Source: Streptomyces sp. NBC_01775 (lineage in GTDB: Bacteria > Actinomycetota > Actinomycetes > Streptomycetales > Streptomycetaceae). Taken from it: a DNA stretch of 64,000 nucleotides. Of the stretch, positions 1-64,000 are shown in pieces (within the stretch, counting starts at the first letter, position 1; each line of letters starts with the position of its first letter). The translations under genes were made by a program, and so were the position numbers. Below the pieces are notes generated by a model. The model was not told the origin of the DNA and did no database searches. It worked only from the letters and a program-made list of their open reading frames with translations. The DNA lies in NCBI RefSeq assembly GCF_035917675.1, contig NZ_CP109104.1, positions 1,054,001-1,118,000 of the forward strand, read 5' to 3'.

Positions 1-487
1 TCTCCGGGACGGAGGCGCCTTCGGCCGCGGCCGAGAGCACCGTCAGCTCCCGTCTGCTCAGCGGCACTTCGGATGCCCGCAGCAGGGTCCCGGCCAGCGC
101 GTTGTCGACGAAGCGCTCTCCCTTGGCGACGCGCCGGATGCCGGTGACGAGCTGCTCGGGCAGCGCGTCCTTGCACACGAACCCCTGCACTCCCGCGTCC
201 AGCGCCCGGCGCAGCGCCCCCGGGCAGTTCTGACTGACCAGCACGAGCAGCCGCTGCGCCCCGCGCTTGGCGCCCGGCGCCCGGGAGAGCCCCGCCAGCT
301 CGTCCAGCGGGGATCGCCCGGTCACATCGGCGTCGACCACGCATACGTCGGCGGTCAGCGCGCGCGTCATGCGCACCGCTTCCCGCCACGGCGCGGACTC
401 GATGGCCATGTCCGGCTCTTTTCCGACCAGTGCCGCCAACGCACATCTGATGATTCGCACGTCGTGCACCAACAGCACACGGATCAC
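1..487 (-). CDS. LuxR-family response regulator, truncated by window edge
   Basis: The frame opens at a GTG at 487 (reading MIRVLLVHD) and runs off the left edge after about 162 residues. It shows a receiver-like fold: beta1 near residues 3-8, a candidate phospho-Asp in CVVDAD (about residue 52) and a conserved Lys in GFVCKD. The start of a LuxR-type helix-turn-helix (LSRRELTVLSAAAEG) follows near residue 141. It probably activates or represses a neighbouring gene outside the window. The usual acidic pair at residues 8-9 is His-Asp here, so phosphorylation may be atypical. The C-terminus, including most of the DNA-recognition helix, is not in view. Confidence 0.8.
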   Translation of the reverse strand, partial: MIRVLLVHDVRIIRCALAALVGKEPDMAIESAPWREAVRMTRALTADVCVVDADVTGRSPLDELAGLSRAPGAKRGAQRLLVLVSQNCPGALRRALDAGVQGFVCKDALPEQLVTGIRRVAKGERFVDNALAGTLLRASEVPLSRRELTVLSAAAEGASVPE

Positions 488-682
488 TTCAAGTCCCCCA
501 AATGCCCGATGTCAACTCATGACAGGCCCCGCTCCATACATACAAGCTCAGACGAAGGAAAAGACGGGGAGTTTCGGCCACGCATCGACACGAGTGGTAT
601 GCGCTGTGTTAGGGGGCCACACCACCGGTCATGAGGGAACACCGCGTACACCGGGAGCGCGTTCTGCCGCGATGAGCACCTC

Positions 683-1294
683 TCAACCCGGCGGACCAGG
701 CACGGAAGTGGATCCGGCAAGGCGCCCCCCGGCGGACACGATCAGGCTGAGGACGAGAGCGAACAGCACGGTCACGGTGTTCTGGAACGCCGGATCCATG
801 CCGTTCCACTTGTCGTTGAGATACATCGCGAACCAGTTGCCCCCGATCACCGTGAAGCCGAGGAAGAAGATCAGCAGCCCCACCAGTCCCCCGGCGAGGA
901 CGGAGCGCTGCGCCCGGTCCCAGGCGGCGGGCCGGGCTCTTCGCAGCAGTCCGCACACTCCGCCGTGGAGCAGCAGCGCGCCCGCCGCCGTCTCGCCCGC
1001 GATGATGACGGCATAGACCACAGCCGCGAACCAGGTGGCGTGAATCTCACGCCACTCGAAGCCGTTGCCCTCCGGCATGCCGTCGCCGGAGAGCACACCC
1101 TTGACGAACTCCCAGTTGCTGCCGGGATTGGTGAGGTTGTCGAAGGCGACGAGCAGGAAGTACAGCGCGGACATCACCGTCACGCAGGAGCTCACGACCC
1201 GCGCGTGGCGCCACAGCCCTGCCGTGTCCTCCTGCTTCGGCTGCCCCTCCTGCTCCATCCGCCCCTGCTGCTCCGGCCGTTCGGGTACTGGCAT
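683..1294 (-). CDS. DUF2165 family small integral membrane protein
   Basis: A 203-residue protein with a charged N-terminal tail of about 28 residues, then four predicted membrane segments near residues 32-50, 85-110, 125-150 and 170-190. The blocks LVAFDNLTNPGSNWEFV and GNWFAMYLNDKWNGMD match what I recall of DUF2165, a family with no established function. The ATG at 1294 has a GGAAGGGA site about 5 bases upstream. It starts 22 bases after the MFS gene stops, so the two probably share a transcript and act together in the membrane. The partnership is inferred from spacing alone. Confidence 0.82.
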   Translation of the reverse strand: MPVPERPEQQGRMEQEGQPKQEDTAGLWRHARVVSSCVTVMSALYFLLVAFDNLTNPGSNWEFVKGVLSGDGMPEGNGFEWREIHATWFAAVVYAVIIAGETAAGALLLHGGVCGLLRRARPAAWDRAQRSVLAGGLVGLLIFFLGFTVIGGNWFAMYLNDKWNGMDPAFQNTVTVLFALVLSLIVSAGGRLAGSTSVPGPPG

Positions 1295-1316
1295 CGCAAT
1301 TCCCTTCCGTTTTCGG

Positions 1317-2555
1317 TCAGCTCTTCTTGTACACGACTCCGTCCGCGAGCGAGGGCGGAGTGCTTCCCGAGGTCTGCCCGGTGACGGCCTCCGGCATATC
1401 CGGCTCCTTCAGACCGCGCAGCAGCAGCCGGCCGAGGGCGGGCAAGGCGATCAGCGGCGCGAGAGCGGTCTGGAGGGTCGTGGCGTCGGCGAGGGCGCCG
1501 ATGAGCGGGCTGACCAGGCCCCCGATGCTGACGGTCAGGCCCAGGGTCACGCCGCCGGCGGTACCCACCCGCCGGGGCAAGTAGTCCTGGCCGAGGGTGA
1601 CATGGAGGGAGAAGGGCACGTACAGCCCGGCCGAGGTGAGCGCGACGCACACGTACAGCAGCGGCCCGGGGACGAAGACCACTCCGGCGACGGCCAAGGC
1701 GGTCAGGGCGTAGGACCACTGGACGACGGGGACCCGGCCCCAGCGGGCGGCGAACATGCCCCCGGCCACGGTGCCCACCGCGCCGCCGAGGTAGAGCACG
1801 AACAGCGCCACCGTGCCGGAGACTTCGCCGCCGCCGGTGCGCTGGCGCACGTACAGCGCGATGAACGCGCTGAGGCCGACGAAGACCACCGAGCGGCACA
1901 CGATGGCTCCCGACAGCTTGCCGAAGGACGCCCAGTCGTCCCTGCCCACGGTCCGGCCCGTGCCCGCCGCCGTGGCCGCGGCGGGAGCCCGCACCCCCCG
2001 CAGCGCGGCCACGCACAGCGCCGCACCCGCGAGGGCCGGGACGAGCAGCAGGGGGGAGGCGCGCAGTCCGCCGGTCGCGACGACGCCAGAGACCAGCAAC
2101 GGGGCCGCGGCGAAGCCGAGGTTGCCGCCGAGGGAGAACCAGCTCATCGCGGTGTGGCTGCCCCCGGCGGCCCGGCGCGCCACACGTGCGGCCTCCGGGT
2201 GATACGCCGCGACGCCGATCCCGGACACCGCGGCGAGGGCGAGAGTGAGGGCGTACGAGCCGCCGACCCCGGCCAGAGCCACTCCGGCGCCGCCCACCAG
2301 CGTGCTCACCGGCAGCAGCCACGGCATGGCCCACTTGTCGGTGAGGGCGCCGAACAGCGGCTGCACAACCGAGGAGAGAAGGGAGGCGGCCAGGACCACG
2401 CCGGAGGCGGCGGCGTAGGTGTAGGCGCGCTCGGAGACGAAGAAGGGCACCAGGGCCGCCACCGCGCCCTGGTAGATGTCCACGCAGGCGTGCCCCAGGG
2501 ACAGCAGCGTGAGAGGTCGGATGCGCGAGGCCGGGCTCGCCGGGTTCGTTGGCAC
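1317..2555 (-). CDS. MFS transporter, fosmidomycin-resistance (Fsr)-like
   Basis: A 412-residue protein with about 12 hydrophobic helices. The opening TLLSLGHACVDIYQG and the AAYHPEAARVAR block after helix 4 are hallmarks of the Fsr-like branch of the major facilitator superfamily, which exports small drugs. The GTG start at 2555 gives the family length; its ribosome site (GAGCGG) is weak and close. It is divergent from an AraC-type regulator 54 bases away, which is the obvious candidate regulator, and is followed by the DUF2165 gene. The substrate cannot be read from the sequence. Confidence 0.85.
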   Translation of the reverse strand: MPTNPASPASRIRPLTLLSLGHACVDIYQGAVAALVPFFVSERAYTYAAASGVVLAASLLSSVVQPLFGALTDKWAMPWLLPVSTLVGGAGVALAGVGGSYALTLALAAVSGIGVAAYHPEAARVARRAAGGSHTAMSWFSLGGNLGFAAAPLLVSGVVATGGLRASPLLLVPALAGAALCVAALRGVRAPAAATAAGTGRTVGRDDWASFGKLSGAIVCRSVVFVGLSAFIALYVRQRTGGGEVSGTVALFVLYLGGAVGTVAGGMFAARWGRVPVVQWSYALTALAVAGVVFVPGPLLYVCVALTSAGLYVPFSLHVTLGQDYLPRRVGTAGGVTLGLTVSIGGLVSPLIGALADATTLQTALAPLIALPALGRLLLRGLKEPDMPEAVTGQTSGSTPPSLADGVVYKKS

Positions 2556-2609
2556 CCGCTCATCGTCGCGACGGCACCGGCTGGCGCGCTTCCGTTAAAG
2601 TGCCAAATC

Positions 2610-3473
2610 ATGCCGGACATCCGCCACACCCCCGAGGCACCCACGAGCGTCAAGGCGCTGGCTCCGGGCGAGAGCATCGAGCCGCACCGGCACGACGAGC
2701 ACCAGCTCATCTACGCGGGCTCCGGCCTCCTGGCCATCACCACGGCGGCGGGCACCTGGTTCGCGCCCGGCACGCGTGCCATCTGGGTGCCCGCCGGGTG
2801 CGTGCACGCGCACCGCGCCCACGGCCACCTCGCCCTGCACCTGCTGGGCCTGCCCGCAGGCGTCAACCCCCTGAACCTCGCGGCGCCCACCGTCCTCGCC
2901 GTCAGCCCCCTGCTGCGCGAACTGATCCTCGCCTGCACCAGGGGCCCGCACGACGACAGCCCGGAGCGGCGCCGCCTGCGAACGGTCCTCCTGGACCAGC
3001 TGCGCGCCTCACCCCAGCAGCCCTTCCAGCTCCCCTCCCCCACCGACCCCCGCCTCGTGACCGTCTGCGGCCTCCTGCACCGCGACCCCGCCGACCCGCG
3101 CACCCTGGCGGCCCTGGCCACTGCGGCGGGCGCCGGTGAGCGCACCCTCAGCCGCCTGTTCCGCCGCGAGCTGGGCATGACCTTCCCCCAGTGGCGCACC
3201 CAGCTGCGCCTCTACCACGCCCTGCGCATGCTGGCGGAGGACACACCGGTGACCACGGTCGCCCACCGCTGCGGCTGGGCCTCCCCCAGCGCCTTCATCG
3301 ACGTCTTCCGCCAAGCCCTCGGCCACACCCCCGGCACACACAACCACCGCCCCCTCAGCCACGACCGGAGAAAAGAACACTCCCGCAGGGAACCACCGGC
3401 CTACCCGGGGGCCTCAACCCCGCCGCGGAGCACTTTCATACGGGGCTCCGGAGTTCGCGGCGGGGGGTCCTAG
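2610..3473 (+). CDS. AraC family transcriptional regulator with cupin sensor domain
   Basis: A 287-residue protein. Residues 10-90 form a cupin-like ligand-binding domain (SIEPHRHDEHQLIYAGSG, then WVPAGCVHAH). The C-terminal 100 residues are a double helix-turn-helix (ERTLSRLFRRELGMTFPQWR, then VAHRCGWASPSAFIDVFRQA). The ATG at 2610 is the first start matching the family. An open frame extends far upstream, but antisense to the MFS gene. The last 40 residues are low-complexity and run into a G-rich repeat, so the tail is probably not conserved. It probably controls the divergent MFS/DUF2165 pair. Confidence 0.88.
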   Translation: MPDIRHTPEAPTSVKALAPGESIEPHRHDEHQLIYAGSGLLAITTAAGTWFAPGTRAIWVPAGCVHAHRAHGHLALHLLGLPAGVNPLNLAAPTVLAVSPLLRELILACTRGPHDDSPERRRLRTVLLDQLRASPQQPFQLPSPTDPRLVTVCGLLHRDPADPRTLAALATAAGAGERTLSRLFRRELGMTFPQWRTQLRLYHALRMLAEDTPVTTVAHRCGWASPSAFIDVFRQALGHTPGTHNHRPLSHDRRKEHSRREPPAYPGASTPPRSTFIRGSGVRGGGS

Positions 3474-3571
3474 GGGGCGGAGCCCTCTAGCGGGGGGGGC
3501 CGTTGGGTGGGGGTCCCCCCGGACGGAGTCTGGGGGAGGAGCCGCCCCAACGCCCGGCCGGCGAGGCCAAG

Positions 3572-3651
3572 GGGGTTTGGGGGCGAAGCCCCCAACAACG
3601 GCGCGGCACCACGGGGTTTGGGGCAAAGCCCCCAACAACGGCCCGGCACCA
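3572..3651. repeat. Two tandem copies of a GGGTTTGGGGGC hairpin repeat
   Basis: Two adjacent copies of about 39 bases (3572-3611 and 3613-3651) differ at only a few positions. Each carries a short inverted repeat: TTGGGGGC-GAA-GCCCCCAA at 3577-3595, and TTGGGGC-AAA-GCCCC at 3618-3632. They lie between the convergent AraC and DUF5709-like genes and could terminate transcription from both sides. The 100 bases before them (3474-3570) are G-runs with further short inverted repeats. Similar motifs are common between Streptomyces genes. Confidence 0.7.
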
Positions 3652-3659
3652 GAGGACAG

Positions 3660-4319
3660 CTACGCAGCGCCCTCGTCCACCTCCCGCACAGCCTCCTCCT
3701 CAGCCGAGAGCCCCCCAACCCCCGTCTCCCGCGCGTACACATCCTGCCGCCGCGGCGGCATAGGCTCCACATCCTCGTGCAGCCGCCCCGCCGGTTCGCT
3801 AGGAGGCCCGGAAACCGCATCCGCCACCGTCTCCTCCGGCGCCTCCTCGGCAAGCCGCTCGTCCAACGACTCCCCCTCGCGCAACTCGGCAGGCGTCGGC
3901 GCCGCCAGCGTGGGGGCGGTGGGGCTGTCGCCGGGCACCGGCTGCTGCTGCGGGTCGCTGGAGCGCTGCTGCTCGGGGGTGCCGTCCTGGAGGTCGGGGA
4001 TGCCCTCGTCCTCGGGGTCGCCGCCCGGGTCGGAGGGCACCGTCCGCTCACTCGCGTCCTCCGCGTAGGGGGTCAGGAACGAGGTGTCGGGACCTCCTTC
4101 GTCCGCTCCCCGCGTGAGGGGCGGCGGGTCCACCTCCACGGGCGGGCTCCAAGGACCCCGCTCCACGCGCTCGCCCGGCTCGACGCCCTCCACGGGGCCC
4201 TCGCCGATCTCGGCGGCGTCGTCGGTGCTGACCGTGTCCCCGACGGCACGGAGGTCGTCCCCGGCGGCACGGAGGTCCTCGGCGCCTCCGGTGCGCCCGT
4301 CGCCGGTGTCTCCCGTCAT
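3660..4319 (-). CDS. DUF5709-like acidic, disordered protein
   Basis: A 219-residue, strongly acidic, Pro/Glu/Asp-rich protein with no membrane helix or signal peptide. The WSPP motif (about residue 57) and LREGESLDERLAEEAPEE (about residues 145-162) match the pattern I recall for DUF5709, an actinobacterial family of unknown role. The longest frame begins further upstream, but the ATG at 4319 has a clear GAGGAGG site 6 bases away, while the upstream part is low-complexity. Function unknown; such proteins are often stress-inducible, but nothing here shows that. The next gene (ligase) ends 172 bases upstream on the same strand. Confidence 0.68.
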   Translation of the reverse strand: MTGDTGDGRTGGAEDLRAAGDDLRAVGDTVSTDDAAEIGEGPVEGVEPGERVERGPWSPPVEVDPPPLTRGADEGGPDTSFLTPYAEDASERTVPSDPGGDPEDEGIPDLQDGTPEQQRSSDPQQQPVPGDSPTAPTLAAPTPAELREGESLDERLAEEAPEETVADAVSGPPSEPAGRLHEDVEPMPPRRQDVYARETGVGGLSAEEEAVREVDEGAA

Positions 4320-4491
4320 GATGGGCCTCCTCTCGCTCCAGCCCCCGGGTACCCATGGGGCCCGTGATTCATGGGTCCCGTGGTGCCCGGCATGGCGGAG
4401 AGGAACCAGGCTTCCGGCCGTCCGGGCACAACGCCCAGCGCCGTTGGTCAACTCGTGCTCGGCGTGCTTGAGCGCCGCACTCGGCTCGTGC

Positions 4492-5508
4492 TCAGCGCCG
4501 TTCCCTGGGCACCTCGCGGACCACCTCGTGCGGCTTCTTGTCGTCGCGCAGGCCCAGGAACCGGGGGTGGCGCAGCATGCCGTCGCGGGTCCATTCGGTG
4601 AAGCCGATCTGGGCGACGAGGCGGGGCTCCACCCAGTGCGCGCCACGCTCACGCACCGGATCGGCGAACGGGGAGCGGCGGGTCTCCAGCTCGTCCAGCC
4701 CAGCGCGCAGCGCGAACAGCGTGGCGCGGTCGTACCCGGTGCCGACCTTGCCCGCGTAGCGCAGCGCGCCGTCCTCGTAGTGGCCGAGCAGCAGCGCGCC
4801 GAAGCCGCCCCGGGCGCTCCTCGGATCGGTGAAGCCGCCGATGACGAACTCCTGGCCGTGCTCGCACTTGAGCTTGAGCCAGCTGGGAGAGCGGCGTGCG
4901 AGATAGCGCCCGTCGGCGCGCTTGGCGATCAGCCCCTCCCAGCCGCGTGCGCACGCCTCGTCGAGCTGCCGCTGCCCGCCCTGGTTGCGGTGCTGGGTGA
5001 AGCGCAGCGGGGCGTGGAAGTCCAGCGCCTTGCGCAGCAGGGACTTGCGGGTGCGCAGCGGGAGGCGGGTGAGGTCCTGGCCGTCGAGCCGCAGCAGGTC
5101 GAAGACGTAGTAGGTGACGGCTACGCCGCTGGCTCTCGCCTGGCGCTCCGTGCTCAGCTGCATGCGCTGCTGGAGCCGGGAGAAGTCGGTGCGTCCGTCA
5201 GAGAAGGCGACGATCTCGCCGTCGACGGTGAAGTCGGCGCGGCTCTGTGCGGCGAGCGCCTCCACGATCTCCGGGTAGGTCTCGTTCACGCGGCGCCCGG
5301 TGCGCGACAGCAGCCGCTCGCGGCCTTCCTCGCGCACGCCGAGCGCCCGTACGCCGTCCAGCTTGCGTTCGAAGATCCAGTTGTCGCCGAAGTCGCGTCT
5401 GTCGCTCGCCTCGGCGCGCATCGGCTTCTCCGCCAGCTCGGCGCCCGATGGCGCCTCCCGGAGCAGGGCGCGCTGGTGTGCGGGCAGCCCGTCGAGCAGG
5501 TCGCTCAT
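4492..5508 (-). CDS. ATP-dependent DNA ligase (LigD ligase-domain type)
   Basis: A 338-residue ligase. The nucleotidyl-transfer motif I, ERKLDGVRAL, supplies the Lys that becomes adenylated (near residue 45). Later motifs include VDGEIVAF, YYVFDLL, EGLIAKRADG and WLKLKC, followed by an OB-fold domain with GGFTDPRSARGGFGALLLG. It seals nicks, probably in non-homologous end joining or repair. The ATG at 5508 overlaps the upstream phosphoesterase stop by four bases (ATGA), so the two are translationally coupled. In many bacteria these are domains of one LigD polypeptide; here ligase and phosphoesterase are separate proteins, and no polymerase domain is in view. Confidence 0.93.
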   Translation of the reverse strand: MSDLLDGLPAHQRALLREAPSGAELAEKPMRAEASDRRDFGDNWIFERKLDGVRALGVREEGRERLLSRTGRRVNETYPEIVEALAAQSRADFTVDGEIVAFSDGRTDFSRLQQRMQLSTERQARASGVAVTYYVFDLLRLDGQDLTRLPLRTRKSLLRKALDFHAPLRFTQHRNQGGQRQLDEACARGWEGLIAKRADGRYLARRSPSWLKLKCEHGQEFVIGGFTDPRSARGGFGALLLGHYEDGALRYAGKVGTGYDRATLFALRAGLDELETRRSPFADPVRERGAHWVEPRLVAQIGFTEWTRDGMLRHPRFLGLRDDKKPHEVVREVPRERR

Positions 5509-6113
5509 GACGACCGGTGCCATTCCGCGTCGCTGTCCTCGGCCACCCGCTTGAGGGAGCGGTTGCTCAGCGCCGAGCGGACACGCCAGGGGTCGGGGGT
5601 GCCGCGCGAGGAGGCGTGGCTGTCGTTCTCCTTGACCAGCAGCCAGGCCTCGCGCTCGCCGTCGTCCCCGCTGCGGAACCGGGTCAGGGCCCAGTCTCCG
5701 CGCAGCTTGCCGTCGTGCAGCCGGAAGGAGATGTGCCCCTTCTCCAGGGCCTTGCCGAAGTCCTTCGACAGCGGCTCGTAGCTGCCCTCGTCCCAGACAA
5801 TGACGGACCCGGCGCCGTACTCGCCGCGCGGGATGACGCCCTCGAAGGTGCGGTAGTCCAGCGGGTGGTCCTCGGTGGGCATCGCCAGCCGCTTGACCTT
5901 GGGGTCCATCGACGGGCCCTTGGGTACCGACCACGACTTGAGCACCCCGTCCCACTCCAGCCGGAAGTCGAAGTGCAGGCTCGTCGCGTCGTGGATCTGC
6001 ACCACGTAGCGCGGCTCGTCACTGTGCGGCCCGCTCTCGCCCTGGGGCTCGGCGGTCCGGTCGAAGCGCCGCTTGCCCCGGTACGTCCTCAGCGTGTCCC
6101 TCTCGCCACTCAC
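5505..6113 (-). CDS. LigD-type 3'-phosphoesterase (PE) domain protein
   Basis: A 202-residue stand-alone PE domain. IHDATSLHFDFRLEWDGVLKSW and VIPRGEYGAGSVIVWDEG carry the conserved His/Asp/Arg residues of the LigD nuclease that trims 3'-phosphate or ribonucleotide ends before ligation. The frame opens two codons earlier at a GTG (6119), but the GTG at 6113 has GAGGAG at proper spacing and is preferred. It is the first gene of a two-gene operon with the ligase. A Ku or polymerase partner is not in the window. Confidence 0.9.
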   Translation of the reverse strand: MSGERDTLRTYRGKRRFDRTAEPQGESGPHSDEPRYVVQIHDATSLHFDFRLEWDGVLKSWSVPKGPSMDPKVKRLAMPTEDHPLDYRTFEGVIPRGEYGAGSVIVWDEGSYEPLSKDFGKALEKGHISFRLHDGKLRGDWALTRFRSGDDGEREAWLLVKENDSHASSRGTPDPWRVRSALSNRSLKRVAEDSDAEWHRSS

Positions 6114-6218
6114 GTCCACTCCTCACCACGCCTACGCTCCCCGCGTTCCCACTGTCCCCCGGCTTATACGGGCCCGCAGGCGAGCCAGGGGCGGCCCGGT
6201 GACGGGCGAGGCGGTGAC

Positions 6219-6248
6219 GGGCGGGGACGGGGGCGGGGCGGGGCCGGG
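6219..6248 (+). repeat. G-quadruplex-prone G-run cluster
   Basis: Six runs of three to five guanines separated by one or two bases (6219-6221, 6223-6226, 6229-6233, 6235-6238, 6240-6243, 6246-6248). They sit in the gap of about 220 bases between the PE gene start and the stop of the next minus-strand gene. The arrangement satisfies the usual quadruplex pattern and could act as a transcription barrier. No protein gene is seen in this gap. Confidence 0.5.
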
Positions 6249-6336
6249 CGCCGGGAATCGGCGGAGTGGAGGGGCGGGCCCTACGGGGTCGCGACCCAGG
6301 AGCGGTGCCGTGCCGTGCGGCCGGCCCGGCGAGAGC

Positions 6337-6942
6337 TCAGGTGACGGGGCCGAGCTGGTCGGACCAGGAGGTCAGGGGAAGGGTCAGGGGTGGCGGATTG
6401 ACCGCGCCGGGGCCGATGACGTGCGTACCCAGCCTGCCGCCGAGCCGCACCAGGCGGCCGTCGTCCTCCCGGAAGTGCACGGCACCGTCCCCGCGCTGCA
6501 CGGCGGACACGGCCTCCGCGAGAAATCCCAGCTCACCGGTGTCCTGGTCGGACCACTCGTACTCCCGCCACAGGTACTGGTCGACCCACAGCGTGGCGAC
6601 GTCGTCGAAGTAGACGGCGATCATGCTGGAGGCGTTGCCGGGGCCGATGAGCACACAGAACTCGTCGGTGATCAGCGGTGCCAGCGGGTAGCCCGGCACG
6701 GCCTTCGCCGCTTCGGTGAAGATCTGCACCACGGGGTGCGGGGACCCGGCCGGAGCGCCGCCGCTGCCCGCCGAGCCCAGCGGAGATCCGGCACCGGGAG
6801 GGGTGCCGGCGTCGAGGTCGAGGGGGACAGCGCCCTCCACCGGACCGGGCAGCCGCTTCCTTCCCGCGGTACGGGCTGTACGCGCCGCACGGGATGTACG
6901 GGCCGCACGCGCATCGTCGTCGCTCACCTGTTCGCTCGCCAT
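6337..6942 (-). CDS. Hypothetical protein, SseB-like size, unknown function
   Basis: A 201-residue protein whose ATG at 6942 follows GAGGGG with 6 bases between. The first 60 residues are Ala/Arg/Gly-rich and look disordered. The rest looks like one compact alpha/beta domain with PGYPLAPLITDEFCVLIGPGN, YFDDVATLWVDQYLWREYEWSD and a C-terminal GRLGTHVIGPG block. I do not recognise the family. There is no signal peptide or membrane helix. It is divergent from the Nudix gene, with about 235 bases between the two starts. No function is proposed. Confidence 0.6.
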   Translation of the reverse strand: MASEQVSDDDARAARTSRAARTARTAGRKRLPGPVEGAVPLDLDAGTPPGAGSPLGSAGSGGAPAGSPHPVVQIFTEAAKAVPGYPLAPLITDEFCVLIGPGNASSMIAVYFDDVATLWVDQYLWREYEWSDQDTGELGFLAEAVSAVQRGDGAVHFREDDGRLVRLGGRLGTHVIGPGAVNPPPLTLPLTSWSDQLGPVT

Positions 6943-7177
6943 CGCGTTCCCCTCGTCTCGTCCTCCGGTCCCGCACCGGGTTCCACACCTCGCCCGGCAC
7001 ACCCGCCGACCGTATGCGGGATACGTCCACCGGGCGGCCACGGCGCGCGCGGTGCGTACCGATGCCGCTCCGGGGGACCAGCGGCGTGCCCAATTCCGCA
7101 GCGGACGAGTTGACTTCACGGGAGGCCGGCGCGCCGCCCCACCACCGCCTCCCGACGCCCGGCACGAGGAGACCCCG

Positions 7178-8257
7178 TTGAAGCCCGCACCGTCCGTCCA
7201 GTCCGCGCCCCGTACCTCCGTACCCGCTCAGCAGGACCCCGATGACGACCTGGCCGTATACCTCGCGGCGCACCCCTCCCCGGCCGCCGCCGTGGACGCC
7301 CTCATCAGGGACGAGCGGGGCCGTCTCCTGCTTGTCGACCCCGTCTACAAGGACGGCTGGGACCTGCCGGGCGGCATGGTGGACGACGAAGGGCTCGTGG
7401 ACGGCCTGCTGCGCGAGCTCCACGAGGAGCTGCGCCCGGCCGCCGTCCGCGTCGGCAGGCTGCTGGCCGTCGACAACGTTCCCGCGACGGTCTACGGGCG
7501 GGCGATGACCGCCTGCGTGTACGCCGTCCACCTCCCGCTTCCGGTGAGCGCGGCGGACCTGACGCTCCAGCAGGACGAGCTGCGCGCGGCGGAGTTCGTA
7601 CCGGAGGACGAGGCCCTGGCCCGCCTCCCCGAACGGCTGCGTCGGCGCACGGCGGCAGCGCTCGCCGCCGAACACGGCGCGCACACGGCCCACCTCCACG
7701 ACGGCCACCCGGCCCCCCAGTCCCCCCACGACCGCCAGGCCACCCTCCCGTCCCCGGCGGTCGCCGCCATGGCCCTGGCGGTGGACGAGGCCGGGCGCGT
7801 ACTGGTCGTGCCGGCCGGCTCGCCCGGCGACGAGACGGCCCAGGCCGTGGACGCGGGCTCGGACACAGGCTCGGACGCGGGCGGGCCGGGTGGCGGGGGC
7901 GGGTGGCGGTTGCCGCAGGGCCGGGTGCGGGCCGGGGAGCGGACCCGGTGGGCGGCGGGGCGGACATTGGGAGAGGTGGCGGGGGTGGGGGAGGTGGCGG
8001 TGGGGCGGCTGCTGGCCGTCGTCGAGCGGGCGGCGCCCCCGCGCGGACGAGCTCGGGTCACCCATGTGTACGAGGCCCGGGCGGCATCCGACAGGCGGGC
8101 TGCGGCGCGCTGGCTGTCACCTGCGACCGCGGCGGCCCGTCTCTCTCCCCACGAAGTACAGCTGCTGCACTGCGCCCTGGAGGCCCGCGCCTACGGCACG
8201 GTCGCCCATCTGGAACTGGACGCCGCGCCCGGGCCGGCGGCACCGTCCGCTCCGTGA
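7178..8257 (+). CDS. Two-domain Nudix hydrolase-like protein
   Basis: A 359-residue protein starting at TTG 7178 behind GAGGAG (7 bases). Domain 1 (about residues 30-165) has an intact Nudix box reading GGMVDDEGLVDG then LLRELHEEL, with the expected Gly, Glu and REXXEE metal ligands. Domain 2 (about residues 190-345) keeps the box's start, WRLPQGRVRAGERTRWAAG, but REXXEE is replaced by RTLGEVAG, so it is probably catalytically dead. The family cleaves nucleoside diphosphates linked to another moiety; the substrate is unknown. A Gly-rich linker of uneven length (residues 225-245) precedes the second box. Confidence 0.85.
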   Translation: MKPAPSVQSAPRTSVPAQQDPDDDLAVYLAAHPSPAAAVDALIRDERGRLLLVDPVYKDGWDLPGGMVDDEGLVDGLLRELHEELRPAAVRVGRLLAVDNVPATVYGRAMTACVYAVHLPLPVSAADLTLQQDELRAAEFVPEDEALARLPERLRRRTAAALAAEHGAHTAHLHDGHPAPQSPHDRQATLPSPAVAAMALAVDEAGRVLVVPAGSPGDETAQAVDAGSDTGSDAGGPGGGGGWRLPQGRVRAGERTRWAAGRTLGEVAGVGEVAVGRLLAVVERAAPPRGRARVTHVYEARAASDRRAAARWLSPATAAARLSPHEVQLLHCALEARAYGTVAHLELDAAPGPAAPSAP

Positions 8258-8340
8258 ACGCGTGCTGCGAGTGCGGCGGGGGGCGCGGCGCGTTCACACG
8301 GGTGGGACGAGGGTGAAGTAGTGGTCTGCCAGGGCTCGGT

Positions 8341-8364
8341 CCCGGCCGGAGGGCGACGGCCGGG
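8341..8364. terminator. Strong hairpin between convergent Nudix and thioesterase genes
   Basis: CCCGGCCG and CGGCCGGG form a perfect 8-bp stem around an 8-base loop, 84 bases after the Nudix stop and just past the thioesterase stop. There is no T-tract on either strand, as is usual in high-GC actinobacteria. It could serve both genes. Confidence 0.6.
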
Positions 8365-8372
8365 GCGTAGCC

Positions 8373-8390
8373 AGTGCCCCTCCCGGCACT
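8373..8390. terminator. AGTGCC/GGCACT hairpin overlapping the thioesterase stop
   Basis: A 6-bp stem with a CCTCCC loop overlaps the thioesterase stop codon (8389-8391). The string AGTGCCCCTCCCGGCA recurs at 25408-25423 downstream of the XRE-cupin gene, so it belongs to a dispersed intergenic repeat rather than to this locus alone. Confidence 0.45.
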
Positions 8391-9156
8391 AGCCGAGGGC
8401 CGAGCGCAGCAGTCCCACGATCTCCTCGGTGCGCTCGTTGACGAAGAAGTGCCCGCCGGGGAGGGGCCGGAAGGTGAACGGGCCGCTGGTGAGCTCGCGC
8501 CAGCCGCGCACCGAAACCGGCGGGATGCTGGTGTCCGCCAGCCCGGCCAGCGCCGTCACCGGGCAGCCGAGCAGCGGTTCGGGAGCGGGCGCGTAGGTCT
8601 CGACGAGGGTGAAGTCGGCGCGCAGGGCAGCCGCGGCCAGCTCGACGGCGGCCGGGTCGTCGAACAGCTCCACCGGCACCTGCCCGTAGAGCCCGAGCAT
8701 CGTCATGAAGGCCGCGCGCGGCAGGTCGTGCAGGGGCCCGCGGCCACTGGGCACATGGGGCGGGCGCTGGGCCGCCACCGTCAGCCCCCGCGCGGGCAGC
8801 CCCGCCGCCTCCAGCCGGCGTGCCCCCTCGAAGGCGACGGCGGCGCCCAGGCTGTGCCCGAACAGGGCGTAGCCGCCCGGCGCGGCGCGCGCCTGCTCCC
8901 ACAGGACCGGAAACAGCGCCTCCATCAGGCTGTCCATGTCGCGGTACGGGGCAGTCGTGGCCCTGCCCTCCCGGCCGGGAAGCTGGATCGGTACGACGTC
9001 GATCTCCGGCGCCAGCAGCCGCTGCCAGGGACGGTAGACGGAGGCGCCCTGACCCGCGCACGGAAAGCACAGGAGCCGCACCCCCGCCCGCCCCCCGGAG
9101 TCGGGGGGCGGGAAGGGGATCCAGGGGGTGCGGCTCTGCGGTGTGGCGGTGCTCAT
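8389..9156 (-). CDS. Type II thioesterase, PKS-associated
   Basis: A 255-residue alpha/beta hydrolase of the TEII family. LLCFPCAGQGASVYRPW opens the core, the nucleophile elbow is FGHSLGAAVAFEGA (Ser near residue 100), and the catalytic His lies in LPGGHFFVNE near the C-terminus. Such enzymes remove aberrant acyl groups from carrier proteins or release the product. The ATG at 9156 overlaps the PKS stop in an ATGA junction, so the two are translationally coupled. Since the PKS has no integral TE domain, this protein may also release the final chain. Confidence 0.92.
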   Translation of the reverse strand: MSTATPQSRTPWIPFPPPDSGGRAGVRLLCFPCAGQGASVYRPWQRLLAPEIDVVPIQLPGREGRATTAPYRDMDSLMEALFPVLWEQARAAPGGYALFGHSLGAAVAFEGARRLEAAGLPARGLTVAAQRPPHVPSGRGPLHDLPRAAFMTMLGLYGQVPVELFDDPAAVELAAAALRADFTLVETYAPAPEPLLGCPVTALAGLADTSIPPVSVRGWRELTSGPFTFRPLPGGHFFVNERTEEIVGLLRSALG

Positions 9157-12100
9157 GCGCTGATGATCCCCGCGATGGCCCGGACCGTCGGGTTCTCGAT
9201 GAGGGTGGCGATCGGCAGGTCGGTGTCGAACTCCCGGCGGACGCGGGCCGCCAGTTGCACCCCGACCAGCGAGTTGCCGCCCAGCGCGAAGAAGTCGTCG
9301 TCCACGCCGATGTCGTCGATGCCCAGCGCCTCGGACCACAGCCGGGTGAGCCGCTCATGGGCGGTGCCCGTCCCCTGGCCCTCGCTGCCCGGGGAAGCGG
9401 AGGGGCCGGAGGGTGCCTGCGCGTGCCCCTTGTCGTCGCTCCGCCGCCCCGCGCGGGACGGCTGCCGCGTGGCGGACGGCTGTCCCGCCTCGGCGATCAC
9501 GTTCTGGGTGAGCCGCTCGACGGAGCGCAGCCGTGCGTGGATCCCTTCAGGTACGACCACGATCTGCGGGCCCAGCCGGTCGCTGAGGATGTGCCAGAGC
9601 GCCTGGACGCCCTCCTCGGGCCGGATCGCGAACGCCCCGCCGAGTCCTTGCCCGCCGGGGGCCTCCTCGCGCTCGGCTGTGTGCCCCTCTCCGGAGGCAA
9701 CGCTTTCTTCGGCGGCACCCAGCTCGGCGGCAGCGCCCTCTTCGGACGCGGACGCCGCGGCCGACCACTCCTCGACGATGCGTTGCAGCGCGCTGCGGAA
9801 CTTCTCCGGGTCCCAGACGCGCACGGTGTAGCCGACGACATCGGCGACCTCGCGGCCCTCGTCGTCGGTGACCGTGATGTCGAAGGTCACCATGTTCTGA
9901 TGGGCTCCGCGCCGCCGCGCGTACGCGTACACCGTCGGCGGCAGCGGGCCGCGCACCGTGATGCCGGCGATCGAGAACGGCAGATAGCTCTCTCCCGTCG
10001 GACCCAGCTCGGGGAGGTAGACGGCGTTGGAGGTCGCGGCGTCGAACAGGGCGGGATGCAGCGGGTAGGTGGACAGGTCGGAGACGAAGGGCGCGGGCAT
10101 CTCGATCCGGGCGAGCGCCGAGGAATCGTCGCGGCGGATCTCCGCCATGTTCGCCCAGCGCGGCCCGAAGTCGATCAGCCCCACCTCGGGGAAGAAGGAC
10201 TCGGTGTCCGGCTTGACGACGGGGAAGCACTCGCGCAGCACCTCCAGGTCCTGCACCTGCGGGCTGTCCAGAGGCGCGGCGCGCAGCTGGCCGGTCGCGT
10301 GCTCGGTCCACTCCCCGTCGGCCCCCGCGCTGGCGATGCTGAAGCGGAAGCCGCCGCGCTCCGGCACCAGCGTCGTGCGCAGCGTGCGGCGTCGGGCCAG
10401 GGGGAGGACGTGGAGGAAGGTGACGTCGGTCAGCAGCAGGGCTCCCTCCGCCCCGTCCGCCCCGAGCGTGTCCGCCAGCGCGTCGGCGCCCGCCGCGCGC
10501 GCCATTTCCAGGTAGGCCGTCGCGGGCCACAGCGGCGTCCCGGCGACCTGGTGCTCACCGCTGGCCCAGTGGGTGTCGCCGTCCGCCACCGTGCGGTAGA
10601 CCAGCGCCCCTTCGGGACCGTCGGCGCGCTCCCCCAGCAACGGGTGCACGACGGAGGCCGCCGCATGCCCGTCGCTCGGCGCGAGGCCGTTGTTCGCCAT
10701 GTGCCCGTTGCTCGGCGCATGACCGTTGCTCGGCGCATGACCGTTGCTCGGCGCATGACCGTTGCTCAGGGAGTGGCCGTTGCTCGGCGCATGGCCGTTG
10801 TTCAGCGCGGTCAGGGCACCGTTGACCGGCGCACCGGCCTGCGCGTCGGCCGGGCTGTGGCCGTTCGCGGGAGCCGGTCCGTCGGCGGGGGTCACCAGGG
10901 AGACGGCCGCCGCCGGGGCGGCGCCGGTTTGCAGGGCGCGGAACGCGGCGGGGGCGAGAGCGTCCGCCTTGGCCGCCATGCCGACCTCCGCCCAGGCGTC
11001 CCAGTTGACGGAGACGGTGAGGCCGGGACCGTCGGTCGAACGGGCGTGCGCGTAGGCGTCCATGAAGGCATTGGCCGCGGCGTAGTCGGTCTGGCCGAGG
11101 TTGCCCGCGACCGAGACGATCGAGGAGAAGAGCACCATCAGCTCCACCCGCTCCCCCAGCAGCCGGTCCAGTACGAGCGTCCCGTCGACCTTCGCCGACA
11201 TCACGCGCTCCGCCTCGGCGCGGCTCTTGAGGGCGAGCAGCCCGCCGCCGGGCACGCCCGCCGTGTGGAAGACCCCGTCGAACGGGCCGAACTCCCGCTC
11301 GCCGCGCTCCACCACCGAGCGCATCGCGGCCTCGTCCGCCACATCCGCACGGCAGACCAGCACCTCGGCGCCGTATCCCTCGATACGCCGCAGCCGCCGC
11401 ACGGTGTCCAGCACACTCGCGCCCGGCCCGGCCCCGGCACCCGCACTCTCCTGGTCCAGCAGCCGGTCCCACTCCTCGCGGGGCGGGAACGCCGAGCGGG
11501 CCGTCAGCACCAGCCGGGCGCGCACGGCCTTGGCCAGGGCCTCGGCGACGGTCAGCCCGATGCCGCCGAGCCCTCCGGTGACCAGATAGGTGCCGCGCTC
11601 GCACAGCGGCCCCGCGCCGTCCAGGGTGCGCGGCTCGGGCACCTGGGTGTAGCTCAGCAGCCAGCGTCTGCGGCCCCGCATCGCGACCCAGCGGTCCCCG
11701 CAGGCCGCGAAGGCGGGCGCCGGCCCGTCCGCCCTGGCCAGCTCCTCCAACAGGCCCCGGGTGCTGTGGTCCTCGCTCACATCGACGCAGCGGACCGCGA
11801 TCTCGGGCAGTTCCTTGGCCATGACGTCGCAGACGCCGGTGACCGCGGCCCGCGCCGGTTCGATCCGCTCGGCTCCGGTGACCGAGCGGGTGCGGGAGGC
11901 GACGACGTCCCAGCGCATGCCGGTGTCCGCGAGGGCGCTGTGCTCGGCGCATGCCTGGGCGAGGAAGAGGACGCTGTAGAAGCCCAGGTCCAGCCAGCCG
12001 GAGGTGTCCCCGGCGCCGGCGAAGCCGTCCGGCGGGCCGGTCAGCCAGCCGTGCAGGACGCGTTGGGGCGTCAGCCCGTCGGCGGCGAGCGAGCCGGCCA

Positions 12101-15074
12101 GCGCGTCGTAGTCCTCCCGCTTTCCGGGGCGCAGCACATAGCGGCTGCCGGTCAGCCGCTCGAAGCTCTCGCCCGGCTCGACGGTCACGACCTGCCCACC
12201 CCCGGCCCGCAGCGCGTTGATGACCGGGTCCAGGCCGTCGCCCCGCCGGAAGAACAGCCAGGTGGCGGCCAGTGGGGCCGTGCCGGGGGGCGGGCAGGTG
12301 TCCTCGCGCCACTCGGGGCGGAACAGGGCCCGCTCGATGGGCCGTCGGCCCTCTTCTTCCTCCGGCTCCGGCTGACGGGACGCCTGCTGGGGCTCCTGCG
12401 GCGGAACGGGGTCGAGCCAGTGGACCGTGCGCTGGAAGGGGTAGGTGGGCAGCACGACCCGCTGCCGGTCCTCGCCCCAGTAGGCGCTCCGGTCCAGCGG
12501 GGCGCCCGCCGTCCACAGCGCCGCCACGGCGCGGGCCAGGCACAGCGGGCCGTCCTCGGTGCCCTGGGGCATCGGCATGCTCGGCACGACGGTGCGCGAC
12601 CGGTCCCCGGAGGCGACGGCCTGGGCCCGCGTCAGGCCGGTGAGCACCTGTCCGGGCCCGGCCTCGACGAACAGCAGGTCCGCGTCCTCCAGCAGCAGCG
12701 CGACGCTGGGCGCGTAGCGGACGGGCGCGCGCAGGTGGCCGGCCCAGTAGGCGGGGTCGACGGCCTGCTCCTCGGTGATCCATTCGCCGCTGACGTTGGA
12801 GACGAACGGAAGGGTGGGGGCGTGGAGTTCGACCTTCGCCAGCTCGGCGGCGAAGGCTTCCAGCGCGGGCTCCATCATGGCCGAGTGGAAGGCGTGCGAG
12901 GTGTGCAGCCGGTGTCCGCGCACGCCCCGTTCGGCGAGCGTCGCCTCGGCGGCGTCGACGGCCTCGTCCGGGCCGGAGACGACGGTGAGGCGCGCGCCGT
13001 TGTAGGCGGCCACGTCTGTCCCGGGCAGCCCGGTGACCTCGTCGGCGGGCACGGGGACGGCCAGCATGCTGCCGCCCGGCAGCTCCTGGACGAGCGCGCC
13101 GCGGCGCGCCACGAGGTGTACCGCGTCGGGCAGCGTGAAGACCCCGGCGAGGCAGGCGGCGACGTACTCGCCGACGCTGTGCCCGACCATCGCCCGCGGT
13201 GTGAGGCCCCAGCTCATCAGGAGCCGTGCCATGGCGTACTCGACGGTGAACAGGGCGGGCTGGGCCATGCTGGTGCGGGTCAGCCGCCGTACGGCCTCCG
13301 GACCGTCCTGGGCGAAGACGGCCTCGCGCAGGTCGCTCTCCAGCAGCGGGCGGGCCAGGTCGGCGCACTCGTCGAAGGCTGCGCGGAAGACGGGCTCTTG
13401 TGCGTAGAGCCGCTTGCCCATGCCCAGGTGCTGTGAGCCCTGCCCCGGGAAGAGGAAGGCGACGGGGGCCGTGTCGGCGGGTACGGAGCGGGCGGCGGAC
13501 GCGGGGATGCGGGCGGCGCGCAGCGCTGCTGCCGCGCCCTCCTCGCCGGGGACGACGGCGGCGCGGTGCCGGAAGAGAGGGCGGCCCCGGCCGAGCGTCG
13601 CCGCGACGTCGTCGAGCCGGTCTTCGGGGTGCGCCTCCAGGTGGTCGGCGAGCCTGCCGACCACCTGGGCGAGCGCCTCGGGCGTACGGGCCGACAGGGG
13701 CAGGACCACGGGACGCCCGCGCACGGCTCGTTCGTCGCCTCTTGGGGAGGCCGCCGGGGCCGGGGGTCTCTGCTCGACGACGATGTGCGCGTTGGTGCCG
13801 CCCACGCCGAAGGAGCTGACGGCGGCGAGGCGGGTGGGCTGGTGCGCGGGCCAGTCGGCCAGCTCGGTGTTGACGTAGAAGGGGCCGCCCTCGAAGTCGA
13901 TCCCGGGGTTCGGGGTGGTGTAGTTGATGCTCGGGGGGATGCGGCCGGTCTTGATCGCCAGCACGGTCTTGATGAGGCCGATGACGCCCGCGGCGGGGCC
14001 GAGGTGCCCGACGTTGCCCTTGACCGAGCCGATCGGGCAGCTGCGGACGCCGCTCATGCCCAGGTCGCGGTAGGCGCGGGTGAGGGCGTTGACCTCGATC
14101 GGGTCGCCGACCCGGGTGCCCGTGCCGTGCGCCTCGACATAGCCGACGCGCTCGGGGTCGAGGCCGGCGGCCGTCATGGTGCGCCGGATGAGCATGGCCT
14201 GGCCCTCGACGCTGGGCGCTGTGAACCCGGCCTTGAGGGCGCCGTCGTTGTTGATGGCGGAGGCCCGGACGACGGCGTGGATGTGATCGCCAGCGGCCAG
14301 CGCGTCGGCGTAGCGCTTGAGGACGACGGTGCCGACGCCGGTGCCGAAGATGGTGCCGTCGGCCTCGGCGTCGAAGGGGCGGACGCGGCCGGTGAGCGAG
14401 AACATGCCGCCCTCAAAGGCGTGGTAGCCCGTCTTGCGCGGCAGCTCGACCTGGACGCCGCCGGCGACGGCCGCGTCGCACTCGCCGGCGCGCAGCGCCT
14501 GGCACGCCATGTGCACGGCGACCAGCGAGGTGGAGCAGGCGGTGACGACGTTGACGCTGGGGCCGGTCAGCCCGAGCACGTGGGAGACGGAGGTGGTGAG
14601 GTAGTCGGTCTCGTTGGCGACGGCGACGCCGACGTCGCCGAGAAAGGCGAACGCCTCGGGGTGGGAGTTGAGGTTCCACTCCCGGTAGAGGTTGGGCGCG
14701 CCGCCCCCGTAGACGCCGACGGCTCCGGGGCAGTGGAAGGGGTCGTAGCCGGCGTGTTCGAGCGCGGTGTAGACGGACTCCAGGAAGAGCCGGTGCTGGG
14801 GGTCGCGTACCTGGGCTTCGCGGGGCGTCAGGCCGAAGAAGGCGGCGTCGAATTCAGCCAGATCCTCAAGGACCGGTTTCACCCTTACGAAGTGAGGATC
14901 ACTCAGGACGGAATCCGGAATTCCGGCCTCGCGCAGCTCCTCCTCGGAGAAGCGGGAGACCGATTCGACCCCGCCCGTGAGGTTGGCCCAGAACGTGTCC
15001 GGATCGGCACTGCCGGGGACCCGGAGTGACATTCCGACGAGAGCGATGAGGTCCTTTTCATCCGTGTATTTCAC
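9153..15074 (-). CDS. Single-module type I polyketide synthase (KS-AT-KR-DH-ACP)
   Basis: A 1973-residue megasynthase. KS (about 7-430) has Cys180 in TACSTSL, EAHGTGT and GNVGHLG. AT (about 535-840) has Ser633 in GHSVGEY and HAFH near 727, which indicates malonyl-CoA. KR (structural half about 920-1090, catalytic half about 1155-1400) has TGGLGGIG and Tyr1331 in TDYAAAN. DH (about 1475-1760) has His1508 in HQVAGTPLWP and Asp1678 in HPALFDAA. ACP (about 1900-1970) has Ser1935 in GGNSL. The enzyme should give a 2-enoyl product per cycle. KR before DH is unusual. Start chosen at GTG 15074, 6 bases after AAAGGGG; a GTG at 15104 is also open. No loading domain or other biosynthetic gene is in view. 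Confidence 0.93.
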   Translation of the reverse strand: MKYTDEKDLIALVGMSLRVPGSADPDTFWANLTGGVESVSRFSEEELREAGIPDSVLSDPHFVRVKPVLEDLAEFDAAFFGLTPREAQVRDPQHRLFLESVYTALEHAGYDPFHCPGAVGVYGGGAPNLYREWNLNSHPEAFAFLGDVGVAVANETDYLTTSVSHVLGLTGPSVNVVTACSTSLVAVHMACQALRAGECDAAVAGGVQVELPRKTGYHAFEGGMFSLTGRVRPFDAEADGTIFGTGVGTVVLKRYADALAAGDHIHAVVRASAINNDGALKAGFTAPSVEGQAMLIRRTMTAAGLDPERVGYVEAHGTGTRVGDPIEVNALTRAYRDLGMSGVRSCPIGSVKGNVGHLGPAAGVIGLIKTVLAIKTGRIPPSINYTTPNPGIDFEGGPFYVNTELADWPAHQPTRLAAVSSFGVGGTNAHIVVEQRPPAPAASPRGDERAVRGRPVVLPLSARTPEALAQVVGRLADHLEAHPEDRLDDVAATLGRGRPLFRHRAAVVPGEEGAAAALRAARIPASAARSVPADTAPVAFLFPGQGSQHLGMGKRLYAQEPVFRAAFDECADLARPLLESDLREAVFAQDGPEAVRRLTRTSMAQPALFTVEYAMARLLMSWGLTPRAMVGHSVGEYVAACLAGVFTLPDAVHLVARRGALVQELPGGSMLAVPVPADEVTGLPGTDVAAYNGARLTVVSGPDEAVDAAEATLAERGVRGHRLHTSHAFHSAMMEPALEAFAAELAKVELHAPTLPFVSNVSGEWITEEQAVDPAYWAGHLRAPVRYAPSVALLLEDADLLFVEAGPGQVLTGLTRAQAVASGDRSRTVVPSMPMPQGTEDGPLCLARAVAALWTAGAPLDRSAYWGEDRQRVVLPTYPFQRTVHWLDPVPPQEPQQASRQPEPEEEEGRRPIERALFRPEWREDTCPPPGTAPLAATWLFFRRGDGLDPVINALRAGGGQVVTVEPGESFERLTGSRYVLRPGKREDYDALAGSLAADGLTPQRVLHGWLTGPPDGFAGAGDTSGWLDLGFYSVLFLAQACAEHSALADTGMRWDVVASRTRSVTGAERIEPARAAVTGVCDVMAKELPEIAVRCVDVSEDHSTRGLLEELARADGPAPAFAACGDRWVAMRGRRRWLLSYTQVPEPRTLDGAGPLCERGTYLVTGGLGGIGLTVAEALAKAVRARLVLTARSAFPPREEWDRLLDQESAGAGAGPGASVLDTVRRLRRIEGYGAEVLVCRADVADEAAMRSVVERGEREFGPFDGVFHTAGVPGGGLLALKSRAEAERVMSAKVDGTLVLDRLLGERVELMVLFSSIVSVAGNLGQTDYAAANAFMDAYAHARSTDGPGLTVSVNWDAWAEVGMAAKADALAPAAFRALQTGAAPAAAVSLVTPADGPAPANGHSPADAQAGAPVNGALTALNNGHAPSNGHSLSNGHAPSNGHAPSNGHAPSNGHMANNGLAPSDGHAAASVVHPLLGERADGPEGALVYRTVADGDTHWASGEHQVAGTPLWPATAYLEMARAAGADALADTLGADGAEGALLLTDVTFLHVLPLARRRTLRTTLVPERGGFRFSIASAGADGEWTEHATGQLRAAPLDSPQVQDLEVLRECFPVVKPDTESFFPEVGLIDFGPRWANMAEIRRDDSSALARIEMPAPFVSDLSTYPLHPALFDAATSNAVYLPELGPTGESYLPFSIAGITVRGPLPPTVYAYARRRGAHQNMVTFDITVTDDEGREVADVVGYTVRVWDPEKFRSALQRIVEEWSAAASASEEGAAAELGAAEESVASGEGHTAEREEAPGGQGLGGAFAIRPEEGVQALWHILSDRLGPQIVVVPEGIHARLRSVERLTQNVIAEAGQPSATRQPSRAGRRSDDKGHAQAPSGPSASPGSEGQGTGTAHERLTRLWSEALGIDDIGVDDDFFALGGNSLVGVQLAARVRREFDTDLPIATLIENPTVRAIAGIISA
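10690..10810 (-). repeat. In-frame Asn-Gly-His repeat in the KR-DH linker of the PKS
   Basis: A degenerate tandem repeat of mostly 15 bases encodes seven or eight units of the type NGHAPS (residues about 1422-1462 of the PKS). It separates the KR catalytic core from the DH domain and is probably a flexible linker. Unit number may vary between strains through replication slippage. Confidence 0.75.
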
Positions 15075-15243
15075 GCTGGACCCCTTTGGAACTGAACTGC
15101 GCACTGTGCGGCCCCCTCGACTAAGGTTCGTACATAGTCCGTCGCCCCCAACACCGGTGTCTAGGCGTTAATTTGAACGTTGACGTACAGTCACCACTCA
15201 CCCGGCCGGCCGACGGCCCGCCCGCTCGTGGAGGAGTGTCCCG
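15075..15243. promoter_or_regulatory. Divergent promoter region between PKS and VOC genes
   Basis: These 169 bases separate the PKS start from the divergent VOC gene. Bases 15158-15200 are unusually AT-rich for the window and contain GTTAATTTGAACGTTGACG, which overlaps an AACGTT palindrome and a TTGACG that could be a -35 element for the VOC gene. I could not fix a -10 element on either strand with confidence. Confidence 0.35.
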
Positions 15244-16017
15244 GTGCCCGAACCCCTGTCGTACGCGCCCGGAGCGCCGTGCTGGACGAACCTGCACACC
15301 CCCGATCCGGGCACCGCCGAGCGCTTCTACACAGCCGTGTTCGGATGGGAGTACGAGCACGTGGGCCCGTCCTCCGACCGCTACACATACGCCACTTCAC
15401 GCCGTCACATGGTGGCTGGTATCACCCCTGACACCGATGCGGACACAGCGAGCTGGATCCTCTCCTTCGCCACGGACAGCGCCGACGCGGTGGCCGGACG
15501 GGTGGTCCGGGCGGGCGGCGAAGTGCGGGAGGGGCCCGCCGACGTGGGCGTGCTGGGCCGCAGCGTGAGCGCGCTGGACAGCTGCGGCGCACACGTCGGG
15601 TTCTGGCAGCCGCGCGCACACATGGGCGCCGGCCTGTTCAACGAGACCTCGGCGCTGTGCTGGGCCGAGCTGGCCGTGCACGACACCCAGGTCGCCGACG
15701 CCTTCTACCGGGCGGTGCTGGGGCTGCGCGCGGGACGGCACGCCGCGGCGGGCGAGGAGCACTACGCGGCCTTCCACCTGGAAAGCGGCGAGGCGGTGGC
15801 GGGCCGGACCCTGCTCCCGCCGGACCGGGAGGGAGCGGAGCCGTTCTGGATGCCCTATTTCGGGGTGCACGACGCTCAAGATGCCGTGGATACCGCGGTG
15901 CGCGAGAAGGCGTCGGTGCTCCACTCCGGGACCAACTCGGCAGGCCAGGGGCTGGCCGTACTCGCCGATCCGTCCGGCGCCGTCTTCGCGGTGCTCGAAC
16001 TCCCCGCCACCGGCTGA
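15244..16017 (+). CDS. VOC (glyoxalase/bleomycin-resistance) family protein, two domains
   Basis: A 257-residue protein made of two VOC modules: residues 5-120 (PCWTNLHTPDPGTAERFYTAVFGWEYE) and 130-255 (CWAELAVHDTQVADAFYRAVLGLRAG, ending DPSGAVFAVLELP). It resembles the actinobacterial CFP32-type proteins. The fold binds metal or small ligands in dioxygenases, isomerases and antibiotic-binding proteins. GTG 15244 has GGAGGAG 7 bases upstream. It is divergent from the PKS, so a self-resistance role is conceivable, but no sequence feature shows it. Confidence 0.85.
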   Translation: MPEPLSYAPGAPCWTNLHTPDPGTAERFYTAVFGWEYEHVGPSSDRYTYATSRRHMVAGITPDTDADTASWILSFATDSADAVAGRVVRAGGEVREGPADVGVLGRSVSALDSCGAHVGFWQPRAHMGAGLFNETSALCWAELAVHDTQVADAFYRAVLGLRAGRHAAAGEEHYAAFHLESGEAVAGRTLLPPDREGAEPFWMPYFGVHDAQDAVDTAVREKASVLHSGTNSAGQGLAVLADPSGAVFAVLELPATG

Positions 16018-16236
16018 GCGCTCCCGCCCCTCTCCCACCGGAACCCGCCCTCCCCTTTTCCGGGTGGTTTCCTCCTTCACACGCCCAGTATCTGGCAATT
16101 CCCTCCGGGGCCCCGCATCGCAATTCCATGAATTCTTCTCCCGGGCAGTGGAGCGGCCCGTGCCGAGGAAGTAACGTGCGCGCCCATCGCCGTCGCGTGA
16201 ACGGCGTGTTGAGCCGCGACGTTGTGGAGGTTACGG

Positions 16237-16980
16237 ATGAGCGCGGGCTCGATCTTCTTGTGGGAACTACTCGGCACGGCGGTACTCATCATGCTGGGTA
16301 CCGGTGTGGTCGCGAACAACGTGCTGCGCAAGACGAACGGCAACGACACCGGCACCCTGTTCGTCAACATAGGCTGGGGTTTCGCCGTCTTCACGGGGGC
16401 GAGCCTGGCCGCACCCAGCGGCGCGCATCTCAACCCCGCCATCACCCTCGCCCTGGCCGTCGCCGACAAAACGGACTGGGCCGATGTGCCCATATATTTC
16501 CTGGCGCAGATGCTGGGCGGCATCCTCGGCGCCGTGCTGTGCTGGGCCACTTACAAGCTCCAGTTCGACGACCACGACGACCCTGGCGGCACCCTGGGCG
16601 TGTTCTCGACGGTGCCCACCATTCCGAACAAGCTCTGGAACACGGTCACCGAGACGCTGGGCACCTTCGTCCTCGTCGCCTTCGTCCTGTTCTCCCCCGT
16701 CTACAAGCAAGACGGCGGAGTCCCCAATTTCGGTAACTCCGCGCTCGGTTACGCGGGAGTCGCCTTCGTCGTGCTGGTGATCGGCACCTCGCTGGGCGGG
16801 CCCACCGGCTACGCCATCAACCCGGCCCGCGACCTCGGACCCCGCCTGGCGTACGCGTTCATCCTGCCGATCAAGGGCAAGGGCCCGGCCCAGTGGGCCT
16901 ACTCCTGGGTGCCGGTCGTCGGCCCCATGCTCGGCGGGGTGCTGGCGGCGCTGCTGTATCTGGCCTACCCGAGCGCCTGA
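16237..16980 (+). CDS. glpF: MIP family channel, glycerol facilitator-like
   Basis: A 247-residue protein with six membrane helices and the two half-helix pore motifs, HLNPAITLA (about residue 68) and YAINPARDLGPR (about residue 197). Asp after the second NPAR is the usual mark of glycerol-conducting rather than water-only channels. ATG 16237 has GGAGG 7 bases upstream; a longer open frame starts five codons earlier. In Streptomyces glpF usually precedes glpK and glpD, but neither is here, so this copy stands alone between the VOC gene and a 5'-nucleotidase. Confidence 0.9.
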   Translation: MSAGSIFLWELLGTAVLIMLGTGVVANNVLRKTNGNDTGTLFVNIGWGFAVFTGASLAAPSGAHLNPAITLALAVADKTDWADVPIYFLAQMLGGILGAVLCWATYKLQFDDHDDPGGTLGVFSTVPTIPNKLWNTVTETLGTFVLVAFVLFSPVYKQDGGVPNFGNSALGYAGVAFVVLVIGTSLGGPTGYAINPARDLGPRLAYAFILPIKGKGPAQWAYSWVPVVGPMLGGVLAALLYLAYPSA

Positions 16981-17194
16981 ACCGGTGCCCGACCCGAGTG
17001 CCTGAGCCGGTGCCCGGCCCGGGCGCTGACCCGGATGCCGACCCGGCGACCGCCTCCATGCACTCCTACGAGTGGATCAGGGCGATGCGCCACCGGCACA
17101 GTCGTTACGGGAGCTTTGATCAGCCCGTAATGATCGCCGACAGCCGCGCGGCGCGCCGTCGCCGCGCGGCTCAGCACTCGGGAAAGGCACCACC

Positions 17195-19075
17195 GTGCAA
17201 GGAGCACCACAGCGCGCCCGCGCCCGTGGTCACACCCGCCGACGCCTCGCCGTGGCCGGCGCGGGAGCGGTTCTCGTTCTCGTACCGGCCCTGACGGCGG
17301 CCTCGGCAGCGCCGCCGTCCGGTCCGGCACCGGGCGGCGACACCACCCCCGTCCAACTCCTCGCCCTCAACGACCTGCACGGCAACCTCGACGCCGTCGA
17401 GGGCCCGGCCGGCGCCGTCTACCGCGACGGGCCCGGCGGCGAGCCCGAGCGGGTCCAGGCGGGCGGAATCACCCGGCTCGCCACGCTGCTCGACCGGGCC
17501 AGGGACGGGGCGAAGGGCACCAGGTCGCTGACCGTCGGCGCCGGCGACATGATCGGCGGCAGTCCGCTGCTGTCGGCCGCCTACCACGACGAGCCGACCG
17601 TCGAGGCCCTGGAGAGCGTGGGCCTGGACGTCTCCTCCGTCGGCAACCACGAGTTCGACGAGGGGCCGCGCGAGCTGCTCCGGATGGCCCATGGCGGCTG
17701 CCACCCGAAGGACGGCTGCGCCGACCCCGAGAAGCCCTACGACGGCGCGGACTTCCCCTACCTGGCCGCCAACGTGCTGCCGCGCGAGGGCACCGCCCCG
17801 ACGGCACCCTCCCAGGCCGGAAAGTCCCCCTCCCGTGCCAGGAAGGCCCCGGCCCCCAAGGCGCGCAAGCCGATCCTGCCGCCGTACTGGATCAAGAAGC
17901 TGCCCAGCGGTGAGCGCATCGGCTTCATCGGCCTGACCACCAAGGACACCCCCTCGGCCGTCAGCGCCTCGATGATCCGCGATCTGGTCTTCGAGGACGA
18001 GGTGCGCACCATCGACCGCTACGCGGACGAACTGGACCGCAAGGGCGTCAAGGCCGTGGTGGCGCTGGTCCACGAGGGCGCCGAGCCGCCGGGCAGGACC
18101 TATGACGCCGACTGTGACAAGGACGGTCCGGCCAGCGGTCTGAAGGGCCGTATCAAAGGCATCGCGTCCCAAGCGTCGCCGAAGGTGGACATGTTCGTCA
18201 CCGGGCACTCGCACGAGGCGTACGTGTGCACCGTCAACGACCCGGCCGGAAAGCCCAGGCTGGTCACCCAGGCGGCCTCGTTCGGCCGCACCTTCACCGA
18301 CCTGCGCTTCGACCTCGACCGCTCCACGGGCGACCTGGTGCGCTCCTCGGCCTCGGCGCGCAACCACATCGTCGGCCTCGACACCCCCAAGCAGCAGCGG
18401 ACCGACCGGATCGTGGAGAAGTGGCGGGAGCGCTCGGCGAAGCTGGCCGACGAGCCGGTCGGCCACATCTCCGACGACATCCCGGGGCGCGGCTCCGACC
18501 AGCCCGAGACCCCGCTGGGCGACCTGATCACCGACACCCAGGCCGAGGCCACCCGCGGCGAGGGCGCGCAGCTGGCGCTGCTCAACTGGGGCGGCATGCG
18601 CTCCGACCTGGTGTACCGAGCCTCCGGCAAGGAGGGCGACGGCGTGGTGACCTACGGCGAGGCATTCCAGGTACAGCCGTTCGACAACCCGCTGGTGACG
18701 ATGACGCTGACCGGCACACAGCTCATCGAAGTACTGCGCCAGCAGTTCTCCGGGGCCAACGCGGGCTATCCGCAGGTGCTCCAGCTCTCCGACGCGCTGC
18801 GCTTCGACGCCGACATGTCCCGTGCGGGAGCGGACCGGCTGCTGACCGACACCGTCCGGGTCGACGGCAAACCGGTTGACGCGTCCGCCTCCTACCGGGT
18901 GACGGTCAACGACTTCCTGGCCGAGGGCGGCAACGGCTTCACGGTGTTCAAGGAGGGAACCCACCGCGAGAGCACGACGACCGACCTCGCGGCTTTCACC
19001 GACTATCTCAGGAACCACTCCTCCGCCGAAAAGCCGATCGCCCCGCCGAAGGCCGACCGCATCACCTGGCGCTGA
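17195..19075 (+). CDS. Secreted 5'-nucleotidase / metallophosphatase (UshA-like)
   Basis: A 626-residue protein. The N-terminus RRRLAVAGAGAVLVLV ending in ASA is a signal peptide with a possible twin-Arg motif. The metallophosphatase domain (about residues 50-400) has LLALNDLHGNLD, GAGDMIGGSPL, SVGNHEFDEG and VTGHSHEAYV as metal ligands. The 5'-nucleotidase C-terminal domain (about 430-600) has LLNWGGMRSD and the substrate-stacking block VNDFLAEGGNGF. It should hydrolyse extracellular nucleotides for phosphate or nucleoside uptake. A Pro/Lys/Ala-rich insertion lies at residues 205-230. GTG 17195 follows GGAAAGG. No PHO-box was recognised upstream. Confidence 0.9.
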   Translation: MQGAPQRARARGHTRRRLAVAGAGAVLVLVPALTAASAAPPSGPAPGGDTTPVQLLALNDLHGNLDAVEGPAGAVYRDGPGGEPERVQAGGITRLATLLDRARDGAKGTRSLTVGAGDMIGGSPLLSAAYHDEPTVEALESVGLDVSSVGNHEFDEGPRELLRMAHGGCHPKDGCADPEKPYDGADFPYLAANVLPREGTAPTAPSQAGKSPSRARKAPAPKARKPILPPYWIKKLPSGERIGFIGLTTKDTPSAVSASMIRDLVFEDEVRTIDRYADELDRKGVKAVVALVHEGAEPPGRTYDADCDKDGPASGLKGRIKGIASQASPKVDMFVTGHSHEAYVCTVNDPAGKPRLVTQAASFGRTFTDLRFDLDRSTGDLVRSSASARNHIVGLDTPKQQRTDRIVEKWRERSAKLADEPVGHISDDIPGRGSDQPETPLGDLITDTQAEATRGEGAQLALLNWGGMRSDLVYRASGKEGDGVVTYGEAFQVQPFDNPLVTMTLTGTQLIEVLRQQFSGANAGYPQVLQLSDALRFDADMSRAGADRLLTDTVRVDGKPVDASASYRVTVNDFLAEGGNGFTVFKEGTHRESTTTDLAAFTDYLRNHSSAEKPIAPPKADRITWR

Positions 19076-19297
19076 GGCCCCGGGGCTTCCGCTGGAGGCG
19101 CCCTTCCGTTCCGGGCCGGTGCGGGTTCTGCTGGGGTGTGCGCGCCATGGACGGCGCGTACACCCCGGCCGTGCGCCGAGGTCCTCGACTGAAGGGGGTG
19201 CGCCGGGCCGTCGGCCTTCCCGAATACGGGGTGGACCGGCGCCGGGGATGATGTCGTTCCCTCCGATCCGCTTTCCGCCGAGACCCCGAGGTGCGTC

Positions 19298-20671
19298 ATG
19301 GCTTCCGCTTCCGGCACCCCCTCGCTCTCCAGGGCCGAGCTGCGCAGCGTCTTCGACAAGGGCAACGCCGAGGGGTGCGCCAGGGAACTGGTCGGTATCG
19401 AGGTGGAGGCGGCGGCGCTGGACCCGGTCACCGGCGCCGCCGTGCCCTACGGGGGCGAGAGCGGCGTCCGCGCGCTGCTGGAATCCCTCGCCGCCGTGCC
19501 GGGCGCCGTACCCGAGTACGACCGGGGCGCGCTGGTGGGGGTACGGCCGAAGGAGGGCGGCGCCGTTTCGCTGGAGCACGGCGGTGCCGTGGAGTACTCC
19601 TCGCCGCCGGCCGGCTGTGTGGCGGAGCTGGCCGAGGTCAGCGGCCGGGCGCTGCGCGGACTGGCGGAGCGGGCCCGGCGGTTCGGCTTCGCGCTGGTGC
19701 CCGGGGGCCAGTACCCGTTCACCTCCATCGAGGAGGTGTGCTGGGTGCCGCACTCGCGTACCCCCCTCATGCGCCGCCACTTCGCGCGCCTGGGGGAGGC
19801 GGGTGTGTGGGGCCCGCGGGTGATGTCGATGACCCTGTCGACGCAGGCGTCGTTCGACTTCGGTTCGCCCGCCGATCTGGGCGAGAAGCTGCGGACGCAG
19901 GTCGCCGCCTCGACGCCCGCCGCCGCGCTCTTCGTCAACGCGCCGATGGAGGCTGGCCGGCCCTGCGGGGTGCTGTCGCGGCGCATGCACTACTTGAGCC
20001 GCACCGATCCATGGCGTACGCGGGTGATTCCGGTGACGCTGCGCGAGGACTTCAGCGTCGACCACTTCATCGACTGGGCGCTGTCCCTGCCGATGATCCA
20101 TCGCTCCGCACCGGACGGCGGGCGCCGGAGCGCGCCGCCGGTGCCCTTCGGGACGCTGCTGACCGAGGGCTTCGAGGACGGCACCCGGCCGGATCTGCGG
20201 GATTGGCGGGCGCACCTGTCACAGATGTTCACCGATGTGCGGCTGCGCGAGACGCTGGAGATGCGGGCCTTCGACGGGCCTCCCTTCGGGGCCTTCGCGG
20301 CGGTGCCCGCGTTCTGGAGCGGGCTGACCTACCACCGGCCCTCGCGCACCGCCGCCTGGGAGCTGCTGCGCGGCGCCGGGCCCCGGCAGCACCAGGAGGC
20401 GCTGGACGACATCGCCCGGCGGGGGCTCGCGGCCCGCTTCGACGGGCAGCCGGTGCGGGAGATCGCCGCCGAGCTGCTGCGGCTGAGCGCGGAGGGGCTG
20501 CGCGCCCGGATCGAGGCGGGTCTGGAGCGCCCGGCGGCCCTCGCCTGTCTCGACCCGCTCCACGATGTCCTCGCCACCGGGGCGACCTTCGCCGAACGGG
20601 CCCTGGCGCTGTGGCGCGAGGAGCCCGCGAGCTATCCGGAACGGTTCGTGGCGCAGCACAGGATCCGCTGA
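19298..20671 (+). CDS. Glutamate-cysteine ligase family protein (GCS2, EgtA-like)
   Basis: A 457-residue member of the plant/actinobacterial glutamate-cysteine ligase family. ELVGIEVEAAAL carries the first metal ligand, AVSLEHGGAVEYSSPP is the glutamate-binding segment, and VMSMTLSTQASFDFGS, RTDPWRTRVIP and RLRETLEMRAFDGPP follow in the expected order. It should make gamma-glutamylcysteine. In actinobacteria, which use mycothiol, this is the first ergothioneine step (EgtA). The rest of the egt cluster is not adjacent, so this may be a paralogue. ATG 19298 follows GAGGTG. Confidence 0.83.
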   Translation: MASASGTPSLSRAELRSVFDKGNAEGCARELVGIEVEAAALDPVTGAAVPYGGESGVRALLESLAAVPGAVPEYDRGALVGVRPKEGGAVSLEHGGAVEYSSPPAGCVAELAEVSGRALRGLAERARRFGFALVPGGQYPFTSIEEVCWVPHSRTPLMRRHFARLGEAGVWGPRVMSMTLSTQASFDFGSPADLGEKLRTQVAASTPAAALFVNAPMEAGRPCGVLSRRMHYLSRTDPWRTRVIPVTLREDFSVDHFIDWALSLPMIHRSAPDGGRRSAPPVPFGTLLTEGFEDGTRPDLRDWRAHLSQMFTDVRLRETLEMRAFDGPPFGAFAAVPAFWSGLTYHRPSRTAAWELLRGAGPRQHQEALDDIARRGLAARFDGQPVREIAAELLRLSAEGLRARIEAGLERPAALACLDPLHDVLATGATFAERALALWREEPASYPERFVAQHRIR

Positions 20672-20768
20672 ACGCTCCGCGGGGGTGCCCCCTGTGGGCG
20701 CGTTTTCGGCTGCGGGTGAATTGTGGCTGGTCGCGCCCACGCGGCGGAGCCGCACATGTCACGATCCC

Positions 20769-20784
20769 GCGCCCCTTCGGGCGC
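20769..20784. terminator. GCGCCC-CTTC-GGGCGC hairpin between convergent genes
   Basis: A perfect 6-bp GC stem with a 4-base CTTC loop lies between the ligase stop (20671) and the glutamate dehydrogenase stop (20790). The preceding 60 bases contain TTGTGGCTGGTCGCGC, part of a dispersed Streptomyces intergenic repeat. It probably ends transcription from both sides. Confidence 0.6.
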
Positions 20785-20789
20785 ACCGG

Positions 20790-22235
<1,446 letters not shown>

Positions 22236-22266
22236 TCAGCCGACAGCCCGCGCCCGCCCGCTCTCC

Positions 22267-24084
22267 TCAGCCCGCGAGGCGCACGGCGTTCTCCAGGAGC
22301 AGGGCGTGCACGAACGCCTGGGGGAGGTTGCCGCGCAACTGCCGCTGTACGACGTCGAACTCCTCGGCGTACAGCCCCGGCGGGCCGTAGGCGGAGCGGC
22401 TGCGCTCGAACCAGCGGACGGCGGCGGTCATGTCGCCCTGGTGCCGGGCGGCGAGGGCCATCATGAAGCCGCACAGCAAGAACGCGCCCTCGGCGTCGGC
22501 CAGCGGGCGCTCGTCGTGCCGGAAGCGGTAGACGAATCCGTCCTCGGACAGCTCCTCCTCGACCGCGGCCAGGAACCGGGCCGTGCTCGGGTCGTCCTGG
22601 GGCAGAGCGCCCCTGGCCAGCGGCAGCAGCAAGGCGGCGTCCAGCGTGCCGTCGTCGGCGGCCCGCGCCCACGCCCCGTCCGGCCGCAGACAGCGCCGCC
22701 GGGTCTCGGCCAGTACGGCGTCGGCCAGTTCGCGGGGGCGGCGCGCCTCCTTGTCCGGGAGGTGCCCGGCGAGGGCGCGCAGCCCGGTCACCACGCTGAG
22801 CCGCGAGTGGGTCCACCAGCGGTCCTCCAGCTCCCACAGTCCGGCCTCGGGGCGCTGCCAGTTGTGCTCGACGGCGGTGACCGCGGTCTGCGCGGCGCGG
22901 CGCGCTTCCGGGTCGTCGAGGTGGCCGTGGCCGGCAGCCGCGGCGTAGAGCTGGAGGACCTCTCCGTAGGTGTCGAGCTGGAACTGACTGCCCGCGTGGT
23001 TGCCGACCCGGTCGCTGCCGCCCGGGTAGCCGCGCAGCCGCAGACTGCGCTCGGCGGGGACGTGCGCGCCCGTGACGGTGTAGGCGGGCCGCAGCGCGTC
23101 CCCGGCCTCCAGCACCCGCGCGGTGACGAAGCCGACGGTGCGCTCCAGCAGCGAGTGGGGGCCGTGTGCCGCGACGGCGATGCCCGCGTAGCACTGGTCG
23201 CGCAGCCACGCGTAGCGGTAGTCGTAGTTGCGGCCCTCCCCCGCGTGTTCGGGCAGCGAGGTGGTGGCTGCCGCGGCCATGCCGCCGGCGGAGCTGGTCA
23301 GCCCGGCCAGCACCGCGTACGCCTGCCGCGCGTCGCGGGGTGCCAGCAGTCCGGAGCAGTCGGGCACGGACCGGTGCCAGTGCCGCTCCGTCTCCTCCCA
23401 CAGCCGCCGGGTGTCCAGGAGGTCGGCGCTGTCGCCTGCTTCGTCGGGGCCGATCTCCAGGACGAGGTCGCGCCGCTCGCCCGCGCGCAGGGTGAGGGCG
23501 GCCCGCAGGGAGCCGTCGTCGCCGGGCTCCGCTTCGGGGACGCCGGTCCAGCGCAGCCGCAGCCCGCCGCCGGAGGAGGTCCACACCGTGCCGGGGCGGC
23601 CGGTTCCGCTCTCGCCGGTCTCGCGGCGCGGGGTGCTCATGCGGGTGCTGCCGAAGCCGGGGCGCGCGTCGAGGAGGACCCGCACCCCGGTGCCGCCGGC
23701 GGGGGCCCGCTCGGCGCGTACCCGACGGAGCAGAACGAGACGTCCCGGCGCGGCGGGCAGGGCGAGCGCGTCGCGGCACTCGATCACGGCGTCGGTGGTC
23801 ACCCAGCGGCTGACGCGGATGAGCGTGCCGTCCTCGTAGGAGCCGCCCGCCGCGTGCCAGTCGTCCTCGGGGCATACGACGTACTGCCCGGCGCCGCCGA
23901 TGAGTCGGGAGAAGACAGCTTCGCTGTCCCAGCGCGGCGCGCACAGCCAGACGATCTCGCCTCGCGGGCTCACCAGGGCCCCGCGCTCGCCGTCTCCGAG
24001 GAACGCGTGCTCCCGCAGCGCCCAGGGGGTCCGGCCATCCGTGCTGCCCGCTGCGTCCCCTCGGGCGGGTGCCTGGTGCGTCAT
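22267..24084 (-). CDS. GH15 family glycosidase (glucoamylase/trehalase-like)
   Basis: A 605-residue cytoplasmic GH15 protein. The N-terminal beta-sandwich (about 20-230) has LVSPRGEIVWLCAPRWDSEAVF; the (alpha/alpha)6 barrel includes RNYDYRYAWLRDQCYAG and PAYTVTGAHVPAE. The family hydrolyses alpha-1,4-glucosides or trehalose. Actinobacterial members with the YDYRYAWLRD block are often trehalases, but the specificity is not readable. ATG 24084 was chosen because the longer open frame upstream is low-complexity and overlaps the CBS gene. It shares a tandem-repeat-filled gap with the divergent CBS gene. Confidence 0.88.
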   Translation of the reverse strand: MTHQAPARGDAAGSTDGRTPWALREHAFLGDGERGALVSPRGEIVWLCAPRWDSEAVFSRLIGGAGQYVVCPEDDWHAAGGSYEDGTLIRVSRWVTTDAVIECRDALALPAAPGRLVLLRRVRAERAPAGGTGVRVLLDARPGFGSTRMSTPRRETGESGTGRPGTVWTSSGGGLRLRWTGVPEAEPGDDGSLRAALTLRAGERRDLVLEIGPDEAGDSADLLDTRRLWEETERHWHRSVPDCSGLLAPRDARQAYAVLAGLTSSAGGMAAAATTSLPEHAGEGRNYDYRYAWLRDQCYAGIAVAAHGPHSLLERTVGFVTARVLEAGDALRPAYTVTGAHVPAERSLRLRGYPGGSDRVGNHAGSQFQLDTYGEVLQLYAAAAGHGHLDDPEARRAAQTAVTAVEHNWQRPEAGLWELEDRWWTHSRLSVVTGLRALAGHLPDKEARRPRELADAVLAETRRRCLRPDGAWARAADDGTLDAALLLPLARGALPQDDPSTARFLAAVEEELSEDGFVYRFRHDERPLADAEGAFLLCGFMMALAARHQGDMTAAVRWFERSRSAYGPPGLYAEEFDVVQRQLRGNLPQAFVHALLLENAVRLAG

Positions 24085-24102
24085 TCCCGCGACCCTAGTA
24101 CG

Positions 24103-24185
24103 CCGCACCCGGCCGCACCCGGCCGCACCGGCCGCACCCCGGGCCGGGTCGGTCCGGGCCGGGTCGGTCCGGGCCAGGTCCGTCC
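24103..24185 (+). repeat. Two short tandem-repeat arrays before the CBS gene
   Basis: About three and a half copies of CCGCACCCGG (24103-24140) are followed directly by three copies of the 15-mer GGGCCGGGTCGGTCC (24141-24155, 24156-24170 and a 13/15 match at 24171-24185). They fill the divergent promoter region of the GH15 and CBS genes. Copy number is likely unstable. Confidence 0.75.
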
Positions 24186-24279
24186 GGGGAACGGTGTGCG
24201 TGGGGACGGGCGGCGACGGGTACCCGGCAGGTCCCGCGGCGGTCACCGGGCCCGCCGCCGGCCGGATGGGAGGACAGCC

Positions 24280-24696
24280 ATGACGCAGGTCCGCGAGGTC
24301 ATGACATCGGCGCCGGTCGTTGTCGGCACGCTCACCGGCGTGAGCGAGGCCGCACAGCGGATGCGGGACGAGGACATCGGCGCGCTGCTGGTGATCGAGG
24401 GCAGCACACTGCGCGGCCTGGTCACCGACCGGGACCTGGTGGTGCGGGTGTTGGCCGAGGACTTGGAGCCGCGCAAGACCACGGTCAGCGAGGTGTGCAG
24501 CCCCGAACTGGTGACGGTCGCGCCCGGCGACGACGCGGGCCGGGCGGTCCAGCTCATGCGCGAGCACACTCTGCGGCGGCTGCCGGTCATGGAGAACGAC
24601 GAGGCCGTCGGCATCGTGTCGCTGGGCGATCTGGCGGTGGAGCTGGACCCCGAGTCGGCCCTCAGCGAGATCAGCGCCGCCGAGCCCACCATCTGA
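24280..24696 (+). CDS. CBS-domain-pair protein
   Basis: A 138-residue protein that is almost entirely one Bateman module. CBS1 covers REVMTSAPVVVGTLTGVSEA to GLVTDRDLVVRV (about 5-60), and CBS2 covers VCSPELVTVAPGDDAGRAVQLM to GIVSLGDLAVEL (about 70-125). Such proteins bind adenine nucleotides and sense energy state; stand-alone ones are common in Streptomyces, and no partner is evident. ATG 24280 has GGGAGG 7 bases upstream. The XRE-cupin gene follows on the same strand. Confidence 0.92.
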   Translation: MTQVREVMTSAPVVVGTLTGVSEAAQRMRDEDIGALLVIEGSTLRGLVTDRDLVVRVLAEDLEPRKTTVSEVCSPELVTVAPGDDAGRAVQLMREHTLRRLPVMENDEAVGIVSLGDLAVELDPESALSEISAAEPTI

Positions 24697-24767
24697 GGGC
24701 CGGACCGGGCTTCCGGCCCGCGTGCCCGAGGCACCGGCCGCCCGCGCGGGCCTCGCGAGCCGTCCGG

Positions 24768-24803
24768 TTGACAAAAGATGTTGCCGCGGTGGCAAATGGA
24801 GGG
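24768..24803 (+). promoter_or_regulatory. Promoter and operator of the XRE-cupin gene, probably leaderless
   Basis: A consensus -35 TTGACA (24768-24773) is followed after 18 bases by GCAAAT (24792-24797), which would place the transcription start at or next to the GTG start codon at 24804. The perfect inverted repeat TTGCC-GCGGT-GGCAA (24781-24795) overlaps the -10 region, exactly where an autorepressor would bind. A GGAGG lies only a base or two before the GTG, too near for ordinary ribosome binding. Confidence 0.55.
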
Positions 24804-25406
24804 GTGACCGACGACAACGAGCTGACCGGGGTGCTGGATTCCGTGGGCCCCCGGCTGCGGGCGCTGCGCACGGAGCGCGGAGACACCCTGGCGGAGCTGA
24901 GCCGGACCACCGGCATCTCCGTCAGCACCCTCTCGCGCCTGGAGTCCGGGCAGCGCAGGCCCACTCTCGAGCTGCTGCTGCCGCTCGCCCGGGCGCACCG
25001 CGTCCCTCTGGACGAGCTGGTCGGCGCGCCGCAGACCGGAGATCCCCGGGTGCACGCGCGCCCCATCGTCCGCGAGGGCCGGACATTCGTCCCGCTGACC
25101 AGGCACCTGGGCGGGCTGCACGCCTACAAGCAGGTCATCCCCGGCGACAGCCACAACCCCGCGGGGGCGGGCGAGATCGAGCAGCGCACCCACGAGGGCT
25201 ACGAGTGGCTCTATGTGCTGGCCGGGCGGCTGCGGATGAAGCTGGGCGAGCACGAACTGGTGCTGGTGCCGGGCGAGGCGGCCGAGTTCGACACGCGCGT
25301 GCCGCACGGCTTCCAGAGCGCCGACGAGCATCCGGTGGAGTTCCTGGCCATCTTCGGCAAGCAGGGCGAGCGTGTCCATGTGCGGGCCAAGCCCGCCGCC
25401 CGCTAG
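24804..25406 (+). CDS. XRE-family regulator with C-terminal cupin sensor
   Basis: A 200-residue regulator. Residues 10-70 form an HTH_3 domain (LRALRTERGDTLAELSRTTGIS, then STLSRLESGQRRPTLELL); residues 110-190 form a cupin with THEGYEWLYVLAGRLRMKLGEHELVL and FDTRVPHGFQSA. Relatives such as PuuR control polyamine or small-molecule catabolism. The GTG at 24804 abuts the promoter described separately. Downstream on the same strand, 173 bases away, lie a small hydrophilic protein and an aldehyde dehydrogenase, which makes the latter a plausible target, by inference only. Confidence 0.9.
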   Translation: MTDDNELTGVLDSVGPRLRALRTERGDTLAELSRTTGISVSTLSRLESGQRRPTLELLLPLARAHRVPLDELVGAPQTGDPRVHARPIVREGRTFVPLTRHLGGLHAYKQVIPGDSHNPAGAGEIEQRTHEGYEWLYVLAGRLRMKLGEHELVLVPGEAAEFDTRVPHGFQSADEHPVEFLAIFGKQGERVHVRAKPAAR

Positions 25407-25579
25407 TGCCCCTCCCGGCAAGCTTTGCCCCGTAGCCGACCGCGAGCGGACAGGGCGTTCCCCCGCCGCACCAGGACAAACCTCGAAATGACCCCTCGGG
25501 CTTCCTTTGGCGCTCCCGGGCCGATGGGTGTTCCCTGGGGAGGGAACGACGCACCTTCCCGCGAGGTGAGGAGCTGGAC

Positions 25580-25783
25580 ATGTCCAAGCGCCAACCAGAC
25601 CAGGCAGGCAGCGAGGCCGACCAGGCCCGGGGGCCGGACGAGCGGCAGATCCACGGCGGCATGCCGGACCGTCCCGACGACGAAGAGCTGGCCAGGCGCG
25701 CCGAGGCGGAACGGGCCGAGGCGGGCCTGGAGGACTACGACCCGGAGGACGTACCGCCCGCGACCGAGACCCCCGAGCGCTGA
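25580..25783 (+). CDS. Small hydrophilic protein, unknown function
   Basis: A 67-residue, highly charged protein rich in Asp, Glu, Arg, Gln and Pro, without hydrophobic segments; probably disordered with one central helix (DDEELARRAEAERAEAGLEDY). ATG 25580 has GGAGC followed by TGGAC, good spacing. It ends 11 bases before the aldehyde dehydrogenase start, so the two are probably co-transcribed. I do not recognise a named family. The 173 bases upstream contain a dispersed AGTGCCCCTCCCGGCA repeat. Confidence 0.65.
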   Translation: MSKRQPDQAGSEADQARGPDERQIHGGMPDRPDDEELARRAEAERAEAGLEDYDPEDVPPATETPER

Positions 25784-25794
25784 GAGGCCCGTTC

Positions 25795-27183
25795 ATGCCT
25801 ATCGCCACGGTGAACCCCGCTGACGGCGAGACCCTCAAGACGTTCGACCCGCTCTCCGGAGAGGAGATCGAGCGCCGCCTGGCCGAGGCCGACCGGGCCT
25901 TCCGCACCTACCGCTCCACCTCCTTCGAGGAGCGGGCGCGGCTGCTGGGCGCGGCGGCCGGCCTGCTGGAGCGGGAGACGGCGGACATCGCGCGCGTGAT
26001 GACGACGGAGATGGGCAAGACCCTCAAGTCCGCCGAGGCCGAGGCCGCCAAGTGCGTCAAGACGATGCGCTGGTACGCCACGCACGCGGAGGGCCTGCTG
26101 ACAGATGAGCACCCCACCGGGTCCGACGTGACGGACTCGGGCGCCGTCTCGGCCTGTGTGCACTACCGCCCGCTGGGGCCCGTGCTGGCCGTCATGCCGT
26201 GGAACTTCCCGCTCTGGCAGGTGATCAGGTTCGCCGCTCCCGCTTTGATGGCGGGCAACGTCGGCCTGCTCAAGCACGCCTCCAACGTGCCGCAGACGGC
26301 GCTGTATCTGGGCGAGCTGTTCCGCCGTGCGGGCTTTCCCGAGGGCTGTTTCCAGACGCTGCTGGTGCCCTCCGGCGCGATCGAGGGGGTGCTGCGCGAC
26401 CCGCGCGTGGTCGCCGCGACCCTCACCGGCAGTGAGCCGGCGGGCCGCTCGGTGGCCTCGATCGCGGGCGACGAGGTCAAGAAGACCGTCCTCGAACTCG
26501 GCGGCAGCGACCCGTACATCGTCATGCCGTCCGCCGGCATCGAGGCCGCGGCCCGCACGGCGGTGGCGGCACGGGTGCAGAACAACGGCCAGTCCTGCAT
26601 CGCGGCCAAGCGCTTCCTCGTGCACACCGAGGTCTACGACAGGTTCGCCGAACTGTTCGCCACCGGGATGCGCGAGCTGACCGTCGGGGACCCCATGGAC
26701 GCGGCCACCGATGTGGGCCCGCTCTCCAGCGAGCAGGGGCGCGCCGACCTGGAAGAGCTGGTGGACGACGCGCTCGACCGGGGCGCCGTGGCGCTGTGCG
26801 GCGGCCGTCGGCCGCCCGGCTTCGACCGGGGCTGGTTCTACGAGCCGACGGTGCTCACCGGCGTCACGGACCGTATGCGCATTCACCGCGAGGAGGCGTT
26901 CGGGCCGGTCGCCACGCTCTACCGCGTACGCGACCTGGATGACGCCGTGTCGCTCGCCAACGACACCCCGTTCGGGCTGAGTTCGAACGTGTGGACGCGG
27001 GACGAGGCCGAAGTCGACCGCTTCGTACGCGACCTGGAGGCGGGCGGTGTCTTCGTCAACGGGATGACCGCCTCCCACCCGGCGCTCCCCTTCGGCGGCG
27101 TCAAGCGCTCCGGCTACGGCCGGGAGCTGGCGGGTCACGGCATCCGCGAGTTCTGCAACGCGACGACGGTCTGGCGCGGCTGA
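25795..27183 (+). CDS. Aldehyde dehydrogenase, succinate-semialdehyde dehydrogenase-like
   Basis: A 462-residue NAD(P)-dependent aldehyde dehydrogenase. The catalytic Cys268 is in NNGQSCIAAKRF and the general base Glu234 in VLELGGSDPYIV; PWNFPLWQVIRFAAPALMAGN and TGSEPAGRSV form the cofactor site. The pattern matches GabD2-like succinate-semialdehyde dehydrogenases of actinobacteria, which complete GABA degradation, but substrate choice is inferred. ATG 25795 lies 11 bases after the small hydrophilic protein. The upstream XRE-cupin regulator is a candidate controller. Confidence 0.9.
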   Translation: MPIATVNPADGETLKTFDPLSGEEIERRLAEADRAFRTYRSTSFEERARLLGAAAGLLERETADIARVMTTEMGKTLKSAEAEAAKCVKTMRWYATHAEGLLTDEHPTGSDVTDSGAVSACVHYRPLGPVLAVMPWNFPLWQVIRFAAPALMAGNVGLLKHASNVPQTALYLGELFRRAGFPEGCFQTLLVPSGAIEGVLRDPRVVAATLTGSEPAGRSVASIAGDEVKKTVLELGGSDPYIVMPSAGIEAAARTAVAARVQNNGQSCIAAKRFLVHTEVYDRFAELFATGMRELTVGDPMDAATDVGPLSSEQGRADLEELVDDALDRGAVALCGGRRPPGFDRGWFYEPTVLTGVTDRMRIHREEAFGPVATLYRVRDLDDAVSLANDTPFGLSSNVWTRDEAEVDRFVRDLEAGGVFVNGMTASHPALPFGGVKRSGYGRELAGHGIREFCNATTVWRG

Positions 27184-27270
27184 CAGGCCAGGGTGATGCC
27201 GGCCCGGCCGCCGGATCCGGTGCGCCCGGACGGCGTCACCGCCACGGTGGGGGGGGAGCCCGTCCGGAAG

Positions 27271-27564
27271 TCACCGCATTCCGAACAGTTCCTCGGCCTG
27301 CCCGATCCCCCGTTTCAGCGCCTCGGGATCCGGGCGCAGCCCGGCGACCGACGCGTCGACGCCGCGCAGCCCGGCGCGGGCCAGCAGCCGTTTCTCGTTG
27401 GTGACCCACTCCCCCCGGGCCGCGAGCACCGCGTGTGCGGACTGCATCGCGGCCGTCGCCAGGGCCCCCGCGACCTCCGTGAGCGCGGCCCGGGGCACGC
27501 TGTTGGTCTTCGCGTAGGCGAGGGTCATGCGGGCGGCCGACCGCGGGGACAGCGGCGTGGGCAC
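27271..27564 (-). pseudogene. Possible remnant of a nucleotidyltransferase C-terminus
   Basis: A 97-residue open frame. AHAVLAARGEWVTNEKRLLARAGLRGVDA resembles the C-terminal helical part of actinobacterial nucleotidyltransferase-domain proteins of about 250 residues, as I recall them. An in-frame TAA lies just upstream of the GTG at 27564, there is no convincing ribosome binding site, and the catalytic half is missing. It is therefore either a decayed fragment or a small gene that starts at the ATG at 27529. Low confidence either way. Confidence 0.35.
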
Positions 27565-27584
27565 GACGCCGCGGCCCGTCGCCC

Positions 27585-27601
27585 ATTACCCCGCGGGTAA
27601 T
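27585..27601. promoter_or_regulatory. Palindrome ATTACCC-CGC-GGGTAAT
   Basis: A perfect inverted repeat with 7-bp arms and a 3-base centre, 93 bases before the NTF2-like gene and just upstream of the nucleotidyltransferase-like fragment. AT-tipped arms stand out in this GC-rich region and suit a TetR-, MerR- or ArsR-type dimer site. Confidence 0.45.
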
Positions 27602-27693
27602 CGACCGGCCGTGGGGTGCCGGTGCATCGTCGTCCCATCAGCCGCACGGCCCCAGGGCCGGACGGGGACGGACACCGAGTGGGGAGCAGGCCC

Positions 27694-28083
27694 ATGAGCG
27701 CGAACGAGAACTCCATGAACACATACGAGAACGCCGTCGAGCGCTACTTCGCGGCCTGGAACGCGGCCGGCGCCGAGGAGCGGGCCAAGGCCGTCGCCGC
27801 GGCCTGGACGGAGGACGGCTCCTACACCGACCCGCTGATGGACGTGCGCGGGCACGACCAGCTGGCGGCCTCGCTCGCGGCCACCATGGAGCAGTTCGCC
27901 GGCTGCGAGTTCCGGCTGCTGGGCACGGTGGACGGGCACCACGACATCGCCCGCTTCTCCTGGGAGCTGTTCGTGCGCGCCGACGGCTCCTCCCCGGCGG
28001 CCGGGTTCGATGTGATCACGCTGGCCGACGACGGGCGGATCAAGTCGGTCAAGGGCTTCCTGGACCGGCTGCCCACCTCGTGA
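27694..28083 (+). CDS. SnoaL/NTF2-like protein
   Basis: A 129-residue protein of the NTF2 fold. AVERYFAAWNAAGAEERAKAVAAAWTEDGSYTDPLMDVRGHDQ is the standard opening of SnoaL-like proteins, followed by HHDIARFSWELF and FDVITLADDGRI as the beta-sheet. The family ranges from cyclases and isomerases to non-catalytic ligand binders, so no reaction is assigned. ATG 27694 follows GGGAGCAGG. It converges tail-to-tail with the hydroquinone reductase gene, with only three bases between the stop codons. Confidence 0.85.
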   Translation: MSANENSMNTYENAVERYFAAWNAAGAEERAKAVAAAWTEDGSYTDPLMDVRGHDQLAASLAATMEQFAGCEFRLLGTVDGHHDIARFSWELFVRADGSSPAAGFDVITLADDGRIKSVKGFLDRLPTS

Positions 28084-28086
28084 CGC

Positions 28087-29118
28087 TCAGGGCCGGTGTG
28101 AGGCGGGGAGTTCCTCGTCGGCGGGCGGCGGGCCCGGCGGGGTGCCGTCGCCGAAGGGCCGCCCGCCCAGCTGCTCACGGTGGTGCGGGGTCTGCCAGCC
28201 CGACAGGTCCGGGCCCACCGGCACGATCGAGGTCGGGTTGATGCCCGTGTGCACGGCGTAGTAGTGCCGCTTGATGTGGTCGAAGTCGACGGTGTCCCCG
28301 AAGCCGGGGGTCTGGTACAGGTCGCGGACGTAGGCCCACAGGACGGGGTCCTCGGTCAGCTTGTTGCGGTTGCACTTGAAGTGGCCGTGGTAGACGGCGT
28401 CGAAGCGGACCAGGGTGGTGAACAGCCGGATGTCGGCCTCGGTGAGGGTGTCGCCCACGAGGTAGCGCTGGTCACGCAGCCGCTCGGAGAGCAGGTCCAG
28501 GCGGCGGAAGACATCCGCGTACGCGGCCTCGTACTCCTCCTGCCGGGTGGCGAACCCGGCGCGGTAGACCCCGTTGTTGACGTCGCGGAAGACGCCCTCG
28601 GCGACCTCGTCGATCTCCGCGCGCAGGGCCTCGGGGTACAGGTCGGGAGCGCCCGGCCGGTGCAGCTCCCGCCACTCGGTGGCCAGGTCGAGGGTGATCT
28701 GCTGGAAGTCGTTGGTGACCAGCTTGCCGCTGGGCACATCGACGATGGCCGGGACGCTCACGCCGCCCGGGTACTCCGTCTCGCGCTTGTCGTACGCCTC
28801 GTGCAGGAAGCGGATGCCCAGCACCGGGTCGCGGTCGTCGGGGTCGAGGGTGAAGCGCCAGCTCCTGTCGTCCTGGATGGGGTCGGTGACGCCCAGCGAG
28901 AGCGCGCTCTCCAGGCCGAGCAGCCGCCGTGACACCAGCACGCGGCTGGCCCAGGGGCAGGCGCGGCTGACGACCAGGCGGTAGCGGCCGGCCTCGACGG
29001 GCCAGCCCTCCTTGCCGTCCGCGGTGATCCGGTCGGCGAAGTGGCTCTTGGACCTCTTGAACGCCTTGCGGCCGTACTCGGTGTTCCCGGCACGGTCGCC
29101 GGTGTCAGCGGGGCTCAT
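28087..29118 (-). CDS. S-glutathionyl/mycothiolyl-hydroquinone reductase (xi-class GST)
   Basis: A 343-residue member of the YqjG/ECM4 family. The catalytic Cys is in SRACPWASRVLVSRRLLGL (about residue 54). The C-terminal all-helical domain has YLVGDTLTEADIRLFTTLVRFD and YHGHFKCNRNKL, family signatures. These enzymes reduce thiol-conjugated hydroquinones; actinobacteria would use mycothiol rather than glutathione. ATG 29118 has GGAGGAGA 5 bases upstream; the longer open frame is rejected on that ground. The tail past residue 310 is low-complexity. Confidence 0.93.
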   Translation of the reverse strand: MSPADTGDRAGNTEYGRKAFKRSKSHFADRITADGKEGWPVEAGRYRLVVSRACPWASRVLVSRRLLGLESALSLGVTDPIQDDRSWRFTLDPDDRDPVLGIRFLHEAYDKRETEYPGGVSVPAIVDVPSGKLVTNDFQQITLDLATEWRELHRPGAPDLYPEALRAEIDEVAEGVFRDVNNGVYRAGFATRQEEYEAAYADVFRRLDLLSERLRDQRYLVGDTLTEADIRLFTTLVRFDAVYHGHFKCNRNKLTEDPVLWAYVRDLYQTPGFGDTVDFDHIKRHYYAVHTGINPTSIVPVGPDLSGWQTPHHREQLGGRPFGDGTPPGPPPADEELPASHRP

Positions 29119-29260
29119 GCGGTCTCCTCCTCGCGGGGTCGAGCCGGGAGACCGTTCTCCCGGCTCGACCTCGAACGACATGGGTGTCTGACCGCATCCC
29201 ACCACCGATGGGCCACCCGTGCCGAGCACCGACGCGAATCCGGCCGCGCCCGGACGCGCC

Positions 29261-29530
29261 TCAGCGCCCTATCTGCCAGGCGAAGGGCGGCAGTTGGGCG
29301 GCCCGGCAGTACACCTCGACGGCCCACGGAAGCGCCGCGGCCGACGGATGCAGCCGGGCCCCTTCCAAGCTGGCCAGCAGCCGGGCGCCATGGTGGACAC
29401 AGCCGGTGTACTGCCTGCCGTCACCGGCCAGGACAGTGACGGCCAACCGCCTGCCCTCGCACGGCGTCGGGTCCTTCGTGTCCGCGGCCGGGCACCTGCG
29501 CGCGCCGTCCGCCGTCATCCCACTGTCCAT
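29261..29530 (-). CDS. Small Cys-containing hypothetical protein
   Basis: An 89-residue protein starting at ATG 29530 behind GTGGGG. It has three Cys residues in ARRCPAAD, TPCEG and YTGCVHHGARLLASLEG, then a C-terminal helix-like stretch ending LPPFAWQIGR. The Cys/His content hints at metal binding, but I recognise no named family. It is divergent from the VOC gene at 29731. The open frame extends upstream to 29611, but that part overlaps the shared promoter region. Confidence 0.6.
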   Translation of the reverse strand: MDSGMTADGARRCPAADTKDPTPCEGRRLAVTVLAGDGRQYTGCVHHGARLLASLEGARLHPSAAALPWAVEVYCRAAQLPPFAWQIGR

Positions 29531-29570
29531 GTCCCCACCCCGTGCCGTTCGCCCTGTGCCGATGGGTTGC

Positions 29571-29628
29571 TTCCCCAACTTCGGCTGATAATGAGGGAGT
29601 TGACACATCATTGGGGAACTCTTAACCA
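29571..29628. promoter_or_regulatory. Divergent promoter with TTGACA and an 8-bp inverted repeat
   Basis: TTGACA (29600-29605) with TAACCA 17 bases later (29623-29628) could drive the VOC gene. Arms TTCCCCAA (29571-29578) and TTGGGGAA (29611-29618) form a perfect inverted repeat, with one arm inside the promoter spacer and the other facing the small minus-strand gene. The arrangement suits a regulator that acts on both genes. Confidence 0.45.
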
Positions 29629-29730
29629 GGGCGGCCCGACAGCGGACGACGCGGGTTAATCAGTTGACGGGGCGGCACCGGCTGGGCAGGCTCCAGCACG
29701 ACCCGTCTGCCCCTACCGGGAGACCTACGG

Positions 29731-30453
29731 ATGACTTCTCACCTGTACGCGCTCTGCTTCGACGCGCACGACCCGCCCCGTCTCGCGCGGTTCTGGGCGG
29801 ACTTTCTCCGCTGGGAGACGTCCGAGGACTCCTCCGCCGGCATCACGCTGCTGCCCAGCGATGAGACCGGGTTCCGGCTCCGCTTCCTCCCGGCCCAGGA
29901 GCGGGAGACAGGCCAGAACCACATGCACTTCGATCTGACGAGCACGTCCCTCGACGACCAGAAGCAGGTGGTGGAGAGGGCGCTACAGCTCGGTGGCCGG
30001 CACATCGACATCGGTCAACTCCCGGAGGAGGGGCATGTGGTGCTCGCCGACCCCGAAGGCAACGAGTTCTGTGTCATCGAGCCGGGCAACAGCTTCCTCG
30101 CCGAGTGCGGGTTCATCGGAGCGCTGGCGGGCGACGGTTCACAGGAGGCCGGGTACTTCTGGAGCCACGCGCTGGGCTGGCCGTTGGTCTGGGACCAGGA
30201 CCAGGAGACCGCGATCCGCTCACCGCACGGCGGTCCGAAGGTCACGTGGGGTGGTCCGCCCCTGATGCCGAAGACGGGGAAGGAACGGCTGCACTTCGAC
30301 CTCGCCCCACTCGCCGGAGGTGACCAGCAGGCGGAGGTCGACCGGCTCGTCTCCCTCGGAGCAACGCGCGTCGACATCGGCCAGGGGGACGTCGACCGGG
30401 TGGTGATGGCCGACCCCGACGGCCACGAGTTCTGTGTGCTGACCCCCCAGTAA
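29731..30453 (+). CDS. VOC family protein, two glyoxalase-6-like domains
   Basis: A 240-residue protein. Two modules, residues 1-118 (LYALCFDAHDPPRLARFWADFLRWE to VVLADPEGNEFCVIEPG) and 122-240 (HALGWPLVWDQ to VVMADPDGHEFCVLTPQ), share the repeated end motif DPxGxEFCV. The NHMHFDLT and RLHFDLAP strands place the potential metal His residues. The function of this common Streptomyces subgroup is unknown. ATG 29731 has GGGAGA 9 bases upstream. It is unrelated at sequence level to the other VOC gene at 15.2 kb beyond the fold. Confidence 0.87.
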   Translation: MTSHLYALCFDAHDPPRLARFWADFLRWETSEDSSAGITLLPSDETGFRLRFLPAQERETGQNHMHFDLTSTSLDDQKQVVERALQLGGRHIDIGQLPEEGHVVLADPEGNEFCVIEPGNSFLAECGFIGALAGDGSQEAGYFWSHALGWPLVWDQDQETAIRSPHGGPKVTWGGPPLMPKTGKERLHFDLAPLAGGDQQAEVDRLVSLGATRVDIGQGDVDRVVMADPDGHEFCVLTPQ

Positions 30454-30467
30454 GCCACGTGGCGGCC

Positions 30468-32625
30468 TCAGCGGCCGTCCCGACCGGGGGCGGCCGGCCG
30501 ACGGAGGGCCGAGGGCAGGGCCGCGGAGGGGAGCCCGTCCGGCGTCAGTCGCTCGGCGAGAGCGGCACGCTCCTCGGAGAAGGCGGGATCGGAGCGGTAG
30601 TCGCCATGGCCCAGGACCGGCCGCGGGAGCGGGTGTTCGCGGGTACGGCCGTAGACGAAGGGGTCGGGCAGGGGACCGCGGTCCACGGCCGGGCCGCCCC
30701 CGCTCACCCGGACGGGCCCGCCCACCGGGTCGGTCAGACGCCACAGGTTGCCCCAGCAGTCCACCTCGCGGTGCAGCGCGTCCAGCGCGCCGGGGCCGAA
30801 GTAGGCGGGGAACCAGCGGCCGTAGATCCGCTCCAGCGGGGACCCGTAGGTGAGCAGCGCGATCCGACGGCGGACCGGGGAAGGCAGCTGCCAGACGGCG
30901 GCTGCGGCCGGGACGCTGCCCTGGGAGTGGCCGGAGATCAGGACGCGCCCGTCCGTGCTCTCCACCCAGGTGGCGATCCGCCAGGCGAGGTCGGGCACCG
31001 CGCGCTCCGCGTAACAGGGCGGCGCGAAGGGGTGCGCGGCGCGCGGCCAGAACGTGCCCGCGTCCCACAGGACGCCGACGGCGCTGCGTGAGGAGGGGTC
31101 CCGGTAGGCGGTCCGGCCCCGGTCGAGGAGGAAGAGCAGGCCCAGCGCGGCCATCCAGGAGCCCACCTCCTGGAGGGTGTGGGCGATCCCGGAACCCTGG
31201 CCCGGAGTCCGTCGGGGAGGTGGCCGCTGAGCACGGCGGCGGAATCGAGCAGCAGCAGCGCCAGCGCCGCGGTGACGGTCAGCCAGGGCGCCGAATCGAG
31301 GATCCGGGCGCGCGCGATGGCCCGCGTGATGCTCCGGGTGCGCGCACGGTCGGGGCCGGGGACGCGAACCCGCGCAGCGGGGTGCGCCCGCCGAGCCGCC
31401 GCCGGTGCAGCCACACCCCCACGGCGGCGAGTGCCGCGATCAGCACCCCTTGGGCCGACGCGATGACCCCGAACGCCCAGGCTCCGGTCAGCTCGCCCGC
31501 CGAGACCCAGCCGGGGCGTGGCCACAGCGCGTAGACGGCGGCGAGCACGAGCGTCGCGAGCCCGAAGCCGGGCAGCGCGCGAACGGCCGGACCGTCGGCC
31601 CGGGCGTCGAGCCGGCGCTCGCTGCGCCCTCGCCGGGCGACGGCGTATACCGCCCAGCAGACACCCGCGCCGGCCAGCGCGCCGAGGGCCCAGCCCGCCG
31701 CGTCCCGTACGGCGTCGCCCGCGCCGCGGTCGTGAACGAGCGCCCGCTCCCCTGCCGCTCGGGGCCGGCCCGCTCCTCGGCCAGCAGGCGGGAGGCTGTC
31801 ACGGCCCGCTCCAGCTCCTCGCGTACGGCCTGGGCCTGCGGGTGCCGGGCACCGAGCGTGGCTGCGGACCGCTGCGCGGCGGCGGCCAGCACGTCGGTGA
31901 GCCGTTCGGCGCTCGCCAGGTCGCCGTCCTGAGCCGCGATCTCGTGCCGGGCCGCGGCCAGGGTGACCAGCGCGGCCAGGGCGCGGGGGTGTTCGGCGCC
32001 CCAGCTCTCGATCAGCGCGTCGCAGACCGTCTCCAGCTCCTGGACGAGCTTCGCCGCCTCGCGTTTCCTGCCTCGTGCCCCCGCCGCCCGGAAGAGCACG
32101 GAGCAGCAGCGCATCCGGATTTCGAGCCGCTCCCGGTCGCTCTCCACCGAGGCCGCCAGTTCCCGCGCCTCGCGCGCGTCTTTCCGGGCCACGTCCCAGT
32201 CGCCCGCGTGCGCCTCGACGACGGCGAGGTTCGCCAGGGTGTGCGCCCGCTCCGCCTCCCCCGGGCCAGCGACAGGGCGCTGCCCAGCACGCTGCGCGCC
32301 CGGAGGTGCTCGCCCGCCTCGATGAACAGGACACCGAGACGGTTGTGCGTCGCACAGCCCCCTCCGCCGGGATGCGCTCTGTGGCGACCCGGCTGTACGC
32401 CTCCACCAGCGCTGACTTGAGCGCCTCCGCCTCCCCCGCCTCCCGCAGCAGGGCCACGAAGAGGGCGAAGTTCCCCGCGTCCTCGGCATCGAGGAGCAGC
32501 CAGGGGTGCGCGAGGATGCCGGGCAGCGCCTCGGCGAGCGCCGCCCGCGCGCCCGGCTCGCCGCGCAGCACGCGCTCGACCCGGCCGGTGACGTCCGCCC
32601 ACACCAGGGGCTCGGGTTCAGTCAT
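30468..32625 (-). pseudogene. TPR-membrane-alpha/beta-hydrolase reading frame broken by five frameshifts
   Basis: From ATG 32625 the homologous-looking frame changes five times, near 32365, 32255, 31765, 31365 and 31195. Each is repaired by adding one G or C in a short run. The restored product would be about 720 residues: TPR-like helices (1-300; HTLANLAVVEAHAGDWDVARKDA), membrane helices (about 320-430 and 470-500), then a hydrolase-like domain with the nucleophile elbow ISGHSQGSVPAAA and the LTYGSPLERIYGRWFPAYFG block. The last frame (30468-31166) resembles a separate conserved Streptomyces membrane hydrolase, so the TPR gene may be fused to it. Its start overlaps the protease end by 8 bases. 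Confidence 0.65.
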
Positions 32626-33467
32626 CGTCGTCGGGTCCGTCGGGCCCCCCGAACAGGTCGGTGACCCGCTTGAGCGTCCGGCCCCGGCCCTCCTCGGCGT
32701 CGGCCGCGGTGATCAGTCCGCTCTCCTCCCACTGCCGCAGCGAGGCCAGGACCCGGCCGGCATCGCTGAGGATGTCCTCGTTGCCGGGCCGCGCCCGGGG
32801 CGGAGGAATGTCGGCGGCGGACCGCGCGGGGCCGGACCTCGGCGCGGCGACCAGGGCTCTGAGATGCTCCACGCCGAAGTGCGGGAAGATTTCCATGGCG
32901 TAGCGGACGGTCGCGGCGAACAGGACGTTGCTGCCGGCCCCCCGGGTCCTGCCGGTTGAGCTGCTGCTCCAGGAGGATGCCCACGACGGGCCGCTCGCCG
33001 CGCTCCTGCTCGCCCGCCTCGACGGGGCCGCCCGAGTATCCGGCGAAGCTGCCGAGGAGCTGGTCCACCTGGAGCTGCATCACCTCCAGTTCGCCGCCTT
33101 CCACGCACCGGTGCGCGATCGGCGCGTGAGTGACCCGGCCGCTGAGGTGCGCCGTCTCCTGGGGCGGGCGGTAGCGGCAGTTCCAGGCGACCTTGGGCCT
33201 GGGGGTGTCCGTCCGGGGTGCGGCGGCCAGCCGGTGTCCGTGGGCGCCCTCGACGGTGACCAGGGCCAGGTCCCGCTCCTTGACGGCGTCGCACTTGCGG
33301 CCCGGGAGGCGGCGCCCGTCGGGGAGTTCGAGGGTGAGGGCGGCCTCTTCGGAGGACAGGCCGCGCAGGCAGTGCAGGGCGGTGAGCACGAAGCCGGGGG
33401 TGATCAGGAATCCGGCGCCGAGATAGGTGTCGGACTCGTACAGGTGCACCCAGTGCTGCTCGCTCAT
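32618..33467 (-). pseudogene. Trypsin-like serine protease, one frameshift (conflict-system type)
   Basis: Residues 1-150 are a trypsin-fold protease with the full triad: His32 in LTALHCL, Asp66 in KERDLALV and Ser145 in FAGYSGGPV. No signal peptide is present, so it acts in the cytoplasm, unlike digestive relatives. After LLEQQLNRQDP the frame breaks in a run of six G (around 32940). With five G it continues GAGSNVLFAATVRYAMEIFPHFGVEHLRAL to a C-terminal helical domain ending at 32618. The start lies 16 bases after the Trypco1 stop. Cytoplasmic trypsins beside Trypco1 are known from actinobacterial conflict systems. Whether the frameshift is real or a sequencing error is open. Confidence 0.72.
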
Positions 33468-33483
33468 GACTCATGCGCCCCGG

Positions 33484-33852
33484 TCATGACTCGGCCTGAG
33501 CCGGACCTGTGCGCTCGACGGTGAGCGTCACCTCGAAGGACGCTTCGGCCGATGCCTTGGAGAGGATCACTCCCGCCTCGGCCGCCAGTGTCAGGCCGAA
33601 GGTGACCTCCGCGCTCCTGACCGACCAGCCGCCACGCTCCGGTACCCGGGCCAGCGAGTCCTGGGCGAGCGCCGACGCCTGCACGATGGCCTGCTGGATC
33701 TCCTCCGAACGGCCGTCCAGGGGCGCGGAGGCGCGGGTTCTGCTGCCGATCTGCCGGCCCCCGCGGGAGTCCAGTTCGACGGTCTCCACCCGTACGCCGG
33801 TCAGTGCCCCGGATTCCTCGCCGGTCGCGCCCTGTGGCGTGCCGCCCTCCAT
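33484..33852 (-). CDS. Trypco1 (CU044_2847 family) protein
   Basis: A 122-residue protein from ATG 33852 behind GAGGGG; an open TTG lies 11 codons upstream. VRVETVELDSRGG, the long central helix EEIQQAIVQASALAQDSLARV and the C-terminal VTFGLTLAAEAGVILSKASAEASFEVTL fit the small domain named Trypco1 because it co-occurs with cytoplasmic trypsins. It is thought to sense or assemble the system before protease activation. Here it is the first gene, with the protease and TPR gene directly downstream on the same strand. This is the only member of the trio whose frame is intact. Confidence 0.82.
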   Translation of the reverse strand: MEGGTPQGATGEESGALTGVRVETVELDSRGGRQIGSRTRASAPLDGRSEEIQQAIVQASALAQDSLARVPERGGWSVRSAEVTFGLTLAAEAGVILSKASAEASFEVTLTVERTGPAQAES

Positions 33853-33909
33853 CGCTGTCCCCTCGGCAGAACCTTCACCCGTCAACGCGCTGCTGCGCAG
33901 GGCTAGATG

Positions 33910-34578
33910 CTAGGCGCTCTTGAGGTAGCGAAGAACCGCCAGGACGCGGCGGTGGCCGGTCTCGGAAGGCGGGAGGCCCAGCTTGCCGAAGATGTTGGCG
34001 ACGTGCTTCTCCACGGCGCGTTCGGACACGACGAAGGAGGCGGCGATGGCCTGGTTGGTGCGCCCCTCCGCCATCAGGGCCAGCACCTCGCGCTCGCGCG
34101 GGGTGAGCGCGTCCAGCTCCGTGGCCCGCCCGGCGGCCCCGAACAGCTGGGAGACGACCTCCGGGTCCAGGGCTGTGCCCCCGGCCGCGACCCGCCGCAG
34201 CGCCTCGGCGAACTCGCCGATGTCGACGACGCGTTCCTTGAGCAGGTAGCCGACCCCGGCCGCGCCGTCGCCCAGCAGCCGTGCCGCGTACTTCGTCTCG
34301 ACGTACTGAGAGAAGATCAGCACCCCCACGCCGGGGTGCTCGGAGCGGAGGGTGACGGCGGCGCGCAGCCCCTCGTCGGAGTGGCCCGGGGGCAGCCGGA
34401 TGTCCACCACGGCGGCGTCGGGCCGGTGTTCGTCGACGGCGGCCAGCAGCCGCTCCGCGTCGTCCACGGCGGCGACGACCTCGATGCCGCGCAGCTCCAG
34501 GAGCTGGGCGAGGCCGTCGCGCAGGATGGCGGAGTCCTCGGCGATGACAACGCGCACGGCAGGGCCCCGTCCCGTCAT
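33910..34578 (-). CDS. NarL/LuxR-family response regulator
   Basis: A 222-residue regulator. The receiver (about 8-125) has the acidic pair in VVIAEDSAILRDG, phospho-Asp in DAAVVDIRLPPG and a conserved Lys in YLLKERV. The LuxR helix-turn-helix (about 158-215) has LTPREREVLALMAEGRTNQAIA and ERAVEKHVANIFGKLGL. It should be phosphorylated by the histidine kinase encoded 24 bases upstream; the targets are probably membrane-stress genes, by analogy with LiaR-type regulators. ATG 34578 is preferred; an internal GTG six codons later is also possible. Confidence 0.94.
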   Translation of the reverse strand: MTGRGPAVRVVIAEDSAILRDGLAQLLELRGIEVVAAVDDAERLLAAVDEHRPDAAVVDIRLPPGHSDEGLRAAVTLRSEHPGVGVLIFSQYVETKYAARLLGDGAAGVGYLLKERVVDIGEFAEALRRVAAGGTALDPEVVSQLFGAAGRATELDALTPREREVLALMAEGRTNQAIAASFVVSERAVEKHVANIFGKLGLPPSETGHRRVLAVLRYLKSA

Positions 34579-34602
34579 TCGTGCTGGTGGTCCGCCCGGC
34601 GC

Positions 34603-35955
34603 TCAGCCCATGGGCAGATTGACGGTGATCACCGTAGGCCCTCCTGGCGGGCTGACGCACTCCAGGGTGCCGTCGACCGTCCGGACGCGGGCGAGCAGCC
34701 CGGTCAGCCCGCTGCCCGCACCCACGGCGGCCCCGCCCCTGCCGTCGTCGCGTACGGTCAGCCGAAGGGTGCCCCCGGCCCCGTGGGCGTCCCCGTGAAC
34801 GTCGACGGCGACGTGGCGGGCCGCGCTGTGTTTGGCGGCGTTGGCCAGGAGTTCGGCGACGCAGAAGTACGCGATGGACTCGACCGCCTGCGCGGGGCGG
34901 TTCGGCAGCTCGCAGCGCAGCTCGGCCGGCAGGGGGCCGGCCGTCACGAGGGTGGCGAGCGCGGTCTCCAGCCCCTGGTCGAGGACGGGCGGATGGATGC
35001 CCTTGACCAGGTCGCGCAGGTCGGAGACGGCCGCTGTGGCGTTGCCGCTGGCGGTCTCCACCACGCTCAGCAGCCGCTCCTTCTCCGCCCCGGCCGCGAT
35101 CAGCTCCCGGATGAGCGTCAGATGCATGCCCAGGCCCACGAGCCGGGCCTGGGTGCCGTCGTGGAGGTCGCGTTCGATACGGCGCAGGGTCGCCGCCGCG
35201 TCGTCGACGGCCTGGGCGCGGGTCTCCTCCAGGGTGCGGATGCGCTGCTCGGCGGAACTGGGTCCGGCCGAGGCGCGCAGCAGGGCCCGGTGCGGGGCCA
35301 GTGCCCAGCGCAGCAGCCGGGGCGCCAGCAGCACGAGCAGCGCCCCCAGGAGGACGGGGACGAGGAGCCGGGGCCAGGTGTCGAACTCGACGTCGGCGAC
35401 CTCCAGGGAGACCCGCCGCTCGGAGCCGTCCGCCCGGTGTTCGGTGATGTGGTTCCAGCGCTGGAGGAGGGGGTGGGCCAACAGCAGCGGCCCGTAGGCG
35501 TAGCCCACCACGGCGGCGGCCACCGGGGGCAGCGCGGCAAGTGGCGCCAGCAGCACCAGCCCCACGGCACGCCACCCCGCCCGCTCGGTCAGCAGCGCCT
35601 GCCGCCAGCCCCGTGGCCCCGGGCCCGTACGGCGACGGCGGGAGAGTCGTTGGGCCCACTCGCCGGTCTCGCCCAGCAGCCCGCGGGCCGCCACGCGTTG
35701 GAGGTCTCCGGCGGCGAGCGCGCCGCGCACCGTCAGCGCCAGCAGCCACAGCCCCGGCGACGTCCAGGACAGCGCGGCGCCCAGCACCAGCCCCGCCACC
35801 ACGAGGAGGAGGGCGACGAGCGCGAGGGGCAGGGCCAGCAGCGCGTAGAGCAGCGCGGCCAGCGCGCGCGGGCAAAACGGTGCGGCGAGGGCAGCGCGTA
35901 CGGTGCGCTGGGCGGCGCGTACGGTGCCCGGTGTGCGGGACATACCCGTCAACAT
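34603..35955 (-). CDS. Sensor histidine kinase (HisKA_3 type)
   Basis: A 450-residue kinase. An N-terminal membrane sensor domain (about 15-250) has hydrophobic segments around 35-75, 135-170 and 205-225. HisKA_3 has the phospho-His in RRIERDLHDGTQARLV (about residue 265), and the ATPase domain has LLANAAKHSAARHVAVDV, LRLTVRDDGRGG and GSGLTGLLARV. The frame is open further upstream; ATG 35955 follows GGAGG at about 10 bases, and ATG 35943 is an alternative. It pairs with the downstream response regulator. Confidence 0.92.
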   Translation of the reverse strand: MLTGMSRTPGTVRAAQRTVRAALAAPFCPRALAALLYALLALPLALVALLLVVAGLVLGAALSWTSPGLWLLALTVRGALAAGDLQRVAARGLLGETGEWAQRLSRRRRTGPGPRGWRQALLTERAGWRAVGLVLLAPLAALPPVAAAVVGYAYGPLLLAHPLLQRWNHITEHRADGSERRVSLEVADVEFDTWPRLLVPVLLGALLVLLAPRLLRWALAPHRALLRASAGPSSAEQRIRTLEETRAQAVDDAAATLRRIERDLHDGTQARLVGLGMHLTLIRELIAAGAEKERLLSVVETASGNATAAVSDLRDLVKGIHPPVLDQGLETALATLVTAGPLPAELRCELPNRPAQAVESIAYFCVAELLANAAKHSAARHVAVDVHGDAHGAGGTLRLTVRDDGRGGAAVGAGSGLTGLLARVRTVDGTLECVSPPGGPTVITVNLPMG

Positions 35956-35995
35956 ACGGGCCCCGCCTCCGGCCGGTCCCACCGCTTCCGGCTGC

Positions 35996-36643
35996 TCAGA
36001 GCTGGTGGATGACGGGTATGGACAGCGCGCCGCCGACGGCGGCGGCCAGGAGCGCGGGCAGGACTGCCCGCCACAGCGCCGCCCGTGCGGGACCCAGCAG
36101 CGCGGTGGCCAGCCGCGCCTGGAGCGCGGAGAGGCCCCTTCCGATCCAGAGCAGCGCGAGGACGGCCACTCCGCCGCCCAGGAGGTGCACCGTCCACGCT
36201 CCTGCGAGAGTGGGGCCGCCCCAGTCGGTCGCGGGGGTGGCATCGCCCATCCCGATCACGTCGCGCACCGGATAGCCGACGTTCAGCAGGACGAGGCTCA
36301 GGCCGTAGACGGCGACCATGGCGGCGATCACGTTGAGCGGGAGGCTCACGACGGCGTGCGCCAGGGCCCGGAGGGCGGGGCGGCGCCCGGGCTCTCCCGG
36401 CTTCCCCGGCTCCCCCGCTTCGATGCCCAGCAGCCGCCGCGCCAGGCCGCGTTGGACGCGCCCCGCAGGACCGCCGACGAGGGCGAGCGGCACACACAGA
36501 ATGCCGACGGGAGCGGCGAGCAGCGCGTAGGCCACCCGCCGCCAGGTCGCCGCGCGGAAGGGCTCCCGCAGGACGGTGGCCCAGGAGCGGCGGCGGGACT
36601 GGGGCGCGGTGGGCCGGGGTGCGGTGGGCGGGTGGATCGTCAT
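35996..36643 (-). CDS. Membrane protein resembling a detached kinase sensor domain
   Basis: A 215-residue protein with about four membrane helices. The region REPFRAATWRRVAYALLAAPVGILCVPLALVGGP, followed by RGLARRLLG, parallels the start of the neighbouring kinase (ALLYALLALPLALVALLLVV and ARGLLG). This suggests it is the same sensor fold without kinase domains. It lies 40 bases upstream of the kinase on the same strand and probably belongs to that operon, perhaps as a co-sensor. ATG 36643 follows GAGG closely; the open frame continues upstream to 36763. Confidence 0.75.
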   Translation of the reverse strand: MTIHPPTAPRPTAPQSRRRSWATVLREPFRAATWRRVAYALLAAPVGILCVPLALVGGPAGRVQRGLARRLLGIEAGEPGKPGEPGRRPALRALAHAVVSLPLNVIAAMVAVYGLSLVLLNVGYPVRDVIGMGDATPATDWGGPTLAGAWTVHLLGGGVAVLALLWIGRGLSALQARLATALLGPARAALWRAVLPALLAAAVGGALSIPVIHQL

Positions 36644-36778
36644 GTCCTCAGCCTGGTACGCCGAGGGGGCGCGGACGATGGTGCCAGCACGGAACTGCGG
36701 GGTTCGGTTTATCCCACCTCGGGCCACAACCCGGACCCTGCACGCAAACCGAAGAATCCGCACAACCCGGAAAGCGCG

Positions 36779-37570
36779 TCAGCCGGTGACGAAGTCCCGT
36801 ACCACGGGGGCCAGATCGCCGACAGGCACCTCGTGGAAGGCACCGGGCAGCGAGCGGAAGGCACCGTCCGGGAGCGCCTCGGCGGTGAGGCGGGCGGCCT
36901 CCTGGAGCATGGGCGTGCTGGCGTCGCTGCTCAGCACCAGCGCGGGGACCTTCACCCGCGCCAGGGTCGCGGCGGGCAGGGTGCCGTCACCCATCAGCGT
37001 CGTGTCGTAGGCGAGGGTGTGGGCCAGCTTCACCATGCCGTCCCACATGGGAGACTGCCGGGCGCCCTCGACGGCCTGCGGCGGGAGGCCGACGACCTCG
37101 GTCATGAAGTAGACGACCGCCTCACCGGGCGCGCCCTGCTCGTTCAGCTCGGTCAGCCGGGCGGAGTGGTTGAGGGACTGCGGCTGTCCCACGGCACCGG
37201 TGAAGGGCGGCTCGAACAGCACGATCCGCGACAGCGGGGCCCCGGCACGCGCGGCCTCCAGCAGGACGAAGGCGCCGGAGGACATCCCGTACCCGTACAC
37301 CTCTCCCCCGTCGGCCACGGCCCCGGCCACGGCCGCCAGGTCCTCGGCCTCGCGCGCGGGCGCGTACGGCGGGGTGTCGCCGCTGTCCCCCCTGCCCCTG
37401 CGGTCGTAGACGACGCCGCACAGGCCGAGGCCGGCCAGCCCGCGGGCGAGGGGCACTCCTGCCTCGCGGGCGCTCAGCGCCCCGCCCGCGACAAGAACGG
37501 GCGTGCCCTCCCCGTGGCGCTCATAGGCGATGGGGGTGCCATCCGGTGACATGACGGTACTGACGGCCAT
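36779..37570 (-). CDS. Alpha/beta hydrolase
   Basis: A 263-residue alpha/beta hydrolase. MSPDGTPIAYERHGEGTPVLVAGGAL is the usual opening, VVYDRRGRGDSGD is the conserved loop, the nucleophile elbow is YGYGMSSGAFVLLEAA (Ser near residue 99), and LPGAFHEVPVGD gives the catalytic His. The Asp is probably in VLSSDASTP. The substrate is unknown; members include esterases and haloperoxidase-like proteins. It ends 135 bases before the detached sensor gene on the same strand. ATG 37570 follows AGGGAGGG. Confidence 0.87.
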   Translation of the reverse strand: MAVSTVMSPDGTPIAYERHGEGTPVLVAGGALSAREAGVPLARGLAGLGLCGVVYDRRGRGDSGDTPPYAPAREAEDLAAVAGAVADGGEVYGYGMSSGAFVLLEAARAGAPLSRIVLFEPPFTGAVGQPQSLNHSARLTELNEQGAPGEAVVYFMTEVVGLPPQAVEGARQSPMWDGMVKLAHTLAYDTTLMGDGTLPAATLARVKVPALVLSSDASTPMLQEAARLTAEALPDGAFRSLPGAFHEVPVGDLAPVVRDFVTG

Positions 37571-37925
37571 GTGCGTTCCCTCCCTGTATGTACGTGTCTG
37601 TCAGACGCCGCTCCTGAGAACTTCTAGCAGAGGGGACCGACAACGGGCCCCGGCGCGCGGGCCGGAGGGCCGAGTGGGCGCAGCCGGAAGGGCTCAGTGC
37701 CTGTGTCGTCTTGAGAGTGGAAGGTTCTCCGGAGGATCGGGCGCTGCGCGGGCGAGCAGCGAGTCCTCGTGGATCAGATCCCGGCCCGGGATCTCGGCAA
37801 CCGCCTCTGGTCGAACTCGGAAACAACCGTGTCCGGCCGCGGGCTGACCGACGGACCTTCCCTGCCACAGCACCAGCCAGCGGCGTCCGCGGGCGTTGTC
37901 AGCTCCCTGGGGCAAGCTGGTGGCC
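37571..37925. other. Intergenic region of 355 bases with a 19-base palindrome
   Basis: No gene is supported here. The divergent starts of the hydrolase (37570) and the unknown protein (37926) flank it. AGATCCCGG-C-CCGGGATCT (37776-37794) is a perfect palindrome with 9-bp arms that could be a dimeric operator. I could not fix -35 and -10 elements for either gene. Confidence 0.5.
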
Positions 37926-39146
37926 ATGCGGACACTCTTCAACGGCGAGTTCAGCGTGGACTACGGCCAGATGTACATCGACAGCCGCGCCGAGGCCGAC
38001 ATCCACGAAGGCCCGGAGGCCGGTCTCCACGAGTGCTTCATGGGACAGCAGGCGGGACTGTGCGGGGCGGCCGTTCCCGGACACCTGTTCCTGCTGACCG
38101 GCATCAGCGAAGGCTCTGTTCCCCTCACCGTCGAACTGCACGAGGCGGAGCCGCCCTTGGACTTCGACGGCTGGGAGGACATCGTGGAGACGCCCTTCCG
38201 GGCCGCCTCCAACGACACGACACTGAACGAATGGGACGGCGAAGGGCGGGACCTCGGCCTGCCCGCGGGCACGTACCGCGCGCGTTACCACTGCCGTGGC
38301 ATGGACGAGGCCGTCGGCCTACGGCTGGAGGACGAGGCGGTGCTGGACGAGTACCTGCTCCAGTTCTGGCCCGCCCCGCATGAGAGCGACCGCGTCGTGA
38401 AGCAGACCAGCGAATCTGCCGCCTACTGGCACCAGTTCGCGAGTGAACTGCCACCGCCACCCACCCCCGAGGAACTGGCCGAGGCCGAACGCCTCACCCG
38501 CGAGAAGGAGGAGCAGGACGAACGAGAGCGGCGTGAGCGCGCCGAGAAGAGGGAATGGGGCGGGCGGCTGCCCAGCGACCGGCTGCGGAGCGTCGGCAAG
38601 GCTGCGGCAGGGCTGCGGACGCTTGATGTCGCCCTCGTACACGCGGTCGACGAGGCCGGGCCGGAGACCCAGCGCGCGATAGCCCGTTGGGCCGCACACC
38701 GTTCTTGCGACGTGGCCGGTCTCAGCGGCGCGGACTGGATCGCCCGCGGCCTGGCCGGACTGGACCGGGGCCTGCCCTTCTCACCGCCGCTGGACGACCC
38801 GAAGACAGCGCGGAATCTCCTCTCCTCCGACCCGCAGGTTCCCCACACCGTCATCACACGGCCGGACGGCACCAGCGACTCCCAGCAGGAAGTGGCGCTT
38901 TTCTCCCTGATCATCGCGGCGGACCCCGATCCACTCAAAGCCCTGCTCCTCGCACTCCACGCCGCCGCCGGCGCCCACGGCACCGGCTGGCATGATCTGC
39001 TCACCGAAGTCCGCAGCGAGTTCCCCGAGACAGCCCACGCTCCGCTGCCACCCGAGACCGTCCCGCCCAAGAAACGTCCGCATTACGGCAATGCGATACG
39101 TGCCGTGGCCGTGAAGCAACACCCGGGCGAGGAACCGCAACGGTGA
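37926..39146 (+). CDS. Large hypothetical protein with charged central helix
   Basis: A 406-residue protein I cannot name. Residues 1-150 look like a beta-rich domain: TLFNGEFSVDYGQMYIDSRAEAD, GLCGAAVPGHLFLLTGISEG and YLLQFWPAP. Residues 180-210 are an almost uninterrupted charged stretch (repeats of EREK/RERRERAEKRE), probably a single long helix. Residues 215-400 are a helical domain with ARWAAHRSCDVAGLSGADWI and ALLLALHAAAGAHGTGWHDLL. No signal or membrane helix is seen. ATG 37926 has a weak GGTGG site. It converges on the PTS genes across a long inverted repeat. Confidence 0.7.
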   Translation: MRTLFNGEFSVDYGQMYIDSRAEADIHEGPEAGLHECFMGQQAGLCGAAVPGHLFLLTGISEGSVPLTVELHEAEPPLDFDGWEDIVETPFRAASNDTTLNEWDGEGRDLGLPAGTYRARYHCRGMDEAVGLRLEDEAVLDEYLLQFWPAPHESDRVVKQTSESAAYWHQFASELPPPPTPEELAEAERLTREKEEQDERERRERAEKREWGGRLPSDRLRSVGKAAAGLRTLDVALVHAVDEAGPETQRAIARWAAHRSCDVAGLSGADWIARGLAGLDRGLPFSPPLDDPKTARNLLSSDPQVPHTVITRPDGTSDSQQEVALFSLIIAADPDPLKALLLALHAAAGAHGTGWHDLLTEVRSEFPETAHAPLPPETVPPKKRPHYGNAIRAVAVKQHPGEEPQR

Positions 39147-39173
39147 GAAGCTCGACGAGCCGGACGCCCGATC

Positions 39174-39269
39174 GTCTTCTCCCGGTCTTTCATCCCGCAT
39201 TCGGTGTCCGATCCAGTGGTGCCGGGTCGCACCAACCGCAGATTCCGGGACGAAAGAACGGGAGAAGAC
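39174..39269. terminator. Long inverted repeat between convergent genes
   Basis: Arms of 24 bases (39174-39197 and 39246-39269) pair at 22 positions around a 48-base loop; the arms begin GTCTTCTCCCG and end CGGGAGAAGAC. It begins 27 bases after one stop codon and ends 7 bases before the other (ulaA, 39277). It is probably a bidirectional terminator, but it is longer than the other hairpins in the window. Confidence 0.6.
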
Positions 39270-39276
39270 CCCCCTC

Positions 39277-40869
39277 TCAGGCCTCGGGCGGCGGGGGCGG
39301 CTTGGGGGCTCCGGCGGGCGGCGGGATCTTGGCGTAGCTCCGCGTCCCGGCCGCGTCACCGCCCGGTGCCGCCATGCCGGCCTTGGCCGCCTCCGCCGCG
39401 TCCCCCTGGCCCCCGCCGGGCAGGGCCGCGTCACGACGGGCACCCGGGTCCCAGCCCGGCTCCACGACGCGCTTTTGCACAGTGATCGCGCCGGCGAGCA
39501 CTGCGGCGCCGAGGAGCAGCATGAGCACGATGCCGCCCGCGTCACCGGCCTTGGCGGCGTAGCCGGTGAGGGCGCCGAACCAGCCGAAGTCCGCGTCGCC
39601 GAAGGTGGTGTTCTCGTTCCCGAACGCGCCCAGCACCTTCAGCAGCACGGCGGGCAGGAAGGTGATCAGCAGGCCGTTGCAGAACGAGCCGATGACGGCG
39701 CCGCGCCTGCCCCCGGTCGCGTTGCCGTAGACCCCGGAGGCACCGCCGGTGAAGAAGTGCGGGACCAGCCCCGGCAGCACCAGCGCGAGCCCGAAGGCGG
39801 GGTTGAGCACCCAGGCGAGCAGGGCCAGCATGCACAGGCCGCCGACGAAGCTGGAGAGGAAGCCGATGAGCACCGCGTTCTGCGCGTAGGGAAAGACGAT
39901 CGGCGCGTCCAGCGCGGGCACGGCGCCGGGGACGACCTTCTGCGCGATGCCCTGGAAGGCGGGTACGAGTTCGCCGAGGATCGTACGGACGCCGAAGAGG
40001 ATGACGGCGACCGCGATGCCGAACTGGAGGCCCTGCATGACGGCCTGCATCAGGTAGTTGCCGAGGTCGGTGGCCGCGGCGCCGTTGTCCGCCGCGAACG
40101 CCTTGAACGCGGTCTTCTCGCCCGCCTTGACGACGTAGACGACGGCCATGATCAGGTAGATCAGCAGCATGGACAGCGCCGTGGCGACCATCGAGTCCCG
40201 CAGGAAGCGCAGCCCTTCGGGCAGCTTCATGTCCTCGGTGCTGCGGCTGCGCTTGCCGACGAGCTGCCCCACCGCGCCCGCCGTGACATAACCGGCGGTG
40301 CCGAAGTGGCCGATGGCTACGGTGTTGTTGCCGGTGATGCGCTTGGTCCACGGGTGGGCGAAGGCGGGCATGGAGACGAGCATGATGCCCAGCAGGGCGC
40401 CGCCGAGCACCACCACGACCCAGGAGGAGAGCCCCGCCGTGGCCAGGACCATGGTCAGCAAGGTCGCCATGAACAGCATGTGGTGCCCCGTCAGGAAGAC
40501 GTAGCGCAGCGGGGTGAAGCGCGCCAGGACGAGGCTGAGCGCGAAGCCGACGATCATCAGCCACGCCACCCTGGCCCCGAACTGCGTCTGGGCGATGCCC
40601 ACGATCGCCTCATTGGTGGGGATCACCCCGTGCGCGCCGGTGGCGCCCTGGATCATCTCGCCCAGCGGCGCCAGCGAGCTGACGACCAGCCCGGCGCCCG
40701 CGTTGATGAGCAGAAAACCCAGCGTCGCCTTGATGGCGCCGCCGACTATCTGCCCCGTCGTCTTCTTCAGGGCGATCAGACCGGCCGCCGTGATGAGGCC
40801 GATGAGATACGCGGGGACGCTGAGGATCTCGTTGACGAGAAACTTCGCGACCGTGACCAGCAGGTCCAT
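39277..40869 (-). CDS. ulaA: PTS ascorbate-type transporter EIIC (UlaA/SgaT)
   Basis: A 530-residue membrane permease with about 11 helices. FLVNEILSVPAYLIGLITAAGLIALKK, GHHMLFMATLLTMVLATAG and HFFTGGASGVYGNATGG are typical of the L-ascorbate PTS EIIC family. It would import a sugar acid and phosphorylate it using the EIIA-EIIB protein encoded just upstream. The last 60 residues are a Pro/Gly/Ala tail not seen in the family core. ATG 40869 has GGAGG 5 bases upstream. No lactonase or other ascorbate catabolic gene is adjacent. Confidence 0.92.
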   Translation of the reverse strand: MDLLVTVAKFLVNEILSVPAYLIGLITAAGLIALKKTTGQIVGGAIKATLGFLLINAGAGLVVSSLAPLGEMIQGATGAHGVIPTNEAIVGIAQTQFGARVAWLMIVGFALSLVLARFTPLRYVFLTGHHMLFMATLLTMVLATAGLSSWVVVVLGGALLGIMLVSMPAFAHPWTKRITGNNTVAIGHFGTAGYVTAGAVGQLVGKRSRSTEDMKLPEGLRFLRDSMVATALSMLLIYLIMAVVYVVKAGEKTAFKAFAADNGAAATDLGNYLMQAVMQGLQFGIAVAVILFGVRTILGELVPAFQGIAQKVVPGAVPALDAPIVFPYAQNAVLIGFLSSFVGGLCMLALLAWVLNPAFGLALVLPGLVPHFFTGGASGVYGNATGGRRGAVIGSFCNGLLITFLPAVLLKVLGAFGNENTTFGDADFGWFGALTGYAAKAGDAGGIVLMLLLGAAVLAGAITVQKRVVEPGWDPGARRDAALPGGGQGDAAEAAKAGMAAPGGDAAGTRSYAKIPPPAGAPKPPPPPEA

Positions 40870-40943
40870 GCCGCCTCCGTGGACGCCGTAGCGGGTGTCG
40901 GGCGCCGTCAGCGGTGCTGGGGCGCCGTTAAGTCGAGTGGGTT

Positions 40944-40980
40944 GGCGTAAGACGTGCGGGACGGCGTAAGACGTGTGGGA
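40944..40980 (-). repeat. Direct repeat in the PTS operon spacer
   Basis: Two 18-base copies of GGCGTAAGACGTGYGGGA (40944-40961 and 40963-40980) differ at one base, in the 125-base gap between the EIIA-EIIB and EIIC genes. Possible slippage product or regulator half-sites. Confidence 0.5.
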
Positions 40981-40994
40981 CGCCGTGGATCAGC

Positions 40995-41831
40995 TCAGAC
41001 GTCATAGGTGTCGCGCAGGGTCTTGTCCACCTCGGTGGTCGAGGTGAAGTCCTCCACGACCTTCACCGGAATCCCCACGTCGCCCAGCGTCCTGGCGATC
41101 TCCCGGGAGGTGAGGATGGCCACCGCCTCGGACGCCTTGCCCTTGGCGGAGATCGTGTCGGTCGCCTCGACGGTGATGTTCTTGTCCCAGCCCCAGCGGT
41201 CCAGCACCTTCTCCAAGGTGTTCTTCAGGAAGAGGCTGGTGCCCACGCCGTTGCCGCAGACGGTGAGGATCTTCTGCACGGCGGCCCCCGCCGCCTTGAC
41301 GCCGACCGCCTCGGCACCGGCTGCGGCGCCGCTCTCCCCCTCGGTGCCGGCTGCGGCGCCGCCCTCCCCTTCGGTGCCGCCCGTCTGCTGTTCGAGCACC
41401 TGGTGCAGAGCCTCGGGCGTGGGCGCGTCCCGCAGCGAGGACTCGGTGGCGGGATCGCCCAGCAGCCGGGCGAGGGAGGCCATGGCCGCCGTGTGGGCCC
41501 CCGAATCCTGGGCGGCCAGCGCCACGACAAGGGTGACGGGGTCGTTCGTCTCGTGCCCGAACGTGACGGGCTCCGCCAGCCGCACCCAGGACATGCCGGT
41601 ACGCAGCACCGCGGGCGAGGGCCGGGCGTGCGCGAACGCGAAGCCCGGCGCGACGACGATGTACGGGCCGTGCTCCTCGACGTTCCGGATCATCTCGGCG
41701 GTGTATTCGTCGGTACTCGTGCCGCTGTCCACCAGCAGCTCACCCGCGGCACGGACCGCCGCACGCCAGTCGGCCGCCGGCACGCCGAGGCGGATGGCCT
41801 CGGCCGGCAGAAGTTCACTCAGGGACGCCAT
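40995..41831 (-). CDS. PTS EIIA-EIIB fusion, ascorbate type
   Basis: A 278-residue fusion. The EIIA domain (1-150) has the phospho-His68 in GFAFAHARPSP; the EIIB domain (186-278) has the phospho-Cys192 in LTVCGNGVGTSLF. In E. coli these are separate proteins (UlaC and UlaB). A linker with two copies of GTEGEGGAAA-like units (152-175) joins them. It relays phosphate from HPr to the substrate carried by the downstream EIIC. ATG 41831 is the family start. It is the first gene of the PTS operon; 214 bases without a gene precede it. Confidence 0.92.
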   Translation of the reverse strand: MASLSELLPAEAIRLGVPAADWRAAVRAAGELLVDSGTSTDEYTAEMIRNVEEHGPYIVVAPGFAFAHARPSPAVLRTGMSWVRLAEPVTFGHETNDPVTLVVALAAQDSGAHTAAMASLARLLGDPATESSLRDAPTPEALHQVLEQQTGGTEGEGGAAAGTEGESGAAAGAEAVGVKAAGAAVQKILTVCGNGVGTSLFLKNTLEKVLDRWGWDKNITVEATDTISAKGKASEAVAILTSREIARTLGDVGIPVKVVEDFTSTTEVDKTLRDTYDV

Positions 41832-42045
41832 GCACGGATCTTGGCATGTCCTCGATCGGCCACCCCAGGGGGTCCCCCGGGGGCCGGCTCAGAAGGCCCT
41901 GGTAGGGGCCGGACCAGGAGGCTCTGTGCGGGGCCGGACCGGGACGCCTGTGTCGGGTGGGGGCGCACTGGGTACCCGCTGCGACCACAGCCGGTCATAG
42001 CCGTCACAGAGCTGTAGGACCGTCACAGAGACGTAGGGAGGAAAC

Positions 42046-43206
42046 ATGCGCCTCGAATCCCTCGCCCCTCTTCTCACCCGTAACGGACCGTGGGCAACCG
42101 TCTACACCGATACGGCGCGGGCCACCGAGTCCGCCGGGGCCGAGCGGCGGCTCACGGCGCGCGCGGCGGGCGACGAGCTGATACGGCAGGGCGCCGATCC
42201 CCGGACCGCCGAGGCCGTGGTGGAGCGCCTGGCCGCGCTCTCGCCCAACGAGGAGCCGCACGGCGCTGCCGTGTTCGCCACCGAGGGTGAGGTCGTGCTC
42301 GGCCTGCCGCTCACCGAGCCGCCCGAGCGGGCGCGGGTGAGCTGGTCGGCACTGCCGCACCTGGGACCGCTGCCCGGCCTGATGCGGGAGAACCCGCTGT
42401 GCCTGACGGCCCGCATCGACCGGACCGGCGCCGACTTCGAGCTGCGCGACGCGTACGGCACCCGGCCCGCCGGGCAGGCGCTCGGCGAGGACTGGCCGGT
42501 GCACCGCACCGCCTCGGGCGACCCGTCCGAGCGGCACTTCCAGCTGCGGGTGGAGAACACCTGGGAGAGCAACGCGGGGCTGATCGCCGACGCGATATCC
42601 CAGCGCTTCCAGGAGACGGACGCCGATGTCCTGGTCCTCAGCGGAGACCCGCGCGAGCGCCGTGCCGTCCACGACCGGCTCCCCGAGCCGCTGCGCGAGG
42701 CCGCGATCGAGACCTCGCACGGCGGCCGGGCCGCCGGTGCCGACAGCGAGCTGCTCGACCGTGACACGCGGCGGGCCCGCGAGGAGTTCACCGAGCGGCA
42801 CACCGCCGAGGCCCTCGCCGGGCTGCGCGCCGGACACGCGGCGGGCGCCGCCCCCGCCACCGGGGCCGGCACGGCCGAGACCGTGCCGGCGCTGGTGGAG
42901 GCCGCGCGCGAGCACCGCGTCGGCACGCTGCTCATGCGGCCCGGCGGGCCGGACAGGGAGCAGGAGGTGTGGGTCGGCCCCGCCGCGGACCAGATCGGCG
43001 TACGCCGGTCCGAGTTGCAGTACCTGGGCGCTCCCGACCCGGCCGCCGCCCGCGCCGACGACGCGCTGCTGCGCTGCGCGGTGGCCACGGACGCGGAGGT
43101 CCTGGTGGCCGACACCGAGGAGGATCTGCCGGTGGGCGGCCTCGGCGCCCTGCTGCGCTGGACGTACGACGAGAATCCCGCGGGCCCGGCACCGGGCACC
43201 TCCTGA
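42046..43206 (+). CDS. Rv2629/Balon-like ribosome hibernation factor candidate (baeRF family)
   Basis: A 386-residue protein of the bacterial eRF1/Vms1-like (baeRF2) family. LLTRNGPWATVYTDTARATE opens the N-terminal domain, RHFQLRVENTWESNAGLIADAI the central Rossmann-like domain, and EHRVGTLLMRPGG with VGGLGALLRWTYDEN the C-terminal domain. It aligns by eye along its length with mycobacterial Rv2629, the actinobacterial relative of Balon, which occupies the A-site of idle ribosomes. No GGQ tripeptide is present, so it should not act as a release factor. ATG 42046 has GGGAGG about 6 bases upstream. Confidence 0.8.
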   Translation: MRLESLAPLLTRNGPWATVYTDTARATESAGAERRLTARAAGDELIRQGADPRTAEAVVERLAALSPNEEPHGAAVFATEGEVVLGLPLTEPPERARVSWSALPHLGPLPGLMRENPLCLTARIDRTGADFELRDAYGTRPAGQALGEDWPVHRTASGDPSERHFQLRVENTWESNAGLIADAISQRFQETDADVLVLSGDPRERRAVHDRLPEPLREAAIETSHGGRAAGADSELLDRDTRRAREEFTERHTAEALAGLRAGHAAGAAPATGAGTAETVPALVEAAREHRVGTLLMRPGGPDREQEVWVGPAADQIGVRRSELQYLGAPDPAAARADDALLRCAVATDAEVLVADTEEDLPVGGLGALLRWTYDENPAGPAPGTS

Positions 43207-43266
43207 GCACGTCCGACGGGGGCGTCCCTGCGAGATGTCCGCGGGACACCCGACGGGACGCCCGAC

Positions 43267-43300
43267 GGGATCTCCGGCAAGGCGTCCTGCCGGAGATCCC
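43267..43300. terminator. Perfect 13-bp-stem terminator
   Basis: GGGATCTCCGGCA pairs perfectly with TGCCGGAGATCCC around the loop AGGCGTCC, between the convergent hibernation-factor and ABC-F genes. Two copies of CCCGACGGGA lie just before it. This is one of the strongest hairpins in the window. Confidence 0.8.
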
Positions 43301-43318
43301 GCGGGCGTCCGGGAAGGA

Positions 43319-44974
43319 TTACGAGGGCGTCGGCACGCTCCCCTCGTTCACCACGCGCCCCGCCCGCAACTCCAGCCGCTCCCCTGGGAAGCGGGCGCGA
43401 AAGCGACGGTCGTGCGAGACGAGCACCACGGCGCCCGCGTAGGAGGCGAGCGCCCCTTCCAGTTCCTCGATGAGGCCGGGCGCCAGATGGTTGGTCGGCT
43501 CATCGAGGACGAGCAGCCCGGCAGGGCGGCTCACCAGCCGGGCCAGCTCCAGCCTGCGCCGCTGTCCCACGGAGAGCGCCGCGACGGGCACGGCCAGGTC
43601 CTCGGCCCGGAAGAGACCGAGGGCCAGCAGCGCGTCGGCGTGCTCCTCGGGCGGCCCGCCCCGCCCGGCGGCGAACGCGCTCAGCAGCGGCAGCCGGGCG
43701 GGCGTGGCGGGCAGCTCCTGGCGCAGGAAGGCCGTACGGGCCGGGCGGCTGACGGTACCGGTGTCGGGCGCCAGGTCTCCGGCGAGCACCCGCAGCAACG
43801 TGGTCTTGCCCGCCCCGTTGGGCCCGGCGACCAGCAGCCGGTCACCCGGCCGTACGCACAGCGATTCCACGTACAGCCGGCCGCCGACCGTGACACCTTC
43901 GAGCACGGCGGGCGCGGCGGCCCCCGGTGAACCGGCGGCACCGGTGGCGAGCCCCGTCGCGGCGGGCACGGTGAAGCGCAGCGGCTCCGGCGGCGGGGGC
44001 ACCGGGTCGCGAAGGAGCCGCTCCAGGTGCTGCCCGGCGGCCCTGACCTGGCCCGAGAGCTTGTTCTCGTGGGAGCGGCGGTGCTTGCCGAAGCCCTGGC
44101 CCGGATCCTTGCCGCTGACCGCCAGCCGCTGACCGGCGGCCTCCACCAGCTCCCGGGTCCGGGCCAGCTCCTCCTGCCACTCCTCGTACTCCCGCGCCCA
44201 GCGGCGCAGGGCCGCGGCCTTGGCCGTGCGGTAGCCGCTCCAGCCGTCGCCGTAGCGCGTGACGGCGCGGGTGTCGCGGTCGACCTCCAGGATCGTGGTC
44301 GCGACCCGGTCGAGGAAGGCGCGGTCGTGGGTGACCGTGACGACGGTGCCGTGGTGGGCCCGCAGCTGCTCCTCCAGCCAGGTCGCCGCGCGCTGGTCGA
44401 GGTGGTTGGTGGGCTCGTCGAGGAGGAGCAGTTCGGGCCCGGAGGCCAGCACGCAGGCGAGCGCGAGGCGCGCCCGCTCCCCGCCGGAGAGCGAGCCGAG
44501 GGTGCGCTCGCGGGTGAGGTGGGCGAGGCCGAGGCCGTGCAGCCCGGCGTCGACGCGCAGGTCGGCCTCGTAGCCGCCGCGCTCTTCGTAGGCGGTCAGC
44601 AGGTCGCCGTACTCCTCCAACGCCTCGGGGCCCGCCTCGCCCAGGCCCGCCTCGGCCTCGCGCAAACGCCGCTCCAGGGCGCGCAGTTCGGCCAGCGCCG
44701 CGTCGACGGCGTCCTGGACGGTGCGGGTGGGTTCGAGGTCGAGGGTCTGTGCCAGATGGCCGGTGCCGCCGGGTGCGCGGACGGTGATCTCGCCGCTGTC
44801 GGGGGTTTCGGCCCCGGACAGCAGGCGCAGCAGGGTTGTCTTGCCAGAGCCGTTCTCGCCGATGACCCCGGCCCGTTCGCCGGGCCGTACGGTCAGCGAG
44901 ACCTGGTCGAGCACACGGCGGTCGCCGTATGCCTTGGAGACGTCCTTGAGCGTGAGTTGAGCGCGGTCGCGCAT
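43319..44974 (-). CDS. ABC-F family ATPase, ribosome protection type
   Basis: A 551-residue soluble protein with two ATPase domains and no membrane part. ABC1 has GENGSGKTTLL (about 38), signature LGSLSGGERARLA and LLLDEPTNHLD. ABC2 has GPNGAGKTTLL (about 380), signature ALSVGQRRRLELA and LVLDEPTNHL. The linker between them (about 255-340, EYEEWQEELARTRELV then GKHRRSHENKLSG) would enter the ribosomal E site. The overall form resembles actinomycete macrolide/lincosamide/pleuromutilin protection proteins, but the drug is unknown. ATG 44974 follows AGGGAAAG. It is preceded by the MFS exporter gene on the same strand. Confidence 0.9.
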   Translation of the reverse strand: MRDRAQLTLKDVSKAYGDRRVLDQVSLTVRPGERAGVIGENGSGKTTLLRLLSGAETPDSGEITVRAPGGTGHLAQTLDLEPTRTVQDAVDAALAELRALERRLREAEAGLGEAGPEALEEYGDLLTAYEERGGYEADLRVDAGLHGLGLAHLTRERTLGSLSGGERARLALACVLASGPELLLLDEPTNHLDQRAATWLEEQLRAHHGTVVTVTHDRAFLDRVATTILEVDRDTRAVTRYGDGWSGYRTAKAAALRRWAREYEEWQEELARTRELVEAAGQRLAVSGKDPGQGFGKHRRSHENKLSGQVRAAGQHLERLLRDPVPPPPEPLRFTVPAATGLATGAAGSPGAAAPAVLEGVTVGGRLYVESLCVRPGDRLLVAGPNGAGKTTLLRVLAGDLAPDTGTVSRPARTAFLRQELPATPARLPLLSAFAAGRGGPPEEHADALLALGLFRAEDLAVPVAALSVGQRRRLELARLVSRPAGLLVLDEPTNHLAPGLIEELEGALASYAGAVVLVSHDRRFRARFPGERLELRAGRVVNEGSVPTPS

Positions 44975-45051
44975 GAGGTTCTTTCCCTGATGTGGGTGAG
45001 GTCTGCCGGATTCGCGAAGAGGACAACGGCGACCGCACGCTCACCTGTCGC

Positions 45052-46437
45052 TCAGGTCAGCGGGTCGAGCCGCGTCCGCGGGCCGGGATCAGAGAAAGAA
45101 GTAATGCGTGTGCATGGCGGGAGGGTATCGGACGCTCTTTCGCCGGGGCATCCGGTTTTCCGTGCCCCGGTGGGCGGCCCCCGGGACGGACCCGGCCGGG
45201 CGGGGCGTACGAGGCGCCCCGGCCCACCGCGTCCTGGCCATAACGCCTCGGACTTGACGCCCTTCCACGGTGGCGAGGCTGCCACGTCCCAGGAGCGGGA
45301 GCCGCGGTCGAGCCAGCCTGCGAGCAGCCCGAACCCGGCGCCCGCCAGCGAGAGCATCGCCCCGAGCGTGCTGGGTGCCGTCAGCCCGAAGCCGGCGGCG
45401 ATGACGACGCCGCCGAGGGAGGCGCCCAGCGAGTTGGCGATGTTGAACGCCGACTGGACGCTGGCGGAGCCCAGTTCGGGCGCGTCGCCGCCATGGTCCA
45501 GGATGCGGGCCTGGACGCTGGGGATGGCGGCCATGCCCGCGATGCCGGTGAGGAAGACGTTGAGCGCCACCAGGACCGTGTTCTGCGCGGTGAACAGGAA
45601 CATGGCCAGTGAGACGGCGAGGGTGAACAGAGCGAAGCACATGGTGCGCAGCGGCCGGTCGGCGAGCCGGCCCCCGAGCATCGTGCCCACCGTCATCCCG
45701 GCGCCCGACAGCGCCAGCAAAGCGGTGGCAGCCGTGGGGGTGTAGCCGCTGACTTCGGTCACCAGCGGCCGGATGTAGGTGTAGAACGAGGCGGTGCCGC
45801 CGAATCCGAAGACGACCACCGCGTAGGCGAGCCACACCTGTGGTCTCTTGAACAGGCCGAGTTCACCGCGCACGGAGCCTCGTTCGGCTCCCGGCTGGAG
45901 GGGGAGGAGCAGCGCGAGGGCCACGAGCCCGAGCACCCCGATGCCGGCGACCACCGTGAACGTCCAGCGCCAGCCGACGGTCTGGCCGAGCAGGGTGCCC
46001 AGCGGGGAGCCGACGATGTTGGCCATCGGCACCCCCACGAGGACCAGTGACAGCGCTCTGCCGCGCTTTTCCGGCCCCACGAGACCGGCGGCGACGACCG
46101 CGCCGATACCGAAGAACACCCCGTGCGGCAGCCCCGACAAAAACCGGGCCGCGAGCAGCAGTTGGTGAGTGGAGGCAACGGCTGAGGCCACATTTCCACA
46201 GATGAACAGGGCGGACATGGTGAGCAGCATCGTCTTTCTGCGCACCCGCAGACCGGCGACGGTCAGCAGCGGTGCGCCGATCACGACGCCGAGCGAATAG
46301 AACGAGACGTAGCCGCCAGCGTCGGGGATCGAAACCCCCATGTCGGAGGCCGCCTCGGGCAGCAGACCCATCATCACGAACTCGGCGGTGGCCGCTCCGA
46401 ACGTCGCGATGGCCAGGGCCAAGAGGGCAAGGGGCAA
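45052..46437 (-). CDS. MFS transporter, Cmx/AraJ-like drug exporter
   Basis: A 461-residue transporter with 12 helices. ATFGAATAEFVMMGLLPEAASDMGV opens helix 1 as in the chloramphenicol/arabinose-efflux branch (DHA1), and SGLPHGVFFGIGAVVAAGLV and GRALSLVLVGVPMANIVGSPLGT follow. The start is a TTG at 46437 with an almost perfect AAGGAGGTC site. The final 70 residues are Pro/Arg/Gly-rich and poorly conserved-looking. With the ABC-F gene 77 bases downstream it may form a two-part antibiotic resistance unit, exporter plus ribosome protector. Confidence 0.9.
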   Translation of the reverse strand: MPLALLALAIATFGAATAEFVMMGLLPEAASDMGVSIPDAGGYVSFYSLGVVIGAPLLTVAGLRVRRKTMLLTMSALFICGNVASAVASTHQLLLAARFLSGLPHGVFFGIGAVVAAGLVGPEKRGRALSLVLVGVPMANIVGSPLGTLLGQTVGWRWTFTVVAGIGVLGLVALALLLPLQPGAERGSVRGELGLFKRPQVWLAYAVVVFGFGGTASFYTYIRPLVTEVSGYTPTAATALLALSGAGMTVGTMLGGRLADRPLRTMCFALFTLAVSLAMFLFTAQNTVLVALNVFLTGIAGMAAIPSVQARILDHGGDAPELGSASVQSAFNIANSLGASLGGVVIAAGFGLTAPSTLGAMLSLAGAGFGLLAGWLDRGSRSWDVAASPPWKGVKSEALWPGRGGPGRLVRPARPGPSRGPPTGARKTGCPGERASDTLPPCTRITSFSDPGPRTRLDPLT

Positions 46438-46735
46438 CAGGGACCTCCTTGCGGAGCGGGGCTCCGGGTGTCACGGCCCGCCAGGGGCGAGTCGCTCCTT
46501 CAATTGAGGTTGGGCACCATAGGATTGGATCAAACAATTCCCCAAAAAGGCTGCCCATAGTAGGATTTGGGAATTTCTCCGAACTCCCCCTGGAATTACG
46601 GCAGTCGGGAGAAATCGAGCTGGGGCGAGTCACACTCGGCGGGTATGGATGGCGCGTCGCACCCGCCGCTTTCCGTGGCCGGGCGGCAGAGCCCGCCGAG
46701 ATCTGTGTGGCGGGCGTGACGAAAGGAATCCGTCC
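46438..46735. promoter_or_regulatory. AT-rich divergent promoter region
   Basis: About 298 bases between the MFS start and the disrupted DUF3574 gene. Bases 46500-46600 are far more AT-rich than anything nearby and contain two TAGGAT hexamers (a known Streptomyces -10 form), neither with a well-spaced -35 element that I can defend. No gene is seen here. Confidence 0.4.
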
Positions 46736-47475
46736 GTGCCGACCGAATCCACCACTCCGGCCACAGGCCCCGCCGATCCCCGAGGGGCCGCGGGACCCAC
46801 GAGTCCCGCGGGATCCAGCGACCTCACCCGGCCCGCCGGATCCGCCCGGTCCCGACGGCTCCGGCTGAGAACCGCTCTGGTCGCGGCGGTCCTCGCCGTC
46901 TCCGTCTCGGGACCCGCTGCCCAGGGCCTCTCGTTTGGATCTTCGTGGATCAGGCCGCAGCGTCAGATGCGGTGCATCGCAAGGCGGAGGAGCGTCCTCG
47001 TACTGGGCGTACTTGGATGCTTCGACAACGCAGCGAGGTGCCGTAGCTGTCGTCGCGGACCCGCGAAGATCCAAACGAGAGGCCCTACGCCGCGCTGGAC
47101 GAGGAGCGGGCACCCTCCGCCTCGTCCGCGGTGCCCGCGCGCGGCAAGGCGTACGTCGAGACGCGGCTCTTCTTCGGGACGGCGAACCCGGACGGCGGAC
47201 CGGCCGTCACGGACAAGCAGTTCCGCGCGTTCATCGACAAGCACGTCACCCCGCGCTTCCCCGCGGGTCTGACCGTCCAGGTCGGACGGGGACAGTGGCG
47301 GGACAAGCGCGGGGTGATCGAGCGGGAGCGCTCCTACGAACTGACGGTGCTGTATCCGGCGTCGGAGTCCTCGGGACACGATCCCGACATCCAGCGGGTC
47401 CGGGCCCTGTATCAGCGACTGTTCAACCAGGAGTCGGTACTCAGGACGGACGAACCCACCAAGGTCGACTTCTAG
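46736..47475 (+). pseudogene. DUF3574 secreted protein gene interrupted by a small element
   Basis: The 5' part (GTG 46736, behind AAAGGA) encodes a Pro/Gly-rich start and a signal peptide, RRLRLRTALVAAVLAVSVSGPAAQ. The 3' part (47086-47475) encodes YAALDEERAPSAS, then the DUF3574 core: YVETRLFFGTANPDGG, FPAGLTVQVGRGQWRD and ERSYELTVLYP. The halves are in different frames and separated by the 162-bp inverted-repeat element at 46924-47085; removing 164 bases would rejoin them. DUF3574 proteins are exported and of unknown function. The gene should now be inactive unless the 3' part is expressed on its own. Confidence 0.8.
46924..47085. mobile_element. 162-bp MITE-like element with perfect 22-bp inverted ends
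   Basis: The left end (46924-46945) begins GGGCCTCTCGTTTGGATC and the right end (47064-47085) is its exact reverse complement over 22 bases; the complementarity continues imperfectly inward. There is no transposase inside. The element splits a DUF3574 gene. A target duplication is not obvious; at most a few C residues flank both sides. It is probably moved by a full-length IS elsewhere in the genome. Confidence 0.8.
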
Positions 47476-47504
47476 TGCCGTGACCGGCGATGTTCGCCGG
47501 GAGG

Positions 47505-47524
47505 GGCCCTGGCGCGCCAGGGCC
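47505..47524. terminator. 20-base perfect palindrome between DUF3574 and LPMO genes
   Basis: GGCCCTGG-CGCG-CCAGGGCC forms an 8-bp stem with a 4-base loop. It lies 30 bases after the DUF3574 stop and just before the LPMO stop (47529), and suits a shared terminator. Confidence 0.65.
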
Positions 47525-47528
47525 GGTC

Positions 47529-48044
47529 TCAGCCGATGTTGACGTCCACGCAGGCGTAGAAGGCGTTCGCCGTGTCGGCGATGTTCCACACGGCGAGCAC
47601 CCTCTGCTTGCCGCTGAAGCCCTGGAAGTTGACGCCGTGCGAGACGTACTCGCCGGGTGCCGCACCGCCGTCGTCGAACTCGGCGATCTTCGTGTTGCCG
47701 ATGAAGTACTGCCAGGTCGAGGTGCGGTGACTGACCGTCAGCTTCCAGTTGAAGGTCGCCGACCTGCCGACGTTGGTGACCTGCCAGCCCTTGTTGTCCT
47801 CACGCAGCTCGGCGAACCGCGCGTTGCCGCCCGCACAGTCCTTGAGCCCCTTGGGGCCCTCGACGCTCTGCGGTTCGTACTTGATGTCGCCGCACTGGAC
47901 GACGCCGGTGGCGCACTGGGCCTGCCTGCTCGCGGGGTTCGTGACCCAGCCGTGCGCACTGGCGGGGGTCACGGAGAGCCCGAGAACCAGGAAGGGGGAC
48001 AGGCCGGCGCCGATCAGCGCCGCCAACTTCCGTCTTTTGTGCAT
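47529..48044 (-). CDS. AA10 lytic polysaccharide monooxygenase (chitin/cellulose-active)
   Basis: A 171-residue secreted copper enzyme. Residues 1-30 are a signal peptide ending ASA; cleavage exposes His31 (HGWVTNPASRQ). Together with His106 in TVSHRTSTWQYFI this forms the histidine brace that binds copper. Phe162 in ANAFYACVDVNI occupies the axial position. The enzyme oxidatively cuts chitin or cellulose outside the cell. It has no carbohydrate-binding module. ATG 48044 has AAGGAG 6 bases upstream; the longer open frame is ignored. Confidence 0.94.
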   Translation of the reverse strand: MHKRRKLAALIGAGLSPFLVLGLSVTPASAHGWVTNPASRQAQCATGVVQCGDIKYEPQSVEGPKGLKDCAGGNARFAELREDNKGWQVTNVGRSATFNWKLTVSHRTSTWQYFIGNTKIAEFDDGGAAPGEYVSHGVNFQGFSGKQRVLAVWNIADTANAFYACVDVNIG

Positions 48045-48188
48045 TGCAGCTCCTTGGGGGGAGAGGCCGAGCACATGAAATTGGTCTGGACTTTAACGTC
48101 TGGCCGCACACGGTCAAGTCCTCACGCACCACCGGAGCCGCATCGGCGCACGCCGGGTCCGCGACCGGACCCGCCGGACCCGCCCGCG

Positions 48189-49025
48189 TCACGCCTTGGG
48201 GAAGCTGAAGCCGTAGCCCTCCTTCTGGAGCCAGGGCAGGTACTGGCGCAGCGCCTCGTAGGACTGGGAGCGGTCGCCGCCGCCGTCGTGGAGGAGGATC
48301 ACCGCACCGTCCTCCGTCTGCTCCTTGGCGCGCTGGACTATCGCGTCGGCACCGGGGCGCTTCCAGTCACCGGGATCGACGATCCAGCCGAGGGGGCGCA
48401 TGCCTTGTCCGGCCGCTATACGACGGCTGTAGGGGGTGAAGGCGCCGCCCGGCGCCCGGTAGTAGTACACGCGGGCCCCGCCGGACGCCTTGTCGATCAT
48501 GCCCTTGGCGTCGAGTATCTGCTTTTTCTGATAGCCGGCCGGCTCGTGGTCCATGCCCGTGTCGTGGTCGACGGTGTGGTCGCACAGCCGGTGGCCCTCG
48601 GCGACGATCCGCTTGACGAGTTGGGGGTAGCGACGGGCGTTCGGGCCAATGAGACAGAACGTCGCCTTTATCTGGTATTTGCGCAGCAGATCCAGCGTCT
48701 TGGGGGTCCACTCCGGGTGCGGCCCGTCATCCAGGGTGAGCGCGACCGAGTGACCACCCGCCGCCGAGTGATGGCTGAGCGCCCTGCTCGCCTTGGGCAC
48801 CACTTTCGGCTTGGAGCGCTTGACCGCGGGGCGCTTCCCCTCCCCCGTCCCGGTCCCGGCCTGCGCGCCGGAGCCGCGCACACTCTGCTCCCAGCCCGGG
48901 TGATGGGCCGAGGCGACAGCCCCCGAGGTGGTCCCGACGAACGCCGTCAGCAGACCGACCGCGACGGTTCCCGTAGCGGCGACCATCGCCACGGCTCCCG
49001 GCCGACTGCTCCCCTTGCTGTGCAC
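48189..49025 (-). CDS. Secreted polysaccharide deacetylase (NodB/CE4)
   Basis: A 278-residue protein. An N-terminal hydrophobic segment (AVAMVAATGTVAVGLLTAFVG) is a signal peptide or anchor, then a basic linker (about 45-75). The CE4 domain has motif 1 ALTLDDGPHPEWT, motif 2 CDHTVDHD with the His-x3-His metal ligands, motif 3 RAPGGAFTPYSR and motif 5 VILLHDGGG. It removes acetyl groups from peptidoglycan, chitin or related glycans. GTG 49025 has GGGAG 5 bases upstream; the frame is open further, to 49229. It lies just upstream of the LPMO gene on the same strand, 144 bases apart. Confidence 0.9.
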   Translation of the reverse strand: MHSKGSSRPGAVAMVAATGTVAVGLLTAFVGTTSGAVASAHHPGWEQSVRGSGAQAGTGTGEGKRPAVKRSKPKVVPKASRALSHHSAAGGHSVALTLDDGPHPEWTPKTLDLLRKYQIKATFCLIGPNARRYPQLVKRIVAEGHRLCDHTVDHDTGMDHEPAGYQKKQILDAKGMIDKASGGARVYYYRAPGGAFTPYSRRIAAGQGMRPLGWIVDPGDWKRPGADAIVQRAKEQTEDGAVILLHDGGGDRSQSYEALRQYLPWLQKEGYGFSFPKA

Positions 49026-49210
49026 AACCACTCCCAACTGCCCGTTTTTACCGTGCTTGTCAATGATGCAGATCCCACGGGCGTAACAACGGTTCCGCGT
49101 GGGACATGAGAGATACGCCGCATTTGGACCGGGGCACCGCAGGAGCGGATACCCGGACCTGACAGGCTGAACGAGCGGACGCGCTGAGAGAAGAGGGAGA
49201 CCAGAGGCAC

Positions 49211-50086
49211 ATGGTGAGCAGTGAGGCATTCACCGAGCAGCGGGCACGCGAGGTGCTGACGGCGGCGGCCGGTGAGCAGGCGGGATCGGCGCAGCTGCTG
49301 TCCCTGGGCGAGAACGCGGTCTTCGCACTGGGCGGAACCGTCGTACGGATCGGCCGCGACCCGGAGCTGCTGGCCCGCGCCGAGCACGAACTGCGCGTCG
49401 CGACCTGGCTGGAGAAGGAGGGAGTGCCCGCCGTCCGGGCCGCCGACCCGGCGCCCCGGCTGATCGGGGACCATCCCGTCACCTTCTGGCGGCGGCTGCC
49501 CGACGCCGTACGTCCGGCGGGTGCGGCGGACCTGGCGGGGCTGCTGCGGCTCGTGCACACGCTGCCCGCACCGCCGTTCACGCTGCCGCCACGGGAACTG
49601 CTCGGCGGGGTGGAGCGCTGGCTGCGGCTCGCCGGGGACGCGGTGCCGCGCGAGGACGCGGCGTTCCTGCGCGCCCGCCGCGACGACCTCACCGCCGCGC
49701 TGCCGGGACTGCTCCCCCGGCTGACGCCCGGTCCCCTCCACGGCGACGCGCTGCCGCGCAACGTCCACGTCACCCCCGAAGGCCCGCTGCTGGTCGACCT
49801 GGAGACCTTCTCCTTCGACCTGCGCGAGCACGACCTGGTGGTGATGGCTCTCAGCCTCGACCGCTACGGGCTGCCCGAGGCGGAGTACGAGGCGTTCTGC
49901 GACACCTACGGCTGGGACGTGCGCGAGTGGGACGGGTGCGCGGTGCTGCGGGCCGCGCGGGAGACGGCCAGTTGCGCGTGGGTCTCCCAGCACGCGCCGG
50001 GCAACCCCGCCGCGCGCGAGGAGTTCCTGCGCCGCGTGGCCTCGCTGCGCGACGCCGACCCGACGGTGCGCTGGCACCCGTTCTGA
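49211..50086 (+). CDS. Aminoglycoside phosphotransferase (APH)-family kinase
   Basis: A 291-residue protein of the APH/choline-kinase fold. The N-lobe has LLSLGENAVFALGGTVVRIGR (an ATP-binding Lys is replaced by Arg). The catalytic loop is GPLHGDALPRNVHVTPEGP with Asp and Asn, and LLVDLETFSFD supplies the metal Asp. Many actinobacterial members act on sugars, amino acids or cofactors rather than drugs, so resistance should not be assumed. ATG 49211 follows GAGG. It is divergent from the deacetylase. Confidence 0.87.
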   Translation: MVSSEAFTEQRAREVLTAAAGEQAGSAQLLSLGENAVFALGGTVVRIGRDPELLARAEHELRVATWLEKEGVPAVRAADPAPRLIGDHPVTFWRRLPDAVRPAGAADLAGLLRLVHTLPAPPFTLPPRELLGGVERWLRLAGDAVPREDAAFLRARRDDLTAALPGLLPRLTPGPLHGDALPRNVHVTPEGPLLVDLETFSFDLREHDLVVMALSLDRYGLPEAEYEAFCDTYGWDVREWDGCAVLRAARETASCAWVSQHAPGNPAAREEFLRRVASLRDADPTVRWHPF

Positions 50087-50135
50087 ACCCTCAAGGGCTG
50101 TACGGCTCCACCGTCCGGTGCCGCCCGCGGCCGGA

Positions 50136-51674
50136 TCAGGCCGCCGGGGGTGACAGCCAGCCGCGGCGCTCCAGTTCGGCGACGAAGCGGCCGTAGGAGT
50201 CGTCCAGTGCGCCCTTCTCCGAGGGCTCCGGTTCCACCAGGTGCCCCTCTCCCGTCCCGCCCGTCATCGCGCTCGCGGCCTCCTCCAGGGAGGGGTGCAA
50301 GGTACCGGCGGCGGCGAGCAGCACGGCACCGAACGCGGTCTCGGCCCGCGCCGCCACCCGCAGCGGCATACCCAGCGCCGTGGCCCGCAGCCGGGTCCAC
50401 AGCGGGCTGCGGCTGCCGCCGCCCGCCGCGTACAGCGGGCCGGAGACCGGGACGCCCAGCGCGCGGATCCGCTCCAGGGCGAGCCGTTCGAGGAAGGCCA
50501 CGCCCTCCAGGTCGGCGCGGTGCCGTTCGGCGTCGTCGGCGGGGGTGCCCAGGGTGAAGCCGCGTGCCGCGCCGCTGACGAAGGGGAAGCGCTCGCCCTC
50601 GCGGCGCAGCGGATAGCTCACGCAGGCGGCCGGGCCCCGCTCCTCGGCCGCGGCGTCCAGCGCGGGCAGTCGGCCGGAGGGCACCTGGGCGAGGGCTTCG
50701 CCGCCGGTGTTGGAGGCGCCGCCCGGCAGCCACCAGCCGTCGGGGTGCCGGTGGCTGTAGAGGGCGCCCGAGGGGTCGGTGAGCAGGTCCCGGGTGACGC
50801 CCTTGAGGACGTAGGTGGTGCCCAGGACGCCCACGAACTCCCCGGGGCGTACGGCCCCGGTGGCGATCTGGCCGGCGCAGCCGTCGGTCATGCCGAGCCG
50901 TACCTCACAGCCTTCGGGCAGCCCGGTCTCGGCCGCGGCTCCGGCGCTCACGGTACCCGCGCTGCTGCCCGGCGCACGGACGTCCGGCAGCCAGCCGGCC
51001 GGAATGCCGAGCGCGTCGAGGACCTCGGCGGGCCACTCGCCGGTACGCGGGTCGTATCCGGTCTTGAGCGCGTGGCTCCAGTCGGCGGGCACGGGACCGC
51101 CGGTGAGCCGGGCGCCGATCAGGTCGGGGGTGTGCAGCACGCGTGCCGCGCCGGGGTGTTCGGCGGCGTGCCGGGCGTACCAGGCGACGCGGCCCAGCGC
51201 GGCCGTGGGGCCCACCGTCAGTCCGAGCGCGGACCACCGCGGTGCTCCGGCTTCCTGGGCGCGGGCGTTGAGGTCGGCGCCCCGGCGGTCGTCGTACATC
51301 AGCGCCGGCCCCAGCGGGGCGTCGTCGGCGTCGGCCAGGACGAGGGTGCCCGAGGTGGCGGAGACGGCGACGGCGGTGACCTCGGCGCCGCCTGCGGGCA
51401 GGGCCGAGGTGGCCTGGCGCAGGGCCTCGGCGGTGGCCGGCCACCAGTCGCGGGCGTCCTGTTCGCTGCGGCCCTCCTCGCGCACGGGCTGCGGCAGCCG
51501 GGCCCGGCCCTCGGCGAGCACCGTGCCGTGGGCGTCGGCGCACAGGACGCGGACGGCCGCCGTCGCGATGTCGATCCCCGCGACGACGGGGACGGCGGAG
51601 GCTGGAGACACGGCGGTGGGGGTGGATGCGGTGGCGGACGGGGACGGCGGGGAGGCCGGGGCGGGGATGGGCAT
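50136..51674 (-). CDS. FGGY-family carbohydrate kinase (copy 1)
   Basis: A 512-residue sugar kinase. Domain I opens VVAGIDIATAAVRVLCADAHG (phosphate loop near residue 35), and VSATSGTLVLAD and DDRRGADLN follow. Domain II has GMTDGCAGQIATGAV and GPLYAAGGGSRSPLWTRLRATALGMPL, the adenosine-binding Gly cluster. It resembles xylulokinase-like proteins, but the substrate is unknown. ATG 51674 follows AAAGGGAG; the long open frame upstream runs antisense into another gene. It is the last gene of the phosphatase-DeoR-kinase operon. Confidence 0.87.
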   Translation of the reverse strand: MPIPAPASPPSPSATASTPTAVSPASAVPVVAGIDIATAAVRVLCADAHGTVLAEGRARLPQPVREEGRSEQDARDWWPATAEALRQATSALPAGGAEVTAVAVSATSGTLVLADADDAPLGPALMYDDRRGADLNARAQEAGAPRWSALGLTVGPTAALGRVAWYARHAAEHPGAARVLHTPDLIGARLTGGPVPADWSHALKTGYDPRTGEWPAEVLDALGIPAGWLPDVRAPGSSAGTVSAGAAAETGLPEGCEVRLGMTDGCAGQIATGAVRPGEFVGVLGTTYVLKGVTRDLLTDPSGALYSHRHPDGWWLPGGASNTGGEALAQVPSGRLPALDAAAEERGPAACVSYPLRREGERFPFVSGAARGFTLGTPADDAERHRADLEGVAFLERLALERIRALGVPVSGPLYAAGGGSRSPLWTRLRATALGMPLRVAARAETAFGAVLLAAAGTLHPSLEEAASAMTGGTGEGHLVEPEPSEKGALDDSYGRFVAELERRGWLSPPAA

Positions 51675-51693
51675 GGGCTCCCTTTCCTCGGGA

Positions 51694-51724
51694 CTGTTCA
51701 TTTCACGAGAGCTGTTAAATTCAC
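51694..51724. promoter_or_regulatory. Paired candidate DeoR sites upstream of kinase copy 1
   Basis: TGTTCATTTCA (51695-51705) and TGTTAAATTCA (51713-51723) are direct repeats 18 bases apart, inside an AT-rich 83-base gap between the DeoR gene and the kinase. A similar 11-mer lies before kinase copy 2. Two helical-turn-spaced sites suit a DeoR oligomer. Confidence 0.5.
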
Positions 51725-51757
51725 ACCGAATATGTGATAACGCGGACCCAGGGCGGC

Positions 51758-52558
51758 TCAGCCCTTGGCCGGGGCGACCCGGACATCGGTGTGCTCGCGC
51801 AGCTCCGCCAGCAGTTCGGCCTCCACTCCGTCGTCGACCACCACGTGGTCGAAGTCCGCGACGGGGCACAGCCGGTGCAAGGCGGTGCGGGCCACCTTGG
51901 AGTGGTCCATCAGCAGCGCCGTACGCGCCCCGGAGCCGAGCATGGCGCGCTTGACCAGGACCACGTCCTGCTCCTGGTGGAAGGTCATGTGCGCGTTCAT
52001 CGCGGAGGTGCTCACCAGCACCAGGTCCACCGACAAGGACTCGATGGCCTCCACGCACGCCACGCCGAGGAAGGAGTCGTGGGTCTGGGAGTACTCCCCG
52101 CCGAGCGCGATCAGCCGGATCTCCTCGCGCCCGGCGAACACGTCCAGCACGCGGCGCGCGTTGGTCAGCACCGTCAGCGGGGCCCTCGCCGGCAGCAGCC
52201 CGGCCAGGGCCAGCACGGAGGTGGAGTCGTCCAGCATCACGGACATGCCCGGCTCCACCAGCTCGGCGGCGGCCAGCGCCACGGCCTCCTTCTGGGGCAC
52301 ATGGACGCCGAGGCGGTAGTCGAGGTTGCTCTCGAAGACGCTGGTCGGCAGCGCCGAGACGCCGCCGCGGAAGCGCCGCAGCACCCCGCGTCCGGCCAGC
52401 GCGTCCAGGTCACGGTGGACGGTCATCACGCTCACGCCGGTGACCTCGGCGAGCCAGGAGACGGTCACGGTGCCGTGCTCCACCACGCGTTCGGCGATGA
52501 GCTGTCTGCGGTTCTCCTGCGAGCGGGCAGAACCGGCGGGTGCGGCCGGATTCGTCAT
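51758..52558 (-). CDS. DeoR/GlpR-family transcriptional regulator
   Basis: A 266-residue repressor-type regulator. The N-terminal helix-turn-helix is NRRQLIAERVVEHGTVTVSWLAE, then SVMTVHRDLDALAGRG with RRFRGGV. The C-terminal sugar-phosphate-sensing domain (about 85-250) has RLGVHVPQKEAVALAAAELV, MLDDSTSVLALAGLL and VDLVLVSTSAMN. It sits between two FGGY kinases and a phosphatase and probably responds to their sugar phosphate. It starts 15 bases after the phosphatase stop. Confidence 0.92.
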   Translation of the reverse strand: MTNPAAPAGSARSQENRRQLIAERVVEHGTVTVSWLAEVTGVSVMTVHRDLDALAGRGVLRRFRGGVSALPTSVFESNLDYRLGVHVPQKEAVALAAAELVEPGMSVMLDDSTSVLALAGLLPARAPLTVLTNARRVLDVFAGREEIRLIALGGEYSQTHDSFLGVACVEAIESLSVDLVLVSTSAMNAHMTFHQEQDVVLVKRAMLGSGARTALLMDHSKVARTALHRLCPVADFDHVVVDDGVEAELLAELREHTDVRVAPAKG

Positions 52559-52573
52559 GGCGTCAAGTCTCGC

Positions 52574-53269
52574 TCACCTGGGGGAGGTTACGGGCGGAAT
52601 GCCGTGGGCTTCGGGAGCGGCGGAGGCCGCGGGCGGCAGTTCGCCCGTCGGCACGTTCAGCGAGCGCAGCGCCGCTCGCCCCCCACTCCCACCGTCCAGC
52701 TCGATCTGCGTCACCGCCGCGTTGTCCAGCCTCGGCAGCACCTGGCGGTAGCGGCCCAGGGGGATGCCGAGCAGCGCGCACAGGGCGATGCGGAACGCGG
52801 TGTTGTGCGCGACGACCAGCACCGTGCCGCCCTCGTATGCGGCGGCCAGCTCGCGCAGCGCGCCGCACACCCGCTCCGCCACGGCGGCGGGCGGCTCGGA
52901 TCCGGGGAAGGCGCCCCGCTCGGCGTCCTGCTGGAAGGCGCGGACGAGACCGGGGTCCTCGGCGGTCATCTCGGCGATGGTGCGCCCCTCGCCCCAGCCG
53001 AAGTCGGTCTCGCGCAGCCGCTCGTGGACGGCCGGCTCCAGACCGAGGGCCCGCGCCGAGGGCGCGGCCGTGCGGCGGGCCCGCGCCAGGGGCGAGCAGG
53101 CGACGGCCTGGATGCCGTACTCATGGGCGTGCCCCGCCGACCACCGGCCCAGCGCCTCGGCCTGGCGTTCACCGGCCTCGGTCAGCGCCACGTCGGAACT
53201 CCCGCAGTAGCGGTTCTCGGCGTGCCAGACGGTCTGGCCGTGCCGTACGAGCAGGAGCCGGGCGCTCAT
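52574..53269 (-). CDS. Histidine phosphatase superfamily protein
   Basis: A 231-residue phosphoglycerate-mutase-like phosphatase. The phospho-accepting His is in LLLVRHGQTVWHAENRYCGSSD (about residue 10); SPLARARRTAAP holds the second Arg, RLRETDFGWGEGRT the acid, and VLVVAHNTAFRIALCALLG the second His. It is the first gene of the operon with DeoR and kinase 1, and so probably removes phosphate from a sugar or sugar-acid intermediate. The last 30 residues are Pro/Ala-rich. ATG 53269 follows AGGAGGAC. Confidence 0.9.
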   Translation of the reverse strand: MSARLLLVRHGQTVWHAENRYCGSSDVALTEAGERQAEALGRWSAGHAHEYGIQAVACSPLARARRTAAPSARALGLEPAVHERLRETDFGWGEGRTIAEMTAEDPGLVRAFQQDAERGAFPGSEPPAAVAERVCGALRELAAAYEGGTVLVVAHNTAFRIALCALLGIPLGRYRQVLPRLDNAAVTQIELDGGSGGRAALRSLNVPTGELPPAASAAPEAHGIPPVTSPR

Positions 53270-53339
53270 CTGTCCTCCTGGACGGGGTGGGCTGGGCTTG
53301 CTGAGCCGAGTGGGTTGGGCTTCTTCACGTCGAGCGCTA

Positions 53340-53350
53340 TAAATATAACA
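53340..53350 (-). promoter_or_regulatory. Candidate DeoR site upstream of kinase copy 2
   Basis: On the minus strand TGTTATATTTA matches the paired 11-mers before kinase copy 1 at 8 to 9 of 11 bases. It lies in a short very AT-rich patch within the 121-base divergent gap between the phosphatase and kinase 2, where it could repress both. Confidence 0.45.
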
Positions 53351-53390
53351 ATCTCAGTGTGGAGAACAGGCGTCTGGAGGGCGTACGGCC

Positions 53391-54866
53391 ATGACCTCAA
53401 CCATCGGGACGATCATCGGTGTCGACATCGGCACCTCCGTCACCAAGGCCGTCGCCTTCGACCGTGACGGACGCGCGCTGCACACCGCGGCCCGCCGCTC
53501 CACGCTGCTGCGCGAGCCGGGCGGGCTCGTCGAGCAGGACCTGGAGGAGGTGCTGGAGAGCGTCGTCGAGGTCGTCCGGCAGGTCGCCGCCGCGCTGCCC
53601 GCGCCGCCGGAGGCGCTCGCGCTCACCGGGCAGGGCGACGGGCTGTGGCTGCGGGACGCCGACGGGCGCGCGACGCGGCGCATGATCTCGTGGATGGACG
53701 GCCGCGCCGCGCCGCTGGTCGGGCGCTGGCAGCGGGACGGCACCGTGGCCGAGGTCTTCCGGCACACCGGCTCCGGCATGTTCCCCGGCTGCCACGCGCC
53801 GCTGCTGGCCTGGTTGGACGAGCACGAGCCCGAGACGCTGAAGCGCTCCGCCGTGGCCGGATACTGCGTGGACGCGATAGCCCAGCGGCTGACCGGCGCC
53901 ATCGGCGTCGACGCCTCCGACGCGACCTTGCCCTTCCTCGATCCGGTCAGCCGCGCCTACTCCCCCGGGGCGCTCGCCGCCTGCGGCGTCTCCGCTCTCG
54001 CCCGGCTGCTGCCCGAGCCTGCGGTGCCCGGCACCGTACTGGCGCTGGATCGCGCGGGCGCCGCGCTGCTCGGGCTGCCCGAGGGGCTGCCGCTCACCTC
54101 CGGCCCCTATGACCTGCCCGCCTGCGCCCTGGGCAGCGGGGTGCGGGAGCCCGGCGACGGGCTCCTGACGGTGGGCACCACGCTGGCCTGCCAGGTGCTG
54201 ACCAACCGCGCGGAGACGGGCACCGGCGCCGAGCCCGCCGGAATGTGGCTGTGCACCCCCGAGCCGGGGCGCTGGCTGCGCGCGATGCCCGCGATGGTCG
54301 GCACGGCGGGCATCGACTGGGCGCTCGGCCTCGTCGGCGCCACGACGGAGGACCTGGAGCCGCTGCTGGACCAGAGCCCGGCCGGGGCACGCGGGGTGGT
54401 GGCGCTGCCGTTCCTGTCCGAGGCCGGGGAGCGGGCGCCGTTCGTCTCGCCCGGGGCACGCGCCGCCTTCGAGGGCCTGTCACTGGCCCATGGGCGGGCC
54501 GATGTCGTCCGCGCCATGTGCGAGGCCGTCGGCTACGCGGCCCGGCACTGCCTGGAGACCGCCGGCCTGGCCGGAACGCTGGCCGCCTGCGGGGGCGGCA
54601 CCCGCTCGGCGGGGTGGATGCGCGCCTTCGCCGGGATCCTCGGGCGTCCCGTACGGGTGCCGCTGGAGACGGAGGTCGGCGCGAAGGGCGCGGCGCTCGT
54701 CGCCCGCGCCGCGCTCGGCGACCCGGCCGACGAGGAGGTCTGGCACGCCGACCACCGCCTGGTGGAGCCCGACCCCCAGGTGCGCGAGCTGTACGAGCGG
54801 GGATACGAGGACTACCGGGCGCGGGTGGAGACCTCGCGGGAGCGGTGGGACGGCCCGGAAGGGTGA
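53391..54866 (+). CDS. FGGY-family carbohydrate kinase (copy 2)
   Basis: A 491-residue sugar kinase. IIGVDIGTSVTKAVAFDRDG is the phosphate-binding start, LTGQGDGLWLRDADGRATRR and ISWMDGRAAPLV are substrate-side blocks, DGLLTVGTTLACQVL opens domain II and ACGGGTRSAGWMRAFAGILGRPV is the adenosine motif. The QGDG variant resembles erythritol or related polyol kinases more than xylulokinase, but I am not sure. ATG 53391 has GGAGGG 9 bases upstream. It is divergent from the phosphatase-DeoR-kinase operon. Confidence 0.87.
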   Translation: MTSTIGTIIGVDIGTSVTKAVAFDRDGRALHTAARRSTLLREPGGLVEQDLEEVLESVVEVVRQVAAALPAPPEALALTGQGDGLWLRDADGRATRRMISWMDGRAAPLVGRWQRDGTVAEVFRHTGSGMFPGCHAPLLAWLDEHEPETLKRSAVAGYCVDAIAQRLTGAIGVDASDATLPFLDPVSRAYSPGALAACGVSALARLLPEPAVPGTVLALDRAGAALLGLPEGLPLTSGPYDLPACALGSGVREPGDGLLTVGTTLACQVLTNRAETGTGAEPAGMWLCTPEPGRWLRAMPAMVGTAGIDWALGLVGATTEDLEPLLDQSPAGARGVVALPFLSEAGERAPFVSPGARAAFEGLSLAHGRADVVRAMCEAVGYAARHCLETAGLAGTLAACGGGTRSAGWMRAFAGILGRPVRVPLETEVGAKGAALVARAALGDPADEEVWHADHRLVEPDPQVRELYERGYEDYRARVETSRERWDGPEG

Positions 54867-54937
54867 TGTCGCATTTCCGCCAGCCCGGACGCCGGCGACG
54901 AGGGAGGCTGGATACCTGATCGCCGGAAGGGACCGAC

Positions 54938-55447
54938 ATGCAACGCACGTACACGGTGACCGACAGCCCGCTGGGCCCGCTCACGCTGGTCGCGACGGAC
55001 GGCGCCTTGTCGGGCCTCTACATGGAGCGGCAGCGCCATCTGCCGCCGAAGGAGACCTTCGGCGAACCGGACCCCGGGGCGTTCGGCGCCGTGATCACCC
55101 AGCTCGGCGAGTACTTCGCGGGCGAGCGCACCGGCTTCGATCTGGAACTCGCGCCCCGGGGCACCGATTTCCAGCGCACCGTGTGGGACGGGCTGTGCCG
55201 TATCCCCTACGGCGAGACCGTCACCTACGGTGAGCTGGCCGAGGAGATCGGCCGGCCGAGCGCGGCCCGCGCCGTCGGGCTGGCCAACGGGCGCAACCCG
55301 ATCGGCATCGTCATCCCCTGCCACCGCGTGATCGGCTCCACCGGCGATCTGACCGGATACGGCGGCGGCCTCGAACGCAAGCGCCACCTCCTGGACTTCG
55401 AGCGCGGCCTGACCGCACGACGGCACCCGGTGCCCGACGGCGTGTGA
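54938..55447 (+). CDS. ogt: Methylated-DNA--protein-cysteine methyltransferase
   Basis: A 169-residue suicide DNA repair protein. Cys128 in IVIPCHRVIGSTGDLTGYGGGLERK accepts the methyl group from O6-methylguanine. The helix-turn-helix with the Arg finger is TVTYGELAEEIGRPSAARAVGLANGRNP. It has the full N-terminal RNase-H-like domain and no Ada regulatory part. ATG 54938 follows GGAAGGGA. It lies 71 bases after kinase 2 but is probably separately expressed. Confidence 0.95.
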   Translation: MQRTYTVTDSPLGPLTLVATDGALSGLYMERQRHLPPKETFGEPDPGAFGAVITQLGEYFAGERTGFDLELAPRGTDFQRTVWDGLCRIPYGETVTYGELAEEIGRPSAARAVGLANGRNPIGIVIPCHRVIGSTGDLTGYGGGLERKRHLLDFERGLTARRHPVPDGV

Positions 55448-55525
55448 ACCCGGCAGGTTTACCCCGGCCAGGAGCGGCCACCCGTCGCCGCGTACAGGCA
55501 ACAGCGTCTCTCTTAGGAGGACACG

Positions 55526-55645
55526 ATGTTCCGCGCCATAGCCGATGTGCTGCGCGCTGTAGGCGGCGCGATCGCCACCGTCGTCACGCTTCCGTTCCGT
55601 GCCCTCGCCCGGCTGTTCGGCGGGGCTTCCCGCTCCGCGCACTGA
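55526..55645 (+). CDS. LPFR-motif small protein, 39 residues
   Basis: A 39-residue protein, MFRAIADVLRAVGGAIATVV followed by TLPFRALARLFGGASRSAH, with an AGGAGG site 6 bases before ATG 55526. It is an amphipathic, basic peptide containing the LPFR motif of a small-protein family annotated in many Streptomyces. It may bind membranes. The role is unknown. It is absent from common gene calls because of its size. Confidence 0.8.
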   Translation: MFRAIADVLRAVGGAIATVVTLPFRALARLFGGASRSAH

Positions 55646-55684
55646 CACAGCCGCGCGGCGGGCCCCGGCCCGCCGCGCCCCGCT

Positions 55685-56728
55685 TCACCGGCCGCCGAAG
55701 TCCAGAAGGATCTTCGGCGGCCCGGTGCGTCCGCGCTCCAGCAGGGCGAACGCCTCACCCACGGACTCGGCGGGAAAGACCTTCGCCACCAGCGGCGCCG
55801 CGTCCAGGACACCGCGCTCGAACAGGGCGACGGTGCGGTCGTAGTGCGAGATGCCGTGCTGGATGCCGAGCACGTCCACCCCCTGGAGGGACAGCTCCCC
55901 CGGTGTGAACGACACCGGCTCCCTGGCCACCCCGACCAGCGCGATCCGCGCCCCCCGCTCGGCCATGCGCAGTGCCCCGGTGAACGCCGAGGCCGCGCCC
56001 GAAGCCTCCACGATCAGCGAGCAGGCGCCCGCCGGGGCCTCGTCGGCGTGGTACGCGGCGTCCGCACCGCAGGCCAGGGCGAGGTCGAGCCCGGCCTGGT
56101 CGATGCCGACCGCGTGCACCTGGTCCGCGTAGCGGCGGGCGTACTGCACCGCCAGCAGCCCCATCGTGCCGGTGCCGATGACGGCGACCCGGTCATCGGC
56201 ACCGAGCCGGGCCCGCTCGAACGCCTCGACGACCGAGACCGCCGGCTCGATCAGCGCGCCCGCAGGCTCGGGCAGGCTCTCCGGCAGCGGGGTGAGCGCG
56301 TGCACCGGCATCCGTACGTAGTCGGCTGCGCCGCCCTGGAGCCCGTACAGGCCCGTCTCGCGCAGCGCCGGGCACATCTGCGGACGCCCGGCGTGACAGC
56401 GGGCGCAGGCGCCGCACGGCACCATCGTCCGGCCGACGACGAGCGAGCCGACGGGGGGCGCGCCCTCGGGCACCCCGTCGGCGTGGGCGACGACCTCGCC
56501 GTACCACTCGTGCCCGAACACATGCGGGAAGGTGATCCGGCCGTCCTGGAGGAACGCGGAGGTCCCGTGCAGGATCTCCAGATCGGTGCCGCAGATCCCC
56601 GCCTGCCGGGTACGCACCAGCGCGGTCCCGGGCTCCGGTGCCGGCACCGGCACGGAGGCCAGGTCGGTCTGTCCGATGCCGGTGACGCGGGCGGCACGCA
56701 TCCGGCCCTCGGTCCAGTTCCCCTTCAT
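55685..56728 (-). CDS. Zinc-dependent alcohol/polyol dehydrogenase (MDR family)
   Basis: A 347-residue medium-chain dehydrogenase. The catalytic zinc site uses Cys in QAGICGTDLEI and His-Glu in FGHEWYGEVV. The structural zinc site is the four-Cys block PCGACARCHAGRPQMC. The Rossmann motif is VAVIGTGTMGLLAVQYARR. It resembles sorbitol or threonine dehydrogenases and should oxidise a sugar alcohol with NAD. ATG 56728 has GGGAGG 8 bases upstream. It follows the GH38 gene by 103 bases on the same strand, suggesting a role with the sugar released there. Confidence 0.9.
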   Translation of the reverse strand: MKGNWTEGRMRAARVTGIGQTDLASVPVPAPEPGTALVRTRQAGICGTDLEILHGTSAFLQDGRITFPHVFGHEWYGEVVAHADGVPEGAPPVGSLVVGRTMVPCGACARCHAGRPQMCPALRETGLYGLQGGAADYVRMPVHALTPLPESLPEPAGALIEPAVSVVEAFERARLGADDRVAVIGTGTMGLLAVQYARRYADQVHAVGIDQAGLDLALACGADAAYHADEAPAGACSLIVEASGAASAFTGALRMAERGARIALVGVAREPVSFTPGELSLQGVDVLGIQHGISHYDRTVALFERGVLDAAPLVAKVFPAESVGEAFALLERGRTGPPKILLDFGGR

Positions 56729-56831
56729 CGGACGTCCTCCCAGGCTCCGTGCGGCGCTCTGTCACACCGCTCTCCTCGTGCTGCTCGCAGCGCTCGCGGC
56801 GCTCGCGGCGCTGCGGGCGGCAACGCACGGA

Positions 56832-59800
56832 TCATGGCATGGGCCGCTCCGCGTCCGTGGCCCGGGTCATGCGCAGCGTGAGCAGCCGGAAGGGGCGGAG
56901 CGTGAGCCGTACGGCGCCGTCCGCCGCCACGTCCACCCCGGTGCCCTCGGGTGCCGACGCCAACGGCCGCTCCAACAGGTCGACGGGGCCCACGGATCCG
57001 GCCGGGAAGCCCGGTGTGAGCGTGACGTGGGCCCGCCCGCCGTGCGCCTCGTGGAGGCGCACGACGACATCGCCGCTGCCGTCGTCGGCCAGCTTCACTG
57101 CGGAGACCGTCACCGCGTCGCCGTCGACGGACACCAGCGGCGCCACGCCGCCGGCTGCGCCCCGCACGCGGCGCTCGGGGAGGTTGACGCGGTGGCCCTC
57201 GCGTACGGCGTCCGCGATCCCGGCGCCCGGGACGAGTGCGTAACGGAAGCGGTGGAGGCCCTGGTCGGTCTCCGGGTCGGGGAAGCGCGGGGCCCGCAGC
57301 AGGGAGAGGCGCACGGTGGTCGTGGTGCCACCGTCGGACTCGCGGACGGCACGGGTCACCTCGTGCCCGTACGTCGAGTCGTTGACGACGGCCACACCCC
57401 AGCCGGGCTCGGCCAGGTGCACGAAGCGGTGCGCACACGCCTCGAACTTGGCCGACTCCCAGCTGGTGTTGGTGTGGGTGGGCCGGTGGAGGTGACCGAA
57501 CTGGGTCTCGGCGGCGTACCGGTCGGTGTGCAGGTCCAGGGGGAAGGCGGCCTTGAGGAACTTCTCCGTCTCGTGCCAGTCGACCTCTGTCTCCAGGTCG
57601 AGGCGGCGCTGTCCGCGCGCCAGGGTGAGGTGCTGGACGGCGCGCGAGTCGCCGAAGGCGCGGGTGACGCGGACGGTGGCGCGCTCGTCGCTCTCCTCGG
57701 TGAGCAGCACCTCCTCGGCGTCGGTCAGGTCGGTGACGACGTTGCGGTAGAAGGCGTCCACGTCCCACGCGTCCCACTTGTTGGGGAAGTCGGGGTGGAT
57801 CTGGAGGAGGTTGGCGGCGGTGCCGGGCGCGAGGGTCTCCCGGTCCGCCGCCGGGTCGTACACGGAGACGACGAGGCCGCGCGCGTCGACGGCGACCCGC
57901 AGCAGCCCGTTGTCCAGCGTGAGTCCGCCGTCCTCGCGGGCGGTCACGGACACGGGAGCGCCCTCCGCGCGGGCCGCGCCCGCGGCCAGCGCGGGCACCC
58001 CCGCACGGGCGTGCGGCGCGGTGTTGAACAGCAGCTCACCGCTCCCCTCCCCCGCCAGCGCGGTCTGCGCGGCGCCGATGATCTCCTCCAGCTCGGCGGC
58101 CACCCGCGCGTACGTACGCTCGGCCTCGCGGTGGACCCAGGCGATGGAGGAGCCGGGCAGGATGTCGTGGAACTGGTGCAGCAGCACCGTCTTCCACAGC
58201 CGGTCCAGCCGCTCGTAGGGGTAGGCGGCGCCGGTGCGCACGGCCGCTGTCGCGGCCCACAGCTCGGCCTCGTAGAGCAGGTGTTCGCTACGGCGGTTGC
58301 CCTGCTTGGTCCTGGCCTGGCTGGTGAGGGTGGCGCGGTGGAGTTCGAGATACAGCTCGCCCGCCCAGACGGGCGCGCCGGGGTACTCGGCCTCCGCCTT
58401 CGCGAAGAAGTCGGCGGGCTTCTCCCACGCGACGGTGGCCAAGCCCTCCAGGTTCCGCAGCCGCCGGGCCTTGGCGATCATCTCGCGGGTGGTGCCTCCG
58501 CCGCCGTCGCCGTAGCCGGTGGGGGCCAGGGAGCGGGTGGCGCGGCCCTTCTCCTTGAAGTTGCGGGCCGCGTGCGCGATCTCGCCGCCCGCCATGGTGC
58601 AGTTGTAGGTGTCGACGGGCGGGAAGTGGGTGAAGATCCGGGTGCCGTCGATGCCCTCCCACCGGAAGGTGTGGTGCGGGAAGGAGTTGGTGGCCGACCA
58701 GGAGATCTTCTGGGTGAGCAGCCACTTGGCCCCGGCCGCCTTGATGATCTGCGGGAGCCCGGCGGCGAAGCCGAAGGTGTCGGGCAGCCACGCCTCGTCG
58801 TTCTCGATGCCGAACTCGTCGAGGAAGAAGCGCCGGCCGTGGACGAACTGCCGGGCCATGGCCTCGGATCCGGGCATGTTGGTGTCGGATTCGACCCACA
58901 TGCCGCCCGCCGGGACGAACCGGCCGGCGGCGACGGCCTCGCGGACCTTCGCGTAGATCTCGGGACGGTGTTCCTTGACCCAGGCGAACTGCTGGGCCTG
59001 CGACATCGCGTAGACGAACTCGTCATCGACGTCGGGGGCCTCGATCAGCGCCGTCATGTTCGCCGTCGTACGTGCCACCTTGCGCACCGTCTCGCGCAGC
59101 GGCCACAGCCAGGCGGAGTCGATGTGCGCGTGGCCGACGGCGCTGACGCGGTGGGCCGTGGCCTCGGCGGGCTTGGCGAGCGCCTCGGCCAGGCAGGCGC
59201 GGGCGGCGGTGGCGCTGCCGCCGATGTCCTGGAGGTCGAGGGCGTCCAGGGCCCTTTCGAGCGCGCGCAGGATCTCCCAGCGGCGCCCGCCTTCCAACGG
59301 CAGTTCGGCCATCAGCTCACCGAGCACCTCCAGGTCCAGGATCAGCTCCCACACCTCGGTGTCGAGGACGGCCAGGTCCATGCGGGCGAGCCGGTAGAGA
59401 GGTTCGGTGCCGGCTGTGCGCTCGTCGCCCAGCGGGGTGGGGCGGAAGGGGTGGCCGTTGCCGAGGATGACCGGGTTGGCCGCCGCCTCGATGTGCAGGG
59501 TGATCTCCTCGCCGCCCTGGGCGCGCTCGGCGATCCGCACCCACTGGTTGCGCGGGTTGAGGCCCTTCACGGGGCTGCCGTCGGGGCGGTAGACGAGGCC
59601 CTCGCACTGGAAGCCGGACATGTTGCCGTCGAAGCCGAGGTCCAGCAGCGCCTCCACCGTCCGCCCCGCCCACTCGGCGGGCACGCTGCCACGCACCCGG
59701 AACCAGGTGGTCCCCCACGGCGGCCCCCACGCGGCGTCGGCCTCGGTGGGCGCGTAGTCCGCGCCGAGGCCCTGCGCCACGGGTACGGGCTCGCCGGGCG

Positions 59801-59912
59801 CCTGCCAGGAGGCGACCTCCAGCGGCACGGAGAGGGGATACAGCGCGGGCCGGACCCGCTCCTCCAGCACCCTGGCGAGCCGGGCCTCCACGAGTGTGCG
59901 GTCGTCATGCAT
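56832..59912 (-). CDS. GH38 alpha-mannosidase
   Basis: A 1026-residue cytoplasmic class II alpha-mannosidase. The zinc site is in VGHAHIDSAWLWPLRE (about residue 270), and the catalytic Asp is in AWLPDTFGFAAGLPQIIKAAG, followed by WLLTQKISWSATNSFPHHTF. The middle helical domain and large C-terminal beta domain (WHETEKFLKAAFPLD, RFRYALVPG) complete the family architecture. It should remove alpha-mannose from oligosaccharides. ATG 59912 has AGGAGG 9 bases upstream and overlaps the preceding glycosidase stop by 8 bases. Confidence 0.96.
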   Translation of the reverse strand: MHDDRTLVEARLARVLEERVRPALYPLSVPLEVASWQAPGEPVPVAQGLGADYAPTEADAAWGPPWGTTWFRVRGSVPAEWAGRTVEALLDLGFDGNMSGFQCEGLVYRPDGSPVKGLNPRNQWVRIAERAQGGEEITLHIEAAANPVILGNGHPFRPTPLGDERTAGTEPLYRLARMDLAVLDTEVWELILDLEVLGELMAELPLEGGRRWEILRALERALDALDLQDIGGSATAARACLAEALAKPAEATAHRVSAVGHAHIDSAWLWPLRETVRKVARTTANMTALIEAPDVDDEFVYAMSQAQQFAWVKEHRPEIYAKVREAVAAGRFVPAGGMWVESDTNMPGSEAMARQFVHGRRFFLDEFGIENDEAWLPDTFGFAAGLPQIIKAAGAKWLLTQKISWSATNSFPHHTFRWEGIDGTRIFTHFPPVDTYNCTMAGGEIAHAARNFKEKGRATRSLAPTGYGDGGGGTTREMIAKARRLRNLEGLATVAWEKPADFFAKAEAEYPGAPVWAGELYLELHRATLTSQARTKQGNRRSEHLLYEAELWAATAAVRTGAAYPYERLDRLWKTVLLHQFHDILPGSSIAWVHREAERTYARVAAELEEIIGAAQTALAGEGSGELLFNTAPHARAGVPALAAGAARAEGAPVSVTAREDGGLTLDNGLLRVAVDARGLVVSVYDPAADRETLAPGTAANLLQIHPDFPNKWDAWDVDAFYRNVVTDLTDAEEVLLTEESDERATVRVTRAFGDSRAVQHLTLARGQRRLDLETEVDWHETEKFLKAAFPLDLHTDRYAAETQFGHLHRPTHTNTSWESAKFEACAHRFVHLAEPGWGVAVVNDSTYGHEVTRAVRESDGGTTTTVRLSLLRAPRFPDPETDQGLHRFRYALVPGAGIADAVREGHRVNLPERRVRGAAGGVAPLVSVDGDAVTVSAVKLADDGSGDVVVRLHEAHGGRAHVTLTPGFPAGSVGPVDLLERPLASAPEGTGVDVAADGAVRLTLRPFRLLTLRMTRATDAERPMP

Positions 59913-61230
59913 GCGGGCGTTCCTCCTGGGACGTACGGCGTGCGGGCGGCGGCACCCCGCCGAGCGGCACCTCGCTGGGGTGCACCGTCTCGGTGATACC
60001 GCGCGCGGCCAAGTGTGCGGGCTCGGCGGCGCGGGAGGCGAGTACGGCGGCGGGACGAACCCCGTCGGCGGCGAGGGCTGCCCACGCCTCGAAGAACGTG
60101 CCGCCCGGCGCGCATTGGGTGCGGCCCGGGCCCGGCCCGGCGCCCTGGTGGTCCGGGGCGGCCGTGTCCGGCTCGTCCGGGTCGAGGACGAGCGCGGTGG
60201 TCCGGGGCGCCGGCCGGGAGGCTCCGGCGCGCCGTTCGGCGGCGATACGGGCCAGTTCGCGGCCGGCCGGCTTGGGCTGCCGGGAGTGGGTGAGCAGACC
60301 CAGGCCGTATTCCAGCTCGGGGAAGTCGGCCAGCGCGCGGTCCACGTCGTGGGAGCACCACCAGGTGACGCCCCACAGGTGCGCGCAGTCGAGTGCGGCC
60401 TCGACGGTCGCGGCGGTGAAGGCGGCGGCCCGCTCCGGCGGGATGTGCGGGGAGGGCGCGCCGACCTCCTGGAGCCATACGGGCCGCGCCGGGTCGGTCG
60501 CCCAGGCTTTGGACAGCTCGATCAGATAGGCGGCGTGCTGTTCGGTGGCCGTGCCGGTGGGGCCGTGACGCTGGGCCGTGCCGTTGAACACCCACGAGTG
60601 AACGGCCGTCATGACGCCGAGGGTCGCGGCCTGGTCCGGGGTGAAGGGGTGGCCGCGCCGGTACCAGGTGGCGTCGTCCTCCGCGTGGAGGTGCGCGCGG
60701 CCGGGGGCGCCCTGCTCGCAGGCCGCGAGCATCCGGCGCAGCCAGGCGTCGATCTGCGCCGCGCTCGCCCTGTGGGGGTCGGGGTGCGGGTCGTCGGAGA
60801 ACTGGTTGATCTCGTTCCCGAGCGTCATTCCCAGGAAGTTGGGCCGCGCATGGAGGGCGGCGGCGAGCGTACGCAGATAGGCCGCCTGGGCCTCGACGAC
60901 CTCGGGGTCGGTGAAGAGGTTTCCGCGGTGCCAGGTCGTCGTCCACGCGGGGAGGAAGTCGAAGCTGGACAGGTGGCCTTGCAGACCGTCGACGGCGACG
61001 TCCAGCCCGCGCTCGGCCGCCGCGTCCGTCAGCGCCACCAGTTGCTCGACGGCCCGGGGGCGGATGAGGCCGCGGTTGGGCTGGAAGAGCGGCCAGAGCG
61101 GGAAGACGCGGATGTGGTCGAGGCCGAGGGCCGCGACGGAGTCGAGGTCTTCGCGGATCTCCGCGAGGTCGAAGTCGAGCCAGTGGTGGAACCAGCCGCG
61201 GGTGGGGGTGTAGTTGACACCGAAGCGCAT
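59905..61230 (-). CDS. Clan GH-A glycoside hydrolase (GH5/mannanase-like)
   Basis: A 441-residue TIM-barrel glycosidase without a signal peptide. RFGVNYTPTRGWFHHW opens strand 1, the acid/base Glu is in GMTLGNEINQFSDDP (about residue 155), the nucleophile Glu is in VWLQEVGAPSPH (about residue 275), and GVTWWCSHDVDR follows. This Asn-Glu / Glu arrangement is typical of clan GH-A. The substrate is probably a mannoside, given the coupled alpha-mannosidase. ATG 61230 has GGAGG 9 bases upstream. The last 110 residues are less conserved-looking. Confidence 0.82.
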   Translation of the reverse strand: MRFGVNYTPTRGWFHHWLDFDLAEIREDLDSVAALGLDHIRVFPLWPLFQPNRGLIRPRAVEQLVALTDAAAERGLDVAVDGLQGHLSSFDFLPAWTTTWHRGNLFTDPEVVEAQAAYLRTLAAALHARPNFLGMTLGNEINQFSDDPHPDPHRASAAQIDAWLRRMLAACEQGAPGRAHLHAEDDATWYRRGHPFTPDQAATLGVMTAVHSWVFNGTAQRHGPTGTATEQHAAYLIELSKAWATDPARPVWLQEVGAPSPHIPPERAAAFTAATVEAALDCAHLWGVTWWCSHDVDRALADFPELEYGLGLLTHSRQPKPAGRELARIAAERRAGASRPAPRTTALVLDPDEPDTAAPDHQGAGPGPGRTQCAPGGTFFEAWAALAADGVRPAAVLASRAAEPAHLAARGITETVHPSEVPLGGVPPPARRTSQEERPHA

Positions 61231-61397
61231 GTGGCGGGCCTCCAGGGGCGGGCGGTACGGTCCGGCCAGTCTCGGGCCTCGCGAGCCTCCCGTAACCCCG
61301 GCGGACTCCTCGCGTGACGCCACCACCCTCCCTCTCCCAGGCAGCCTGACCGCTCTACGGGTCGAGGCGAATCCTGGGCACGGCCCTCATGACGCGG

Positions 61398-62356
61398 TCA
61401 GTTGGTGAACGCCGGATCGCCGGCCTTGCCGATCGGGGGCGAGATGCGGACCACGCCGTCGTGGCTTCCGCTCGCCACCCGGACCGTGTCCCCAGGGCCG
61501 GGCACTGCGGTCAGCGCCATGATCGTGGACTTGTAGCCCCGCTGACCGAAAGCGGGGCCGTGCCGGTTGAATACCTCGCCGACAAGCTCTCCCCCATAGG
61601 GATCGCATATCCGCACCGCCGCGTCACGGCCGCAGTCGACGCCCACGGCGAGGAGCGGACCGTCCGCGAGCGGGACCGATGCCATGGTGTCGACGAGAGC
61701 GTCGAGGTCGATCCGGGCCACTCGGCGCCGGGTTGTGACGTCCCACACCGCAATTGCGCGGCGGTGGTTCACGGCCAGGTGCGAGCCGCCCGGCCCGGTG
61801 TCGAGCACGGCAAGATCTCCTCCGAAGCATCCGTCGGTCAGGCTGTAGCTGCGCCACCTCCACCGTCTCGGCACCCACGGGGGCCGCGCCGGCACCCACA
61901 GCTCGACCTCGCTGCTGAACCGATCGGTGACGAACCCCGCTGTGTCGTCGCCCAGCCGCACCCCGGCCTGCCTGAAAACCCTCGGGCCGATGTGTTCCGG
62001 CGGTCGGGAGGCTGCGCGAACTCGAACACCACCAGGTCGGTGTCGGGGTCGATGACCTGAACCCGCTCGCCGCCGATGTCCACGATGAGGGCGCGAGTCC
62101 GTTCGGTGGCCGGCACGACACCGCGGCCGGACGCCCGCGCCAACTCGACCGGGCCGAGTCGCAGCGCGGCAAGCTGCGTCCGGACCTCGTCACCCTGGAC
62201 CGGCCCGCCCACCAGCTCACCGGTCAGGGGATCCCATACCCGCACGGAGTTGTGGGTGTCGGCGCTCACAAGCAGAACCTGGCCCTCGTCGGAACGGACG
62301 GTGACCAGACGGTCGATGATCCAGCTGTGCCCGCGCAGTTCAAGCTCCGGTTCCAT
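61398..62356 (-). pseudogene. WD40/beta-propeller-like protein with one frameshift
   Basis: The 5' frame (ATG 62356) reads LELRGHSWIIDRLVTV, SADTHNSVRVWDPLTGELVGG and ALIVDIGGERVQVIDPDTD. The 3' frame (stop 61398) reads RRAIAVWDVTTRRRVARIDLD, VRICDPYGGELVGEVFNRHG and GSHDGVVRISPPIG. They meet near 62002, where adding one C restores HIGPRVFRQAGVRLGDD. The repeated VRVWDPLTGELVGG-like unit is a WD40 blade, of which at least four are visible. No effector domain is fused. It is either a truncated propeller gene or one with a sequencing error. The start has a poor ribosome site. Confidence 0.65.
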
Positions 62357-62741
62357 GGGCGCACAGTGTGCCGGATGACGCCGGGACCGGTCCCGCGGGT
62401 CTCGCGTTCGAATGGGAAGTCGGCGCGTCGCCGCCGCGCCGCCGATACCGGGTGCGCGACGAGACGCCGAGCCGCGCCGAGTCTCTGCGGCTGTGACGTC
62501 CGCAACCGCACGGACGCATACGCCACCGGATGCGGGGCATACCGACTTGTGCTGCCCCACGCGGGCGGCGTACGTGATTCGCGCGCAGGTCCGGGCCACA
62601 GGTCTGGCCCTGCACCGGCCCCCGCCCTGTACTGAGCGCAGGGCTCGGCGTACAGGCGCAGGCGTACCACTGCAAAGGTACGACGGACCGCACGGGCACA
62701 GGCGAACCGAACCTCGCGGAGCGACTCACCGGGGGCGTGAC
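62357..62741. other. Intergenic region of 385 bases, no feature recognised
   Basis: This lies between the divergent WD40-like and SGNH genes. Open frames here have poor codon use and no ribosome sites. I see no convincing promoter or hairpin. Confidence 0.5.
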
Positions 62742-64000
62742 ATGACGGAACCCACATCCACATCCGCGGCCACATCCACCGCCGCCACCGCACGGGCCGA
62801 GCCGGGGGCGCCGTACACCGATCCGACCCTGGGCATCCCCGTGGAGACCTCCTGGCGCGGTGAGCCGGTCAACCGGCTGGTGACGATCGGGGACTCGCTG
62901 ACCCAGGGCTTCCAGAGCTGCGCCGTCTTCCACACCGGCCTGTCGTATCCGGCGATCATCGCGCACGAGCTGGGCTGGGCCGACCGCTTCCGTCAACCCG
63001 ACTACGACGGCTGCGGCGGACTGCCGCTCAACCTGGAGTTCCTCCTGCGCGACCTGGAGGAGCACTACGGCAAGAACCTCGACTGGTGGGAGACGGCCCC
63101 CGCGCTCTTCCGCGCCCGCCGCTTCATGGACCGGGTGGAGGACTACTGGGAACGGGGCCCGGGCGCGGCGCCCGCCTCGACCACCGCGATCAACCACAAT
63201 CTGGCGGTCTTCAGCTGGGACCTGCGCGACGCGCTGGAGAAGTCGGCGGACGTGTGCCGCAGGGCGATCGGCGCGCCCAAGGACGACCTGGTGCGGCAGA
63301 TGACCGGCAACGCCGTCGAGCGCGCGGCGCTGCGGGCCCTGCCCACGCGCCCGCCGAGGGCGGGCGCGCTCACCCAGCTCGGCGCCGCCGCCGTGCTCGG
63401 CGAGCAGACGGGCGGGCCCGAGGAGGACCGGGAGGGGGACCCCGAGCACGGCATCGAGACGCTGATCGTCTTCCTCGGCGCCAACAACGCGCTCTCCTCG
63501 GTCATCGAGCTGAAGGTCGCGTGGAGCGGCGAGGGCTATGACGACCTGCGCACCAAGGGGAAGTACACGGTGTGGCGGCCCGAGCACTTCGCCGCCGAGC
63601 TGGACCAGGTGGCCGACGCGGTGGAGCGGATCCGCGCCCGGCACGTCATCTGGTGCGCCGTCCCGCACGTCACCATCGCGCCGATCGCGCGCGGCGTGGC
63701 GAGCAAGATGGAATCCGGCTCGCGCTACTTCCCGCACTACACCCGCCCCTGGATCAGCGACAGCGACTTCGACGTGCGGCGCGACCCGCACCTCACCGGC
63801 GAGCAGGCGCGGTCCGTGGACGAGGCGATCGACGAGTACAACGACGCGCTGGCCGAGGTCGTGCGCAGGGGCCGGCACGCGGGCCGCGACTGGTACCTGC
63901 TGGACAGCGCCGGGCTGCTGGACCGGCTCGCCTCACGCCGGTTCGCCGAGGACGAGCAGGCCAGGCCCGGCTGGTGGACCCCCTACCCCCTGCCGGAGGA
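62742..64000 (+). CDS. SGNH/GDSL hydrolase-like protein, truncated by window edge
   Basis: At least 419 residues, open at the right edge. The nucleophile Ser is in LVTIGDSLTQGFQSC (about residue 52); LIVFLGANNALSSVIELK carries the Asn of block III, and HVIWCAVPHVTIAPIARG is a downstream core strand. The N-terminal 30 residues are Ser/Thr/Ala-rich. It lacks a signal peptide, so it is probably cytoplasmic. The large insertion between blocks I and III (about 90-240) is longer than in standard esterases. ATG 62742 overlaps a possible GTG by a few bases. Confidence 0.8.
   Translation, partial: MTEPTSTSAATSTAATARAEPGAPYTDPTLGIPVETSWRGEPVNRLVTIGDSLTQGFQSCAVFHTGLSYPAIIAHELGWADRFRQPDYDGCGGLPLNLEFLLRDLEEHYGKNLDWWETAPALFRARRFMDRVEDYWERGPGAAPASTTAINHNLAVFSWDLRDALEKSADVCRRAIGAPKDDLVRQMTGNAVERAALRALPTRPPRAGALTQLGAAAVLGEQTGGPEEDREGDPEHGIETLIVFLGANNALSSVIELKVAWSGEGYDDLRTKGKYTVWRPEHFAAELDQVADAVERIRARHVIWCAVPHVTIAPIARGVASKMESGSRYFPHYTRPWISDSDFDVRRDPHLTGEQARSVDEAIDEYNDALAEVVRRGRHAGRDWYLLDSAGLLDRLASRRFAEDEQARPGWWTPYPLPE

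What the first reader, a model, noticed from the sequence alone, without database searches (positions are those of the whole stretch)
30468..33852. Trypco1-trypsin-TPR/hydrolase operon: candidate biological conflict system
Three minus-strand genes in tight order encode a Trypco1 (CU044_2847-like) protein, a cytoplasmic trypsin with His32/Asp66/Ser145, and a TPR-membrane-hydrolase frame. Kaur, Burroughs, Iyer and Aravind described Trypco domains as partners of cytoplasmic trypsins in NTP-regulated conflict systems of multicellular bacteria. A TPR joined to a membrane-embedded alpha/beta hydrolase as the putative effector is not an arrangement I recognise. If intact relatives exist, the logic would be sensor (Trypco1), protease (activator) and membrane-lipid-attacking effector.
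Basis: partly seen in the sequence, partly recalled or inferred. Interest (0 to 1): 0.85.

Follow-up and report, generated by a model that had tools for sequence, protein, structure and literature searches.

The report
Decayed protease operon with swappable payload
A Streptomyces genome holds a broken copy of a three-gene protease operon; in intact relatives a constant adaptor carries exchangeable end domains, several of them copies of the cell's own proteins such as master regulators or ribosomal protein S1, which looks like a modular defence or reprogramming device that nobody has tested yet.

Summary
The operon is real: Trypco1 (intact), trypsin-like protease (triad present, one later frame change), then TPR + membrane hydrolase. 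The third gene is a pseudogene: six pieces in alternating frames, ~278 residues missing. Intact TPR-hydrolase fusions exist in other Streptomyces. But the hydrolase is one of many C-termini: one kinesin-light-chain-like TPR cassette is in the third gene of 26 of 28 loci, followed by AfsR, NsdA-like regulator, SigB/F-type sigma factor, ribosomal protein S1, CHAT, HAD, hydrolase or unknowns. Two payloads are near-copies of the host's own gene (S1 99%, sigma 97%); others are less alike. The AfsR tree suggests repeated capture. Trypco1 goes with intact trypsin triads: 39 of 41, against 0 of 11 broken, so it looks like a protease partner, not a sensor. Best reading: a protease-gated, TPR-carried payload module of the Kaur/Aravind kind without MoxR/vWA; release is inferred. 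Rival: integrated decoys. New variant of a known kind; the window copy is dead or dying.

The parts
33484..33852 (-). Trypco1 (CU044_2847 family), intact ORF, 122 aa
   Evidence: PF19493 E 3.1e-14; NF041216 over cut-off; GC3 frame steady
32618..33467 (-). trypsin-like peptidase; catalytic H32/D66/S145 intact; one frame change near 32950, so the C-terminal ~107 residues lie in another frame (ORF 32618-32896)
   Evidence: Pfam Trypsin_2/Trypsin; GC3 plot; piece in the second frame aligns to relatives; triad
31758..32625 (-). constant TPR cassette of the third gene, in three frames (32601-32359, 32380-32261, 32252-31758)
   Evidence: tblastn of P0014; profile A1 hit in this genome; start overlaps the end of the trypsin gene
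30468..31737 (-). remnant of the payload: C-terminal part of a polytopic membrane alpha/beta-hydrolase, in three frames; the N-terminal block with the HG motif and first membrane helices is missing (~278 residues of P0014)
   Evidence: tblastn of P0014, P0013, P0001; paralogue in the same genome; alignments A2, A3
33910..36243 (-). upstream two-component genes (response regulator, sensor kinase); neighbours, not part of the system
   Evidence: Pfam; no such cluster among those recurring beside 26 relatives of the operon

Best explanation
The locus is a decayed member of a modular three-gene system of Streptomycetaceae: Trypco1 - trypsin-like protease - (TPR cassette + exchangeable payload). 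Shown by sequence: the constant trio, the exchange of payloads, payloads that are near full-length copies of host proteins, an intact triad in all 39 loci that have Trypco1 (one of them, L098, frameshifted and judged from two pieces). Inferred: the TPR superhelix (kinesin-light-chain type) holds a payload in check or in place through a flexible linker; a trigger frees the protease from Trypco1; the protease clips the linker and releases the payload (a regulator, sigma factor, CHAT protease, hydrolase or RNA-binding protein), which reprograms or stops the cell. In the window the payload is the membrane hydrolase, and it is broken, so this copy can hardly do this any more.
For: Trypco1+trypsin upstream in 15 of 15 loci found by the TPR profile. 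TPR cassette in the third gene of 26 of 28 loci examined (the other two are a partial trypsin hit and a VMAP locus; 12 of the 26 built the profile). TPR fold: kinesin light chain chains by profile (E 1.1e-11); AlphaFold model, mean pLDDT 84, 14 helices and then a low-confidence tail from residue 303; Foldseek best hit a kinesin-light-chain-like TPR (E 2.9e-5, TM 0.42). Four payloads reach NCBIfam cut-offs as AfsR, S1, SigBFG, NsdA family over nearly the whole profile. No flanking gene cluster common to the loci. Precedent: trypsin-like proteases activate pro-nucleases by cleavage in Hachiman and AVAST (PMC12799240, outline with abstract and discussion section seen); proteases that free sigma factors in type III CRISPR systems (recalled, from no call).
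Against: No cleavage, trigger or phage phenotype was tested. 11 of 52 loci have a broken catalytic triad and no Trypco1 (S1-type, one 'unknown D' and part of the 'unknown C' type), so release by cleavage cannot be the general rule. PADLOC finds no family in Trypco1 or the two hydrolase fusions given, and only weak matches in the trypsin. A link to defence islands was not tested.
Confidence: 0.45

Rival explanations
1. Integrated decoys: the C-terminus is a bait copy of a host protein that invaders attack (AfsR, sigma factor, S1, membrane hydrolase); binding or damage of the bait is sensed through the TPR cassette and the protease is the alarm.
For: S1 payload 99% and sigma payload 97% identical to the same genome's own gene, dS 0.02 and 0.06, against 0.24-0.27 and 0.43-0.56 to two other species each; S1 identity stops just inside both ends of the reading frame; in the AfsR tree fused and own core copies pair at 100/99 and 99/99 in two genomes and well-supported branches force at least 4 changes of the label; the five S1 or S1-like loci examined have a dead protease; the presumed catalytic His is N in 3 of the 13 fused hydrolases readable there. 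Kaur et al. proposed decoys for inactive enzyme copies (passages).
Against: Near-identity was seen in only two payloads; seven AfsR payloads are 68-83%, one NsdA-like 72%, three hydrolases 56-67% to a core copy and two S1-like ones 35-36%. CHAT, HAD and VMAP-C payloads are not obvious host targets; 10 of 14 fused hydrolases show all four motifs; I know of no phage protein that targets these payloads.
Confidence: 0.22
2. Not immune at all: a developmental or stress switch that stores copies of global regulators behind a protease gate.
For: AfsR, SARP, NsdA-like, SigB/F-type, LacI and DUF742 payloads: most are regulators.
Against: Patchy distribution (trypsin relatives in 25 of 343 genus genomes; cassette in 14 of 293 order genomes, own included; both with few candidates scored per genome) and exchange of payloads are usual in conflict modules (inference); S1, CHAT, HAD and hydrolase payloads do not fit.
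Confidence: 0.2
3. The frame changes in the window are assembly errors and the gene is intact in the organism.
For: GC3 coding signal is still strong in every piece, and the pieces lie close to one another in the DNA.
Against: A ~278-residue block is missing, five neighbouring genes show no frame change, genome completeness is given as 99.97%.
Confidence: 0.08

Closest known systems
VMAP ternary systems (MoxR-vWA-VMAP; Kaur et al. 2020, PMC7159879)
   Same: trypsin paired with Trypco1; variable effector domains that include S1-like, HAD and caspase-type ones and TPRs (passages)
   Different: no MoxR or vWA gene seen among recurrent neighbours here (by eye); the trypsin is a stand-alone gene and the payload sits behind a TPR cassette; the window's genome has a trypsin/VMAP-C locus with Trypco1 elsewhere
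EACC1-caspase two-gene systems (same paper, section 33 read)
   Same: a constant part followed by up to 50 alternative C-terminal domains, including EF-Tu
   Different: protease is a separate trypsin, the carrier is a TPR, no EACC1; payloads near-identical to the host's own genes are not described in what I read
Trypsin-nuclease pairs of Hachiman/AVAST (PMC12799240)
   Same: trypsin-like protease next to a protein that it may switch on by cleavage
   Different: no nuclease and no known sensor gene; cleavage not shown here
Plant NLR integrated decoys (recalled; only search listings seen)
   Same: host protein copies fused into an immune-like scaffold
   Different: bacterial, TPR/protease scaffold, function untested

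Membership tests
Trypco1 (PF19493 / NF041216) | profile score over curated cut-off | tested here: met
   53.8 vs 24.6 bits; 45.6 vs 23
Trypsin-like peptidase (Trypsin_2) | profile match and H/D/S triad | tested here: met
   31.1 vs 27.6 bits; H32, D66, S145
TPR cassette of this system | match to profile A1 of intact relatives | tested here: met
   E 3.2e-51 at G000:C1:1085689-1086267, one of the three frames
Streptomyces membrane alpha/beta-hydrolase | HG motif strand plus HSQGS, TDP and His motifs | tested here: not met
   C-terminal motifs present in ORF 30468-31166, N-terminal block with the HG motif deleted; in 14 fused relatives the HG and HSQGS motifs are present in 14 of 14
VMAP ternary system | MoxR, vWA and VMAP genes in one neighbourhood | tested here: not met
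   216 flanking genes called beside 26 relatives; no cluster spans more than 5 loci, and those spanning 3 or more show no MoxR/vWA by eye (clustering of simply called genes, not a profile search)
EACC1-caspase system | EACC1 domain and caspase constant part | tested here: not met
   Pfam scans of the constant parts show Trypco1, trypsin and TPR only
Proteolytically released effector | cleavage of the partner by the protease | not testable with these tools
   needs biochemistry
Anti-phage defence system | protection against phage | not testable with these tools
   PADLOC gives no family for Trypco1 or two hydrolase fusions, weak trypsin hits only

The most novel reading that the evidence does not exclude
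Bacteria run an immune scaffold with integrated decoys: a Trypco1-trypsin-TPR module that repeatedly captures, and keeps updated by recombination, near full-length copies of the cell's own core proteins (AfsR, sigma factor, S1, membrane hydrolase) as baits for phage factors that attack the originals.
Probability: 0.2. Interest if true: 0.92.

Novelty: new variant of a known kind. Interest (0 to 1): 0.72.

Why it matters
If right, Streptomyces carries a payload-exchanging protease module that copies the host's own global regulators and even ribosomal protein S1. Either reading (released payload or bait) would be new for bacteria in this form as far as my searches reach, and both can be tested directly with intact operons. 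It also gives a testable hint on Trypco1: in the loci examined it was found only with catalytically intact proteases.

Tried and rejected
Independent capture of the hydrolase in the window: its C-terminal piece looked closer to core copies (65-71%) than to fused copies in G104/G247 (about 55%), but the tree puts all 14 fused rows on one side of a branch (95/47; 99% of bootstrap trees), so one old capture is not ruled out (P0003 and the second copies of G104/G247, which are P0001 and P0005, were left out). Empty site: the upstream response regulator has no close syntenic relative in 26 genomes (best non-own hit 78%; no gene from downstream of the operon within its fetched flank), so insertion of the operon could not be shown. 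Structure of the intact TPR-hydrolase P0014: mean pLDDT 58, too poor to confirm the fold; only the order of strands and helices around HGID, GHSQGS and TDP is compatible with a split alpha/beta-hydrolase. Pfam sees the hydrolase only weakly (Abhydrolase_8 E 0.12; Lipase_3 E 0.004 in the core copy) and not at all in L083. The catalytic role of the His that is N in three fused hydrolases is inferred from motif order. One query (tpr3) was in a wrong frame and found nothing; one search replaced it. In one search the G323 row was misaligned and is not used. No report of this three-gene architecture was seen in search listings 7, 43, 44, 58, 59, 62, 63, 90, 91, which cover open-licence PMC papers only.

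Full report
What is in the window. The stretch 30468-33852 on the minus strand holds three genes in tight order. The first (33852-33487) is an intact Trypco1 protein (PF19493, E 3.1e-14; NF041216 over cut-off). The second (33467-32618) is a trypsin-like peptidase with His32, Asp66 and Ser145 in place; its reading frame changes once near 32950, after the catalytic Ser, and the relatives' C-terminal part continues in the second frame. The third starts at 32625, overlapping the end of the second. It is a pseudogene: the intact relative P0014 aligns as six pieces in frames 2,1,3,2,1,3 and its residues 296-573 have no counterpart. A GC3 frame count gave 5 changes in this gene, 1 in the trypsin gene, 1 in the neighbouring kinase gene (a single open frame, so 1 can be noise) and 0 in Trypco1 and the five other neighbouring genes tested. 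Coding signal is otherwise strong, so the decay is probably recent.

The C-terminal part is related to a membrane hydrolase that is near-universal in the genus: a match in 319 of 343 genomes. The window's own genome has an intact 859-residue copy near C1:198,759, 67% identical over the C-terminal part.

Relatives. In 343 genus genomes, 25 have a trypsin match at E <= 1e-8, own included, with ten candidates scored per genome. I fetched 27 regions around 28 of the 29 non-own rows, plus the other Trypco1 locus of the window's genome, 28 loci in all; one weak row (G267) was left out. A profile of the TPR region matched the third gene in 26 of the 28; the exceptions are L101, a partial trypsin hit, and L109, the own-genome trypsin/VMAP-C locus. 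Twelve of these loci built the profile. An order-wide search found the cassette in 14 of 293 genomes, own included, and in 2 of 9 genera, with seven candidates scored per genome, so this is a lower bound.

Intact TPR-hydrolase fusions. Fourteen database proteins of 962-1161 residues carry TPR + hydrolase; P0001 and P0005 are those of G104 and G247 (1083 and 1093 residues from the longest ORF). P0012 is named partial, and P0003 seems to leave frame near its end. All 14 have the HG motif strand that the window copy lost and the HSQGS nucleophile motif; the TDP motif is in 13, and the presumed catalytic His is H in 10, N in 3 and unreadable in 1.

Payload exchange. Behind the same cassette I classed the C-termini of 47 loci (52 less 5 duplicates) by hand, some by Pfam/NCBIfam profile and the rest by similarity of translations (tally): AfsR 12, membrane hydrolase 7, an unknown family C 6, CHAT 4, SARP 3, S1-like 3, S1 2, NsdA-like 2, and one each of HAD, SigB/F-type sigma, DUF742, SARP plus sigma region 4, and four unknowns. 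Some of these ORFs are short or end at a contig end. Database proteins add VMAP-C and LacI. L101, L109, L243, L246 and L247 were not classed. NCBIfam calls one example each as AfsR (1714 vs 1430 bits), S1 (948 vs 691), SigBFG (309 vs 234) and NsdA family (427 vs 75) over nearly the whole profile length. In the trypsin tree the window sits in a clade of 10 (100/100) whose members carry hydrolase, HAD and an unknown payload, so payloads change while the protease is inherited.

Copies of the host's own genes. In G007 the S1 payload is 98.8% identical to the genome's own S1 over 492 codons with dS 0.02, while dS to S1 of two other species is 0.24-0.27. Identity begins at about codon 12 of S1 and ends within the last codons, with no shared flank. 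In G024 the same junction exists with about 80% nucleotide identity over trypsin and cassette, but the 183 bases of its S1 that the contig holds differ by 10 from its own core gene and from both G007 copies, while the two core genes differ by 1; so G007's payload was either re-copied or homogenised by gene conversion. In G284 the sigma payload is 97.5% identical to the own gene, dS 0.06, against 0.43-0.56 to two others. These two are the only near-copies seen. Seven AfsR payloads are 68-83% identical to the own AfsR, dN/dS 0.17-0.37, so they are under constraint. In the AfsR tree (7 fused, 11 core rows) the fused label needs 5 changes and well-supported branches force at least 4; 180 of 500 shuffles need as few, so the label is not clustered. 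Gene conversion could imitate this. The NsdA-like payload is 72% identical to the own gene; fused hydrolases are 56-67% identical to the core copy used as query, and core copies of other genomes 67-77% to it over most of its length; the S1-like payloads of G079 and G323 are only 35-36% identical to S1. For the hydrolase one old origin is not ruled out.

Trypco1 and the protease. Over 52 trypsins including the window, the triad is H/D/S in 41 (in L098 the Ser lies in a second piece because its gene is frameshifted); 39 of these have Trypco1, L093 and L251 do not. The triad is broken in 11, none with Trypco1 in the fetched stretch. Fisher p 1.3e-9 ignores relatedness and near-duplicates; the best tree has three changes of the Trypco1 label, but well-supported branches force only one. 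This suggests that Trypco1 serves the active protease, as inhibitor, chaperone or cofactor. It does not fit a general sensor.

The cassette. Profile search against solved structures gives kinesin light chain TPRs (E 1.1e-11); the model has 14 helices at mean pLDDT 84 and a low-confidence tail from residue 303, where the linker to the payload begins; Foldseek agrees on TPR folds, with modest TM-scores (0.42 for the best by E-value).

Mechanism. Shown: constant trio, exchange, host-derived payloads, intact triad with Trypco1. Inferred: TPR holds the payload, Trypco1 restrains the protease, a trigger leads to cleavage and release. I give 0.45 to this chain as a whole, 0.22 to integrated decoys, 0.2 to a developmental switch. 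The dead-protease subfamily speaks against cleavage as a universal step and for scaffold or decoy use there.

Known work. Kaur et al. 2020 (passages, and section 33 read) named Trypco1/2 as partners of trypsins in VMAP systems, described up to 50 variable domains behind a caspase in EACC1 systems, and proposed decoys for inactive enzyme copies. PMC10907252 treats Trypco as adaptor domains near diversity-generating retroelements (passages). Tuck et al. 2025, PMC12799240, show trypsin-like proteases that activate nucleases (outline with abstract, and discussion). No report of this three-gene system appeared in my searches of the open-licence library.

Noticed in passing
L109 (G000:C1:3124000-3141000): The window's genome has a second Trypco1 gene beside a trypsin/VMAP-C protein and, by eye, an AAA (MoxR-like) gene: a canonical-looking VMAP locus.
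   Followed up: partly
L008:6757-9336: An 859-residue polytopic membrane hydrolase, with relatives in 319 of 343 genus genomes, matches Pfam only weakly and looks like an uncharacterised near-core Streptomyces protein.
   Followed up: partly
L100, L105, L107, L245, L248, L249 C-termini: A recurrent payload family (motif IRLIAHAGASY...VIISSPWN) had no Pfam match in the two members scanned; it occurs with intact trypsin + Trypco1 (L100), intact trypsin without Trypco1 (L251) and broken trypsin without Trypco1.
   Followed up: no
L102, L103, L106 upstream of the trypsin: These loci share a divergent kinase-like gene and a ~540-residue gene with C-terminal membrane helices, by eye; possibly extra parts of that subtype.
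   Followed up: no
L097:6302-8098 (-): The sigma payload resembles MzaA, a sigma-type protein of the MZA anti-phage system (PADLOC E 1.4e-21), over its sigma region only.
   Followed up: no
L098, L207, P0003, L087: Other copies also look broken (trypsin in two frames in L098; third gene ending early in L207 and L087; P0003 leaving frame near its end), so decay of this operon may be frequent.
   Followed up: no
window 33910-36243: A sensor kinase/response regulator pair lies directly upstream on the same strand; the best non-own relative of the regulator in 26 genomes is 78% identical.
   Followed up: partly
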